A stretch of DNA of 42,444 bases from a virus: positions 1 through 42,444 of the IMG/VR virus record IMGVR_UViG_3300015265_000009. One strand, 5' to 3'. Below the pieces are notes generated by a model that saw only the letters and a list, made by a program, of their open reading frames with translations, did not search any database and had not been told where the DNA came from. Shown here piece by piece: positions 1-42,444 of the stretch (position 1 is its first letter; every line of letters starts with the position of its first letter). Both the position numbers and the translations under genes were made by a program.

Positions 1-58
1 ACTCTTTTTACGCGCAGTCAGTGTTCCACGAAACTGGATTTGTTATAAGGTAACGTTC

Positions 59-478
59 ATGAGCCGACCAACACCGCCCCACCTGAAGCTTTTGGCCGGC
101 ACCGACCGAGCCGATAGAGTTTCTATCGTAGAGATAGAGGAAGAACCTATCTTGCAGATTCCTCCGCCGCCGTTGTGGTTGCCTAACTCGCACGCAACGG
201 TTGAGTGGTTGAGGCTTGCACCTATCTTGATCACCAACAAACTTCTAACAGAGGGTTCCCTATCTTCACTTGCACAACTCTGTGCATTGCACGGGAAGAT
301 CGTTCAGTTGTATGCAGCCGGTGAAGCCCCAGGCGCGTCGATGCTCGGTACGCTGCGCAACATGCACAACGATTTTGGCTTGACACCTATGTCGCAGGGT
401 AAGGTGAACGGCGGTGTACCGAAGGAACCCGAGAAACCGAAGAACAAATTCACCGGGATAGGGAAGCCGCAGCGATGA
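59..478 (+). CDS. terS: Terminase small subunit (P27-like)
   Basis: The 139-aa product lies directly upstream of the large terminase, where the small DNA-recognition subunit belongs. It has a basic, Pro-rich N-terminus, a helical middle (around residues 50-105, with the A-x-L-C-A-L-H-G segment typical of P27-family small subunits) and a Lys/Pro-rich tail. Its role would be to bind the packaging site and recruit the motor. The ATG at 59 has an AAGG Shine-Dalgarno 8 nt upstream. The stop overlaps the next ATG (ATGA). Assignment rests on position, size and general similarity rather than a strong motif. Confidence 0.8.
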   Translation: MSRPTPPHLKLLAGTDRADRVSIVEIEEEPILQIPPPPLWLPNSHATVEWLRLAPILITNKLLTEGSLSSLAQLCALHGKIVQLYAAGEAPGASMLGTLRNMHNDFGLTPMSQGKVNGGVPKEPEKPKNKFTGIGKPQR

Positions 479-606
479 ACGACGACGTAGAAGACGCAAG
501 CCTTCCATGCGGTGACGGGAATGGTTACTGCGGTTGGTGCGGAACATGCCGCGATCACTACCAACACGAGCGCGACACACGGGAAGACGCAGACCTTGAC
601 GACTGA
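475..606 (+). CDS. Small Cys-rich ORF between terS and terL
   Basis: A 43-aa ORF starts at an ATG that overlaps the terS stop (ATGA) with GGGAAG about 8 nt upstream, and ends at the TGA at 604-606. Its middle is Cys-rich (P-C-G-D-G-N-G-Y-C-G-W-C-G-T-C), which could bind a metal, and its tail is acidic. It overlaps the annotated N-terminus of the large terminase in another frame. If the terminase really starts at the TTG at 596, the two genes overlap by only 11 nt. The function is unknown, and it could be a chance frame. Confidence 0.4.
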   Translation: MNDDVEDASLPCGDGNGYCGWCGTCRDHYQHERDTREDADLDD

Positions 607-2347
607 CGAACCAAAAGACTTCGTGGCCATCGCTATCGAATATGCCAAGGGTGCGATAGCGGACAAGAAGCGCACGCGGCACTGCCTGGAAATTCAGCAA
701 GCGGCGAAGCGATTCTTGTCCGACCTGAAGCGAGCTGAAGCGAAAGACCCGCCGTTCATCTTCGACGCCTGGCATGCCAACGACCCGTGCCAGTTCATCG
801 AGAACTTGCCGCATGTTGAGGGGCAGTGGGAGACGCCTACCATCGTCATGCATCCGTCGCATGTTTTCTTCGTGGTGCAGTTGTTCGGGTTCCGCAAACC
901 AGACGGCCGGGAGATTGACGGGTGGGGATACTTCCGGCCGCGCCGATATACCTCGGCACTATTTGCAGTTGCGCGAAAAAATGCCAAGTCACTTTTGTCG
1001 TCGGGCATTCTGCTGTACTGCGAATCGTGCGAACCGGAACCAGGCGCACAGATTTACAGCGCGGCCACCACGTACGATCAAGCGTCGATCATTTTCAAAG
1101 TCGCCAAGCGCATGGTGGAAATGACCCCGGACCTTCGCGAAGAGTACGGGTTTGCCACGTGGGCCAAGGCCATCACGATCTTCGACAAGGGGTCAACCTT
1201 CAAACCCATCCATGCGAAGGCCAGTACGCAGGACGGTTTGAACCCATCACATGTTGGCCTGGACGAAATACATGCACACAAAACACCGGACTTGCTCAAC
1301 GTGCTGCGGTCTGCTGCGGGCGCACGTGGCAACCCGCTGTGGCTGTACACCACGACCGAGGGTTATACCAGCACCGGGCCGTGGGCCGACATCAAGTCGT
1401 TTGCTTTGCGCCTGCTGGCTGGTGTGTTTGGCGATACTGCTGATCACTTCTTGGTGGTGTTCTACAAGATCGACGACGAAAACAAGACGTTAAAAATCAA
1501 GGCGGACAAACCCCTTGACGCCGACGTGTGGATCAAGGCCAACCCGTTGATGGACGTCAACCCGCACCTCAAGGAAGAGATCCGAAAGGAGGGGGTCGAA
1601 GCAAGACACATGCCAAGCAAGATGGCCGAGTTTCTAATCAAGCGATGCAACCGCGCGGCGTCGGGCGCGTCGGGGTGGATCGACCTGAACAAGTGGGGTA
1701 AGTGCGGCGGTGCTGTCGACCTGACCTGGCTGGAACAACACCCATGCTACGGCGGCCTTGACCTGGCATCCACGGGTGACCTGTGTTCGTTCCGCCTGGT
1801 GTGGTTCGTGGAAGGGGTGATCTACACGTATGCCTGGCGGTGGGTGCCTGACAGCGCGGTGGCACAGCGCACCGAGACGGGTACTGTGTTGTACACCGGT
1901 TGGGTTGAGTCGGGCTACCTGCTACAAACCGAAGGCGACGTCACCGATTATCTGGTGATCGAAGCGTGTATTGACGCGCAGTTCGCCCGCTTCGACATCC
2001 AGAACGTGGCGTTCGACAAGTGGAACGCCATCGATCTGACCAACCGTTTGGTGGCGAAAGGCTACCCGATGGTTGAGTTTATCCAAGGTCCGAAGTCGTA
2101 TCACCCGGCAATGCAGGCACTTGAAATCGCCTATATCTCGGGGCGTCTGGCGCACGGTGGCGACCCAGTGCTAAACTGGTGCGCATCGAACATTGTCGCG
2201 CGCAGGGATGTCAACTTGAACATGGCACCCGACAAGCAAAAGAGCCCCGACAAGATCGATGACATGTCGGCGTTGCTGATGGCCATCGGCGTGATGATCA
2301 CGGATACGGACCAAACTGTGTCCTTTGGGGAACTCTTAATCGCATGA
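512..2347 (+). CDS. terL: Terminase large subunit (P27/HK97-like)
   Basis: This is the ATPase-nuclease motor that pumps DNA into the prohead. The 611-aa frame shows a Walker A-like A-R-K-N-A-K-S near residue 153, a Walker B V-G-L-D-E-I-H near 248, a coupling motif T-T-T-E-G-Y soon after, and RNase H-like nuclease acidic residues: G-G-L-D-L-A-S-T (about 414), the Asp of V-A-F-D-K-W-N, and D-K-I-D-D-M near the end. The start is uncertain. The ATG at 512 gives an odd Thr/Ala-rich leader that overlaps a small ORF. The TTG at 596, with GGGAAG 9 nt upstream, begins just before the conserved D-F-V-A-I-A-I-E-Y helix and may be the true start. The stop overlaps the portal ATG. Confidence 0.95.
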   Translation: MTGMVTAVGAEHAAITTNTSATHGKTQTLTTDEPKDFVAIAIEYAKGAIADKKRTRHCLEIQQAAKRFLSDLKRAEAKDPPFIFDAWHANDPCQFIENLPHVEGQWETPTIVMHPSHVFFVVQLFGFRKPDGREIDGWGYFRPRRYTSALFAVARKNAKSLLSSGILLYCESCEPEPGAQIYSAATTYDQASIIFKVAKRMVEMTPDLREEYGFATWAKAITIFDKGSTFKPIHAKASTQDGLNPSHVGLDEIHAHKTPDLLNVLRSAAGARGNPLWLYTTTEGYTSTGPWADIKSFALRLLAGVFGDTADHFLVVFYKIDDENKTLKIKADKPLDADVWIKANPLMDVNPHLKEEIRKEGVEARHMPSKMAEFLIKRCNRAASGASGWIDLNKWGKCGGAVDLTWLEQHPCYGGLDLASTGDLCSFRLVWFVEGVIYTYAWRWVPDSAVAQRTETGTVLYTGWVESGYLLQTEGDVTDYLVIEACIDAQFARFDIQNVAFDKWNAIDLTNRLVAKGYPMVEFIQGPKSYHPAMQALEIAYISGRLAHGGDPVLNWCASNIVARRDVNLNMAPDKQKSPDKIDDMSALLMAIGVMITDTDQTVSFGELLIA

Positions 2348-3594
2348 AATCACTAAAGAAACCTGGCCGTGTGAAAGCCGCGTTACTGGATTGGCTGGGT
2401 GTTCCCATCGATTTGATGACCGAAGATTTCTGGAAGTTGTTCGGAAACAACAACGTTGCCGGCCAGGTCGTCAATGAGAAGACCGTGATGCAGCTATCGG
2501 CCGTGTGGTCCTGCGTACGGTTGATCGCCGAAACAATCTCGACGCTCCCCCTTCAGATCTACGAACGCACCGCAGACGGGCGCAAGACCGCCAGCTACCA
2601 CCCGCTGTACGACATCATCCACACCCAGCCGAACGCAGACAGCACCGCTACAGTGTTCTGGGAAGCCATGATCGTGGCCATGCTGATGGGCGGTAACGGT
2701 GTTGCCGAACCGAAGTACATCGGCCCGAAGCTGATCGCGCTGAACTTCCTTGACCCGCGCCGGCTGTCGTGCAGTAAGGTCAACGGCAAACGCCAGTGGC
2801 GGTACACGCTATCGAACGGCACGCAGCGCACGCTGACTGACGCTGAAGTGTTCCGCATCCCAGGCTTCACCATGGACGGCGATTGGGGTGTGTCGTCAGT
2901 GGTGTACGGGTCCGGCGTGTTCGGCTCGGCCTTGGCCGCAGCCAACGCATCAAACAGCACGTTTGAAAAAGGGATGATGCCAACAGTGGCGTTCACCCTG
3001 CCAGGCAAGTTGAACGCCAAGGACCGCGACGATTTCCGCGATATGGTTAAGCGCATCAGCGGCGCGCTTAACGCAGGCGAATCGCCGGTACTTGAAAACG
3101 GCATGACAGGTTCGCCGCTCGGGATCAACCCGGTGGACGCGCAACTGTTGGAGTCTCGCAACTTCAGCGTTGAAGAGATCTGCCGATGGTTCCGCGTGCC
3201 ACCTTGGATGGTTGGTCACACGTCGAACACCACGAGCTTCGGCACCGGGATTGAACAGCAGATGATTGCGTTTCTGACGTTCACACTGCGCCCGTGGCTA
3301 ACCCGCATAGAACAAGCGATCAACATGAATCTGTTGACGCCATCTGACCGGAAGAAGTTCTACGCAGAGTTTAGCGTAGAAGGGTTGTTGCGCGCAGACA
3401 GTGCGGGTCGCGCGGCGTTCTATAAAATCATGACGGATGGCGGCATGCAGACACGCGACGAAGTGCGCGCTAAAGAGAACCTGCCGCCTATGGGTGGGAA
3501 CGCTGCGGTGCTTACTGTAAACTCTGCAACACTTCCACTCGATAAGGTTGGCACCGTGCCTGCCACCCAACCACCACAGGTGCCACCACAATGA
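2344..3594 (+). CDS. Portal protein (HK97 family)
   Basis: The 416-aa product forms the dodecameric ring at the capsid vertex through which DNA enters and leaves. It has the HK97-type portal signature: an N-terminal M-Q-L-S-A-V-W-S-C-V-R-L-I-A-E segment (about 40-60), T-L-P-L-Q-I-Y-E, and a C-terminal R-F-R-V-P-P-W-M-V-G-like block (here W-F-R-V-P-P-W-M-V-G) followed by the E-Q-Q-M-I-A-F clip/stem region. The length is normal for the family. It starts in an ATGA overlap with terL and is followed by the protease in another 4-nt overlap, so the head genes are translationally coupled. Confidence 0.95.
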   Translation: MKSLKKPGRVKAALLDWLGVPIDLMTEDFWKLFGNNNVAGQVVNEKTVMQLSAVWSCVRLIAETISTLPLQIYERTADGRKTASYHPLYDIIHTQPNADSTATVFWEAMIVAMLMGGNGVAEPKYIGPKLIALNFLDPRRLSCSKVNGKRQWRYTLSNGTQRTLTDAEVFRIPGFTMDGDWGVSSVVYGSGVFGSALAAANASNSTFEKGMMPTVAFTLPGKLNAKDRDDFRDMVKRISGALNAGESPVLENGMTGSPLGINPVDAQLLESRNFSVEEICRWFRVPPWMVGHTSNTTSFGTGIEQQMIAFLTFTLRPWLTRIEQAINMNLLTPSDRKKFYAEFSVEGLLRADSAGRAAFYKIMTDGGMQTRDEVRAKENLPPMGGNAAVLTVNSATLPLDKVGTVPATQPPQVPPQ

Positions 3595-4433
3595 AACGTA
3601 AAGGTATGCCGAAAGCGTTCAACAAGAAGCTGAGCGCTGACGTGCGCTTCGACGTTTCTGAAGGCGCGTTGAGCAAATGGGATTCCAGTATCAAAGCGCT
3701 GGCGCCTGCCGGTGAGAACATCATTGAAGTGTTCGAAGTTATCGGCCTGGACTACTGGACTGGCGACGGCGTTACAGCCAAGGGTGTATCGGCCAAGCTG
3801 CGCGAGTTCCGGGGCGAAGACGTCACGGTAAACATCAACTCGCCAGGTGGCGACATGTTCGAAGGGCTGGCCATCTACAACGTGCTGCGCGAATACCCTG
3901 GTGACGTCAACGTCAAGATCCTCGGCATGGCAGCGTCGGCAGCGTCCATTATCGCGCTGGCGGGCGATCACATTGAAATCGGCGCGTCAGCCTTCTACAT
4001 GATCCACAACGCCTGGATCATGGTCGCAGCCAACCGCAACGGCCTGCGCGAATACGCCGACTACCTTGAACCGTTTGACAACGCGATGGCAGATATTTAC
4101 GCTGCGCGCACCGGGTCTTCGAAGGAAGACATGCTTGCGATCATGGACGCCGAAAGCTGGATCAACGGTAAGGACGCAATCGAACAAGGGCTTGCCGACG
4201 CGCTGCTAGCGTCTGACGAAGTTTTGCACGATACTACCGATAGTTCGTCGGCCGCCGCGAAGCTTGACCGCGCCTTGGCGCAATCTGGTATGCCGCGAAG
4301 CGAACGACGCAAGTTGCTGCAACAAGTTAAAAACAGTACGCCTAGCGCTACTGAGAAAGAAGAAGACATGCCCAGCGCTGTCAGTGAAGAACTTTTAAAC
4401 CTTTCCTTTCAGCTACGGGATATTTTCAAATGA
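3591..4433 (+). CDS. Head maturation protease (ClpP/S14-like)
   Basis: This 280-aa protease cleaves scaffold/delta-domain segments during prohead maturation. The ClpP fold is shown by N-I-N-S-P-G-G-D (81-88), the catalytic Ser within G-M-A-A-S-A-A-S (Ser116) and the catalytic His in Y-M-I-H-N (His139); the third catalytic acid probably lies near D-A-E-S-W-I-N-G (about 185). After the protease domain an Ala/Lys/Glu-rich tail of about 60 residues could serve as a scaffold. It overlaps the portal gene upstream and the major capsid gene downstream by 4 nt each. Confidence 0.94.
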   Translation: MKRKGMPKAFNKKLSADVRFDVSEGALSKWDSSIKALAPAGENIIEVFEVIGLDYWTGDGVTAKGVSAKLREFRGEDVTVNINSPGGDMFEGLAIYNVLREYPGDVNVKILGMAASAASIIALAGDHIEIGASAFYMIHNAWIMVAANRNGLREYADYLEPFDNAMADIYAARTGSSKEDMLAIMDAESWINGKDAIEQGLADALLASDEVLHDTTDSSSAAAKLDRALAQSGMPRSERRKLLQQVKNSTPSATEKEEDMPSAVSEELLNLSFQLRDIFK

Positions 4434-5632
4434 GCCAGATCGAAGATCTCAGCAAAGAAATCAAAGCCAGCCTGGAAGCGGTAAACGTCCAGCTGCGCGG
4501 CCACGCCGAAGACACCAAAAAGGTTGTCGAAGCAAACACCGCTTTGTCCACCCAGACGAAGGCCGACGTCGACAAGCTGTTGCTCGAAAGCGCGCAACTG
4601 CGTACCGACCTTAAGGCTGCCGAACAGCTGATCGTGAAACTCGACAGCGGTGAAGGTAAGACCGTCAAGTCTGAATCGCTCGGCGAACTGTTCGTCAACT
4701 CCGACGGCTTCGCAGAATTCGCCGTTGCAGCGTCCCGCACCAGTGCGAAGATGGCGCACAACATGTCGGTCAAGATGGCAATCACCAGCCTTCCAGGTTC
4801 GGCCGGTGTGAACATTGAGCCGCAGCGTGTTGGCATGGTTCAGCCGCTGGTGCAACGCCTGTTCCTGCGCGACCTGTTGTCTGCCGGCCGCACCACGTCG
4901 AACAGCATCGAGTTCGTGCGTGAGTCCGGTTTCACCAACAACGCTAACGTGGTGTCGGAAAACCCAGCCAACCCGAAACCACAGTCCGACATTACGTTCG
5001 AACTCGACTCGGCGCCGGTTGCGACTATCGCCCACTGGATCATCGCGTCCAAGCAAGTGTTGGCCGACGTTGCCATGCTGCAAAGCTACATCGACGGTCG
5101 TCTTCGCTACGGTCTGAAACTCAAGGAAGAAACCCAGCTGCTGAAAGGTTCGGGCGTTGGCCTGAACATCAACGGTATCTGGACCCAGGCGTCGGCGTAC
5201 CTGAACCCAGGCGTCACGGTGCAGAACGAAACCAGCATCGACCGCCTGCGCATCGCGATGTTGCAAGTGGTGCTGGCCGAGCTGGACCCGGACGGTATCG
5301 TTCTGTCGCCGATTGACTGGACGTCTATCGAGCTGCTGAAGAACACCCAGGACAACTACCTGTTCACCCAACCACAGGGCGTGGCCAGACCTACCCTGTG
5401 GGGCCTGCCGGTAGTTGCTACACAGTCCATGGACCAGGGCGATTTTTTGGTGGGTTCGTTCCAGCAAGGCGCGCAGATCTGGGATCGTGAAGACGCGAAC
5501 GTTTCGGTCAGCACTGAGGACCGCGATAACTTCGTCAAGAACATGGTAACGATCCTGGCTGAAGAGCGTGTAGCCTTGACCGTCTACCGTCCTGAAGCCT
5601 TCGTGCGCGGCGACTTGGTAGTCGTTTCGTAA
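4430..5632 (+). CDS. Major capsid protein (HK97 fold)
   Basis: A 400-aa HK97-type major capsid protein. Residues 1 to about 75 are a charged heptad-patterned coiled coil, the usual delta/scaffold domain. The mature part probably begins near residue 100 and contains the typical L-L-S-A-G-R-T-T-S-N-S-I segment of the spine helix region and I-A-H-W-I-I-A-S-K-Q-V-L-A-D. The C-terminal T-V-Y-R-P-E-A-F-V-R-G-D is the usual end of the fold. It follows the protease directly, and its strong downstream terminator suggests a high-level transcript that ends here. Confidence 0.95.
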   Translation: MSQIEDLSKEIKASLEAVNVQLRGHAEDTKKVVEANTALSTQTKADVDKLLLESAQLRTDLKAAEQLIVKLDSGEGKTVKSESLGELFVNSDGFAEFAVAASRTSAKMAHNMSVKMAITSLPGSAGVNIEPQRVGMVQPLVQRLFLRDLLSAGRTTSNSIEFVRESGFTNNANVVSENPANPKPQSDITFELDSAPVATIAHWIIASKQVLADVAMLQSYIDGRLRYGLKLKEETQLLKGSGVGLNINGIWTQASAYLNPGVTVQNETSIDRLRIAMLQVVLAELDPDGIVLSPIDWTSIELLKNTQDNYLFTQPQGVARPTLWGLPVVATQSMDQGDFLVGSFQQGAQIWDREDANVSVSTEDRDNFVKNMVTILAEERVALTVYRPEAFVRGDLVVVS

Positions 5633-5650
5633 GTCTGGTGTGATGTAACG

Positions 5651-5677
5651 AAATGCCCCGGTTCGCTGGGGCATTTT
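5651..5677 (+). terminator. Rho-independent terminator after the capsid gene
   Basis: A perfect 9-bp stem (AAATGCCCC paired with GGGGCATTT), an 8-nt loop and a T-rich end lie 19 nt after the major capsid stop. It would cap the abundant head-gene transcript, with partial read-through feeding the genes beyond. Confidence 0.88.
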
Positions 5678-5703
5678 ACCTTTTACCTTTCGAGTAATTA
5701 ATT

Positions 5704-5985
5704 ATGCCTACCGCAACAGCACTGCGCAGCTTCGACCATAACGGCCCTGTACGTAAGGGCGACACCGTGACGTATGACGCAATCACCATCAAGGCGTTGC
5801 AGCGTTCGGGTCTGGTCAGCAAGGAAACCGGCGAAGACCCAAAGCCGGAACCCGTGACCAAATCGGAAGCCCCGCCCAAGCCTGGCAAGAAGTCTGCTGC
5901 ATTGCCAGCGGCCCCAGCCTTACCGCCGACGATTGCACCGCCGTCGCTGCCTGGCGATCTACCGCCCCCGCCACCCGTAAAGTAA
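5704..5985 (+). CDS. Small Pro-rich protein behind the capsid gene
   Basis: A 93-aa product. Residues 1-40 (L-R-S-F-D-H-N-G-P-V-R-K-G-D ... L-Q-R-S-G-L-V) look like a small folded domain seen beside capsid genes in HK97-like phages. The rest is a Pro/Ala/Lys-rich linker that ends P-P-P-P-P-V-K. The function is not known; a head decoration or linker role is possible. The frame stops at 5983 exactly where a Rossmann-like protein opens in the -1 frame with no start codon of its own, so this ORF may be the N-terminal part of a frameshift fusion. The SD is weak (GAG 9 nt before the ATG). Confidence 0.75.
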   Translation: MPTATALRSFDHNGPVRKGDTVTYDAITIKALQRSGLVSKETGEDPKPEPVTKSEAPPKPGKKSAALPAAPALPPTIAPPSLPGDLPPPPPVK

Positions 5986-6038
5986 TCGTAGTCAACACCA
6001 GCTTCAGGCTGGCGCCGTGGGCCGACGCGCTGTACGCC

Positions 6039-6449
6039 ATGGATACCCCGTGGTGGCAGCAGTACGACAGGGAAGTCAGCGCGACGTTCCGGGGCGAGCG
6101 TGTGCGCGGCGCAGGATCGTCACCGTCTCGCCTTGCCCACCGCGCCATGTTCGGTGCGGGATGCTTGAACAGCGGTGCCGGGGCACTTTTAATGGCCGCG
6201 CATAAAGGTGCCAAGTTAATCGTCATGCTCGGGTACGACTGTTCGACCGGTGCCGGTGGCACCAAGCATTGGCACGCTGACCACCCGAAAGGGTTGGGCA
6301 ACGCCGGGATGCTCGCCAAGTGGCCAGCGCAATTCAGTAAGGTCGCCGCGCAACTGAACGGAAAGGTGCGGATCGTCAACGCTTCACGGTCAACAGCGCT
6401 TGAATGTTTCCAGCGAATATCGTTTGACGATTTCATAAGTAATGGTTAA
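6039..6449 (+). CDS. Rossmann-like protein, probably the C-part of a fusion
   Basis: From the first ATG this is 136 aa, but the coding pattern clearly begins earlier. In frame upstream of 6039 lies V-I-V-V-N-T-S-F-R-L-A-P-W-A-D-A-L-Y-A, a Rossmann-type first strand and helix. The frame is open back to 5778 and holds no ATG, GTG or TTG. Later blocks (K-L-I-V-M-L-G-Y-D-C-S, H-W-H-A-D-H-P) resemble phage Rossmann-like proteins of unknown activity, sometimes compared with MptE-like/DUF115 enzymes. There is no SD at 6039. A -1 slip at the A-AAG-TAA end of the upstream ORF would give a 248-aa fusion. Confidence 0.7.
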   Translation: MDTPWWQQYDREVSATFRGERVRGAGSSPSRLAHRAMFGAGCLNSGAGALLMAAHKGAKLIVMLGYDCSTGAGGTKHWHADHPKGLGNAGMLAKWPAQFSKVAAQLNGKVRIVNASRSTALECFQRISFDDFISNG

Positions 6450-6563
6450 GGTTGGGGCACGTCAATGCTCCCTGTACAACCAACGCCAGTGACGTGGAAG
6501 CATGGCAAGTCTGCAGAAGTTTGCCCGCCACCAGCCCGCACACGCGGCACGAACCCTCACTTA

Positions 6564-6589
6564 AACCCTGCTTCGGCGGGGTTCTTTTT
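6564..6589 (+). terminator. Rho-independent terminator with TTCG loop
   Basis: An 8-bp stem AACCCTGC/GCGGGGTT (one G-U pair) closed by a TTCG tetraloop is followed by CTTTTT. It separates the capsid-proximal genes from the glycosyltransferase-like gene. The 153-nt gap before it (6450-6602) holds a 45-codon ORF that I do not trust. Confidence 0.85.
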
Positions 6590-6602
6590 ATCCGGTGGTT
6601 GA

Positions 6603-7439
6603 ATGCTAAACGTTAATTCAATGCGCGGGCTCGGCGACAACATCTATCAACGCGCGTTTGTCAAAGCGCTGAACGGCATCGTCTACATCGACACGCCATG
6701 GCCCGAGCTGTATCGCGACCTGTCAAACATCCACTTCGTTCGACCCGATACCAAGCTGCGCACCCAATCGAAGAACATCGCAAAGCAGGCAGCGTGGCAA
6801 ACACGGCCGCGCCAAGGTCAGGCGCTGACCATCCGCTACGGAACTGAAGGAATCATTCGCGGCATGTCCGCTGCGTTCCGTGTGCGTCCGCAGGCGTTCG
6901 ACCTACCAGACTTCGGCCCGTCACCTATAGCTGGCAAGTACGTCGTCGTGCGGCCCGTCACGGTGCGTGCTGAGTGGCGCGCTGACACTCGCAACCCTTT
7001 GCCCGAATACATCGCACACGCGGCGCAGGCGGCCCGTGATCGCGGTTACACGGTCGTGTCCGTTGCGGATCTTGAAGACGGTAAGGAATGGTTGGTCGAC
7101 AAAGTATTAAATTCATTCGCCGATATTGAGTATCATCGCGGTGAACTGGATGTGTCGCAGTTGATGGCATTGATCCAAGGAGCGTCGGCGGTGATCGGCG
7201 GTATTGGCTGGATCGTTCCAGCGTGCCTGGCTGCCAAGGTTCCAGCGTGGGTGGTGTGTGGCGGGCAGGGTGGGTACAACTCCCCCGAACTGATCTGCCC
7301 ACCAGGCTCGACCGTTTCATTTTCCGTGCCTGACACCTTCTGTCGGTGCACACTCAAAGAACACAACTGCGACAAAAGGATCACCAACCATGCAGCAAAC
7401 TTTACTCGCTGGGCTAACCAACACCTTGCTGTGGTCTGA
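6603..7439 (+). CDS. Glycosyltransferase-like protein (GT-B/GT9-like)
   Basis: A 278-aa product. The C-terminal half resembles the nucleotide-sugar domain of heptosyltransferase-type GT-B enzymes: K-Y-V-V-V-R-P-V-T (start of a Rossmann half), a strand-helix R-G-Y-T-V-V-S-V-A-D, and the acceptor/donor loop L-M-A-L-I-Q-G-A-S-A-V-I-G-G-I-G-W followed by P-A-C-L-A-A-K-V-P. The N-terminal M-R-G-L-G-D-N-I-Y-Q-R-A-F fits the start of such proteins. The substrate is unknown; it could modify the virion or host surface sugars. It lies between head genes and overlaps the methyltransferase-like gene by 50 nt, suggesting a common job. Confidence 0.6.
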   Translation: MLNVNSMRGLGDNIYQRAFVKALNGIVYIDTPWPELYRDLSNIHFVRPDTKLRTQSKNIAKQAAWQTRPRQGQALTIRYGTEGIIRGMSAAFRVRPQAFDLPDFGPSPIAGKYVVVRPVTVRAEWRADTRNPLPEYIAHAAQAARDRGYTVVSVADLEDGKEWLVDKVLNSFADIEYHRGELDVSQLMALIQGASAVIGGIGWIVPACLAAKVPAWVVCGGQGGYNSPELICPPGSTVSFSVPDTFCRCTLKEHNCDKRITNHAANFTRWANQHLAVV

Positions 7440-8013
7440 AGAACTCGGTCAGGGCTGGCACACCGCCCCGGCAATGAGCTACGACGGTCAGTACTTCGCG
7501 CATTACCAGGGGCTCGACAACTCGCCCATGGGGGCTGCCCTGACCCGCGCCCGCCTGGAACTGGTCGGCAAGTATGTTGCACCAAACACTGTGTTGGATA
7601 TCGGTATCGGCGGTGGGCGGTTCGTGCAGGAATCTGGCGGCTATGGGTACGACGTTTCGGTTGATGCCATCCAGTGGTTGCGCGAATCGCGGCGCCATCT
7701 TGACCCGTACCTACCTGGCGTAATCATCAACGCCGTTTGTTGCTGGGATAGCCTTGAGCATATCCCCAACCCCGAGCTGCTGCTGTCGCGCGTTCAGCGC
7801 TGGCTGTTCGTATCCATGCCGATCTATACTGGTCTGGCGGATGTGTTGGCGAGCAAGCACTACAAGCCCGGTGAACATCTGCATTACTGGACGTTCGATG
7901 GTTTCGTTAAGTGGTGCGCCCGTCAGGGGTTTGAACTGATGGAAGTCAACCACGCCGAGACCGAACTTGGTCGCGAAGGCATCACGTCGTTCGCATTCAA
8001 ACGGGTTGACTGA
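7390..8013 (+). CDS. Class I SAM-dependent methyltransferase-like protein
   Basis: A 207-aa product with a SAM-binding motif I V-L-D-I-G-I-G-G-G-R-F (about 68-78), a motif II-like Y-G-Y-D-V-S-V-D-A and a motif IV/V region C-C-W-D-S-L-E-H-I-P-N-P, the pattern of Methyltransf_11/23-type small-molecule or sugar methyltransferases. The later E-H-L-H-Y-W-T block is also typical of that group. The start at 7390 has AAAAGGA 8-9 nt upstream and is preferred over the internal ATG at 7474, which has no SD. It overlaps the glycosyltransferase-like gene, so the two may act on the same acceptor. The target is unknown. Confidence 0.72.
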   Translation: MQQTLLAGLTNTLLWSEELGQGWHTAPAMSYDGQYFAHYQGLDNSPMGAALTRARLELVGKYVAPNTVLDIGIGGGRFVQESGGYGYDVSVDAIQWLRESRRHLDPYLPGVIINAVCCWDSLEHIPNPELLLSRVQRWLFVSMPIYTGLADVLASKHYKPGEHLHYWTFDGFVKWCARQGFELMEVNHAETELGREGITSFAFKRVD

Positions 8014-8363
8014 TGTCCTACGTAACGCTTGACGAAGCCAAGGCGCACCTGTTGGTCATTCACGACAGCGACGATACGTTGATTCAACAGAACATCGACG
8101 CCGCCGAGTCGTACGCCGCGAACGTAATGAACCGTCCGCGCATCGAAGACAACCCGCACTGCACCTGGCTGCGCAACCAAGACCCGACCGTTACGTCCAG
8201 CGAGACGCCAGACCCTGTGCCGCGTGCTGTGGTGCAGGCCATCCTGCTGCTCGTTGGCGACTACTACGAGAACCGCACCGCACTCATTGTCGGGACCATC
8301 GTCAGCGCTAACCCCGCTGTCGAGAACTTGCTATGGCCGCATCGCATCGGGCTGGGGATCTAA
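8013..8363 (+). CDS. Head-tail connector (HK97 gp6-like)
   Basis: A 116-aa product with the gp6-like adaptor pattern: M-S-Y-V-T-L-D-E-A-K-A-H-L opening, a D-D-T-L-I-Q-Q-N-I-D-A-A-E helix, and a C-terminal A-I-L-L-L-V-G-D-Y-Y-E-N-R helix. It would form the ring docked below the portal. The start overlaps the methyltransferase-like stop, and the next connector follows after 3 nt. Confidence 0.88.
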   Translation: MSYVTLDEAKAHLLVIHDSDDTLIQQNIDAAESYAANVMNRPRIEDNPHCTWLRNQDPTVTSSETPDPVPRAVVQAILLLVGDYYENRTALIVGTIVSANPAVENLLWPHRIGLGI

Positions 8364-8366
8364 GCC

Positions 8367-8711
8367 ATGTTCGGAACTAACCCCGGCAAATACCGCCACC
8401 GTGTGGCCATCGAAGAGCAGATAGAAACGCGCGACGATATGGGCGGCGTGGTAGTCACGTGGTCGACGTGGGCTGTGGATGTGCCCGCCGAGGTTCTGAC
8501 GGGGCCAGGACGGGACGCCATCGCCGCCAACGAGCAGCAGGCCGAGATTGCCGCACGCATCAACCTACGGTATCTGCCAGGGCTCACAGGCAAGATGCGC
8601 ATTGTGTGGGATGGTCGCCTGTTCAACATCGTTGGTGAGCCAGACCTGGACCCCACTGCGCGGCGTGAATGGCGCTGCAAATGCACAGCGGGTATTGGCG
8701 ATGGCCGATAG
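8367..8711 (+). CDS. Head closure / head-tail adaptor protein
   Basis: A 114-aa product of the SPP1 gp16/HK97 gp7 adaptor type: G-K-Y-R-H-R-V-A-I-E-E-Q at the start, the D-D-M-G-G-V-V-V-T-W strand pair, and a C-terminal R-R-E-W-R-C-K-C-T-A. The second half (Y-L-P-G-L-T-G-K-M-R-I-V-W-D-G-R-L-F-N-I) is the small beta-barrel typical of this family. It likely plugs the connector after packaging. The gene overlaps the next start by 11 nt. Confidence 0.88.
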   Translation: MFGTNPGKYRHRVAIEEQIETRDDMGGVVVTWSTWAVDVPAEVLTGPGRDAIAANEQQAEIAARINLRYLPGLTGKMRIVWDGRLFNIVGEPDLDPTARREWRCKCTAGIGDGR

Positions 8712-9180
8712 CGTAGAGTTCAGCATTATCGGATTGGATGCGCTTTCCGAAAAGTTGAAGGCTGTCAGCGGCACGGTCAAACAAAAGCGCGGTCGTGCCG
8801 CACTACGCAAAGCTGGCATGATTATAGTGAAGGCTGCGGCGGTTAAGGTCGAACAGGAAGACGACCCGGAAACCAAACGTAGTATCGCGAAGAACGTTGC
8901 CATCCAATGGAACAACAGGCGGTACAGGGCGACTGGCGACTTGGCGTTTCGCATCGGTGTGCGCGGTGGTGCGGTGATACCAAAAGGTGAGGCGATACCG
9001 GACGGCGTTAAAGCTGCTACGCCACACTGGCGGTTCATTGAGTTCGGTACGAAGACTTCAATCGCTAAACCATTCTTGCGGCCGGCAATGGCTGACAACA
9101 TCGACGCTGCAACCAACGCGTTCGTCACTGGTCTGGAAGCGGCCATTGGCCGAGCCATCCGCACAGGTAAAACAGAATGA
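8701..9180 (+). CDS. Tail component, HK97 gp10-like
   Basis: A 159-aa product starting M-A-D-S-V-E-F-S-I-I-G-L-D-A-L. The family's helix, V-K-Q-K-R-G-R-A-A-L-R-K-A-G-M, and the conserved H-W-R-F-I-E-F-G-T-K ... P-F-L-R-P-A block (about residues 107-126) are present. HK97 gp10 proteins sit at the head-tail junction. The frame is open further upstream, but the ATG at 8701, overlapping the previous stop, matches the family's N-terminus. Confidence 0.88.
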   Translation: MADSVEFSIIGLDALSEKLKAVSGTVKQKRGRAALRKAGMIIVKAAAVKVEQEDDPETKRSIAKNVAIQWNNRRYRATGDLAFRIGVRGGAVIPKGEAIPDGVKAATPHWRFIEFGTKTSIAKPFLRPAMADNIDAATNAFVTGLEAAIGRAIRTGKTE

Positions 9181-9551
9181 TGTTCGCCCCGATCTACACC
9201 ACGTGCCAGACCGACGACGTTGTACTGGGCTTACTCGGCAACAGTGAAGGCGACTTGCGGCTGTACCCGTTTGGTCTGGCGCCAAAGGATGCTGCGTTGC
9301 CGTACGTAACCTGGCAGAACATCGGCGGGGATCCGGCCAACTACCTTGCAGACAACCCTGATGCTGATAGCTTCAGCCTTCAGGTGAACGTGTGGGGGCG
9401 TACAACTGGCGAAGTGATCGCGGTTACGCAGGCAATACGGGACGCCATTCAGGAAGTGTGCTATGTGGTCCGTTGGGGGAATCAGCACAGGGATGCGCAA
9501 TCACTTGCGTTCGGGTATGATTTCGACGTTGATTGGCTAACTTACCGCTAG
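9177..9551 (+). CDS. Tail terminator/completion protein (DUF3168)
   Basis: A 124-aa product with the DUF3168 (lambda gpU-like) features: L-R-L-Y-P-F-G-L-A-P, A-L-P-Y-V-T-W-Q-N-I-G-G, and the strand F-S-L-Q-V-N-V-W-G followed by a helix. This protein would cap the tail tube at its head-proximal end. It starts in an ATGA overlap with the gp10-like gene and precedes the tail tube gene, the standard order. Confidence 0.88.
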   Translation: MMFAPIYTTCQTDDVVLGLLGNSEGDLRLYPFGLAPKDAALPYVTWQNIGGDPANYLADNPDADSFSLQVNVWGRTTGEVIAVTQAIRDAIQEVCYVVRWGNQHRDAQSLAFGYDFDVDWLTYR

Positions 9552-9563
9552 AGGAATACGCGC

Positions 9564-10052
9564 ATGTCTATTTTTGCACAGGGGTCTGAACTCTACTTCG
9601 TCGACCCCGACACGAACACCGTAACGAAAGTTGAGTGCCCAACCGGTTTCACGCCTGGCGGTGCACCGGCCGATCAACTGGAAGATACCTGCATTGACGC
9701 AACCACGAAGACCTACAAGAAGGGTCTACGCACGCCGGGTTCTGCCACCATTAACTTGCTGGCCGATCCGAAGTACGCTTCGCACGTTCGCCTGTACGAA
9801 CTGTACGCAGTGGACTCTGACGAAAATACCGACATTCAATGGGCTATCGGCTTCTCTGATGGCAAGGGCATCGCCCCAACCGTCGACAGCGAAGGTCAGT
9901 TCGTGTTCCCAACCACGCGCACGTGGCTACCGTTCGAAGGTTACATTTCGGACTTCCCGTTTGACTTCCAAACCAACACCCTTGTCAGCACGGCTATGAC
10001 CGTACAGCGCTCGGGCCTTTCGCCGTGGATTCCTAAGGTAGTCGTATCGTGA
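9564..10052 (+). CDS. Major tail tube protein
   Basis: A 162-aa product at the usual tail tube position, between the tail terminator and the chaperone pair. It has the beta-rich composition and blocks such as G-L-R-T-P-G-S-A-T-I-N-L and a D-I-Q-W-A-I-G-F-S-D-G strand seen in lambda gpV-like tube proteins, and P-F-E-G-Y-I-S-D-F-P-F-D near the C-terminus. The stop overlaps the next gene's GTG start by 4 nt. Confidence 0.87.
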   Translation: MSIFAQGSELYFVDPDTNTVTKVECPTGFTPGGAPADQLEDTCIDATTKTYKKGLRTPGSATINLLADPKYASHVRLYELYAVDSDENTDIQWAIGFSDGKGIAPTVDSEGQFVFPTTRTWLPFEGYISDFPFDFQTNTLVSTAMTVQRSGLSPWIPKVVVS

Positions 10053-10384
10053 AATTAAGCATCGCCACCCTGACCGAAAAGAAAGCCTTCTCCGCCAAAC
10101 CTGTCGAAGTCACATTCGAATGGAAGGGGGAGACGATCACCACCTACGTGCGCCAGTTGTCGTACCAGACCGCCGTAGGTGACATCCGTTCGCATAATGG
10201 CGGTGACATTTACGCCAATCGTATTGCGGCCAGTATCTGCGACGAAGACGGCAAGCCAGTCTTTACCGTTGCCGACATTACCGGCGAAGCCGACGAAGAG
10301 CGCGGCGGCCTGGACCCGGACCTGACAAGCCTGCTGCTGATTGAAATCGGCAAGGTACAGAACCTGGGAAAAGCGAAGAGCTAG
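10049..10384 (+). CDS. Tail assembly chaperone (gpG-like)
   Basis: A 111-aa product starting at GTG (10049) in an overlap with the tail tube stop. It is beta-rich at the N-terminus (V-E-V-T-F-E-W-K-G-E-T) and acidic near the C-terminus, as in lambda gpG-like chaperones that coat the tape measure protein during tail assembly. It ends at the TAG at 10382, just after the slippery heptamer, and a share of ribosomes should shift to make the long G-T form. Confidence 0.85.
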   Translation: MKLSIATLTEKKAFSAKPVEVTFEWKGETITTYVRQLSYQTAVGDIRSHNGGDIYANRIAASICDEDGKPVFTVADITGEADEERGGLDPDLTSLLLIEIGKVQNLGKAKS

Positions 10385-10686
10385 AGCTTGTAGACGAAAT
10401 ATGGTGCGAGCTTGTAATGAACGGGATCGGCGGCCGCACCATTGCCGAAGCTCAAGAAACAATGTCGATCAACGAGTTTATTGTCTGGCAGAAGTTCAGG
10501 AACAAGCGCGGTTCGCTGCACCTTGGCATGCGCGTTGAGGAACAGCTTGCGAAGTTCCAGGCGATGTGGGCCAACACCAAAACCGGCAAAGACGCAGCAC
10601 TGTTGTACAAGGAAGACTTCGCCCCGCACCTTGATCCGCGTATCATCACCGCTGAAGAACTGGCCAGATCGATGGGAGCAATATAA
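10049..10686 (+). CDS. Tail assembly chaperone, frameshift product (gpGT-like)
   Basis: The long form is made by a -1 slip at 10366-10372. After residue 108 (Lys decoded at AAA) reading continues S-E-E-L-E-L-V-D-E-I-W-C-E-L, then through the ATG at 10417 to the stop at 10684-10686, giving about 212 aa. The T-like domain contains E-F-I-V-W-Q-K-F-R-N-K-R-G-S-L and a D-F-A-P-H-L-D-P-R block. The T frame is open across the junction, has no convincing start or SD of its own, and sits directly before the tape measure gene, exactly as in lambda-like phages. Confidence 0.85.
10366..10372 (+). promoter_or_regulatory. -1 ribosomal frameshift site G-GGA-AAA
   Basis: The heptamer GGGAAAA is in the correct register (G GGA AAA) for tandem -1 slippage and lies 9 nt before the zero-frame TAG. 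It matches the lambda-type sites used to set the ratio of the two chaperone forms. Confidence 0.88.
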
Positions 10687-13224
10687 ATGGCATCGAGTCT
10701 AGGTACTCTTACGTTGGACCTAGTCGCTCGAATCGGTGGTTTCACCGGGCCGCTCGACAAAGCCGATCAATCAATGAAGAAGTTCGCCGCCAACGCCGGT
10801 AAGGTTGGCGGCATCATTGGTGCTGGACTGGCGACCGCGATTACAGGAACTACTGTCGCGCTGGCCGCTATGGTCACGAAGCAGTTGGAAGTGATCGGCG
10901 ACCAAGACGACCTTGCGCACCGCTTGCGTACCACAGTCGAAAGCATCGGCACTCTAACGCGCGCTGGCGAGCTATCAGGCATTGGCCTTGATCAGTTGAC
11001 CAGCGGCGCGCAGAAGCTTGACCTTGCCCTCGGCAAAGCGGCACAGGGCAGCAAGGCGCAGGTCGAAGCGTTCGACCGCCTGGGTCTGAGTTACAAGGAA
11101 GTTGCCGAGCTGCCGGTAGACCAACGCATTTCTGCGATCAACCAGGCGTTGGCTGATAACGTCCCGGCGTACGAGCGCGCAGCAGTGGCGGCCACCCTGT
11201 TCGGTGGTAAGAATGCCGCAGCCTTCCAACAGCTTGACCCTGAAACGATTGCCGAAGCGAACCGCCAGATTACCGTGTTCGGCGTGAAGCTGTCGGATAT
11301 TGAGTCGTCAAAGGTCGAAGCAGCCGGGGACGCAATCAGTATCTTCGGGCTCGCAGTCGATGGCGTGGCCAAGCAGCTGACGGTTGAGCTTTCCCCGCTG
11401 CTGACGCAACTGTCCAAGGACTTCCTCGACTCGGCCGAAGCTGCGGGTGGGCTCGGCACCACCGTACAGAAGACAACCCGTCAGACGCTGGAAGGCATCG
11501 CTTTCGTTGCCGACGCTGGCGATGGGGTTGGCCGCGTATTCAAACTGATATCGGCGGAACTTGACGGGCTGGTTGCAAGTGCTGCCGGCAGTATTACAGC
11601 TGCTATGTTTCAAGTTGCCACCGGATTGAACAAGCTTGGTGCCGGGATCGACACCACGTTCCTTGAAGCGAACTTCAACAAGCTATCGGCACAGGCTGTC
11701 GACGCCACCGAACGCATGCGCAAGGCAGCCGAAGAGCCGCTTGCTGGCACTGCATTCCTTGAGTACTACGACAAGGCACAAAAGGCTGCCAACAATGCTG
11801 CTGGCGCCACCGAAGAGGAACGCGCGAAAGCTCGCCTAACAGCAGAACAATATGCGGCTTTGGTGAAGGCTCGGGAGGCTGCTGCCAAGGCTGCTGCGGC
11901 ATCGGCCAAGAAGATCGAAGAGGCGTTCAAGGGTTCGGAAACGGACTACATGCGCCAGATCGAACTGATCAACACCAGCGTCGACGCGCAGAAGAACGCC
12001 ACGGAAGTCGCTAAGCTCGGCTTCGAAATCCAGTCAGGCAAGTTGGTTGGCATTAACGAGCTGCAACAGCAACGATTGATGGGCCTGGCCACCGAACTTG
12101 ACCGCCTGGAGAAACTGAAGAAAGCTAACGAAGACAACGCGAAGGCTGCAGCATTCGGCGCTAATCTCGACAGCACCAACCAGACCGTAAAGCAAGGCTT
12201 CGAAATGGAGCTTGCGGGGTCCGGCACTGGCGATAAGCTGAAGGAACGTTTGAAGCAAGACCTTGCGATTCAGCAGGACTACAACAAGCAGGTCGCCGAT
12301 CTTCAGAAGCAACTTAACGGCGGTGATATCACGAAGGAGCTGTACGACCAAGAAACGGCCATGCTTGAAGAAGCGTTGGCCGAACGCATGGTGCTTCAGC
12401 AGGACTATTACAACCAGCTGGACGAAGCGCAAAACAACTGGTTGGACGGTGTGTCGTCCGCTTGGGAGAACTACCGCGACACCGCGACCGATTACCAGCA
12501 GCAGGCGGCCGACGCTACGAGTTCAATCCTCGGCGATACGACATCCTCTGTCGCAGAAAGTATCGACGGCCTTGTGCGCGAAACAATGACAGTCGGCGAA
12601 GCAACTAGAAATGTTGTGCGCGGCATAGCCAACAGTGTGATCAGCGCCATTGAGCAAATGGCGGCCCAATGGTTGGTGTACCAGGCTGTGCAGCTTGTCA
12701 CCGGCAAGGCCGCTGCGGCTAGCGCTGGCGTGCAGCTTGTAGCCAACGCCCAAGCCACGGCCTTCCAAGCGTCACTGGCGGCGTTCGCGTCAACGGCAGC
12801 TATCCCAATCGTTGGCCCCGTCCTGGCACCCGCAGCCGCCGCAGCCGCCGCGTCCTTTGCTGCACCGTTGGTGGCAGGTGTCGCGTCTACAGCGCTGGCA
12901 GGTATGGCGCACGATGGTATTGACGCGGTGCCCGAAACCGGTACGTGGTTGTTGCAGAAAGGCGAGCGCGTGACAACCGCCGAGACATCCGCCAAACTCG
13001 ACAACACGTTGAACGATATCCGCACCAATCCGGCCAATGGCCGCAGCGGCAATACCACTGTCAACATGATTGAAGATGCTTCGAAAGCTGGCCAGACACG
13101 CACCAGGCTGGACGCTGACGGTATACAGGAAGTGATTGATGTTTGGGTTGCAAAACTTTATTCGGATGACGACGTGATGGAAGCTCTGAACCGTAAGACA
13201 GGTTTGCAGGCGGTTGGTCGCTGA
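10687..13224 (+). CDS. Tail tape measure protein
   Basis: An 845-aa protein that sets tail length. The start S-L-G-T-L-T-L-D-L-V-A-R-I-G-G-F matches lambda-family tape measures. There is a hydrophobic segment at about 36-60 (G-G-I-I-G-A-G-L-A-T-A-I), a long Ala/Lys/Glu helix-rich centre (about 330-600), and a C-terminal hydrophobic Ala-rich stretch (about 690-745) followed by the family's H-D-G-I-D-A-V-P-E-T-G-T-W-L-L-Q-K-G-E-R-V block. It follows the chaperone pair, overlaps the next gene by one base, and is the longest tail gene but one. Confidence 0.95.
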   Translation: MASSLGTLTLDLVARIGGFTGPLDKADQSMKKFAANAGKVGGIIGAGLATAITGTTVALAAMVTKQLEVIGDQDDLAHRLRTTVESIGTLTRAGELSGIGLDQLTSGAQKLDLALGKAAQGSKAQVEAFDRLGLSYKEVAELPVDQRISAINQALADNVPAYERAAVAATLFGGKNAAAFQQLDPETIAEANRQITVFGVKLSDIESSKVEAAGDAISIFGLAVDGVAKQLTVELSPLLTQLSKDFLDSAEAAGGLGTTVQKTTRQTLEGIAFVADAGDGVGRVFKLISAELDGLVASAAGSITAAMFQVATGLNKLGAGIDTTFLEANFNKLSAQAVDATERMRKAAEEPLAGTAFLEYYDKAQKAANNAAGATEEERAKARLTAEQYAALVKAREAAAKAAAASAKKIEEAFKGSETDYMRQIELINTSVDAQKNATEVAKLGFEIQSGKLVGINELQQQRLMGLATELDRLEKLKKANEDNAKAAAFGANLDSTNQTVKQGFEMELAGSGTGDKLKERLKQDLAIQQDYNKQVADLQKQLNGGDITKELYDQETAMLEEALAERMVLQQDYYNQLDEAQNNWLDGVSSAWENYRDTATDYQQQAADATSSILGDTTSSVAESIDGLVRETMTVGEATRNVVRGIANSVISAIEQMAAQWLVYQAVQLVTGKAAAASAGVQLVANAQATAFQASLAAFASTAAIPIVGPVLAPAAAAAAASFAAPLVAGVASTALAGMAHDGIDAVPETGTWLLQKGERVTTAETSAKLDNTLNDIRTNPANGRSGNTTVNMIEDASKAGQTRTRLDADGIQEVIDVWVAKLYSDDDVMEALNRKTGLQAVGR

Positions 13225-13760
13225 TGGCCATTCCAGTTTACCCAGCAGGGTTACCACTACCGTTGCGCGATGGCTACGGCCTTGAGGCTGTGAACGGAAT
13301 CCGTAGCACGGCAATGGACTCAGGTCGGTCGCGGCAACGCATGGAGTTCACACGCCGGCCTTCTGAGATAACCTTGAAATGGATCTTCAACGCACCGCAG
13401 GCAAGTTTATTTCAGGCATGGGCTGAGCAGGTGGTGGGCGCTGGCTGGTTCGTTATGCGGCTGGTCACACCGCTCGGTTGGGACGCACGGCAAATTCGCT
13501 TTAAAGCTACACCGAAGGGTGGCGAATTACTCGGGCGATATAGTTGGGGATTTAGCGCAACATGCGAAGTACAGTGGACGCCTTTACTGCCGCCTGGATG
13601 GGCTGAAATTTTGCCGGATTATATTTTGCACGCTGACATCTTTGATTACGCAATGAACCGTGAATGGCCTTTAGCGATACCGGCACCCGGTTTGCTGACC
13701 GAAGACGGCACCGAGTTGCTGACCGAAGACGGCGAAATTATTACCTTGGAGAATTACTAA
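13224..13760 (+). CDS. Minor tail protein (lambda M-like position)
   Basis: A 178-aa product right after the tape measure, the place of lambda gpM/distal-tail type proteins. It has M-E-F-T-R-R-P-S-E-I-T-L-K-W, then Q-A-S-L-F-Q-A-W, and an aromatic-rich beta core. The C-terminus carries a tandem octapeptide-like repeat (L-L-T-E-D-G-T-E / L-L-T-E-D-G-E-I) encoded by two identical 18-bp stretches at 13692 and 13716. The precise homology is unsure. Confidence 0.7.
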   Translation: MAIPVYPAGLPLPLRDGYGLEAVNGIRSTAMDSGRSRQRMEFTRRPSEITLKWIFNAPQASLFQAWAEQVVGAGWFVMRLVTPLGWDARQIRFKATPKGGELLGRYSWGFSATCEVQWTPLLPPGWAEILPDYILHADIFDYAMNREWPLAIPAPGLLTEDGTELLTEDGEIITLENY

Positions 13761-14746
13761 TGCCTAGCGTTTCAGAGCTACCCGTCGCGCAGATCGCATC
13801 GGACACGGACCTATACCTTGTTGCGCAGTCCGCGCAGAGCCGTAAACAAACGCTCGCGCAGTTCAAACTTGCAGTGCTTGGGGACAACGTCTTATCGCTC
13901 GCAGGGTTGACACTTAGCGCCAACAAGGGTCTATACGCTACCGGTGTAGGCGCGCTCGCTACATATGATCTGTCAACGCTTGGCCGAACCTTAGGTGGGA
14001 TCGCCAACGCGGCAGCGGGACGAGCGGCACTCGGCGCGATGGCTCTGACGGATACCGGCGCATACGCTGGCAGTGCCGCCAGTCTAACCACGTCTCGCAG
14101 TATTTCTGCAACAGGCGATGCGACGTGGACCGTTAACTTCAACGGCACAGCCAGCGCGACAGCCGCCATCACACTGGCCGCGACCGGTGTAAGCGCTGGC
14201 ACCTATGGCAGTGTCACGGTAAACACGAAGGGTCTTGTTACAGCAGCTACTGTCGCGACCCCGATTACGAACGGCGGCACAGGCGCTACATCCGCGACGG
14301 CAGCGGGGACAAACCTTGGTACGTCCGTCGTAGGCACCAATACCGATCAGCTCGCGAAGTCCTCGATGATTCAAAACGAGCTCGCCAACAAGCGAGCTTG
14401 GACTTCATTCACACCGACAATCACATCGGGCTCTGGCACTTATACAAGCGCTGTGGCTACCGGCACCTACATGGTGATGTTCGGTATTTGCTTTGTGCGC
14501 ATGCAGCTTACCGTAACGACTAAAGGGACCGGCGCGAACCCTTCACTGTCACTCCCATTCGCAGCCTTGGCGGGGCACGCGAACGACCTGTTCACGGCGC
14601 GCGAAGTTGTGGTAACTGGAACCGGAGGCAACGCGCGGGTAAATGGCGCGCTTACAGGCGTGTCTATCAGCGCGTATAACGTGACCGATCTTATCACCGC
14701 TGACGGCTGCACTGTCGTCGTTACCGGCTCTTACCCAATTGCATAA
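13760..14746 (+). CDS. Tail fibre-like protein
   Basis: A 328-aa protein beginning M-P-S-V-S-E-L-P-V-A-Q-I-A-S-D-T, a typical anchoring segment of phage fibres, followed by long Ala/Thr/Gly-rich repeats with the fibre hallmark V-T-V-N-T-K-G-L-V-T-A-A and I-T-N-G-G-T-G-A-T. The last 100 residues look like a small beta-sandwich receptor-binding tip. The ATG at 13760 is chosen because it overlaps the stop of the previous gene and begins the conserved segment; the frame is open upstream only as a shadow. Confidence 0.82.
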   Translation: MPSVSELPVAQIASDTDLYLVAQSAQSRKQTLAQFKLAVLGDNVLSLAGLTLSANKGLYATGVGALATYDLSTLGRTLGGIANAAAGRAALGAMALTDTGAYAGSAASLTTSRSISATGDATWTVNFNGTASATAAITLAATGVSAGTYGSVTVNTKGLVTAATVATPITNGGTGATSATAAGTNLGTSVVGTNTDQLAKSSMIQNELANKRAWTSFTPTITSGSGTYTSAVATGTYMVMFGICFVRMQLTVTTKGTGANPSLSLPFAALAGHANDLFTAREVVVTGTGGNARVNGALTGVSISAYNVTDLITADGCTVVVTGSYPIA

Positions 14747-14758
14747 GGCGCTTTGATA

Positions 14759-16891
14759 ATGAATACCTACGATACGAGCATGTACCCGCTAGGGTCTACT
14801 GACCCCAAGGTTCTGTTTAACAACGCTTCAAACCTTGATGACGGCGCGCTTAACGACCGCACAGTCACAACATGGATTGACCGTTTCGGGGCTATCCGAA
14901 AATCGTGGTGGGGGTTCGAGACGGACTTCGCAAACTTCCTACTGGCCAGTGGTTACGAGTTCATCGGCGACTACGATGCTGTTGGCGAACTCACATTCAC
15001 TCGCCCTAATCAAATCATGTCGAAGGACGGGGAATACTGGCGGCCGTCGCCGTCGCTGGTCCTGCCGTACACCACGGTAAACAACTGGGCGACTGATCAA
15101 CCTAAGTTCGTTGCAACAGGTGACGCAACATTACGTCAGGCCTTGGCCTTAGCGCCAGGCGCCGGTATGGTCGGGTTCGACCGTGCACAAGTATACCCGC
15201 CAGCAACCGTGGGTTATGAGCTGCTGCGGTCATTACCAGCGTTCGTTAGTGCACGCTCGTTCGGGTTCACCGGCTCAGGCACCAATGCTGACACGCTGAA
15301 GTTGCAAGACGCTATCGATTCAGGCTGGCCGATTGACTTAGGTGCCGGTACTTTCGAAGTGACCTTGGCGCAGAATATCAACCTTGAAGGCGGCGCGAGC
15401 GTATGCGCCTTGGTCATAAAGTCGGGTATGGTCATCAAAGGCGCTGGCAAGGGTCGTACCATCCTTAAACTGAAGGACAACGAGTCGACCGACGCCAGCC
15501 CTAAGTACTTCAATATTTTCTCTGGTAACACTGTAATCAGTGACGCGCACTTCAGCGATTTTACGATTGACGTAAATGGCGCTAACAACAAGATCAGCCC
15601 GAACCGTGGGTCCGGCGTTTACAACCCATTCAACTGCGCTGGGATCTTCGTGTCTGGCCGTGTGGCTACCGTTGGCGTCGACGCCCGCATGCTGAACTGT
15701 TCGATTATGGGGATCGCGGTGAACAACTCACCGGGCGTGACGTGCATTGCAACTGGCCAGCAGGAAGGTCCAGCGGTAATGAGCGATAACGTAAAAATCA
15801 TGTTCTGCGACTTCTATAACAACGGCATCGATAGCAGCGATCACTCTTCTGTTTACATGTGGGGTAATAAAATCTGGGTTGAGTACTGCAACTTCGATCA
15901 CCCAACCCCATCGACTGGTGTTGCGGGCCCTGTCGTAGCCGCAGAGCTACACGGCTCATCTAACTTCTTCCGTAACAATAACGTTAACCACTACTGCCAG
16001 ATGGTATGGATTTCGGGTAACCAAACCGGCCCTTCTATTAGCATGCACGTATGCGATAACAACGGGCGCGTTACCTGGGTAGGTGCTGGCTTGTACAGCC
16101 TCGGCACGATTGCGCTCGGTCTTCGCGATGTAGTGATTCATGACAACACGATTGAAATTCTTGCGGGCGCTATCACAAACCCTGGAATGACTTTCCCTAA
16201 AACAGGTCTTCTGCTCAGCGTAGAGGACGGGCAGGCTGATCGCGTTTCGGCGGAAGGTAACGTCATCAAGTGTAGCGATGCGGTGTCGAACATCGGCATT
16301 TATGTCGGCGCGGGGACCGGCGCGTTCATGCAGGACACTGACGTTAAAGGAAACATGGTGTCAGGCTTCAGTCGTGGCATTGCTGTCGGCCTTGGCGCTG
16401 TTGGTATCTGCTTCGATACCATGATTTCGGATAACAACATCTGCAACCTGACACCATCGACTGCGGTGGGTCTGCCGGATGGCATTCACGTAACTGGTGC
16501 GCATGGCGCGATGTCAATCAAAAACAACAAGGTGGGCGGCACGACGATCAATCGCGGCGTGTTCGTTGGTAGCTTCGGCGGCCCCGCTACCCTTGATTCG
16601 TTGGACATGGACGGAAACGACGTGGCAGCTAATGCGACATCCGCCATCGTGGATAACATGGTTGTATCGGGCCGCCGTCAAGGTCGTCAGGCCTGCACGT
16701 TCACGGTATTCCCTCCGACGCAATCATCGTGGAAAATTGGTGACCAAGCTTTCGCAGCGCCGAACCTCATCTTTGAGGCCGGTCCCGCACTGGCTAAATA
16801 CATTACTGGCAGCCTGCGCCGGATGACGAACGGCACCGGAAACACCTTGGGCACCGACTGGCTGCCAGAACGCACGATGACCGGTAACTAA
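14759..16891 (+). CDS. Tailspike with beta-helix fold
   Basis: A 710-aa protein. Residues 1 to about 150 form a head/tail-binding domain of the sort found in podovirus and siphovirus tailspikes (S-T-D-P-K-V-L-F-N-N-A-S-N-L-D, D-R-F-G, R-K-S-W-W-G). From about 165 the F-G-F-T-G-S-G-T-N-A-D-T-L-K-L-Q pattern opens a pectate-lyase-like right-handed beta-helix with many short G/N-rich turns. It likely binds or cleaves a capsule or O-antigen. The active site cannot be named from sequence. ATG 14759 is preferred over the in-frame TTG two codons earlier (14753); AAGGCG lies 8-9 nt upstream. Confidence 0.88.
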   Translation: MNTYDTSMYPLGSTDPKVLFNNASNLDDGALNDRTVTTWIDRFGAIRKSWWGFETDFANFLLASGYEFIGDYDAVGELTFTRPNQIMSKDGEYWRPSPSLVLPYTTVNNWATDQPKFVATGDATLRQALALAPGAGMVGFDRAQVYPPATVGYELLRSLPAFVSARSFGFTGSGTNADTLKLQDAIDSGWPIDLGAGTFEVTLAQNINLEGGASVCALVIKSGMVIKGAGKGRTILKLKDNESTDASPKYFNIFSGNTVISDAHFSDFTIDVNGANNKISPNRGSGVYNPFNCAGIFVSGRVATVGVDARMLNCSIMGIAVNNSPGVTCIATGQQEGPAVMSDNVKIMFCDFYNNGIDSSDHSSVYMWGNKIWVEYCNFDHPTPSTGVAGPVVAAELHGSSNFFRNNNVNHYCQMVWISGNQTGPSISMHVCDNNGRVTWVGAGLYSLGTIALGLRDVVIHDNTIEILAGAITNPGMTFPKTGLLLSVEDGQADRVSAEGNVIKCSDAVSNIGIYVGAGTGAFMQDTDVKGNMVSGFSRGIAVGLGAVGICFDTMISDNNICNLTPSTAVGLPDGIHVTGAHGAMSIKNNKVGGTTINRGVFVGSFGGPATLDSLDMDGNDVAANATSAIVDNMVVSGRRQGRQACTFTVFPPTQSSWKIGDQAFAAPNLIFEAGPALAKYITGSLRRMTNGTGNTLGTDWLPERTMTGN

Positions 16892-16893
16892 TC

Positions 16894-17391
16894 GTGAGTG
16901 CAATTCTGGCAGAGCTGAACGCGGGGGCTAACTCGGGTACGGATGTGATCATCCGTACCCTTGAGCTGACGTGCGATGGATGGGACTCACCGGTCCTTAT
17001 CTGCAACGGGTTCGAAGACGTAACGGCAATCACTGAGGACGGCCGTACGCTGTTGTTCGAAGCAGCCAACATCGACATATCACTAGCTGCGAAGAACAAC
17101 AAAGGGAATCAGACCTTAGCCTTTGCCGTCGACAACACTACGGGGGAAGTATCGCACAAGGTGGACGACGCCACCGAAGCACGCGCCAGGGTCAATGCAA
17201 CGTACCGCACGTACACGAACGGTAACCTGTCGGCGCCGGCTGAACGTCCGTACTATCTGACCGTGTTGTCTGGTTCGATACAAGGCGTTGAGGCGCAGCT
17301 GCAGACTGGTTACTTCAACATGATCGGCGTGGCGTGGCCAAGGGCGTTGTACACTGTCAACTTCACGCCAGGTCTGAGGTACATGCTGTGA
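16894..17391 (+). CDS. Minor tail protein, DUF1833-like
   Basis: A 165-aa product starting at GTG 2 nt after the tailspike stop. It matches the DUF1833 type: L-E-L-T-C-D-G-W-D-S-P-V-L-I-C-N-G-F-E-D, F-A-V-D-N-T-T-G-E-V, and P-Y-Y-L-T-V-L-S-G-S. These proteins sit before the NlpC/P60-like tail protein in many lambda-like tails, functionally near gpL. The stop overlaps the next GTG start. Confidence 0.82.
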   Translation: MSAILAELNAGANSGTDVIIRTLELTCDGWDSPVLICNGFEDVTAITEDGRTLLFEAANIDISLAAKNNKGNQTLAFAVDNTTGEVSHKVDDATEARARVNATYRTYTNGNLSAPAERPYYLTVLSGSIQGVEAQLQTGYFNMIGVAWPRALYTVNFTPGLRYML

Positions 17392-17786
17392 CGCAATGGG
17401 TTAATAGTTACCTTGGATGCGCTTACGAAGACGGTGGGCGCGGACCCGACAAGTTCGACTGCTGGGGGTTGGTCCGTCAGGTCCGCCACGCTGTGCTTGG
17501 TAAGCGCCTGCTACCCGAGTACGGCAGTCTGCGCAACACGGACCCACGGGCGTTCACACGGGCGTACCGCGCAGAGTCGTCGCTTATGGAGCTGTGCGCA
17601 CCGGAACCCGGCGCAATCGCGGCCGTCATGATCGGCGATATCTGCGTACATGTTGCGTTGGTGTTCGATTCCCCTGAAGGTCTGCGCGTGCTGGAAATCA
17701 ACCCAACACGCGGACCGCGCCAGCTGCTGCTGCACAAATGGCAGCGTGATCACGTAACCTTTACATTCCATCGAGACAAACCATGA
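17388..17786 (+). CDS. Tail tip NlpC/P60-like peptidase (lambda K-like)
   Basis: A 132-aa product with the NlpC/P60 triad: catalytic Cys in F-D-C-W-G-L (Cys25), His in I-C-V-H-V-A-L-V-F (about 87), and Asn or Glu in L-E-I-N-P (about 105). It would cut peptidoglycan during DNA entry. The start is GTG 17388, overlapping the previous stop, with TGAGG about 8 nt upstream. The longer frame from 17334 is not homologous-looking and lies in the previous gene. Confidence 0.88.
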   Translation: MTQWVNSYLGCAYEDGGRGPDKFDCWGLVRQVRHAVLGKRLLPEYGSLRNTDPRAFTRAYRAESSLMELCAPEPGAIAAVMIGDICVHVALVFDSPEGLRVLEINPTRGPRQLLLHKWQRDHVTFTFHRDKP

Positions 17787-20497
17787 TCGAAGTGTACGCA
17801 AGCCGACTGTCTGATGACGGTAAAGAAGTGCACAAGATCCGTAAACGCCAGACAATCGTTGACTGGCTTTATCGCCACGGGGTTTCGCGCAAGACCGACC
17901 TGTCGAGACTGGCAATGAGTTTGTACGTGAACGGCGAGCGCCTGCTACCACGCCAGTGGTTGACGACTGTGATTGGTCCAGCCGATGGCGTAGAAATTTA
18001 TCGTGAGCCAAAGGGTACTGACCCCTTCTCAATAACATTCGCGTTAGTATTTGGCGCCAAAGCTGTATTGGCGGCCCTGATGCCTAAGATTCCAGGCATC
18101 GATAGCAGCAGTTCGCAGCAAGGTAAGGCGCTAGACCAGGCAACCAGCAAAGGGAACAAGGTTAAGACCAACGACGTTATCCCCGAACTGTTCGGCTACA
18201 ACCCGCAGCGATATCCAGATCTGTTGATGCCGTACCGTTCGTACTACGCCGCCCCGCGCGAGCCGCGTACGGAAATGTGTCTCGGTGTTGGTCAGGGTTA
18301 TTATCGTATTGACATTGAGGACGTACGGACAGGTGAAACACCATTGTTGACGCTTGGCGCAGATGCAAAGTTCAGCATCTACCCGCCTGGCCAAGACCTG
18401 TCCGCAGATACAGCGCATTTTTTCTGGTACACCGCGCCGGAAGTTGGATCAAGTTCGACTGGTGCCGCAGGGCTGGAACTAACTGTAGAAAGCGGACTGA
18501 CATCAAGCGCTACGGCATCGGTGTTCACGTTCAACGCCGATGTTGTTGGTATACCAGTTGGCGCCGGTATGTTCCCGACTGATTGGGTGGTCGGTACTGT
18601 TATAAATGCTGCGGCCCCGTACTTGTACACAATTGCCGACGGTACTGGCTCAGGCGGGCGTGATGTAATAAGCGGGCCAATTGCGCAACATAACTTTATC
18701 GTCGGCGACTCAATCCAGATCGTCGGCGACAACCAAGGGTTCTATACCGTGCACGCCGTCAATAGTGGCGCCGGTACAATGGAACTTGATTATGACGGCG
18801 GGGCGCCTGGCACGGGGCTTGTAACTGGCAGCGTGACAATGGCCATGTCTTACCGTGGGATGCGTTATCGAGTCCTGGCAGCTAGCGCGCAGGCATTGCA
18901 AGTCAAACGTATCAAGGCTGGCGGTACTGACGATAACAGTTGGCCAGGCTGGGATAGTACGTCGTCGAACGTGGCGCAGGTATTGCTTGATAGTTCTAAT
19001 CTGTCTGGCGGTTACCGTGGGCCGTTCCCAGCTTGCCCGCCTAACCAGCTGGTCACGTGGATTGAAGTAGATATCTTTTACCCAAGCGGTATCGTGTTCC
19101 TAGATGCCAACGGTAACTATAATAACTTGACTGCGTATCAATCGTACGAATGGCGTGACATGGCTGTGGGTGGGGCGTGGAACGTCACGGTTATTTCTGC
19201 GAATTCGAACAACCTTGATGCGCAGGGTTACACGTACGCAATACAGTTACCATACCCAATGCGACCCGAGGTTCGCATGAAGAAGATCTTCGTCAACCAG
19301 GGTAGCGGCGATCCAGACAAAGAGCAGAATGACACCATGATGTGGCAGCGGTTGAAGGGATTGATGATCAACTCTTCGCCGTCTAGTTACGCCGGGTTGA
19401 CTGTCATGACTTGCGATATTCGCGGCGGCGACCGTATCTCTTCGCAAAGTGAAAGCCTTGTTAACCTAGCATGCACCCGCATGCTGCCAGTACTACGGGC
19501 CGGCGCGTGGCAAACGATGCAGGCCACGCGCGAAATATCGGCAGCGGTTGGTCATATCATCCGCAGTGTTGGTTATTCTGACACTGCGGACATTGACCTT
19601 GTTGAACTTGAACGCCTTGAGTCGACGCGCTGGACGCCACGCGGTGACACCTACGACATGATTGTCATGAAGGTTGGCACGGTTAAATCGAACCTGTTGG
19701 ACGCATTGCAGGCTGGGTTTTCTGAACTGACCATTGACCGCGGCCTGTTGGTGCCTGTGCGGGATGAACCGCGCGGCGAAAGCTTCGATCACGTCTACAA
19801 CCCGCAAGTCATGCTACAACCGCTCAGCTATGAGTTCAGCATGCCCGACCAGCCGGACGACTTCGACGGGGTTGACGTTGAGTATTACGATCACGGCACC
19901 CGGCAGAATGAAACGATGCAATGCCGTCTGCCGGGTGATGCCGGCGAACGTGTCGAGAAGCTGAAGCTTGAAGGGGTGTGCGTCGATTATAAAGCCTGGC
20001 AGTGGGGTATGCGCCGCCGCCGAGAACACCTGTACCGCACGCGCAACTTCACGTTCAAGACCGAACTGGACGCACTCAACAGCGGGTATGGGGATTACGT
20101 CGCGCTCGGCGTGGCCACCCCTGGCTACGGTCAGTCGGCGCTGGTGATGGGATACACGGCAGGCCCACCCCATATCATCGAATCGTCCGAACCATTGGAT
20201 TGGTCGACGCCAGGCCAGTATAAGGTTGTGCTGCGACGGAAGGACGGCACCGCGTCAGGCCCGTACATCGCGACGATGATTGACGAATACACGTTCAGCA
20301 TCCCAACCCTGGACTTTGTACCTGATCTGACTGGCACGATCGACACGCCGCCTGTCATTCAGTTTGGTCACGAATCCAAGTGGTGTTTCCCGGCGTTGAT
20401 CCGCGACGTGTCGCCGCAGGGTACGAAGACGTGCAGCGTGAAGGCCGTCAACTATGACGTTCGGGTGTACGCCGACGACGATAACTACCCGCCATAG
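17783..20497 (+). CDS. Central tail tip / host specificity protein (J-like)
   Basis: A 904-aa protein at the end of the tail module, corresponding to the lambda J-type hub that joins the tail tip to receptor-binding parts. The N-terminal 80 residues (V-N-G-E-R-L-L-P-R-Q-W) look like the ubiquitin-like I domain often fused here, followed by a hydrophobic stretch I-T-F-A-L-V-F-G-A-K-A-V-L-A-A. The body contains V-I-P-E-L-F-G-Y-N-P, conserved in these hubs (compare V-P-I-L-Y-G in others), and fibronectin-like regions. It overlaps the NlpC-like gene by 4 nt. The 41-nt gap after it has no clear terminator. Confidence 0.87.
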   Translation: MIEVYASRLSDDGKEVHKIRKRQTIVDWLYRHGVSRKTDLSRLAMSLYVNGERLLPRQWLTTVIGPADGVEIYREPKGTDPFSITFALVFGAKAVLAALMPKIPGIDSSSSQQGKALDQATSKGNKVKTNDVIPELFGYNPQRYPDLLMPYRSYYAAPREPRTEMCLGVGQGYYRIDIEDVRTGETPLLTLGADAKFSIYPPGQDLSADTAHFFWYTAPEVGSSSTGAAGLELTVESGLTSSATASVFTFNADVVGIPVGAGMFPTDWVVGTVINAAAPYLYTIADGTGSGGRDVISGPIAQHNFIVGDSIQIVGDNQGFYTVHAVNSGAGTMELDYDGGAPGTGLVTGSVTMAMSYRGMRYRVLAASAQALQVKRIKAGGTDDNSWPGWDSTSSNVAQVLLDSSNLSGGYRGPFPACPPNQLVTWIEVDIFYPSGIVFLDANGNYNNLTAYQSYEWRDMAVGGAWNVTVISANSNNLDAQGYTYAIQLPYPMRPEVRMKKIFVNQGSGDPDKEQNDTMMWQRLKGLMINSSPSSYAGLTVMTCDIRGGDRISSQSESLVNLACTRMLPVLRAGAWQTMQATREISAAVGHIIRSVGYSDTADIDLVELERLESTRWTPRGDTYDMIVMKVGTVKSNLLDALQAGFSELTIDRGLLVPVRDEPRGESFDHVYNPQVMLQPLSYEFSMPDQPDDFDGVDVEYYDHGTRQNETMQCRLPGDAGERVEKLKLEGVCVDYKAWQWGMRRRREHLYRTRNFTFKTELDALNSGYGDYVALGVATPGYGQSALVMGYTAGPPHIIESSEPLDWSTPGQYKVVLRRKDGTASGPYIATMIDEYTFSIPTLDFVPDLTGTIDTPPVIQFGHESKWCFPALIRDVSPQGTKTCSVKAVNYDVRVYADDDNYPP

Positions 20498-20538
20498 GAG
20501 CCTAGTGCTATCATCCCCGAAACTCATAGGGGTACGCC

Positions 20539-20922
20539 ATGCGGGAAGAATGCACAGTTATATTCTGGGCGTGGATCTGCGCGCTCGGCGGCGTGATCAA
20601 CCCGTTCGCCATTGCAGGTGCGCTGATTGGCACATGCTTCTTTCTCGGTAACCCGAAGGCCACATCGCTCGGGCAGAAGGTCTACCTTGGCCTTTTCTCG
20701 TGCGGCATGGGGTTCGGTGGCGGTGTTTTCTTCTACCCAGGAGGCCCGCCATGGAACGAAAAGGCTATGGTGGTGTCGGGTGGTATCGCGGCGTTGATTG
20801 CTACAGTATTCACGGCAGCTGGTCTGATGGTAGACAGCAAAGGTGGGCTACCGAAATGGGTCAAGGATATTCTCGGTTACGTCCCGTTCGTCAAGCAACG
20901 GAGCAATAGCGATGGATCTTGA
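20539..20922 (+). CDS. Holin-like membrane protein
   Basis: A 127-aa protein with three to four hydrophobic segments: V-I-F-W-A-W-I-C-A-L-G-G-V-I-N-P-F, then A-I-A-G-A-L-I-G-T-C-F-F-L, L-G-L-F-S-C-G-M-G-F-G, and V-S-G-G-I-A-A-L-I-A-T-V-F-T-A. It precedes a second small membrane protein and the endolysin, so it is probably a holin or antiholin. TAGGGG serves as the SD. It overlaps the next start by 11 nt. Confidence 0.7.
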   Translation: MREECTVIFWAWICALGGVINPFAIAGALIGTCFFLGNPKATSLGQKVYLGLFSCGMGFGGGVFFYPGGPPWNEKAMVVSGGIAALIATVFTAAGLMVDSKGGLPKWVKDILGYVPFVKQRSNSDGS

Positions 20923-21208
20923 AACCATTCTGCTGTGGGTACGTTTCGCAATCCACATCGCAACATTCCTTTTCATCTACTGCTACCGACCGAAGGGGGC
21001 GCGCCAACGCTGGGGCGTCTCGATGCTGGCAATCGGTCTGGCTGGCAGCTCTATCGGCTTTGCAACCTTCATATTATTCGGCGTGATCAACCCGTCATTC
21101 GCCGCACCCCAATGGTTGCATATCCTCGGTTGGGGTTGCGTCTTGGGGCTCGTCGTCAAGGCACGGGGCAATGTCGCAAAAATGCTCCCACAAAGGTCAA
21201 CCCAATGA
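20912..21208 (+). CDS. Holin (three-TM type)
   Basis: A 98-aa protein starting M-D-L-E-T-I-L-L-W-V with three predicted membrane segments (about 5-25, 38-58 and 68-84) and a basic C-terminus, the shape of small phage holins. The ATG at 20912 has GGAG 9 nt upstream and is preferred over the upstream open frame from 20843, which lies in the previous gene. It overlaps the endolysin ATG by 4 nt. Its job would be to release the endolysin and trigger lysis timing. Confidence 0.78.
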   Translation: MDLETILLWVRFAIHIATFLFIYCYRPKGARQRWGVSMLAIGLAGSSIGFATFILFGVINPSFAAPQWLHILGWGCVLGLVVKARGNVAKMLPQRSTQ

Positions 21209-21672
21209 GCTACCCACAACAGGCTGTGCAAGATGCGTTCTCGTTACTCCCCGCCAAGATGGACACGCCGGCCGCTCGGGTGATCCACGCTGCAATCGGC
21301 TATCAGGAATCGGATGGCTACAACACTCGGCGCCAGTACGGCAACGGTCCTGCTGCGGGTTACTGGCAGTTCGAACGCGGTGGCATCAAGGGTGTGATGT
21401 TGCACCAAACCACTATCCGCCTGGCGTCAGATATCTGCGATGCGCGGGGCGTCGACTTCAATAGCGAAGCGATCTGGAACGCGCTGCAAGTTGACGACGT
21501 GCTTGCCGCAGCGTTCGCTCGCCTGCTGATGTGGACCGACTCCCAACCACTGCCAGCGCTCGGCGATGTCGAAGGTGCTTGGAAGCTGTACGCCGAACGC
21601 TGCTGGCGACCAGGTAAACCACACCACGACAAGTGGGCCATGTCCTACCGCTTCGGCCAGGGTGTGCTGTGA
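21205..21672 (+). CDS. Endolysin (lysozyme/transglycosylase-like)
   Basis: A 155-aa protein with I-G-Y-Q-E-S-D-G-Y followed by G-P-A-A-G-Y-W-Q-F-E, the catalytic Glu and substrate loop of a lytic-transglycosylase-like fold common in phages of Gram-negative bacteria. It lacks a signal peptide, so it needs the neighbouring holins. ATG 21205 overlaps the holin stop (ATGA) and has AAAGGT upstream. The long upstream open frame (from 20935) is a shadow of the holin gene. Confidence 0.82.
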   Translation: MSYPQQAVQDAFSLLPAKMDTPAARVIHAAIGYQESDGYNTRRQYGNGPAAGYWQFERGGIKGVMLHQTTIRLASDICDARGVDFNSEAIWNALQVDDVLAAAFARLLMWTDSQPLPALGDVEGAWKLYAERCWRPGKPHHDKWAMSYRFGQGVL

Positions 21673-22127
21673 TCGCGTTCCTGCAACTGTGGTGGAAGCC
21701 TGTCGTGATGGCGCTGGTTCTCGGCTATGCGACCGTGACGGCGTACGGTAAGGGTGGTGCGCACGTGCAGCAGAAGTGGGACGCCGAGTCAGCACAGATT
21801 GCAACCGCACTGGCGGCTGCGTTCGAAAAGTCAGCCAATGAAACTGAGGTAATCCGTGCAACGTTCATTGAATACAAGAAAGGCGCCGAAGCTGTCACGG
21901 CTGGTCTTGAGCGTGATGTGCTTGCTGGTCGTAAGCGGCTGCGTTTCAAAGCAAGCTGCGTGCCCAACACTGCCAATGCCGGGGGAACTGGTGGCGGAAC
22001 CGCCGAACTTGATGCCACTGCTCGACAAGATTATTACGCCTTGCGACGTGGCATCGATGAACAGCGCGGGCTGTTGAACCTGTGCCGCGCTGAACTCAAG
22101 AAGCGGTCAACGGCTCCAGTCCCATGA
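21669..22127 (+). CDS. Rz: i-spanin (Rz-like)
   Basis: A 152-aa inner-membrane spanin. It starts at GTG 21669 overlapping the endolysin stop (GTGA) with an N-terminal membrane anchor (I-A-F-L-Q-L-W-W-K-P-V-V-M-A-L-V-L-G-Y) and a periplasmic Ala/Glu/Lys-rich coiled coil (about 35-80), like DUF2514-type Rz proteins. An o-spanin frame is nested inside. The two would join to fuse the inner and outer membranes at lysis. Confidence 0.85.
   Translation: MIAFLQLWWKPVVMALVLGYATVTAYGKGGAHVQQKWDAESAQIATALAAAFEKSANETEVIRATFIEYKKGAEAVTAGLERDVLAGRKRLRFKASCVPNTANAGGTGGGTAELDATARQDYYALRRGIDEQRGLLNLCRAELKKRSTAPVP
21856..22077 (+). CDS. Rz1: o-spanin lipoprotein (Rz1-like), nested in Rz
   Basis: A 73-aa frame wholly inside the Rz gene in another frame. 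GTG 21856 has GAGGT 6 nt upstream. The signal peptide L-V-L-S-V-M-C-L-L-V-V-S-G-C ends in a lipobox with Cys28 as the lipid site, and the remainder is Pro-rich (P-T-L-P-M-P-G, A-E-P-P), which are Rz1 hallmarks. It would sit in the outer membrane. Confidence 0.88.
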   Translation: MQRSLNTRKAPKLSRLVLSVMCLLVVSGCVSKQAACPTLPMPGELVAEPPNLMPLLDKIITPCDVASMNSAGC

Positions 22128-22316
22128 CCGCGTAATAAACCACAAAAACCTGTACAGCCTGTTTCCGGCTGGAACTCCCCAAAACCTAAAATTTGTAATA
22201 CGCACAGGGATAGAGTTGTCATCGCGGTCAACATAAAGTGGCGTCGAATTGCGACTTATGACGATGTCGCACTGGCCATCAATTGTTATTTTCTGATTGC
22301 GGTTTGTAAACTTCAT
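22107..22316 (-). CDS. Small protein of unknown function
   Basis: A 69-aa ORF that starts in an ATGA overlap with the upstream lipoprotein gene, which supports it. The protein is basic at both ends, with a beta-like N-terminal half and an aromatic C-terminus (L-Y-R-F-L-W-F). Its 3' end overlaps the spanin stop on the other strand by 21 nt. No family is recognised. Confidence 0.55.
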   Translation of the reverse strand: MKFTNRNQKITIDGQCDIVISRNSTPLYVDRDDNSIPVRITNFRFWGVPAGNRLYRFLWFITRSWDWSR

Positions 22317-22684
22317 TGCACGTTACTCACTTCACCCGGCAGCGCGAACATGTCGCCGGTCAACGGATCGACAATGAGACCTGACACCACGCTGATGCAG
22401 AACCCCACCCAATACCAACCCGTCGTGTGCGAGTCGAGTTCGACCGTAGGGCCGTTCTCGTACGCCACTTGGTACGTCTGACCGTCAAAGAACCCTGCCG
22501 CAGCGTCCAGCTTGATATGAGCAGGAGTCACACCTGTGGCCACGCGCTGGCCGTCTTCGTCGGTGATGGTGTAGCGCGCACCGGACGGCTCAGACGTGAC
22601 CGCCACGTCTTGCATACGGTCATTCATGATGGTCGAACAGCCAGTCATTGCGAGTACGGCGGCGATTGCGAATAGGCGTTTCAT
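22313..22684 (-). CDS. Lipoprotein with PEGA-like domain
   Basis: A 123-aa product starting M-K-R-L-F-A-I-A-A-V-L-A-M-T-G-C: a lipoprotein signal with Cys16 as the lipid site. It is followed by a PEGA-type repeat (S-E-P-S-G-A-R-Y-T-I-T) and a C-terminal hydrophobic W-Y-W-V-G-F-C-I-S-V-V-S-G-L segment. Similar small lipoproteins are frequent in phages of Pseudomonas. The ATG at 22684 has AAGGAATG upstream; the longer open frame lacks a good start. It may alter the outer membrane, for example for superinfection exclusion, but this is a guess. Confidence 0.78.
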   Translation of the reverse strand: MKRLFAIAAVLAMTGCSTIMNDRMQDVAVTSEPSGARYTITDEDGQRVATGVTPAHIKLDAAAGFFDGQTYQVAYENGPTVELDSHTTGWYWVGFCISVVSGLIVDPLTGDMFALPGEVSNVQ

Positions 22685-22690
22685 GTCGTG

Positions 22691-22759
22691 CATTCCTTGA
22701 ATGGTTGTCGGTACTGACAAAGCCCCAGTTAAGGGGCTTGAGGTGGGCGGGGTTGGTTA
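22691..22759 (-). repeat. Dispersed repeat, stop-to-start intergenic block (copy 1)
   Basis: Reading leftward from the stop of the 51-aa gene, the first 31 nt are identical to the block at 34471 on the other strand, and the rest to GGAATG is similar. The block carries a hairpin and the SD of the next gene. Together with the leader repeat at 22914-22934 it forms a cassette. Confidence 0.85.
22720..22739 (-). terminator. Hairpin, weak terminator or mRNA structure
   Basis: AAGCCCC and GGGGCTT pair over 7 bp with a 6-nt loop. On the minus strand it is followed only by TTTGTC, so termination may be weak. A near-identical hairpin lies at 34491, so its role may be RNA stability or attenuation. Confidence 0.6.
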
Positions 22760-22912
22760 TTCCCAGCGCTTGCAGTGGTTGGCAATTCGAAGCCAGTACC
22801 GTTTGTTGTAGCGGCGGGCGTCGGCTTTGGCTGATTGGTCATTGTCGAGAATGAAGCCCATCAGCGCCTTATGCTCAAACTTGGCCTTAGTGATTGCCTG
22901 TGTTCTGGTCAT
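22757..22912 (-). CDS. Small basic protein in a repeated cassette
   Basis: A 51-aa ORF starting M-T-R-T-Q-A-I-T-K-A-K-F-E-H-K-A and ending R-Y-W-L-R-I-A-N-H-C-K-R-W-E. It is too short for most ORF callers, but the SD (GGAG, within the conserved leader repeat) and its place between an operator-promoter and a hairpin support it. The leader and trailer are almost the same as those of the RMF-like gene at 34294, but the proteins are unlike. Function unknown. Confidence 0.75.
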   Translation of the reverse strand: MTRTQAITKAKFEHKALMGFILDNDQSAKADARRYNKRYWLRIANHCKRWE

Positions 22913-22946
22913 GTCGTCTTGCTCCGTTGTTCGTTCCTGATGTGCA

Positions 22947-22976
22947 AATCATAATTAACGATTTGAGTTTACGCAA
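22947..22976 (-). promoter_or_regulatory. Promoter with 17-bp operator (leftward)
   Basis: On the minus strand TTGCGT (22976-22971), a 17-nt spacer and TATGAT (22953-22948) make a promoter-like pair. The -10 lies inside the 17-bp operator AATCATAATTAACGATT (22947-22963, plus-strand reading). It lies at the 3' end of the polymerase gene and would drive the 51-aa gene and the lipoprotein genes. Confidence 0.65.
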
Positions 22977-24957
22977 GCCCTAAATCCTTCAACATCGAAA
23001 AAGATTCGCGGATGTACAGACCGTAATCGACATCGGTCGGGAACGTATCGGGTAGATCCATCAGCGGAACCGCCCCGGTGCTACCTGCCACAAGGTTGCC
23101 GTTAGCCGCGTACCTCAGACCGGTGGTTACGCCGTTGCCGTAGTACCAACGCAGCGCCTTGCCGAGCCACACGCCCGTGCGTTCCTCTACTGCACCGCCT
23201 GCCGGGTTGTTGGCGTTCTTCACGGTGAGGAAGCGCTTGATGTCCTGGCAACCCATGATCGTCTGTTCGATGGGCGTGCCGTCGCGCAGGTACGCAATCA
23301 CCGCATCGTTGCAGATGTCTTTACCAGGCGACTTGCCGGATGGGCTGGCCTTCGGGACCACTCCGCTTTCGCCGTACCAACCCTTCGCCTTGTGCGAGCC
23401 GTCAGGCTTGAACGCGATGTAGTTGTTCACGTTGGCGTTATAGATCGCGGTATACTCGGTCGCCTCGGTTTCAAGGCCGGTCTTCTTGTGCCACCAATCA
23501 ATTGTGCTATCGCGCATGAACTCCAACCCAGCCGGCGTGATAACCACAATACCGTCAGTGTTAGCCGACACGACCCGGATGCCGTTAAGTTCGAACATTT
23601 CAATCAACATGAGCAACGCAAGTTGGCCGCTCAAGGTCGTACGAATCATCAGCTCGGGCGCGAACAGGAAGCTGTACCGGCTACCGAGTTTGCCATAGGT
23701 GCCGTTGAGTACGATCTTCAGGCCGTCGCTGATCGTCTTCCAATACTTGGCCTGCACCTTGTCGCCTGCCGCTTCGCATTCCTGCTGCATGTGCTTGGCG
23801 TGTAGGCGGGTGTCATAGATTTCGCGGAACACTTCAAGGAACGCAGGGCCGGTGCCGGCTGGGTACATGCCCATCAACAGCATAAGCGTCGGGTAATAGC
23901 TGTTTACGTCGTGGTCCGTGATCGTCCACTTGCCTGGCACCGATTTAAAGTGGGCCTTCTTTTCCTTACTGTGCAGGCCGCCGATACCGATCCGGTACAG
24001 GGACTTCCCGATCTTGATGTCGCGGCCCTTGATTTCATCGCTGAACTGAATGCCGGACTTGATTTCCTTGCCGTCAAGGTTGAACACCTTTTCGTCTTCG
24101 CTAACCTTCAGTTCGTCGGGGTTCTTCACGATAAAGCCAACGCGCTGAACCATCGCCAATACGTCTTGCAGCTCGGCCGACACGAACGATAGCCACGGGG
24201 GTGCGACGTATTTGAACGCGTGGCCGTGCGGTAGCCAGGTCTTTTGCGGGGCGAACGGTAGCTTGGCCTTGAACACCGCTTCGGCAATCTGCGCATCAGA
24301 CTTGGACATAACCTGAATGCCGTATTGCTGGCCGACTTCGTGCCGCAGGCGCAGGCGATCCATCACGGCAAACTTCAGGTCGCGCGTGGTGTATAGGTCG
24401 TTGCCGCAGTAGGTCGAAACAAGCATGCGGTCTGCGAACGTCAAGTCGGCAGCGTGATCAAATGGCAGATCTTGCAACCGCTTCGAATGCATCCGGCCGC
24501 CGTAGATCTTCAGGCTGATCCGCACGCCTGGCGCCACTTCCATGATGTCGATCATGTTCCAGTCAGGTTCGGGTATCTGGAAGTTGCGGTAGAAGTCCCA
24601 CCACGACACGCCACGCTTGCCGCCACCTGGGAAAATGGCGTCGTTCAGGTTCTTCAGGGTGTTGCAGTCCAGGCCCGTCAGCGCCGCCGCGATCATCGGG
24701 TTGTCATAGCCGACGCCGTTGAACATGATCAGACCCGGTACGCTGTCGATGTAGGCGCGCAGGCCGGCAACGTCGAGTGGCTTACCAGGCCATTGCGCAA
24801 ACTCAACCATTGGCCCGGTTGGCGGGTAGAACTTGCACAGCCAATAGTTGCGCGCGCATTCCGTGTCGCACTCTACCCATTGCGAGATATCGAACGCCGT
24901 CTTTTCAATCGGCGGTGCGACGTATTGTCCGGGTAGCGGCAAAGGCTTCAGCATCAT
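22969..24957 (-). CDS. DNA polymerase, family B-like
   Basis: A 662-aa replicative polymerase. The 3'-5' exonuclease motifs are visible: ExoI D-T-E (about 31), ExoII N-G-V-G-Y-D (80-85), ExoIII Y-C-G-N-D (183-187). The polymerase motifs are A D-V-N-S-Y-Y-P (350-356), B K-I-V-L-N-G-T-Y-G (414-422) and C A-N-T-D-G (465-469), where the usual first Asp of D-T-D is Asn while the catalytic Asp remains. The protein is compact and shows no obvious TPR1 protein-priming insert. Its start overlaps the stop of the 56-aa gene (TGATG); either of the two adjacent ATGs fits. It probably replicates the genome with the prim-pol helicase at 38141. Confidence 0.9.
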   Translation of the reverse strand: MMLKPLPLPGQYVAPPIEKTAFDISQWVECDTECARNYWLCKFYPPTGPMVEFAQWPGKPLDVAGLRAYIDSVPGLIMFNGVGYDNPMIAAALTGLDCNTLKNLNDAIFPGGGKRGVSWWDFYRNFQIPEPDWNMIDIMEVAPGVRISLKIYGGRMHSKRLQDLPFDHAADLTFADRMLVSTYCGNDLYTTRDLKFAVMDRLRLRHEVGQQYGIQVMSKSDAQIAEAVFKAKLPFAPQKTWLPHGHAFKYVAPPWLSFVSAELQDVLAMVQRVGFIVKNPDELKVSEDEKVFNLDGKEIKSGIQFSDEIKGRDIKIGKSLYRIGIGGLHSKEKKAHFKSVPGKWTITDHDVNSYYPTLMLLMGMYPAGTGPAFLEVFREIYDTRLHAKHMQQECEAAGDKVQAKYWKTISDGLKIVLNGTYGKLGSRYSFLFAPELMIRTTLSGQLALLMLIEMFELNGIRVVSANTDGIVVITPAGLEFMRDSTIDWWHKKTGLETEATEYTAIYNANVNNYIAFKPDGSHKAKGWYGESGVVPKASPSGKSPGKDICNDAVIAYLRDGTPIEQTIMGCQDIKRFLTVKNANNPAGGAVEERTGVWLGKALRWYYGNGVTTGLRYAANGNLVAGSTGAVPLMDLPDTFPTDVDYGLYIRESFSMLKDLGLA

Positions 24958-25127
24958 CAAACCTCGGGCAGTTCATCGCCATTTGAGTCGTACGCCAGCA
25001 TGGTGGGAACTGGCACAACCCAAGGCATAGACCTTATGTCTGCGACACGCGCTGTCAAATCGGTAATAGTTGCGAATTCTTCTTCGCTTGTTGGTGCATC
25101 TGGCCAGCTGATAACTAAAAGGAACAT
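24957..25127 (-). CDS. Small acidic protein upstream of the polymerase
   Basis: A 56-aa ORF (M-F-L-L-V-I-S-W-P-D-A-P-T-S-E-E at the start, acidic end) with GAGGG about 7 nt upstream. Its stop overlaps the polymerase start, which suggests translational coupling. It is not in any family I know and could be a polymerase accessory protein, by context only. Confidence 0.7.
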   Translation of the reverse strand: MFLLVISWPDAPTSEEEFATITDLTARVADIRSMPWVVPVPTMLAYDSNGDELPEV

Positions 25128-25144
25128 CGCTCAACCCTCAAAGT

Positions 25145-25169
25145 AAAAGGCCGCCCAATGCGAGCGGCC
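25145..25169 (-). terminator. Rho-independent terminator after the SSB gene
   Basis: On the minus strand GGCCGC, a loop of 9 nt, GCGGCC and TTTT. It lies between the SSB gene and the 56-aa/polymerase genes, so the polymerase is expressed by read-through or from a promoter not seen here. Confidence 0.8.
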
Positions 25170-25188
25170 CGAGTGTTACAACATAACG

Positions 25189-26160
25189 TTAGCCAACCTT
25201 GACCATGTACCCGTTAGCAAGCAGCACTTCGTCAGTGTGACCCTGTGCGTTCAATGCCTCGCGGGTGTAGCCGGCTGCGGTCGCTTCGGCCGACATCTGA
25301 TACACAGGCGCGGCCAGTACGGCAGCAACGACGGCATGGTTCGGCAGTACTGGTAGACCCGGCAACGCGGCTGGTGCAACGGCCACTGCTGGGAGCACGG
25401 CAGCTACGGCCGGCATACCAGGCAACGCACCGGCAACGCCTGGCAGAGCCATTGGAGCCGGCAGCGTGGCGACCGCAGCAACTGCGGGCATACCCGGCAA
25501 CGATGGCGCGGCACCGACAGCGGGAAGTCCTGGCAGTGCGCCAGCACCAGCCGGAAGAACCATCGCAGGGGCTTGTGCCAGTAGTTCCGCAGCATCAGGG
25601 CCGCTAACGATCACAGGGCCGCTACCACACACTTCAACGATGTCAGGGTTCAGGTACAGGCCAGGCTTGTTGCTTGGTGCGTTGCCTTTCATGCTGCCGA
25701 TGACACGGATGAAATAGCCACGGGGTGCAAGGTTCGGATCCTTGATTTGGTCTTCAGGGCGGGCACGTCCAACATAGAACACACGCGGTAGATACGAACC
25801 GCCGAACTTCAGAACCCAATGGCCGGCGAAGCCTTCCTTCTCGCTGTTCTTCTTGCCGTTCTGGTCAACACCGTCGCCGTCCATCAGCTTCCACGAAAAG
25901 TTCGGGTGGGTGCAATTGCCCGCAGCGTCGAAGAAGTTCGGGAACGCAGCCTTGGCTTCAGCCTGCATCTGCGCATAGAACGGCATGAACAGCGGATCGT
26001 CTTTAGCGTAGGCCACCGCGAAGAAACCACGGCTTGCCGGTTGACCTGCGTTCGGGCCGGTCTTTACAGTCAGCGGTGCGCCGGTTTGGTTGTCTTTGGT
26101 TTGCAGTTCGAACAGGGAACCTTGAACGAAGCGACCAACAGGGGAAGTAAATGCAGTCAT
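25189..26160 (-). CDS. Single-stranded DNA-binding protein (DUF2815-like)
   Basis: A 323-aa protein. Residues 1 to about 190 match the phage DUF2815/T7 gp2.5-like SSB pattern: G-F-F-A-V-A-Y-A-K-D-D-P near the start, W-K-L-M-D-G-D-G and G-H-W-V-L-K-F-G-G-S-Y-L-P-R-V-F and R-G-Y-F-I-R-V-I-G. From about 195 to 285 a low-complexity hydrophobic array of A-L-P-G-L-P-A-V/A-L-P-G-M-P-A-V units replaces the acidic tail normal for SSBs. The last 35 residues (G-Y-T-R-E-A-L-N-A-Q-G-H-T-D) look like a small repeat motif. Overlaps the nuclease gene by 4 nt. Confidence 0.83.
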   Translation of the reverse strand: MTAFTSPVGRFVQGSLFELQTKDNQTGAPLTVKTGPNAGQPASRGFFAVAYAKDDPLFMPFYAQMQAEAKAAFPNFFDAAGNCTHPNFSWKLMDGDGVDQNGKKNSEKEGFAGHWVLKFGGSYLPRVFYVGRARPEDQIKDPNLAPRGYFIRVIGSMKGNAPSNKPGLYLNPDIVEVCGSGPVIVSGPDAAELLAQAPAMVLPAGAGALPGLPAVGAAPSLPGMPAVAAVATLPAPMALPGVAGALPGMPAVAAVLPAVAVAPAALPGLPVLPNHAVVAAVLAAPVYQMSAEATAAGYTREALNAQGHTDEVLLANGYMVKVG

Positions 26161-27293
26161 TGTGATAGTGCCTTTCTAAGTGAACGTTCGGTAAATGGTA
26201 CAAGTTTGCGACCGCCTGGCCGCGTCGTTATGAAGCGATCAACCAATGCAGGGTCCATCAGTTGCTTGACCTGTAGCGGTGTCTTGGCGTGCCGTGGTTT
26301 GGCGATGTCGACCCCCAGCACATCAGCGAGCGCAAGTATCTGCTGTTCGCCGTCTTCGGTGTAAACCGTCTTCGTGTTGCCATCGCCCATAGTCCAGTGC
26401 GGGTTGTGGCCGCCGTTGCGTAGAGCGTAGATAACCTGTTGCTCAAGCCCCGTGACCATCGTCTTCAGTGCCTGTTGTGCAGCCTTCAACCGGCGCAGTG
26501 CATCGCCCGCCGCTTCCGGCGTAAGGTCGTGTGGAACAGAACGCGCCGAGATATCCAACGCCACCAGACTTGCACGTTGAGCGGCAGGGCACGCGTGTCT
26601 TGCCGAACAATCGTTGCAATGGTCGCCGGCCCGTAATGGCGGGTTGGGAGCAACAACTTCGATTGCAGCGGCTCGCAACTGATTCCATATTGGTCGGAGC
26701 ATGGCAGCCTTGACCTTCCAATTGCGCACGACACCAGCACTAAAGCTGCGAGGCTGCACGATAACAATATCAACCGCGATGTCTTGTTCACTGTGACCGT
26801 CCAGAACGATGACGCCGGTTTGGTGAAGGAAGTCCAGCACGGCAGACACATAGATCGTCAGTTGCGGGTTCTCGAAAGCGTCAACAAACCGGAAGCCGTA
26901 CTTGTAATCCCACACGGTCAAGGTTCTGGTGACGGGGTTCCATGACCACGCGTCGGGGGTACCACCACACTGTGCGTGGATGTGCGCCGCAAGCAACGTC
27001 ATTTCCATGTATACCGGGTGACCGCCCGAGCGTTGGCGCAAGTCGTTCAGGTAGAGCTGCGCACCGTCAAGCATGTCGTCGTCGACTTCAACGCGGTTCG
27101 GTGCAACGACCCCTTCCGTTACAATGTAACCTTGCCCCATCATGTGGGCCACCCAGTGCCCCGCTATACCTTCTTCGCGCACCGTGTCGTTAACCAGTCC
27201 AGGCACTTCCGGGTACAGCGCACACATCTGCGCGTACCCGCGACACCCACCGGTTCCCCAAATCCATGCAGCTGATGGGCGGATGTCGTACAT
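26157..27293 (-). CDS. PD-(D/E)XK nuclease (DUF2800/RecB-like)
   Basis: A 378-aa protein. The nuclease core shows G-T-P-D-A-W-S-W followed by V-W-D-Y-K-Y-G, the D...DxK of the PD-(D/E)XK fold (about 107-127), as in DUF2800-type phage exonucleases. One Cys in the N-terminal G-G-C-R-G-Y plus H-C-N-D-C-S-A-R-H-A-C-P (about 230) could ligate an iron-sulfur cluster, as in RecB/AddB/Cas4 relatives; this is inference. It may process DNA ends for recombination with the adjacent SSB. ATG 27293, 2 nt after the upstream stop, is preferred over the extended frame. Confidence 0.78.
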   Translation of the reverse strand: MYDIRPSAAWIWGTGGCRGYAQMCALYPEVPGLVNDTVREEGIAGHWVAHMMGQGYIVTEGVVAPNRVEVDDDMLDGAQLYLNDLRQRSGGHPVYMEMTLLAAHIHAQCGGTPDAWSWNPVTRTLTVWDYKYGFRFVDAFENPQLTIYVSAVLDFLHQTGVIVLDGHSEQDIAVDIVIVQPRSFSAGVVRNWKVKAAMLRPIWNQLRAAAIEVVAPNPPLRAGDHCNDCSARHACPAAQRASLVALDISARSVPHDLTPEAAGDALRRLKAAQQALKTMVTGLEQQVIYALRNGGHNPHWTMGDGNTKTVYTEDGEQQILALADVLGVDIAKPRHAKTPLQVKQLMDPALVDRFITTRPGGRKLVPFTERSLRKALSQ

Positions 27294-27295
27294 GG

Positions 27296-28060
27296 TTACG
27301 CCCCGAGCGTCAGTTTGAACCACTTGTAGAACGGCTCAACGATATCAGCACGATGCGCCATGAGCGGGAGTTGTGGCGTCTGGGTTTCAGGATCGACCAA
27401 GCCGTAATGGGTCAAGCCGCGATTGAGTTCGTCGGTGGCTTTCTGGCCGAACTTGACGACGCACTGCGCAACGAACTGTGCGAACGATGGGTAATCCGTG
27501 ACTACGATTTCAGCGTCAGGGATCGGCAATACTGGCGGCAGGCTCGGCAACGCTGCTGCACCGGCTGGTAAGGTCGGAAGGGTCGATACAGTTGAAGGCC
27601 CTGCAACACTAGCAGTGATGGTGATAGGTGCGGTCGTTGGTAATGGTTGACCGATCAAGGATTTGTTCTGCGCGTTGATCTGATCGACCAAAGTCTTGTC
27701 AACACCCTTCTTCAGCTTCCAAGTACCGTTGGCAATCTTCGACTTGCCGGCGCTGTGGATGCGCACATCATACGGGTGGCCAGCGGTGTCCAGTTCTACG
27801 GCAGTGTTGGAAGATGCGACGGGCGCGGCAGTTGCACCAGAAGCGTTCGGCGTCAAAGGTGCCAAGGCAGAAGGCACAAGTGGTAGGGCGGGCAAGCCGT
27901 TTGGGACGTTGATTGCCGGGTTTGCCAGTTCGGTTGCAGTGAAGTTTTCGTTGTCGGCTTGGTCGATATAGAAGGTGGTGCCAAGGGCGAAGCGTACAGC
28001 GTCGTCCAGTTCTTTACGCAGAGCGATTGGGGATTGGGCCAGATCGATGGTCAGTTTCAT
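27296..28060 (-). CDS. Pro/Ala-rich replication-module protein
   Basis: A 254-aa product, first gene of the leftward replication operon. The N-terminal 40 residues, a middle segment H-P-Y-D-V-R-I-H-S-A-G-K-S-K-I and a C-terminal helical domain are separated by two Pro/Ala/Leu-rich linkers (P-A-L-P-L-V-P-S-A-L-A-P; L-P-T-L-P-A-G-A-A-A-L-P). These linkers resemble the array in the SSB two genes away. No enzymatic motif is visible. Possibly an SSB or nuclease partner. Confidence 0.7.
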   Translation of the reverse strand: MKLTIDLAQSPIALRKELDDAVRFALGTTFYIDQADNENFTATELANPAINVPNGLPALPLVPSALAPLTPNASGATAAPVASSNTAVELDTAGHPYDVRIHSAGKSKIANGTWKLKKGVDKTLVDQINAQNKSLIGQPLPTTAPITITASVAGPSTVSTLPTLPAGAAALPSLPPVLPIPDAEIVVTDYPSFAQFVAQCVVKFGQKATDELNRGLTHYGLVDPETQTPQLPLMAHRADIVEPFYKWFKLTLGA

Positions 28061-28083
28061 TTATGTTCTCTTTGGATTAGTGG

Positions 28084-28129
28084 TTGCAACGGGGAGCGAT
28101 GCTAATCATAATTTACGAATCGTGCAACC
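28084..28129. promoter_or_regulatory. Divergent control region with operator
   Basis: The 86-nt gap between the leftward (28060) and rightward (28147) operons holds an inverted repeat (GGTTGCA 28082-28088 / TGCAACC 28123-28129) that brackets the operator variant AATCATAATTTACGAAT (28104-28120). For the rightward operon TTGCAA (28084-28089), 17 nt and CATAAT (28107-28112) make a promoter overlapping the operator. A leftward promoter should also be here, but I see no convincing -10/-35 pair for it. Confidence 0.65.
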
Positions 28130-28146
28130 CCACCGGAGATAGAAAT

Positions 28147-28467
28147 ATGGAAAAGCATTCAATCAGCGTGAGTCAAACGGTGTACGACCAGATTCGTGGC
28201 ATGTCGCGCACAGCGATTCTATTGACCGTCACCCATGTAAACGTTGGAGATAGAATCACATTCAGCACATCAGACGAAGGTTCCGCAATTGATCGCTATA
28301 TAAGCCACATCGAAGCTGTCGATGCCGAACGAGCGTTGGTGTGTTTCGTTTGGCAGCTGCGTGACGCAACAAAGGCGTTGGTCCAATACTGCGATACAGC
28401 TGAAAGCGCAGAAGACTCGGTTAAAATGGTCGCGATCCTTGACATGCTGCGGGCACAGCTTAAATGA
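28147..28467 (+). CDS. Small protein, ASCH/DUF3850-like pattern possible
   Basis: A 106-aa product, first gene of the rightward early operon, starting M-E-K-H-S-I-S-V-S with GGAG upstream. The segment V-N-V-G-D-R-I-T-F-S-T-S-D followed by I-S-H-I-E-A and A-L-V-C-F-V resembles the small beta-barrel of ASCH/PUA-like RNA-binding domains, but the match is weak. The C-terminal half is helical. It overlaps the helicase start by 4 nt. Function unknown. Confidence 0.65.
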   Translation: MEKHSISVSQTVYDQIRGMSRTAILLTVTHVNVGDRITFSTSDEGSAIDRYISHIEAVDAERALVCFVWQLRDATKALVQYCDTAESAEDSVKMVAILDMLRAQLK

Positions 28468-30194
28468 CGATACTGCGCGCGTATCAACAGGAAGGGATAG
28501 GGCGCACCTATGATGCGTGGGACGCTGGTGCCAAGGCCGTCATGTACCGGCTAGCCTGCGGCATGGGCAAGACCCCGATCATAGGGCGCATCTGCGAAGA
28601 ACATGATGGCTGGGGGGTGGTCACCGCGCACCGTGGCGTGCTGGTCACGCAGATCAGTCAGCAGCTCGCACGGGAAGGTATTCGCCACCGGATCATAGGC
28701 AGCGAGGCGACCAAACGCCAGGCACGTAACAACCACTTGGAAGAGTTCGGCAAACAGTTCGTTGACCCACACAGCGGTTGGCATGCTGCCAGCGTCGACA
28801 CCCTGTACAAGATGAACCCGTTGGAAGATGTATTTCGCAAGTCAACCCGGTTCATCGGCGACGAAGCGCACCACTTCCTTAAGTTGAACAAGTGGGGTAA
28901 GGCCTACCATATGTTCAGCCACCCCGACCTGAAGGCACTGCTACCCACGGCCACACCGGCACGGGCTGACGGGATGGGGCTCGGTAGTCATGCAGACGGT
29001 ATCGCCGACGTATTGATAGAAGGGCCTGACCAGCGTTGGGGGATCGACAACGGCTATCTGACGGACTATCGGATATGGTGCCCGACTGCCAAAGACCTGG
29101 ACCTGAACGGGATTGACCTGAACAAAGAAGGTGACTTCAACCAGGCGCAACTGGCCAAGGCTATGGCGAAGTCAACGGCCATCGTCGGCGACATCGTATC
29201 GACGTACATGAAACACGCCATGGGTAAGCTTGGCGTGACGTTCGCCGTCGACGTGAGCGAAGCCAACAAGATCTGTACGGCGTTCAACCTGCACGGCGTG
29301 CCGGCTGCGGTGATCAGTGCCAAGACGCCCGAGGCTGAACGCAACCGGCTGTTGAAGGACTTCAGCGCACGCAAGCTGTGGCAGCTGGTCAACGTCGATC
29401 TGTTCGGCGAAGGGTTCGACCTGCCGGCTATCGAGTGCGTCAGCATGGGTCGTCCAACGGCATCGTGGCCATTGTTCGTGCAACAGTTCAACCGTGCGTT
29501 GCGCCTGATGATCAGCCGCTTCCTGATGAACGCGTGGGACACCTACCCGCCATTCCAGCGAAAACAGTTGATTGCCGAAAGCCCTAAGCCGTACGCCATG
29601 ATCTTCGACCACGTTGGCAACACCCTTCGCCACGGGTTACCTGACAAGCCGAAGCTGTTCAGCCTGGATCGACGGGCGAAGCGTGGCGGGCCGTCAGACG
29701 CCATCCCGATGATCAGTTGCCCCGACTGCGAAAACCCGTACGAGATTATAGAAGACCGTTGCCCGTACTGCGGCGCACCGAAGCCAATGCCGGACCCAGC
29801 CAACCGCAACGGCCCGAACTTGGTCGGCGGTGACATCTTCGAACTGTCACCCGAGACACGGGCCAAGATGCTTGCCGATGCGACCAAGGCCGCTAACGCA
29901 TGGGAACCCATACCGGCAGGCGCATCGCCCATGATAGTGGCGTCAAAGCAGAACGTCGGCCGTGCCCGCAGCCAGGCGCAGAAGCTGCTACGGCATTACG
30001 TCGGGTGGTGGGCGGGTCTGCACCGTGGCGAGTCGCAAGGCAAGATCGTTCGCCGGTTCTTCTACGAGTTCAACATTGACATGCTCGGGGCGTTCGCACT
30101 CGGCCGCCAAGACGCCGAGGAATTGACCGAACGAATTAAAGTAAAGCTTGCGGGAATCGTAATTAACGATTTAGAATCGGCCACCCAACCCTAA
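28464..30194 (+). CDS. DEAD/DEAH-box superfamily II helicase
   Basis: A 576-aa helicase. Motif I is C-G-M-G-K-T (32-37), motif II D-E-A-H (133-136), motif III T-A-T-P-A-R (162-167), and motif VI Q-Q-F-N-R-A-L-R (about 340). A Cys4 knuckle C-P-D-C ... C-P-Y-C (about 415-435) would bind zinc, and a C-terminal helical domain follows. Such enzymes are found beside phage polymerases and may unwind or remodel forks. The last 30 bases hold the promoter for the next gene. Confidence 0.9.
   Translation: MTILRAYQQEGIGRTYDAWDAGAKAVMYRLACGMGKTPIIGRICEEHDGWGVVTAHRGVLVTQISQQLAREGIRHRIIGSEATKRQARNNHLEEFGKQFVDPHSGWHAASVDTLYKMNPLEDVFRKSTRFIGDEAHHFLKLNKWGKAYHMFSHPDLKALLPTATPARADGMGLGSHADGIADVLIEGPDQRWGIDNGYLTDYRIWCPTAKDLDLNGIDLNKEGDFNQAQLAKAMAKSTAIVGDIVSTYMKHAMGKLGVTFAVDVSEANKICTAFNLHGVPAAVISAKTPEAERNRLLKDFSARKLWQLVNVDLFGEGFDLPAIECVSMGRPTASWPLFVQQFNRALRLMISRFLMNAWDTYPPFQRKQLIAESPKPYAMIFDHVGNTLRHGLPDKPKLFSLDRRAKRGGPSDAIPMISCPDCENPYEIIEDRCPYCGAPKPMPDPANRNGPNLVGGDIFELSPETRAKMLADATKAANAWEPIPAGASPMIVASKQNVGRARSQAQKLLRHYVGWWAGLHRGESQGKIVRRFFYEFNIDMLGAFALGRQDAEELTERIKVKLAGIVINDLESATQP
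30148..30177 (+). promoter_or_regulatory. Promoter with 17-bp operator
   Basis: TTGCGG (30148-30153), an 18-nt spacer and TAGAAT (30172-30177). The spacer contains AATCGTAATTAACGATT (30155-30171), whose 6-bp arms are perfectly inverted. It lies at the end of the helicase gene and would start the 30208 operon. Confidence 0.68.
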
Positions 30195-30207
30195 CGAGTA
30201 ATTTATT

Positions 30208-30939
30208 ATGACCCGTCCAGCAGATGCCACGCATGGTGGCCGCATCACAGGCTACTTCTACAAAGCTGACCCATTGGAACCTTTGAACTGGCTTAAATGG
30301 GTTGACAACGCATGGGTTGAAGTCGGCACCATTCCTGTTGGTACCATCAAGCCTTTGTGCGATGTACTCGATTACGCAACACCAACCATTGTTGACGCGC
30401 GCGTCCCCGAAGCGATCTTCAACAACTTCGGCAGTAACTGGCAGTGGGCGAGCATCGACTATCGCGGCGTGGCAAGGGTCCACACGTTTCAACCGTCGTT
30501 CACCGCTACCGGCCGTATCGAAATGCCGCGCGGTAAGCACAACAGCCAACCGGTTGAAGCGTTCGATAGGCTCGATGGTTCCGGCTTTCCGTTGTGGGTA
30601 AAGCGCAACCACAGGCAGCTATTGCGCTTGCCGACTGATCGATTTGGCCGCGCGTTGCCGCCCGGTGCAGATCCGGTTGAAGCGGCTGATGCTGCGATAA
30701 CCAACAACCTCGCATCAGCAATCGCCGCCGGCGTGTTTGCGAAAAGTATGGACAACCCTAAATACCAGATTGCCCGTAGCGAACGTTGCCGATGCACCAT
30801 TACACCGGAACAGGTCGCCGAACTTGTAAGCCGAGAACTTGGCATCGATATTGACGGTGACGGCGCGTTCAGCATACACGCGCATAACGAAGCCACGGGT
30901 TGGGCGCTTACTGTCGAATGGACGCGGGCGTTGTCATGA
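30208..30939 (+). CDS. Early protein of unknown function
   Basis: A 243-aa protein first in the operon behind the 30148 promoter. The N-terminal half is aromatic and beta-like (F-Y-K-A-D-P-L-E-P-L-N-W-L-K-W); residues about 110-130 hold G-S-G-F-P-L-W-V-K-R. Near the C-terminus I-D-I-D-G-D-G-A-F-S-I looks like a calcium-binding EF-hand loop but is single and could be coincidental. No family recognised. Confidence 0.68.
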   Translation: MTRPADATHGGRITGYFYKADPLEPLNWLKWVDNAWVEVGTIPVGTIKPLCDVLDYATPTIVDARVPEAIFNNFGSNWQWASIDYRGVARVHTFQPSFTATGRIEMPRGKHNSQPVEAFDRLDGSGFPLWVKRNHRQLLRLPTDRFGRALPPGADPVEAADAAITNNLASAIAAGVFAKSMDNPKYQIARSERCRCTITPEQVAELVSRELGIDIDGDGAFSIHAHNEATGWALTVEWTRALS

Positions 30940-31118
30940 GTCTGTTCAAAGGCATCAAGCCAGAAGGCGCAACGCACGTTTGGTATTACCCGAACGGTAC
31001 GCCGCGCGCATGGTTGCAGGTTGCCGAGTGGGTCTATTACTTCGCTGGCGACGGTAAGTGGGTAGCGATAGCCAAAGACATCAACACCCTTTCCGGTCGA
31101 TGGGAGCGCTACGCATGA
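30936..31118 (+). CDS. Small protein, unknown
   Basis: A 60-aa product beginning M-S-L-F-K-G-I-K-P-E-G-A-T-H-V in an ATGA overlap with the previous stop. Rich in Trp/Tyr (W-Y-Y-P-N-G, E-W-V-Y-Y-F), beta-like; probably a small folded early protein. No family recognised. Confidence 0.65.
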   Translation: MSLFKGIKPEGATHVWYYPNGTPRAWLQVAEWVYYFAGDGKWVAIAKDINTLSGRWERYA

Positions 31119-31615
31119 GTCTGATCCGGGAAGTGTTTTACGAGTACGGTCTACCCTTCCACGTCGCGGTTGAGCTTGAACGCCGCATGGGCCTGGAAGG
31201 ATCGACCGGTGACGCCAAAGACCCAGGCGTTGGCCATAGCGAGGCGTACGCGCAGTCTCAAGTGATGCTTGAGGCGCCGAAGTTCGAATGTCGGTTGTTC
31301 CGCAATAACGTTGGTGCCTTCAAAGACGAGGCGGGTGGGTTCGTACGGTACGGCCTGGCCAATGAATCGAAGCAGCGTAACAAGCGGCTGAAGTCGTCCG
31401 ATCTGGTTGGGTGGCGCCGCCGCGTGATCACGCCTGCGATGGTTCCGCCGCAAGGGTTGCTGATCGGCCAGGCCGTACTGCGCGAAATGAAGGAACCCGG
31501 TTGGATCTACACGGGCGACGAACACGAAGAAGCGCAATTGCGCTGGCTTCAACTTGGACTATCAGACGGATGTGACGCGGCGTTCGCGACAGGTCCGGGG
31601 AGCTTCTTACCATGA
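31115..31615 (+). CDS. VRR-NUC-like nuclease
   Basis: A 166-aa protein. The order E-C-R-L-F-R-N-N-V-G-A-F, R-Y-G-L-A-N-E-S, S-S-D-L-V-G-W and V-L-R-E-M-K-E-P-G-W is the VRR-NUC (PD-(D/E)XK) pattern, with D and E-x-K as metal ligands at about 95 and 123-125. These nucleases cut branched DNA, so the protein is a candidate junction resolvase working with the helicase and polymerase. Starts in an ATGA overlap. Confidence 0.82.
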   Translation: MSLIREVFYEYGLPFHVAVELERRMGLEGSTGDAKDPGVGHSEAYAQSQVMLEAPKFECRLFRNNVGAFKDEAGGFVRYGLANESKQRNKRLKSSDLVGWRRRVITPAMVPPQGLLIGQAVLREMKEPGWIYTGDEHEEAQLRWLQLGLSDGCDAAFATGPGSFLP

Positions 31616-31920
31616 ACGGTCAAGTCATGTTGTACGGTACTGACGGTTTCCCGACGTTCCGTGTCAGCTTCGAAAAGGTCGGCGGATACGCAAAGCTGAA
31701 CGCCGAAGAAGTGACGGGTTGGTATTCAAAAGATGAACCGTGCAGCTTTCAGCAAGCCTGCTCGCTTGACGTGAAGTGGGATGGCGATGCGCACTGCAAC
31801 ATGGGCGACAGCGACGGCTATATGTACTTCGGCGGCGTGCATGACATGGCCAAGCATTGCAACTGTTTCCAGGTGATGTACGCAATGGGCGAATGGCTGC
31901 ACGGTGGTTTCCCAACATAA
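31612..31920 (+). CDS. Small Cys/Asp-rich protein
   Basis: A 102-aa product, coupled by ATGA overlap with the VRR-NUC gene. It contains several Cys and His (C-S-F-Q-Q-A-C-S, A-H-C-N-M-G-D-S-D, A-K-H-C-N-C-F) that could bind a metal, and is aromatic and acidic. Function unknown. Confidence 0.62.
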   Translation: MNGQVMLYGTDGFPTFRVSFEKVGGYAKLNAEEVTGWYSKDEPCSFQQACSLDVKWDGDAHCNMGDSDGYMYFGGVHDMAKHCNCFQVMYAMGEWLHGGFPT

Positions 31921-32129
31921 TGCATCCAGCGTACAACCAAGGCCGCAAAGCACGTAGACAGGATGTGTCCTACGAAGACCGCCCGTATGCGCGCAGAAGT
32001 CTTGCCTGCACGTGGTGGTCCGCTGGGTGGAACGATGCGGATTTGAAATGTACTACTACATCAACCGAACAACACGAATGGTCAGAGTTGAATCAGACCC
32101 CATCAGTTTCGATGGTTGGGAGCTGGTAA
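31920..32129 (+). CDS. RMF/CrpP-like small protein (copy 1)
   Basis: A 69-aa frame overlapping the previous stop by one base. Residues 1-42 follow the ribosome modulation factor/CrpP pattern: Y-N-Q-G-R-K-A, a basic stretch, R-P-Y, then W-W-S-A-G-W-N-D-A. Known RMF binds the 30S/50S to form dimers; the phage role is not proven. From residue 43 the frame is shared with a different gene (32048) in another frame, and the C-terminal part may be extra sequence. Confidence 0.58.
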   Translation: MHPAYNQGRKARRQDVSYEDRPYARRSLACTWWSAGWNDADLKCTTTSTEQHEWSELNQTPSVSMVGSW

Positions 32130-32194
32130 GCCTTGACGACTGGAACGCCTTTCGGGTCGAAACTTTCAACATGAAAAGGTCTAAACGCAAATGA
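32048..32194 (+). CDS. Small protein overlapping the RMF-like ORF
   Basis: A 48-aa ORF (M-Y-Y-Y-I-N-R-T-T-R-M-V-R-V at the start, S-F-D-G-W-E-L-V near the middle) that overlaps the 31920 ORF by 82 nt in another frame and ends in ATGA with the ParB-like gene. The beta-like sequence looks more protein-like than the overlapped frame; both may be expressed. Function unknown. Confidence 0.55.
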   Translation: MYYYINRTTRMVRVESDPISFDGWELVSLDDWNAFRVETFNMKRSKRK

Positions 32195-32997
32195 GCCAAC
32201 CAACTTTCCGATCCATGCGAGGCGACGGCACTGTCAAGCGCGGCGAAGCGAACAGCATCCGCCTGGAAGACATCCATGAACTGCCGGGGTTCAACATCAT
32301 CCGTGACTACACGTCGCCAAAATACCAACAGGACGTCGACGCGCTGGTCGCGTACCTTGAGGCGGGCGGCACCGTTGAAGCGCTGGAAGTGCGCCCACGT
32401 GCTGAAGGTGGCGTGTGGGTTGTGCAAGGCCATACCCGCCGCTTCGCTTACCAAAAAATGGATGCACGTGGCACTTTGATGCGCACCCCGAGTGCTGACG
32501 ACCCGACGGTTTTGGAAGCGTGGATACCGATCAAACCCTTTGTTGGGAATGACGCCGACCAACTTCTACGGCAGGCCACCAGCACAAAACGTGCGGAAGT
32601 TGATCCGCTCGGGCTTGGCCGCGTTTACAACAAACTGTTGGCGATGGGCTGGACCGTCAAACAGATCGCCGAACGAAGTGGGGAGAAGGTTCCGACCATC
32701 AAGCGCATTCTTGACCTGGCTGCCGGCAACCATGACGTGCATGAAATGGTGAAGGCCGGCGAAGTATCGCCAACCATCGCAGCGGCGGCCGTACGCACCC
32801 ACGGTGACGCAGCCGGCCCGGTGCTGGCCGAACAGTTGACCCAGGCCAAGGCGAGCGGCAAGAAGCGCGTTACGGCGGCGGTCGTCAAGCTGACGTTCGA
32901 TGAATGGTTTGCCGGTTGGGCCGAAGGTCAAGATGGTGGGGATGCGTACCGCGACCTATTCGGCATTGTTTGGGCTGCTGCACGGGCGGGCAAATGA
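32191..32997 (+). CDS. ParB-like nuclease/DNA-binding protein
   Basis: A 268-aa protein. The N-terminal 20-110 region has a ParB/Srx-type fold pattern (D-I-H-E-L-P-G-F-N-I-I, V-W-V-V-Q-G-H-T-R-R-F-A-Y with the G-H-x-R-R motif); residues about 125-200 contain a helix-turn-helix (V-K-Q-I-A-E-R-S-G-E-K-V-P-T-I-K-R-I-L-D-L). Such proteins bind DNA, sometimes as CTP-dependent spreaders or nucleases. It might be a regulator or organiser of early phage DNA. It overlaps the next small gene by 4 nt. Confidence 0.8.
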   Translation: MSQPTFRSMRGDGTVKRGEANSIRLEDIHELPGFNIIRDYTSPKYQQDVDALVAYLEAGGTVEALEVRPRAEGGVWVVQGHTRRFAYQKMDARGTLMRTPSADDPTVLEAWIPIKPFVGNDADQLLRQATSTKRAEVDPLGLGRVYNKLLAMGWTVKQIAERSGEKVPTIKRILDLAAGNHDVHEMVKAGEVSPTIAAAAVRTHGDAAGPVLAEQLTQAKASGKKRVTAAVVKLTFDEWFAGWAEGQDGGDAYRDLFGIVWAAARAGK

Positions 32998-33137
32998 AGA
33001 CGATCAGCGAAAGCCGTTGGTTCGACGAAGGGTGTAAGGCACATGAGCGCGGCGAAGGTCTGGACGCCAACCCGTACGCTGAAGGTTCACCGAAGTGGTA
33101 CATCTGGAACGAAGGCTATAAAAGCGTTACACAGTAA
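32994..33137 (+). CDS. RMF/CrpP-like small protein (copy 2)
   Basis: A 47-aa product coupled to the ParB-like gene (ATGA). Its pattern F-D-E-G-C-K-A-H-E-R-G then N-P-Y and W-Y-I-W-N-E-G-Y matches the G-A-G ... P-Y ... W-G-Y/W layout of ribosome modulation factor-like proteins. The protein is probably small and basic-acidic mixed. Function inferred only from the pattern. Confidence 0.68.
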   Translation: MKTISESRWFDEGCKAHERGEGLDANPYAEGSPKWYIWNEGYKSVTQ

Positions 33138-33178
33138 CAAACTGGACACCTAACCATAACTAACGTACGATCCGCCGT

Positions 33179-33195
33179 AACCGTAATTAATGAGG
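33179..33195 (+). promoter_or_regulatory. Degenerate operator before the TetR-like gene
   Basis: AACCGTAATTAATGAGG matches the 17-bp operator at 13 of 17 positions. It is just upstream of the TetR-like ATG at 33204 and includes its SD (GAGG). If bound it could give autoregulation; the promoter itself is not clear. Confidence 0.45.
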
Positions 33196-33203
33196 CTTTA
33201 CCG

Positions 33204-33539
33204 ATGGCTAAAACACGAATGGCGCCCGCTGAACGCAAGGAACAACTCCTGCGCGTGGCGATCACCCTGGCCGAGAAACACGGCTATAACAAGATCAACC
33301 GGCTAATGATCGTCGATGCGATGGACGGCGATATCACCGATGGTCTGGTTAGCCGCTATTTCGGCCAGCGCCATTCGTTGCGCCAAGCCGTACTGTTCGC
33401 GGGGATTCAACGGGAGAACCTGACCATCTTGGCGCAGGGCCTTGCATTGGGTGATGTTCACGCTCGCAAGGCCCCAGCCGAGTTGCGCAAAGCAGCTGCC
33501 GGTGTGGTCGATGCATGGCGTGAAGCGCTATCGATTTGA
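33204..33539 (+). CDS. Short TetR-like DNA-binding protein
   Basis: A 111-aa protein. The first 60 residues look like a TetR N-terminal domain: R-K-E-Q-L-L-R-V-A-I-T-L-A-E-K-H-G-Y, then D-G-L-V-S-R-Y-F-G as the recognition helix. A normal TetR has about 190-210 residues, so the ligand domain is mostly lacking. It lies between a degenerate operator and a strong one and is the best candidate for the protein that binds the repeated 17-bp sites; other small early proteins remain possible. The stop overlaps the -35 of the next promoter. Confidence 0.72.
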   Translation: MAKTRMAPAERKEQLLRVAITLAEKHGYNKINRLMIVDAMDGDITDGLVSRYFGQRHSLRQAVLFAGIQRENLTILAQGLALGDVHARKAPAELRKAAAGVVDAWREALSI

Positions 33540-33564
33540 CAAATCATAATTAACGATCTATACC
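33536..33564 (+). promoter_or_regulatory. Promoter with operator as its spacer
   Basis: A consensus TTGACA (33536-33541), a 17-nt spacer that is exactly the operator variant AATCATAATTAACGATC (33542-33558) and TATACC (33559-33564). A repressor bound there would block RNA polymerase. It drives the 33646 gene; the -35 lies in the TetR-like stop codon. Confidence 0.75.
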
Positions 33565-33645
33565 TATAAGTGCCGCACAGACACGATAACGACGGCGCAG
33601 TATGGGCAAGGATGCTACCCAACCTAATCAATTGAGGTAGCTGAA

Positions 33646-34176
33646 ATGGACACTTTTGCAGCAGTATTTGTTGATCTTGCAAGCGCATTCGAAGTGGTCG
33701 AGACCGTCGCCGGCCGATTCTTTGGAGTGATGCGCGATAACGACATCAACACCCTGGATGAACTGAACGAGCAGGTAACCGCAGCCTACGTGGCCAACGG
33801 TTGGAGCCAGACCAAAGGGCGACCTAAGGCCGGCGCAACCGAAAAGCCCGCACCCGACATCGTTCAAACCTACGTATCAATCGCACGGCGCGGCCTGGAT
33901 CTTGGGCTTGATGTGAAGTCGTTCGAAACCATGTACCAGTTGCGCAAAGCCATTGCCGAGACACCGACCAGCCATGCGAGTGGGCCTGAACGCTTGCCCG
34001 AGCTGAAAGGTATCTCGATAGCCGACCCGAACAAGCTGACCGGCAGTTTTTGCCACGATGTCGCGGTGTTTACTCGGGTGCTGCCGGAAGACAAGCGGCT
34101 TGAAATGGAAGACCGGGTGCGCAAGGTCATGAAGCGTTACGAACGGTATGTGTACAAAGCGCTATCGGCCGAATAG
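33646..34176 (+). CDS. Early protein of unknown function, operator-controlled
   Basis: A 176-aa protein, helical, charged, with an N-terminal F-V-D-L-A-S-A-F-E-V-V-E and a C-terminal Arg/Lys/Glu-rich helix (D-R-V-R-K-V-M-K-R-Y-E-R-Y). A flexible linker S-Q-T-K-G-R-P-K-A-G-A lies at about 55-65. It is a single-gene unit between the operator promoter at 33536 and the terminator at 34197, suggesting tight and high control. No family recognised; a DNA-binding role is possible from the basic C-terminus. Confidence 0.65.
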   Translation: MDTFAAVFVDLASAFEVVETVAGRFFGVMRDNDINTLDELNEQVTAAYVANGWSQTKGRPKAGATEKPAPDIVQTYVSIARRGLDLGLDVKSFETMYQLRKAIAETPTSHASGPERLPELKGISIADPNKLTGSFCHDVAVFTRVLPEDKRLEMEDRVRKVMKRYERYVYKALSAE

Positions 34177-34196
34177 GTTGACCGATCCACCATTAA

Positions 34197-34223
34197 GGGC
34201 CGCCTAATTAGCGGCCCTTTTTA
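34197..34223 (+). terminator. Rho-independent terminator
   Basis: A perfect 7-bp stem GGGCCGC/GCGGCCC with a CTAATTA loop and TTTTTATTT. It closes the 33646 gene and directly precedes the next operator-promoter. Confidence 0.9.
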
Positions 34224-34229
34224 TTTCTG

Positions 34230-34259
34230 TTGCACGAATCGTTAATTATGATTTATAGT
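34230..34259 (+). promoter_or_regulatory. Promoter with 17-bp operator (rightward cassette)
   Basis: TTGCAC (34230-34235), 18 nt and TATAGT (34254-34259). The spacer contains AATCGTTAATTATGATT (34237-34253), the operator in the opposite orientation to the 33542 site. It drives the cassette gene 34294. Confidence 0.75.
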
Positions 34260-34293
34260 GAATCCATCGAAACGAACAACGGAGCAAGACGAG

Positions 34294-34473
34294 ATGAACA
34301 AGCTCAAAGTTGAAATGGACGCCTACGCTGACGGCAGCATGGCTTACAACGACGGCAAGACGGCGCACGACAACCCGCATGCACCGGAAAGCGTTCAAGG
34401 CGCGGCATGGCTTAACGGTTGGTCGGATGCTTTCGACTTCGACAACTCGGTCCCGTCTGAATTTGAACTCTAA
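34294..34473 (+). CDS. RMF/CrpP-like small protein (copy 3)
   Basis: A 59-aa product. Its pattern A-Y-A-D-G-S-M-A-Y-N-D-G, N-P-H, A-A-W-L-N-G-W-S-D-A-F matches ribosome modulation factor-like proteins most clearly of the three copies. ATG 34294 is preferred over the upstream GTG at 34258, because GGAGCAAGACGA lies just before it as in the leftward cassette. Downstream there is a hairpin, then the 40-aa gene. Confidence 0.75.
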   Translation: MNKLKVEMDAYADGSMAYNDGKTAHDNPHAPESVQGAAWLNGWSDAFDFDNSVPSEFEL

Positions 34474-34535
34474 CCAACCCCGCCCACCTCAAGCCCCTTA
34501 ATTGGGGCCTTGCCAGCACCAACAACAAAGGAATG
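34471..34535 (+). repeat. Dispersed repeat, stop-to-start intergenic block (copy 2)
   Basis: Identical over the first 31 nt to the block at 22691-22759 on the other strand, then similar up to GGAATG. With the 21-nt leader repeat at 34272-34292 (identical to 22914-22934) and the operator, it gives a duplicated cassette around unlike genes. Confidence 0.85.
34491..34511 (+). terminator. Hairpin, weak terminator or mRNA structure
   Basis: AAGCCCC pairs with GGGGCCTT (one bulge) around a TTAATT loop, with no proper T-run. Same element as at 22720. It may act as a stability or attenuation hairpin between the cassette gene and 34543. Confidence 0.5.
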
Positions 34536-34542
34536 ACCCACC

Positions 34543-34665
34543 ATGAAAACCATTGATTTCTCCATCGGCTACCTGCGTCCAATGGACCCGTGGTTTGTCG
34601 TTGTGCAGTTCTACCTGTACGGCGAAGACTTCAACACCCCGTATTGCCCAGTTGAGTTCCGGTGA
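34543..34665 (+). CDS. Small protein of 40 aa
   Basis: A 40-aa ORF beginning M-K-T-I-D-F-S-I-G-Y-L-R-P and ending N-T-P-Y-C-P-V-E-F-R. AAAGGA is about 10 nt upstream and its stop overlaps the next ATG (TGATG), so it looks translated. It is aromatic and beta-like. No family recognised. Confidence 0.6.
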   Translation: MKTIDFSIGYLRPMDPWFVVVQFYLYGEDFNTPYCPVEFR

Positions 34666-35084
34666 TGGGCTGCCGTAACTGCAATTTCACCGGCCGCGTT
34701 GCGCTGACCAACAATGACGGCCAGGTCTACGAGTATCGCAAATGCCCTGAATGCACGTGCAAGGCGTGCGATGGTGCGCAATTCGTATGGACCGATGCGC
34801 CAGACGGCCTACGTCTTCGTAAAGTTCCCTGCTATCTGTGCCGGCCGGATAGATTCGACGCGCACGTTCGGTTGTTCCGCAGGTTGGCGCGTGTTGACAT
34901 TAAATTACTGATAGATCCATGTTCCATATCCGTAACTGGGAATCACGTTACGGCCGAACGTGCGCTTGACCCACGGCTGGATCACAGTAAGGAGTTTTAC
35001 GAGTCCGTGTATCGTGGCTGCCTGAACCGTTTCGAACGCTTTGCCCGCTGGATAACCCATAACAAAAACGGGAGCAAACGCTAA
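34665..35084 (+). CDS. Zinc-ribbon protein
   Basis: A 139-aa protein whose first 65 residues carry C-R-N-C, C-P-E-C, C-K-A-C and C-Y-L-C pairs, spaced as two zinc-binding ribbons (DnaJ-like cysteine knuckles). The C-terminal half is helical and basic. Possibly nucleic-acid binding. TGATG overlap with the 40-aa gene. Confidence 0.72.
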   Translation: MGCRNCNFTGRVALTNNDGQVYEYRKCPECTCKACDGAQFVWTDAPDGLRLRKVPCYLCRPDRFDAHVRLFRRLARVDIKLLIDPCSISVTGNHVTAERALDPRLDHSKEFYESVYRGCLNRFERFARWITHNKNGSKR

Positions 35085-35255
35085 ATGTTCGCCATCGTAA
35101 CCGCAATACTGATCGCCACTGCACCGGGTGTTGAGCCCGACAACTTGGCCGCGTTCTTCACTGCTGACGGACCTGCGTTGTGCGCGGCTGTTGCCCAAGG
35201 TCTGAACAGCAGCAAACCCGAAACCCTGTACGTGTGTGAGGTATCGCATGAGTAA
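35085..35255 (+). CDS. Small secreted or membrane-anchored protein
   Basis: A 56-aa ORF starting one base after the previous stop, with GGAG about 10 nt upstream. The N-terminus M-F-A-I-V-T-A-I-L-I-A-T-A-P-G is hydrophobic, and two Cys (L-C-A-A, Y-V-C-E) could form a disulphide in the periplasm. Overlaps the CsrA-like gene by 8 nt. Function unknown. Confidence 0.62.
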   Translation: MFAIVTAILIATAPGVEPDNLAAFFTADGPALCAAVAQGLNSSKPETLYVCEVSHE

Positions 35256-35511
35256 TCTAATGTTGACGCGCAAGGCTGGCCAGCGCGTGCAGGTCGGTGC
35301 GGCTGACTGTGTGGTTGAAATACTGCGGGTTGGACCAGCCGAGGTAATCATCAAGGTTGGCGGTCAGCACGAAAAGCTGCGGCCAGGCAACAAATTAAAC
35401 GTGGTCGACCGTGCGCTGCTGACGGTCGTATCCATCGCTCGGGGCTACGTCAAGCTGGCATTCGAAGCCGACCGCAGCGTGACCATCATGCGTACGGAGC
35501 TGCTGTCATGA
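35248..35511 (+). CDS. CsrA-like RNA-binding protein
   Basis: An 87-aa protein. N-terminal M-L-T-R-K-A-G-Q-R-V-Q-V-G matches the first strands of CsrA (L-I-L-T-R-x-x-G-E-x-x-x-I-G), and the C-terminal A-R-G-Y-V-K-L-A-F-E-A-D-R-S-V-T-I-M-R-T-E matches the region around its RNA-contacting R-E-E (Arg82 here). About 25 extra residues lie between, containing a second V-E-I-L-R-V-G-P strand, so it is a longer, insert-bearing variant (CsrA is about 61 aa). GAGG lies upstream of ATG 35248. It may target host or phage mRNA leaders; not proven. Confidence 0.55.
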   Translation: MSNLMLTRKAGQRVQVGAADCVVEILRVGPAEVIIKVGGQHEKLRPGNKLNVVDRALLTVVSIARGYVKLAFEADRSVTIMRTELLS

Positions 35512-35723
35512 GTCGCGTGTGCGATTGCTGCCAAGGTCGTCTGCCCTGTACCTGTAAGATCACTGACGCGGACATGGCCCGTTACGCGCCGGACCCTTAC
35601 CGCAAGGCCGTAGCAACGATGGTGCGCACAGAGTCCCACCCTTTCGGCGATCGCGTGGTGTTTCACTTCAAAGACGGTTCAACCCTGGCGTTCAAAAAGA
35701 CCTATGAAATCGAACCAAGTTAA
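35508..35723 (+). CDS. Small Cys-rich protein, unknown
   Basis: A 71-aa protein starting M-S-R-V-C-D-C-C-Q-G-R-L-P-C-T-C (possible zinc or iron site) followed by a beta-like stretch V-V-F-H-F-K-D-G-S-T. ATGA overlap with the CsrA-like gene; the stop overlaps the next gene by 20 nt. Confidence 0.63.
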   Translation: MSRVCDCCQGRLPCTCKITDADMARYAPDPYRKAVATMVRTESHPFGDRVVFHFKDGSTLAFKKTYEIEPS

Positions 35724-36009
35724 GAAGGCCGAAAAGCTGGCAAAGGACAAGGCGAAGGGTGTGAAGAACATGACTTTGCCGGCCATGCCAGCCACTCAGG
35801 CGCACCTTGCGGCACTGCAAGCGCGCTACCACGTGGACGACTGGCGGGAGTTGGTCACGCTGCTGTTGAAGGCCGTCCACGATGGCGAGTTCCCCGACGT
35901 ATTGCCGGTGCCACGGCACGAATATAAACCTTCCGAAAAGGTGCTAAAGCGCTTAGTGCGCGCCGGTATCCTTCAGGCTGCTGAACAGGATGAAGATGAT
36001 GGCGAATAA
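35704..36009 (+). CDS. Small Lys-rich protein, unknown
   Basis: A 101-aa protein with a basic N-terminus (K-K-A-E-K-L-A-K-D-K-A-K-G) and a helical middle L-Q-A-R-Y-H-V-D-D-W-R-E-L-V-T-L-L-L, then an acidic tail. The middle recalls small helix-turn-helix or ribbon-helix DNA-binding proteins, but weakly. Confidence 0.6.
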   Translation: MKSNQVKKAEKLAKDKAKGVKNMTLPAMPATQAHLAALQARYHVDDWRELVTLLLKAVHDGEFPDVLPVPRHEYKPSEKVLKRLVRAGILQAAEQDEDDGE

Positions 36010-36412
36010 ATACGTGCACTGCACCGGCCATGTTGACGCATTGCCGGAATCGCGCATCAACCAGCGGCACACGGTCGTCTCTGACGACATCGAACTGACC
36101 TGCAAGGCGCTGCGAGCGTGCGGCTACCGTGTGCACCTGAAGGAGAAGAACGGCGCGCAATGGGTGATGGCGGCCAAGGGCATACAGGTCCGGTACGCGC
36201 ACTGGCACCCGCTGACCAACATCACCCAGGCCATGCAGTTGTTGATAGATGCGCCAGGGTGGATGCAAGTCACACTTGACCACCACAATGCGAAAGCGTT
36301 CGTCGTCGGTGAAACTAGCGTTCAGGTCGGCGATTTCATTCCACAGAACCTGATAAACGCACAGTGCCGGGCTATCGTAACCGCTTGCGCATCACTGGAA
36401 GTCGTGAGATAG
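35999..36412 (+). CDS. Early protein of unknown function
   Basis: A 137-aa protein, M-A-N-K-Y-V-H-C-T-G-H-V-D-A-L at the start, with a beta-like region Q-V-R-Y-A-H-W-H-P and H-H-N-A-K-A-F-V-V-G-E-T. ATG 35999 is used because AGGA is 8 nt before it; ATGs at 35990 and 35996 are also possible. It is the last gene before a terminator. Confidence 0.6.
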   Translation: MANKYVHCTGHVDALPESRINQRHTVVSDDIELTCKALRACGYRVHLKEKNGAQWVMAAKGIQVRYAHWHPLTNITQAMQLLIDAPGWMQVTLDHHNAKAFVVGETSVQVGDFIPQNLINAQCRAIVTACASLEVVR

Positions 36413-36445
36413 TTTGCGCGTACCTAAAAGGGGTTGGCGGTGCAT

Positions 36446-36467
36446 CCCGGCTTCGGCCGGGTTTCTT
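36446..36467 (+). terminator. Rho-independent terminator
   Basis: A 6-bp CCCGGC/GCCGGG stem with a TTCG tetraloop and TTTCTTT. It ends the early operon containing the CsrA-like gene. Confidence 0.85.
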
Positions 36468-36481
36468 TAGCCTAGAGTCCC

Positions 36482-36498
36482 GATCATAATTAACGATT
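36482..36498 (+). promoter_or_regulatory. 17-bp operator upstream of the next early unit
   Basis: GATCATAATTAACGATT, one mismatch from the consensus. CATAAT (36485-36490) could be a -10, but the matching -35 (TTTCTT) is poor. It lies 13 nt before the ATG of 36511 and could also control translation by masking the leader. Confidence 0.6.
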
Positions 36499-36510
36499 GT
36501 GAGGAATAAA

Positions 36511-36711
36511 ATGGACACTTTAGCCGAACGGGTTGCTGCTGCGATCCTGGCTTACAATAAGACCGTGTGCGTGATGTCGCCGAACACGGTCTACATGGGT
36601 CGCGCTGAATATTACGCCGCAGTGCGCGATAACCGCGAAGCCGGTCAGTTCATGGATCTGGCCATCGTCCGCGTCGAATTGAGCAACTACTTGCAGGTGG
36701 CACGGGTATGA
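36511..36711 (+). CDS. Small early protein, unknown
   Basis: A 66-aa protein starting M-D-T-L-A-E-R-V-A-A-A-I-L; GAGGAAT lies upstream. It is the first gene of the unit behind the 36482 operator. Helical N-terminus, then C-V-M-S-P-N-T-V-Y-M. No family recognised. Confidence 0.6.
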   Translation: MDTLAERVAAAILAYNKTVCVMSPNTVYMGRAEYYAAVRDNREAGQFMDLAIVRVELSNYLQVARV

Positions 36712-36935
36712 CCATTACAACTGAACAGGCCGATGCGTTGATCGCGCTGGCCGCTGCACTGGAAGCCTGCCACAAGCTCAACATGAACGTAGTTGGCCGC
36801 GAAGATAAGCAGGTGTCGTTGATGATCCACGGGCAACACCGTGTGATCACCCACACCCTGGACCACAAGGCAATCCGTGCAATGTCTGAAACTTGGATTG
36901 GGGCTAATCCAAACGCTTTGCGGTTAGTGAAATGA
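36708..36935 (+). CDS. Small early protein, unknown
   Basis: A 75-aa protein, coupled to the previous gene (ATGA). An N-terminal helix (A-D-A-L-I-A-L-A-A-A-L-E-A-C-H) is followed by a beta-like K-Q-V-S-L-M-I-H-G-Q-H-R-V. No family recognised. Confidence 0.6.
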   Translation: MTITTEQADALIALAAALEACHKLNMNVVGREDKQVSLMIHGQHRVITHTLDHKAIRAMSETWIGANPNALRLVK

Positions 36936-37153
36936 CCGTCAAGTTGGTTGGTACGGTACACACTGGGGCCGAAGTGTTGGTAGAAGGCGCCGTCTGCAAA
37001 GTGCGCTGTGCTTGTGGCCGTGAGTTCGCCAAGGCCCGTACGGGTGTCCTTCAAGTTCGGGCGAAAGGGTTCCATCTGCGTTGCTGGCAGTGCAAGTGCG
37101 CAGCACATAGCGAGACGGCAACTCGCCAAGCTGAGAAACGGAGCATGAACTAA
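36932..37153 (+). CDS. Small Cys-rich zinc-finger-like protein
   Basis: A 73-aa protein with C-K-V-R-C-A-C-G-R-E-F and C-W-Q-C-K-C, spaced like a small zinc ribbon. ATGA overlap upstream, TAATG downstream. Confidence 0.62.
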   Translation: MTVKLVGTVHTGAEVLVEGAVCKVRCACGREFAKARTGVLQVRAKGFHLRCWQCKCAAHSETATRQAEKRSMN

Positions 37154-37860
37154 TGAGCAGTAAAATTGAAGTAGATCGCGATGCGTTATTGGCCGCCGCG
37201 AACCAGCTAAGCAACTGGGGCAAGACAGTTATGGCCGCCCCGCTGTGGGAAGTCCTCGCCGCCCCTGTCGTCGAGCGCCAGCCTGACGCGTTTCGTTTCA
37301 AATGGGATTACGACCATGGTAATGGCTGGAGTCGTGGCGCGATCCGTTACGTTGAAACCATGGAAGAAGTCGAACACGAAGACAAATCGACTTGGCGAGA
37401 AATTACCGCGCTCTACACCGCCCCGCCCGAACTCGCCGAACTGCAAGCCCCAACGAATGGCGCGCTTATCAAGGATCTGACTGAGGTCATCGCCCAGCAG
37501 GCTGCTGAAATCGAGCGGCTGAAGGGTGGGCAGGGTGAGATCGCCGGATACGCATCGCCCACTTCGCGAGGATACGGTAGCTGGCTTTTCCCGACCGAAC
37601 AGAGCGCCAAGTCCCACATGCAAACCGCATTGAGCGGCGGCCCGATGAAGGCCGACATAATCCCGCTCTACACCTCGCCGCCCGCGCCGGTATCGGTGCT
37701 GCTGGATGAGCGTGAAGAGTTTGAGCGGAACTACCTCGCCGAAGCATTAGAGCGCGACGGTGATGAGTATGTCCGTATGGCGGTGCGGATGGCATGGGAA
37801 GGATGGCAAGCCCGCGCCTGCCTCGACAAGGTCAAGGAGCTGAATCAATGTGCACCATAG
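37153..37860 (+). CDS. Larger early protein, unknown
   Basis: A 235-aa protein. Features: F-K-W-D-Y-D-H-G-N-G-W-S-R-G in the first third, P-L-Y-T-S-P-P-A-P-V, a helix E-V-I-A-Q-Q-A-A-E-I-E-R-L, and W-E-G-W-Q-A-R-A near the end. Such mosaic proteins are frequent in pseudomonad phages and of unknown role. It overlaps the 17-aa ORF at its end. Confidence 0.6.
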   Translation: MSSKIEVDRDALLAAANQLSNWGKTVMAAPLWEVLAAPVVERQPDAFRFKWDYDHGNGWSRGAIRYVETMEEVEHEDKSTWREITALYTAPPELAELQAPTNGALIKDLTEVIAQQAAEIERLKGGQGEIAGYASPTSRGYGSWLFPTEQSAKSHMQTALSGGPMKADIIPLYTSPPAPVSVLLDEREEFERNYLAEALERDGDEYVRMAVRMAWEGWQARACLDKVKELNQCAP

Positions 37861-37901
37861 CGGCTTTGCTCGTACTGGCCTGGATGGGGTGGATCTGGTG
37901 A
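37848..37901 (+). CDS. Tiny 17-aa membrane-like peptide
   Basis: M-C-T-I-A-A-L-L-V-L-A-W-M-G-W-I-W with a strong AAGGAG about 8 nt upstream. One hydrophobic segment, so if made it would sit in the membrane. The stop overlaps the next GTG (GTGA). Alternatively it is a leader that couples translation of the next gene. Confidence 0.45.
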   Translation: MCTIAALLVLAWMGWIW

Positions 37902-38080
37902 AGATAATTTACGAAGCGTTCAGAATTGAAGACCGTTATACAGTAACAGCGCAACTTGGCCGCATCCGGTACTACACGTCGATCCCCTGCGTACAATGGC
38001 ACGGGTTCGACGCTCACCGCCGCCGTTACTGGCCCGGCCGCATTCAATACATGGCCCAAACGAATCTGACCCCGCCATAG
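37898..38080 (+). CDS. Small protein before the primase gene
   Basis: A 60-aa protein read from GTG 37898 (M-K-I-I-Y-E-A-F-R-I-E-D-R-Y). It is basic and aromatic (R-R-R-Y-W-P-G-R). The longer frame from 37850 is less likely because it starts inside the tiny ORF. Its last codons lie inside the terminator at 38069. Function unknown. Confidence 0.55.
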   Translation: MKIIYEAFRIEDRYTVTAQLGRIRYYTSIPCVQWHGFDAHRRRYWPGRIQYMAQTNLTPP

Positions 38081-38095
38081 TGCGGGGTTCTTATT
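38069..38095 (+). terminator. Rho-independent terminator
   Basis: ACCCCGC and GCGGGGT pair around a 6-nt loop and are followed by TTCTTATTT. It overlaps the end of the 37898 gene and separates it from the primase-helicase. A weak operator-like stretch (about 38119-38135, 10-11 of 17 matching) lies after it. Confidence 0.85.
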
Positions 38096-38140
38096 TATGA
38101 TCTACTAGACGGGCCAACGATCCTAATTACAGGTGCTTCA

Positions 38141-40690
38141 ATGACCGAAGTTACGCTTGCCCAAGCGCTGGGCGGGATGCTTGCTATTCCCCAATTTTTC
38201 GTGTGGCGTCTGGTATGGTCCGCTGCCGAGAACAAGTTTCACAAGACCCCCTGCTACCCTGACGGCTCTGTTTACATCATGGAAGCCCGCGACCCTGCCA
38301 ACTGGAAGACGTACGCCGAAGCTGTGGCCATCATCGAGCGTCTGGCCGGTAACGGTGTGCAATACGCGCTCGGCTTCTACCTGACCGCCGACACCGGGTA
38401 TTGGTTCTTCGACTTGGACGGCTGCCTGAACACCGCCACGGGCGAGTTGAGCGCCGAGGCCGACTACGCCATGCGTGCGCTGCCTGGCGCGCTGTGTGAG
38501 TGGTCCAGTTCGGCCCGTGGCCTGCACTTCATTGGGCGTGGTGCCGTACCGGCGCACCGTTGCACGTACAAGGCCGCCAACCTTGAGTTCTACACCGAAG
38601 GGCGGGGCATTGCGTTCGGCCTTACCGGGATGGCCACGGGGTGCGCTGATACCGACCACACCAACGCCGTGCAGGTGATATGCGCCCATTGGTTCCCGCC
38701 TACGCCTGAGGCTACCCACGGTATCGGTCCACGGCCTGAATGGCGCGGTCCTGCTGATGACGGGGAGCTCTTACGGCGTGCTATGGCGTCGGGCTCGGTT
38801 GCCAGCAAGTTGGGATATAAGGCGTCGTTCGCCGATCTGTGGAACCGCAACGTGCCGGTATTGGCCAAGTCGTTCCCGCCGAGCAAGGATGACAAGGAGT
38901 TTGGCGAATCTGAGGCTGACGGCGCATTGGCCATGCAGTTGGCGTTCTGGACCGGCTGCGATGCCGATCGTATTGAACGGCTGATGCTGCAATCGGCCCT
39001 GAAGCGCGACAAGTGGGATAAGCGCAACCACGAAACGTATCTGCGCGAACTGACCATCGCCAGGGCGTGCGCATCGGTTAGCCGGGTATTGGTGGACGAA
39101 GAGAAAGTGCAAAAGCTGGACGTCACCGTAACGGCCGAACAGATGGTCGCTATGGAAGACTGGATCAGCCGTGTGGTCAACGCTGAAGAGGTTGATCTAC
39201 GCAATACGGTCATACCGGCTATCGCAGCAGACCGCACCATTGAAATGTTGGACCGCGAACGCCTGGCGCTGCTGATCAAGGAACGGTTGGGCGTGTTCCA
39301 GATCCCGGCGACTATTGGCCAGTGCCGCAAGATGGTCAGCATGCAGGCGGTGGATTCGGAGGTAAGTACCGATATGGCGTTGCCGGCCTTCGCCAGCGAA
39401 CACCTGTATATCGAGAACGGTGACCTGTTCTTCGACATCACCACCGCGACGGAAAAGACCTACGCTACGTTCCGGGCCAACTACAACCGGGAAATGCCAA
39501 GCAAGCAGAACGGCGACAAGGAAGACGCTGCAAAGTGGTGCCTTGAGCGTTGGAACATGCACACCGTGTTCGACACCATGTACGTTCCGTGCAATGAACC
39601 CATCTTCACCTACCAGGGCCGCAAGCACGCCAATCTGTACACCCCTGCTAGCCTGCCAGCGGTCGCCGAGTACACCACAGTAGGGGTGCATGGCATCCAG
39701 ACCTTCGCGGCGCTGTTGGAGCGCTTCTGTAGCAACCGCGCCGACGTGTACGGCACAGTCCTGGCGTGGATGGCGCACAACGTTCAGAACCCCGGCGTGA
39801 AGATCCGTTGGGCGCCGATCTTGAAGGGCGTACAGGGCGACGGTAAGTCGCTGTTGACCAGTGTGCTAGCGGCGGCCATGGGCGAGCGCAACGTAAACTC
39901 TGTCGGGCCGTCCGTGGTGATGAACCAAGGGGGCTTTACCGATTGGGCGCACGGGGCGTGTGTCATAGGTATGGAAGAACTGAAGATGGAAGGGAAGAAC
40001 CGCTACGCCATGGCCAACGCCTTCAAGGACAACGTTACTAACAGCCGCGTCACCATCAACCGCAAGGGGCGTGGCCTGCTACCGATCATCAACATCAGCA
40101 ACTTTATTGCCTACACCAACTTCACCGACGCCGTACCGCTTGAGGACAACGACCGCCGATGGTTCGTGATCTTCAGTCCATACCGCAGCATCAGCGACGT
40201 TCTGACGGCCAACGGGCTGTCAACTGTGGACGAACTCGGCAAGGCCTTCGACGCCGTGTGGGAAGCCGTACACAACCACCCTGGCGAGCTGCGCAAGTGG
40301 TTGCTTGAATTGCCCATACCTGAATGGTTCAAGCCAAACGGCCATGCGCCCGACACCCCCGAAAAGGCGCGGATGCGCGCAAGCGGTGAAGACGAAACGC
40401 ACGCTATCGCACGTCAAGTGATAGCCACGGGTGCGCATGGCGTTTGCACTGAGGCTCTATCTAGCGCATGCCTGTCTAAAGCGATAGAACGGGTGTATCT
40501 GACCGAAGGGTTGGAGATACCTAAGACAACGAAGCTTACGAAGATGCTGACCGACCTAGGATACAGCTCGCAAGGGTTGGTGAAGTGGAACGGTCACCCG
40601 CATCGCGTTTGGACTCTATCTAACATGAGCAATGACGACGTTCGCTATCACCTAGATACAACGGTAACGAGTAACGTAGTTGGTGCCTAA
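38141..40690 (+). CDS. Prim-pol / helicase fusion (phage primase)
   Basis: An 849-aa bifunctional protein. Residues about 75-130 carry the prim-pol core: W-F-F-D-L-D-G (D91, D93) and S-S-A-R-G-L-H-F (about 123). The C-terminal half is a superfamily 3-like/DUF5906 helicase: Walker A G-V-Q-G-D-G-K-S (about 563-570), Walker B-like V-I-G-M-E-E-L (about 605), then a sensor-like I-S-N-F-I-A-Y-T-N. It would make primers and open the fork for the family-B polymerase encoded on the other arm. A winged-helix-like tail follows. Confidence 0.9.
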   Translation: MTEVTLAQALGGMLAIPQFFVWRLVWSAAENKFHKTPCYPDGSVYIMEARDPANWKTYAEAVAIIERLAGNGVQYALGFYLTADTGYWFFDLDGCLNTATGELSAEADYAMRALPGALCEWSSSARGLHFIGRGAVPAHRCTYKAANLEFYTEGRGIAFGLTGMATGCADTDHTNAVQVICAHWFPPTPEATHGIGPRPEWRGPADDGELLRRAMASGSVASKLGYKASFADLWNRNVPVLAKSFPPSKDDKEFGESEADGALAMQLAFWTGCDADRIERLMLQSALKRDKWDKRNHETYLRELTIARACASVSRVLVDEEKVQKLDVTVTAEQMVAMEDWISRVVNAEEVDLRNTVIPAIAADRTIEMLDRERLALLIKERLGVFQIPATIGQCRKMVSMQAVDSEVSTDMALPAFASEHLYIENGDLFFDITTATEKTYATFRANYNREMPSKQNGDKEDAAKWCLERWNMHTVFDTMYVPCNEPIFTYQGRKHANLYTPASLPAVAEYTTVGVHGIQTFAALLERFCSNRADVYGTVLAWMAHNVQNPGVKIRWAPILKGVQGDGKSLLTSVLAAAMGERNVNSVGPSVVMNQGGFTDWAHGACVIGMEELKMEGKNRYAMANAFKDNVTNSRVTINRKGRGLLPIINISNFIAYTNFTDAVPLEDNDRRWFVIFSPYRSISDVLTANGLSTVDELGKAFDAVWEAVHNHPGELRKWLLELPIPEWFKPNGHAPDTPEKARMRASGEDETHAIARQVIATGAHGVCTEALSSACLSKAIERVYLTEGLEIPKTTKLTKMLTDLGYSSQGLVKWNGHPHRVWTLSNMSNDDVRYHLDTTVTSNVVGA

Positions 40691-40887
40691 GCTGGCGAAT
40701 CTCGTTACCCGTGTGAGAGTCTTGTTTTTATTACTATTTTTATTAAAAGGTAACAAGTAACAAGATAAACGACTGTGCAGCTGGAGTGATTGTGCATATA
40801 CAGATACGTTGTACATGATGGTGTGTTTGGTATGTGTCATATGTGGGCCAGCCGACTAGTTTTGTCTTGTTACCCGTTACCTGTTAC
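40664..40887. repeat. GTAAC/GTTAC 7-bp-period repeat cluster (candidate origin)
   Basis: GTAAC pairs start at 40664 and 40671, and at 40750 and 40757; a single GTTAC is at 40704 and a triple at 40869, 40876 and 40883. All multiples are spaced exactly 7 bp. The 16-nt blocks at 40749-40764 and 40866-40881 are near-perfect inverted repeats (14 of 16). An AT-rich stretch (40719-40747) lies between. The 214-nt gap 40691-40904 holds no gene. The pattern suits iteron binding sites for a replication initiator or a regulator, and lies next to the primase gene. Confidence 0.6.
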
Positions 40888-40904
40888 CCGAAGGAGTGAA
40901 CGCA

Positions 40905-41198
40905 ATGACTAGAAACGATATAGATAGAGACGTCATGCAACGTTCTGTGGCTGAAGCGATGACGTTCGATGGTGTATTGCTGTCGCATCGGATAGGCCGG
41001 AAGGTTATGCCGTATCTGTTGAAGAATCAGAACGAATGCGACCACGTGACGTTGATCGTTGACCGATGCATTGCTGCCGGTTATCTGGTTCGCATTAGAC
41101 GCGGGCAATTCATGATGACGGCAAGCGGCGTGCAATGGTTGAACGTTGACGCATCGTTGATTGGAGTGGGAGCGAGCAACGTGGCCAACACGCCATGA
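40905..41198 (+). CDS. Small winged-helix-like protein
   Basis: A 97-aa protein starting M-T-R-N-D-I-D-R-D-V-M with AAGGAG about 9 nt upstream. The C-terminal C-I-A-A-G-Y-L-V-R-I-R-R-G-Q-F-M-M-T-A-S-G fits the wing of a winged helix-turn-helix. It directly follows the 7-bp repeat cluster, so it could bind there; this is inference. Confidence 0.6.
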   Translation: MTRNDIDRDVMQRSVAEAMTFDGVLLSHRIGRKVMPYLLKNQNECDHVTLIVDRCIAAGYLVRIRRGQFMMTASGVQWLNVDASLIGVGASNVANTP

Positions 41199-41392
41199 GT
41201 TGCCCGAGCTGTGACCGACGTAGAGCTTGGTTAGCCAAGTACATGAAGCAAGCATTGGAGAGAGCCCGTGGAATCATTACTGAAAGAGATCCTGCAACAG
41301 ATGGTCAATCAGCATTACGAACAGCGGTTGACCAACACACTGTTGACCGAACTGAACGACAACCTGATAGCGATGTTGAACGCGATGAGTGA
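41195..41392 (+). CDS. Small Cys-containing protein, uncertain C-terminus
   Basis: A 65-aa ORF coupled to the previous stop (ATGA). The first 28 residues (M-S-C-P-S-C-D-R-R-R-A-W-L-A-K) resemble small phage proteins with a C-x-x-C knuckle. The remainder overlaps the 41268 ORF in another frame and looks less like protein, so expression or length is doubtful. Confidence 0.45.
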   Translation: MSCPSCDRRRAWLAKYMKQALERARGIITERDPATDGQSALRTAVDQHTVDRTERQPDSDVERDE

Positions 41393-41447
41393 AGACGCTG
41401 ACCCCGATAGTACACCACTGGTAGACATGGACGGGAATGCAGTCTGA
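41268..41447 (+). CDS. Small acidic helical protein
   Basis: A 59-aa ORF from GTG 41268 with GGAG upstream. It is rich in Leu, Glu and Asn (L-L-K-E-I-L-Q-Q-M-V-N, L-L-T-E-L-N-D-N-L-I) and ends P-L-V-D-M-D-G-N-A-V. Its TGA overlaps the HNH ATG (TGATG), which supports translation. It may be a partner or scaffold for that protein. Confidence 0.6.
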   Translation: MESLLKEILQQMVNQHYEQRLTNTLLTELNDNLIAMLNAMSEDADPDSTPLVDMDGNAV

Positions 41448-41788
41448 TGCCGACCAGGCCAAAGCGATTGAAGCGTGCGCCTGATGACGTACCGCAGCAC
41501 ATGCCACGCGAGACAGCCAACGAGCGTGGCTACACGTACCGTTGGCAACAGGTGCGCGCTGGCTGGCTGCGGTCGCACCCGCTCTGTGTGCGCTGCGAGG
41601 GAGACGGGCGCACGGTGGTTGCAACGGACGTCGATCACATCGTGCCGCACAAGGGCGATATGAATCTGTTCTGGGATATCGAACACAACGTACAAAGTTT
41701 GTGCCATAGTTGCCACTCTGCTAAGACTGCTGAAGAGGATGGCGGATTTGGAAACAAGATCGAAACTGTGCCTGCAATGCTCAAGTGA
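41447..41788 (+). CDS. HNH endonuclease (packaging-associated position)
   Basis: A 113-aa HNH nuclease: C-V-R-C (metal), V-D-H-I-V-P-H (the HNH core), then N and C-H-S-C-H. In HK97-like phages a small HNH protein next to the terminase is needed for cos cleavage. Because the window end joins the terminase at its start if the genome is circular or concatemeric, this is likely the same role. Confidence 0.85.
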   Translation: MPTRPKRLKRAPDDVPQHMPRETANERGYTYRWQQVRAGWLRSHPLCVRCEGDGRTVVATDVDHIVPHKGDMNLFWDIEHNVQSLCHSCHSAKTAEEDGGFGNKIETVPAMLK

Positions 41789-42368
41789 GTTCAGTTATTC
41801 AGTTGGGAAAGGGCGAGACAGGAAGCACTGTAGTGATGCGTGCAGGCTTGCGCATCAAAGAGTGCGCAAGGCAGAGCAGTACGCGTCGTTGCCTTCATGC
41901 AAGGTCACGGGTTGTTCAGGTAGAGCAACCCGTGTGAGCGCAGGCATGTGCGAGCGGCACTATTGCTGCGTTAGGCGTACGGGGTCGACAAGACCTAAGC
42001 TGCCAAGGATACGCAAGCTACACGGCGGCTATGTTCGCATGCGCAAGCCAGGGCACGCACTTGCTGACTCTGCCGGTGGCATGTACGCCCACCGCTATGT
42101 GGCATACGAAACGCATAGTGGCGAGTGTCCACATTGCTTCTGGTGTAGCGCACGCTTGGATTGGTCTGTTGCAGTGGTCGACCACCTTAACGAAGACAAG
42201 ACTGACAACCGTCCAGAGAATTTGGTTGTTTCATGCAACGGATGCAACAGAGCGCGTGGGGCATTGCTCCCATTCATTGCACGTATGACCGATACCGCAT
42301 GGCCTGCTTTCATTGCACAGGCTGAACGGTATAGGATGATAAGTAACGATGAACGGAATTCGTTCTAA
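41739..42368 (+). CDS. HNH homing-type endonuclease
   Basis: A 209-aa protein overlapping the previous HNH gene by 50 nt. The N-terminal 75 residues carry Cys clusters (C-L-Q-C, C-S-D-A-C, C-E-R-H-Y-C-C) of a DNA-binding zinc ribbon; residues about 135-180 hold V-V-D-H-L-N-E-D-K-T-D-N-R-P-E-N-L, the HNH core, ending C-N-G-C. The overlap is odd for a homing enzyme, and could reflect insertion or a newer gene. It is the last gene of the window. Confidence 0.82.
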   Translation: MADLETRSKLCLQCSSEFSYSVGKGRDRKHCSDACRLAHQRVRKAEQYASLPSCKVTGCSGRATRVSAGMCERHYCCVRRTGSTRPKLPRIRKLHGGYVRMRKPGHALADSAGGMYAHRYVAYETHSGECPHCFWCSARLDWSVAVVDHLNEDKTDNRPENLVVSCNGCNRARGALLPFIARMTDTAWPAFIAQAERYRMISNDERNSF

Positions 42369-42436
42369 CTGATAAACATTCTCATTTCTATCGATTGGAT
42401 AGGGGTGGGGAGGGTCGAAAGTTCGGAACGAATTCC
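42355..42436. other. Candidate packaging site: inverted repeat and G-rich run
   Basis: GGAATTCGTTC (42355-42365) and its exact complement GAACGAATTCC (42426-42436) flank 60 bp, including a G-rich run at 42401-42414 (AGGGGTGGGGAGGG). The gene-free stretch 42369-42444 plus 1-58 lies between the HNH and terS genes, where cos or pac sites usually sit. I see no cleavage evidence. Confidence 0.45.
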
Positions 42437-42444
42437 TTCTAGAC

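Follow-up and report, generated by a model that had tools for sequence, protein, structure and literature searches.

Probable exchange of small genes as single-gene cassettes between a shared leader and a shared trailer hairpin in phages of environmental Pseudomonas

Background

Morons are extra phage genes that carry their own promoter and terminator, and the gene cassettes of integrons each consist of one open reading frame (ORF) with a hairpin-bearing 3' site, an arrangement in which many unrelated cargos are found. PeSLs are reportedly motifs of T4-like myoviruses which combine a promoter and a stem-loop in one intergenic sequence. In T4-like phages they are reported to act as mobile regulatory cassettes (Arbiol 2010, Comeau 2014, as cited in PMC4503421). 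Rad52-like phage recombinases carry out relaxed homologous recombination over long, imperfect homologies in temperate phages (PMC3945230).

The cassettes described here work like the PeSL shuffling of T4, in that a short conserved intergenic regulatory sequence with a stem-loop provides the homology for shuffling small accessory genes, but two defining features of PeSLs are unmet: the carriers are unrelated, non-T4 phages, and the promoter lies outside the conserved unit, which is a leader and a trailer bounding the coding sequence (CDS) at its start and stop. As with a moron, each is a small, self-contained accessory gene that brings expression signals of its own and sits between core genes (the capsid and tubular-protein genes in phage Ep4), but classical morons have no common standard flanks, whereas here the flanks are constant and the cargo varies. 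Unlike integron cassettes they have two conserved flanks, are mostly single and were found in phage genomes only, with no integrase in the scanned proteins of the window (the whole 42.4-kb stretch of viral DNA that was analysed). Relaxed recombination of the Rad52-like kind is a plausible engine, as phage annealases act on short or imperfect homology, although the homology here is a short standard pair of untranslated regions (UTRs), unlike that of the system in PMC3945230.

Results and discussion

Two slots in the window

By PHROG scan the window encodes a terminase, portal, tape measure, DNA polymerase, primase, exonuclease and Gp2.5-like annealing protein. Two slots lie on opposite strands, locus B on the plus and locus A on the minus strand, and have the same build of promoter/operator, leader, ORF and trailer. 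The features are as follows.

33646-34176, plus strand: 176-aa gene preceding slot B and marking it by synteny in L040, L058 and L082 (tblastn)
34195-34219, plus strand: canonical intrinsic terminator closing the transcription unit before the locus-B cassette (terminator scan)
34230-34259, plus strand: locus B promoter, with -35-like TTGCAC at 34230-34235, operator at 34237-34253 and -10-like TATAGT at 34254-34259 (read in the sequence)
34266-34293, plus strand: locus B shared leader, the expected mRNA 5'UTR with a GGAG Shine-Dalgarno (SD) sequence (transcription start inferred from the -10 position)
34294-34473, plus strand: locus B cargo, a 59-aa RMF-like protein (Pfam RMF)
34471-34526, plus strand: locus B shared trailer including the stop codon, hairpin at about 34491-34510 (A/B identity)
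35236-35511, plus strand: CsrA/RsmA-family gene, candidate leader regulator (Pfam CsrA, E 9.5e-11)
22969-24960, minus strand: DNA polymerase gene preceding slot A and marking it by synteny in L054, L080 and Psp6 (PHROG 1252, tblastn)
22947-22976, minus strand: locus A promoter, with -35-like TTGCGT at 22976-22971 and -10-like TATGAT at 22953-22948 (read in the sequence)
22913-22940, minus strand: locus A shared leader (22914-22935 identical to locus B)
22757-22912, minus strand: locus A cargo, a 51-aa basic protein (no family)
22704-22759, minus strand: locus A shared trailer including the stop codon, hairpin at about 22720-22739 (A/B identity)
25189-26160, minus strand: Gp2.5-like annealing protein gene, candidate engine of exchange (PHROGs 7011 and 69 for the annealase/exonuclease pair)
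26157-27323, minus strand: exonuclease gene, candidate engine of exchange (same PHROG pair)

A first-pass annotation had proposed that the two sites carry the same operator, leader with ribosome binding site and 31-nt trailer around unlike genes. The leader AACGAACAACGGAGCAAGACGA was indeed identical at 22 of 22 positions (34271-34292, plus, vs 22914-22935, minus; 0 expected in shuffles), and no further leader site was present in the window at up to 3 mismatches. The trailer TAACCAACCCCGCCCACCTCAAGCCCCTTAA was identical over all 31 nt, stop codon included (34471-34501, plus, vs 22729-22759, minus; 0 expected), and the likeness that had been noticed beyond it reached 56 nt at 91%. A chance origin of these flanks is ruled out by the expectation of 0 for both. 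BLASTP gave no alignment between the 59-aa and 51-aa cargos at E <= 100, as anticipated for unlike genes; on this result and the family scans, duplication with divergence was rejected.

The palindromic operator AATCGTTAATTATGATT was confirmed as exact at both loci (34237 and 22947), but near copies at 28104, 30155, 33542 and 36482 (0.03 expected) make it a phage-wide element of six copies in the window and thus not specific to the cassettes. At locus A it overlaps the -10-like box (22947-22963). Several of the six copies sit between -35- and -10-like boxes, and the regulator was not identified. A site resembling this operator also precedes the cassettes of Psp6 (L008) and L139. A strict consensus scan called the promoter of neither locus, the window's trailer hairpin has no U-tract and was not called as an intrinsic terminator, and an Rfam scan of 22600-23100 (locus A), which is not specific for attC, matched no family.

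The cargo of locus B scored 33.6 bits against Pfam RMF PF04957 (gathering cut-off 27.9, E 4e-8) but only 23.4 bits, below the cut-off of 40, against the NCBIfam RMF equivalog; by these profiles it is RMF-like, not shown to be RMF. Protein searches found no relatives of it. For the cargo of locus A, one distant homologue (52%) was found in phage Cygsa01, in an ordinary gene row without the flanks, so such genes live outside the cassette too.

The flanks in other phages

With blastn, the leader and trailer were found as separate matches with a different ORF between them in the isolate phages phiPto-bp6g, PfAn1, 254, PPSC2, Torfinnsbu, MR14 and SF3, and one or both were found in Touem01, 16Q, PHB09, Ep4, HU1, Psp6, DDSR119 and KP1. 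Carriers include Autographiviridae (Ep4, where the unit is unannotated), Otagovirus and several siphovirus-like lineages, and no T4-like phage was seen among them. Where a host is named it is an environmental Pseudomonas, for example P. fluorescens, P. putida, P. syringae or P. tolaasii. We infer that the carriers are probably virulent phages; Torfinnsbu has a gene annotated as a recombination directionality factor.

Exact-pattern scans of IMG/VR yielded 69 loci by leader and 27 by trailer, and relaxed patterns yielded more. The two scans are mutually independent and agree, with a trailer within 700 nt in 54 of the 69 leader-found loci and a leader (up to 3 mismatches) in 23 of the 27 trailer-found loci. 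Neither exact pattern occurred in 84,980 prokaryote genomes (a set with a single genome for each species and with some stretches masked), which makes the cassette essentially a feature of phages. These empty scans do not support a cellular origin of the flanks, and plasmids, which gave weak trailer-like matches only, were also rejected as a source. We found no description of these flanks in the literature, but most subscription papers and all preprints lay outside the search and novelty is therefore not proven.

One carrier, the Streptomyces phage SF3 (L004, KT221034.1), has flanking DNA 71-80% identical to that of L049/L055, and its Streptomyces host label may be wrong. Of the leader, Klebsiella Webervirus phages share the first half alone, CATCGAAACGAACAACGGAG, which follows promoters of their own; in four of them (L113, L102, L103 and L105) promoter blocks ending in CCCATCGAAAC stand before early genes.

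Across 102 leaders the sequence profile holds close to 2 bits between about -24 and +3, then drops at the fourth or fifth base of the CDS. Upstream there is a weaker TTGAC near -63 and a -10 signal at -40 to -35, positions which place the expected transcription start at about -28, and it is upstream of about -28 that the profile falls, leaving the promoter outside the conserved unit. Over the leader this profile carries a bias from the search pattern, and loci found by their trailer provide the unbiased check. Conserved sequence in the trailer reaches from the stop codon to about +50 and includes an AAGCCCC/GGGGCTT hairpin, each of whose 7 pairs is formed in 61-79 of 79 sequences; whether the hairpin acts as a 3' stabiliser or a weak attenuator is inference. 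A U-tract follows it in some loci (e.g. L023 and L059). Past the hairpin there are at least three continuations, namely CTTTGCCAGTACC leading into the next SD, CTTTTTATTGCC, which is a true terminator, and CTGAGTCAGTGC, and this variety fits right-hand breakpoints in or just after the hairpin. A third continuation, beginning CTGAGTCAGTGCAAAGRCA, is kept over ~70-130 nt in the otherwise unlike loci L025, L041, L042, L060, L074, L077 and L098.

When 14-mers anchored upstream of the ATG were compared, this leader preceded 68 families in 92 loci and any string that was not a variant of it at most 6 families, although this control covers the collected loci, which are enriched for the leader by construction. 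The scan also revealed a second leader type and two other shared gene-gene joints. Leader type 2, ACAACGCCCCGGAGGGCAAGACG-ATG, holds its SD in a small hairpin and has a related trailer and six different cargos (L008, L009, L136, L137, L138 and L139; a pattern scan gave 4 loci), and the cargo of L138 resembles the type-1 cargo of L092. The joint GACAAGGTCAAGGAGCTGAATCA lies at ATGA overlaps, with the upstream protein tail DKVKELNQ and different downstream ORFs, in the window (37825-37847), L042, L054, L065, L083, L090, L117 and L124; judged from the upstream proteins, which are mosaic and partly related, it may be ordinary homology. The joint AAACCCACCGAATCGGGAGCAAGCGA, with upstream tail KPTESGASE, is followed by different ORFs in L061, L063, L065, L083, L090, L092, L117 and L124. 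Neither joint had a match in isolate phages.

Cargo diversity

The expectation that many different small ORFs would be found inside the same flanks was borne out, as after removal of duplicates there were 102 complete cargo ORFs in 83 families (blastp clusters at E 1e-3), including cargos of unrelated phages. Their median length is 61.5 aa (range 22-161). A trailer was found within 700 nt for 80 of the 102, about a fifth of leaders having no recognisable trailer, and in 53 of these 80 the end of the stop codon lies at a fixed distance, exactly 11 nt, before the CACCTCAAG core, which in effect makes the stop a part of the trailer. Units of two genes also occur (e.g. L007, L013 and L021), as does one tandem pair (L097). 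PHROGs were matched by 20 of 73 cargo representatives, each to a different family, and Pfam matches comprised RMF three times and DUF7448, DUF7352 and DUF7421 once each. PADLOC recognised no known defence families among the cargos; a function in host takeover or counter-defence is inferred.

Evidence for exchange

Several pairs of loci have the same cargo in backbones without detectable likeness, the CDS being identical at 97% of nucleotides in L021/L047, 91% in L049/L080, 90% in L021/L070, 87% in L062/L077 and 84% in L023/L096. In these pairs identity spans leader and CDS, in some cases with the trailer, the leader being 96-100% identical, while outside it the promoters (37-53%) and outer flanks are at the background of about 47%. 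Conversely, L053/L083, L019/L051, L013/L014, L063/L099, L049/L055, L054/L080, L040/L058 and others share a backbone but not a cargo; their promoters are 78-100% identical and their CDS, at background (45-53%), are unrelated from about the ATG. L053/L083 are almost identical for 110 nt up to ATGA and diverge after it, and L021/L047 are unrelated until GAAACGAACAACGG, then identical or nearly so, ending just past the hairpin. L019 and L051 have one backbone and different cargos, each with a relative in another backbone (L066 and L074), a pattern which, on these alignments, is hard to explain without shuffling.

Both slots of the window show the same behaviour. The polymerase gene stands ahead of slot A not only in the window but also in L054, L080 and Psp6 (52-65% aa identity), and these four hold four different cargos. 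Ahead of slot B, the window has the 176-aa gene in common with L040, L058 and L082 (34-43%), and here too there are four cargos. In L082 a homologue (73%) of the lipoprotein found downstream of locus A in the window is located a few hundred bases past the locus-B trailer; this position suggests that downstream genes have also been rejoined at trailer-like junctions. In some same-backbone pairs the sequence just past the trailer could not be aligned, so exchange can include the next gene. Thus of the first-pass suggestion of a swap or duplication module, swapping holds in both directions, with breakpoints in leader and trailer, but duplication is not the main story because the two copies in the window are separate slots, with other cargos in the relatives of each. 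As read from these alignments, the promoter/operator is not exchanged in most swaps and the conserved unit is the untranslated leader plus trailer.

The small size of all the cargos and the three RMF-like proteins among them would fit descent from one ancestral gene, diverged beyond recognition between constant UTRs, but we regard this as scarcely credible given the 20 PHROG families, the several Pfam families, the range of lengths, the near-identical cargos in unrelated backbones and the cargo homologue outside any flank. Common ancestry of all cargos is already contradicted by the family diversity and the backbone transfers. An integron-like system, in which the trailer hairpin is a site where a site-specific recombinase excises and inserts cassettes, would account for a unit of ORF plus hairpin and for the tandem pair. 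It is very improbable, as no integrase was present among the about 40 window proteins scanned (not every small ORF), a second conserved block, the leader, stands on the 5' side, slots hold one cassette and arrays are rare, and breakpoints vary between pairs and are not at one base.

Proposed mechanism

We consider it probable that these are single-gene cassettes exchanged by recombination between the shared 5'UTR and the shared 3'UTR hairpin, although exchange is inferred from sequence comparison and was not observed. Each site would be an exchange slot, in which transcription runs from a sigma70-type promoter/operator particular to the phage into a shared, unstructured 5'UTR of ~28 nt with an SD, followed by one (sometimes two) small accessory genes and then a shared 3'UTR that would begin at the stop codon, form a GC hairpin and run on to the SD of the following gene. 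In a cell infected by two carrier phages, homologous or annealing recombination within the short shared UTRs would replace the CDS and the expression signals would stay intact. The aligned sequences show shared flanks, unrelated cargos, breakpoints and transfer between backbones; the recombinase (a phage annealase/exonuclease or host RecA) and the exact mRNA ends are inferred.

Against this reading, some of the leader's conservation is a product of the search pattern itself. Red-beta recombination needs at least ~30 bp (PMC3945230) and the perfectly shared leader, at only ~22-28 nt, is at or below this minimum, so that additional homology in the promoter may often be required for the left crossover.

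A possible regulatory role of the flanks

It is also possible, though we think it unlikely, that the flanks owe their conservation mainly to a role as regulatory RNA, in which the leader is a translation-control site (e.g. of RsmA/CsrA type at ACGGAG) and the trailer stabilises the mRNA, with exchange a by-product. The leaders of L034/L094 and L017/L093 are 92-100% identical although the CDS are 73-79% identical and the promoters unrelated. GGA is the core of CsrA sites; the leader SD, ACGGAG, contains it, and in leader type 2 it lies in the hairpin loop. CsrA-like genes occur 0.6-1.5 kb from the cassette in seven loci (the window, Psp6, L032, L094, L120, L135 and, weakly, L137), the window's own lying 942 nt downstream of the locus-B start codon, and csrA was found in only about 5% of Pseudomonas phages (PMC7366521). 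However, no CsrA was seen in the examined part (3-15 kb only) of most loci, and regulation alone leaves near-identical cargos in unrelated backbones unexplained. In the absence of binding data, control of the leader by CsrA/RsmA is suggestive, from motif and gene position, and not shown.

Conclusions

Exchange of cassettes between shared UTRs offers a concrete route for the spread of orphan accessory genes between unrelated phages, a long-standing question. More tentatively, and short of an even chance in our judgement, phages of unrelated families that infect environmental Pseudomonas may share a gene commons, in which viruses with little else recognisable in common at the sequence level exchange small genes inside a standard UTR pair that is absent from bacterial genomes, and CsrA/RsmA-type proteins read the pair so that every new cargo comes under one common translational control. 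In practice, a search with two short DNA strings yields dozens of family-less, sometimes unannotated, small phage genes which are good candidates for host takeover or counter-defence. The flanks are thus a ready-made tag for unknown viral accessory genes and a clean system in which to test short-homology recombination between phages.
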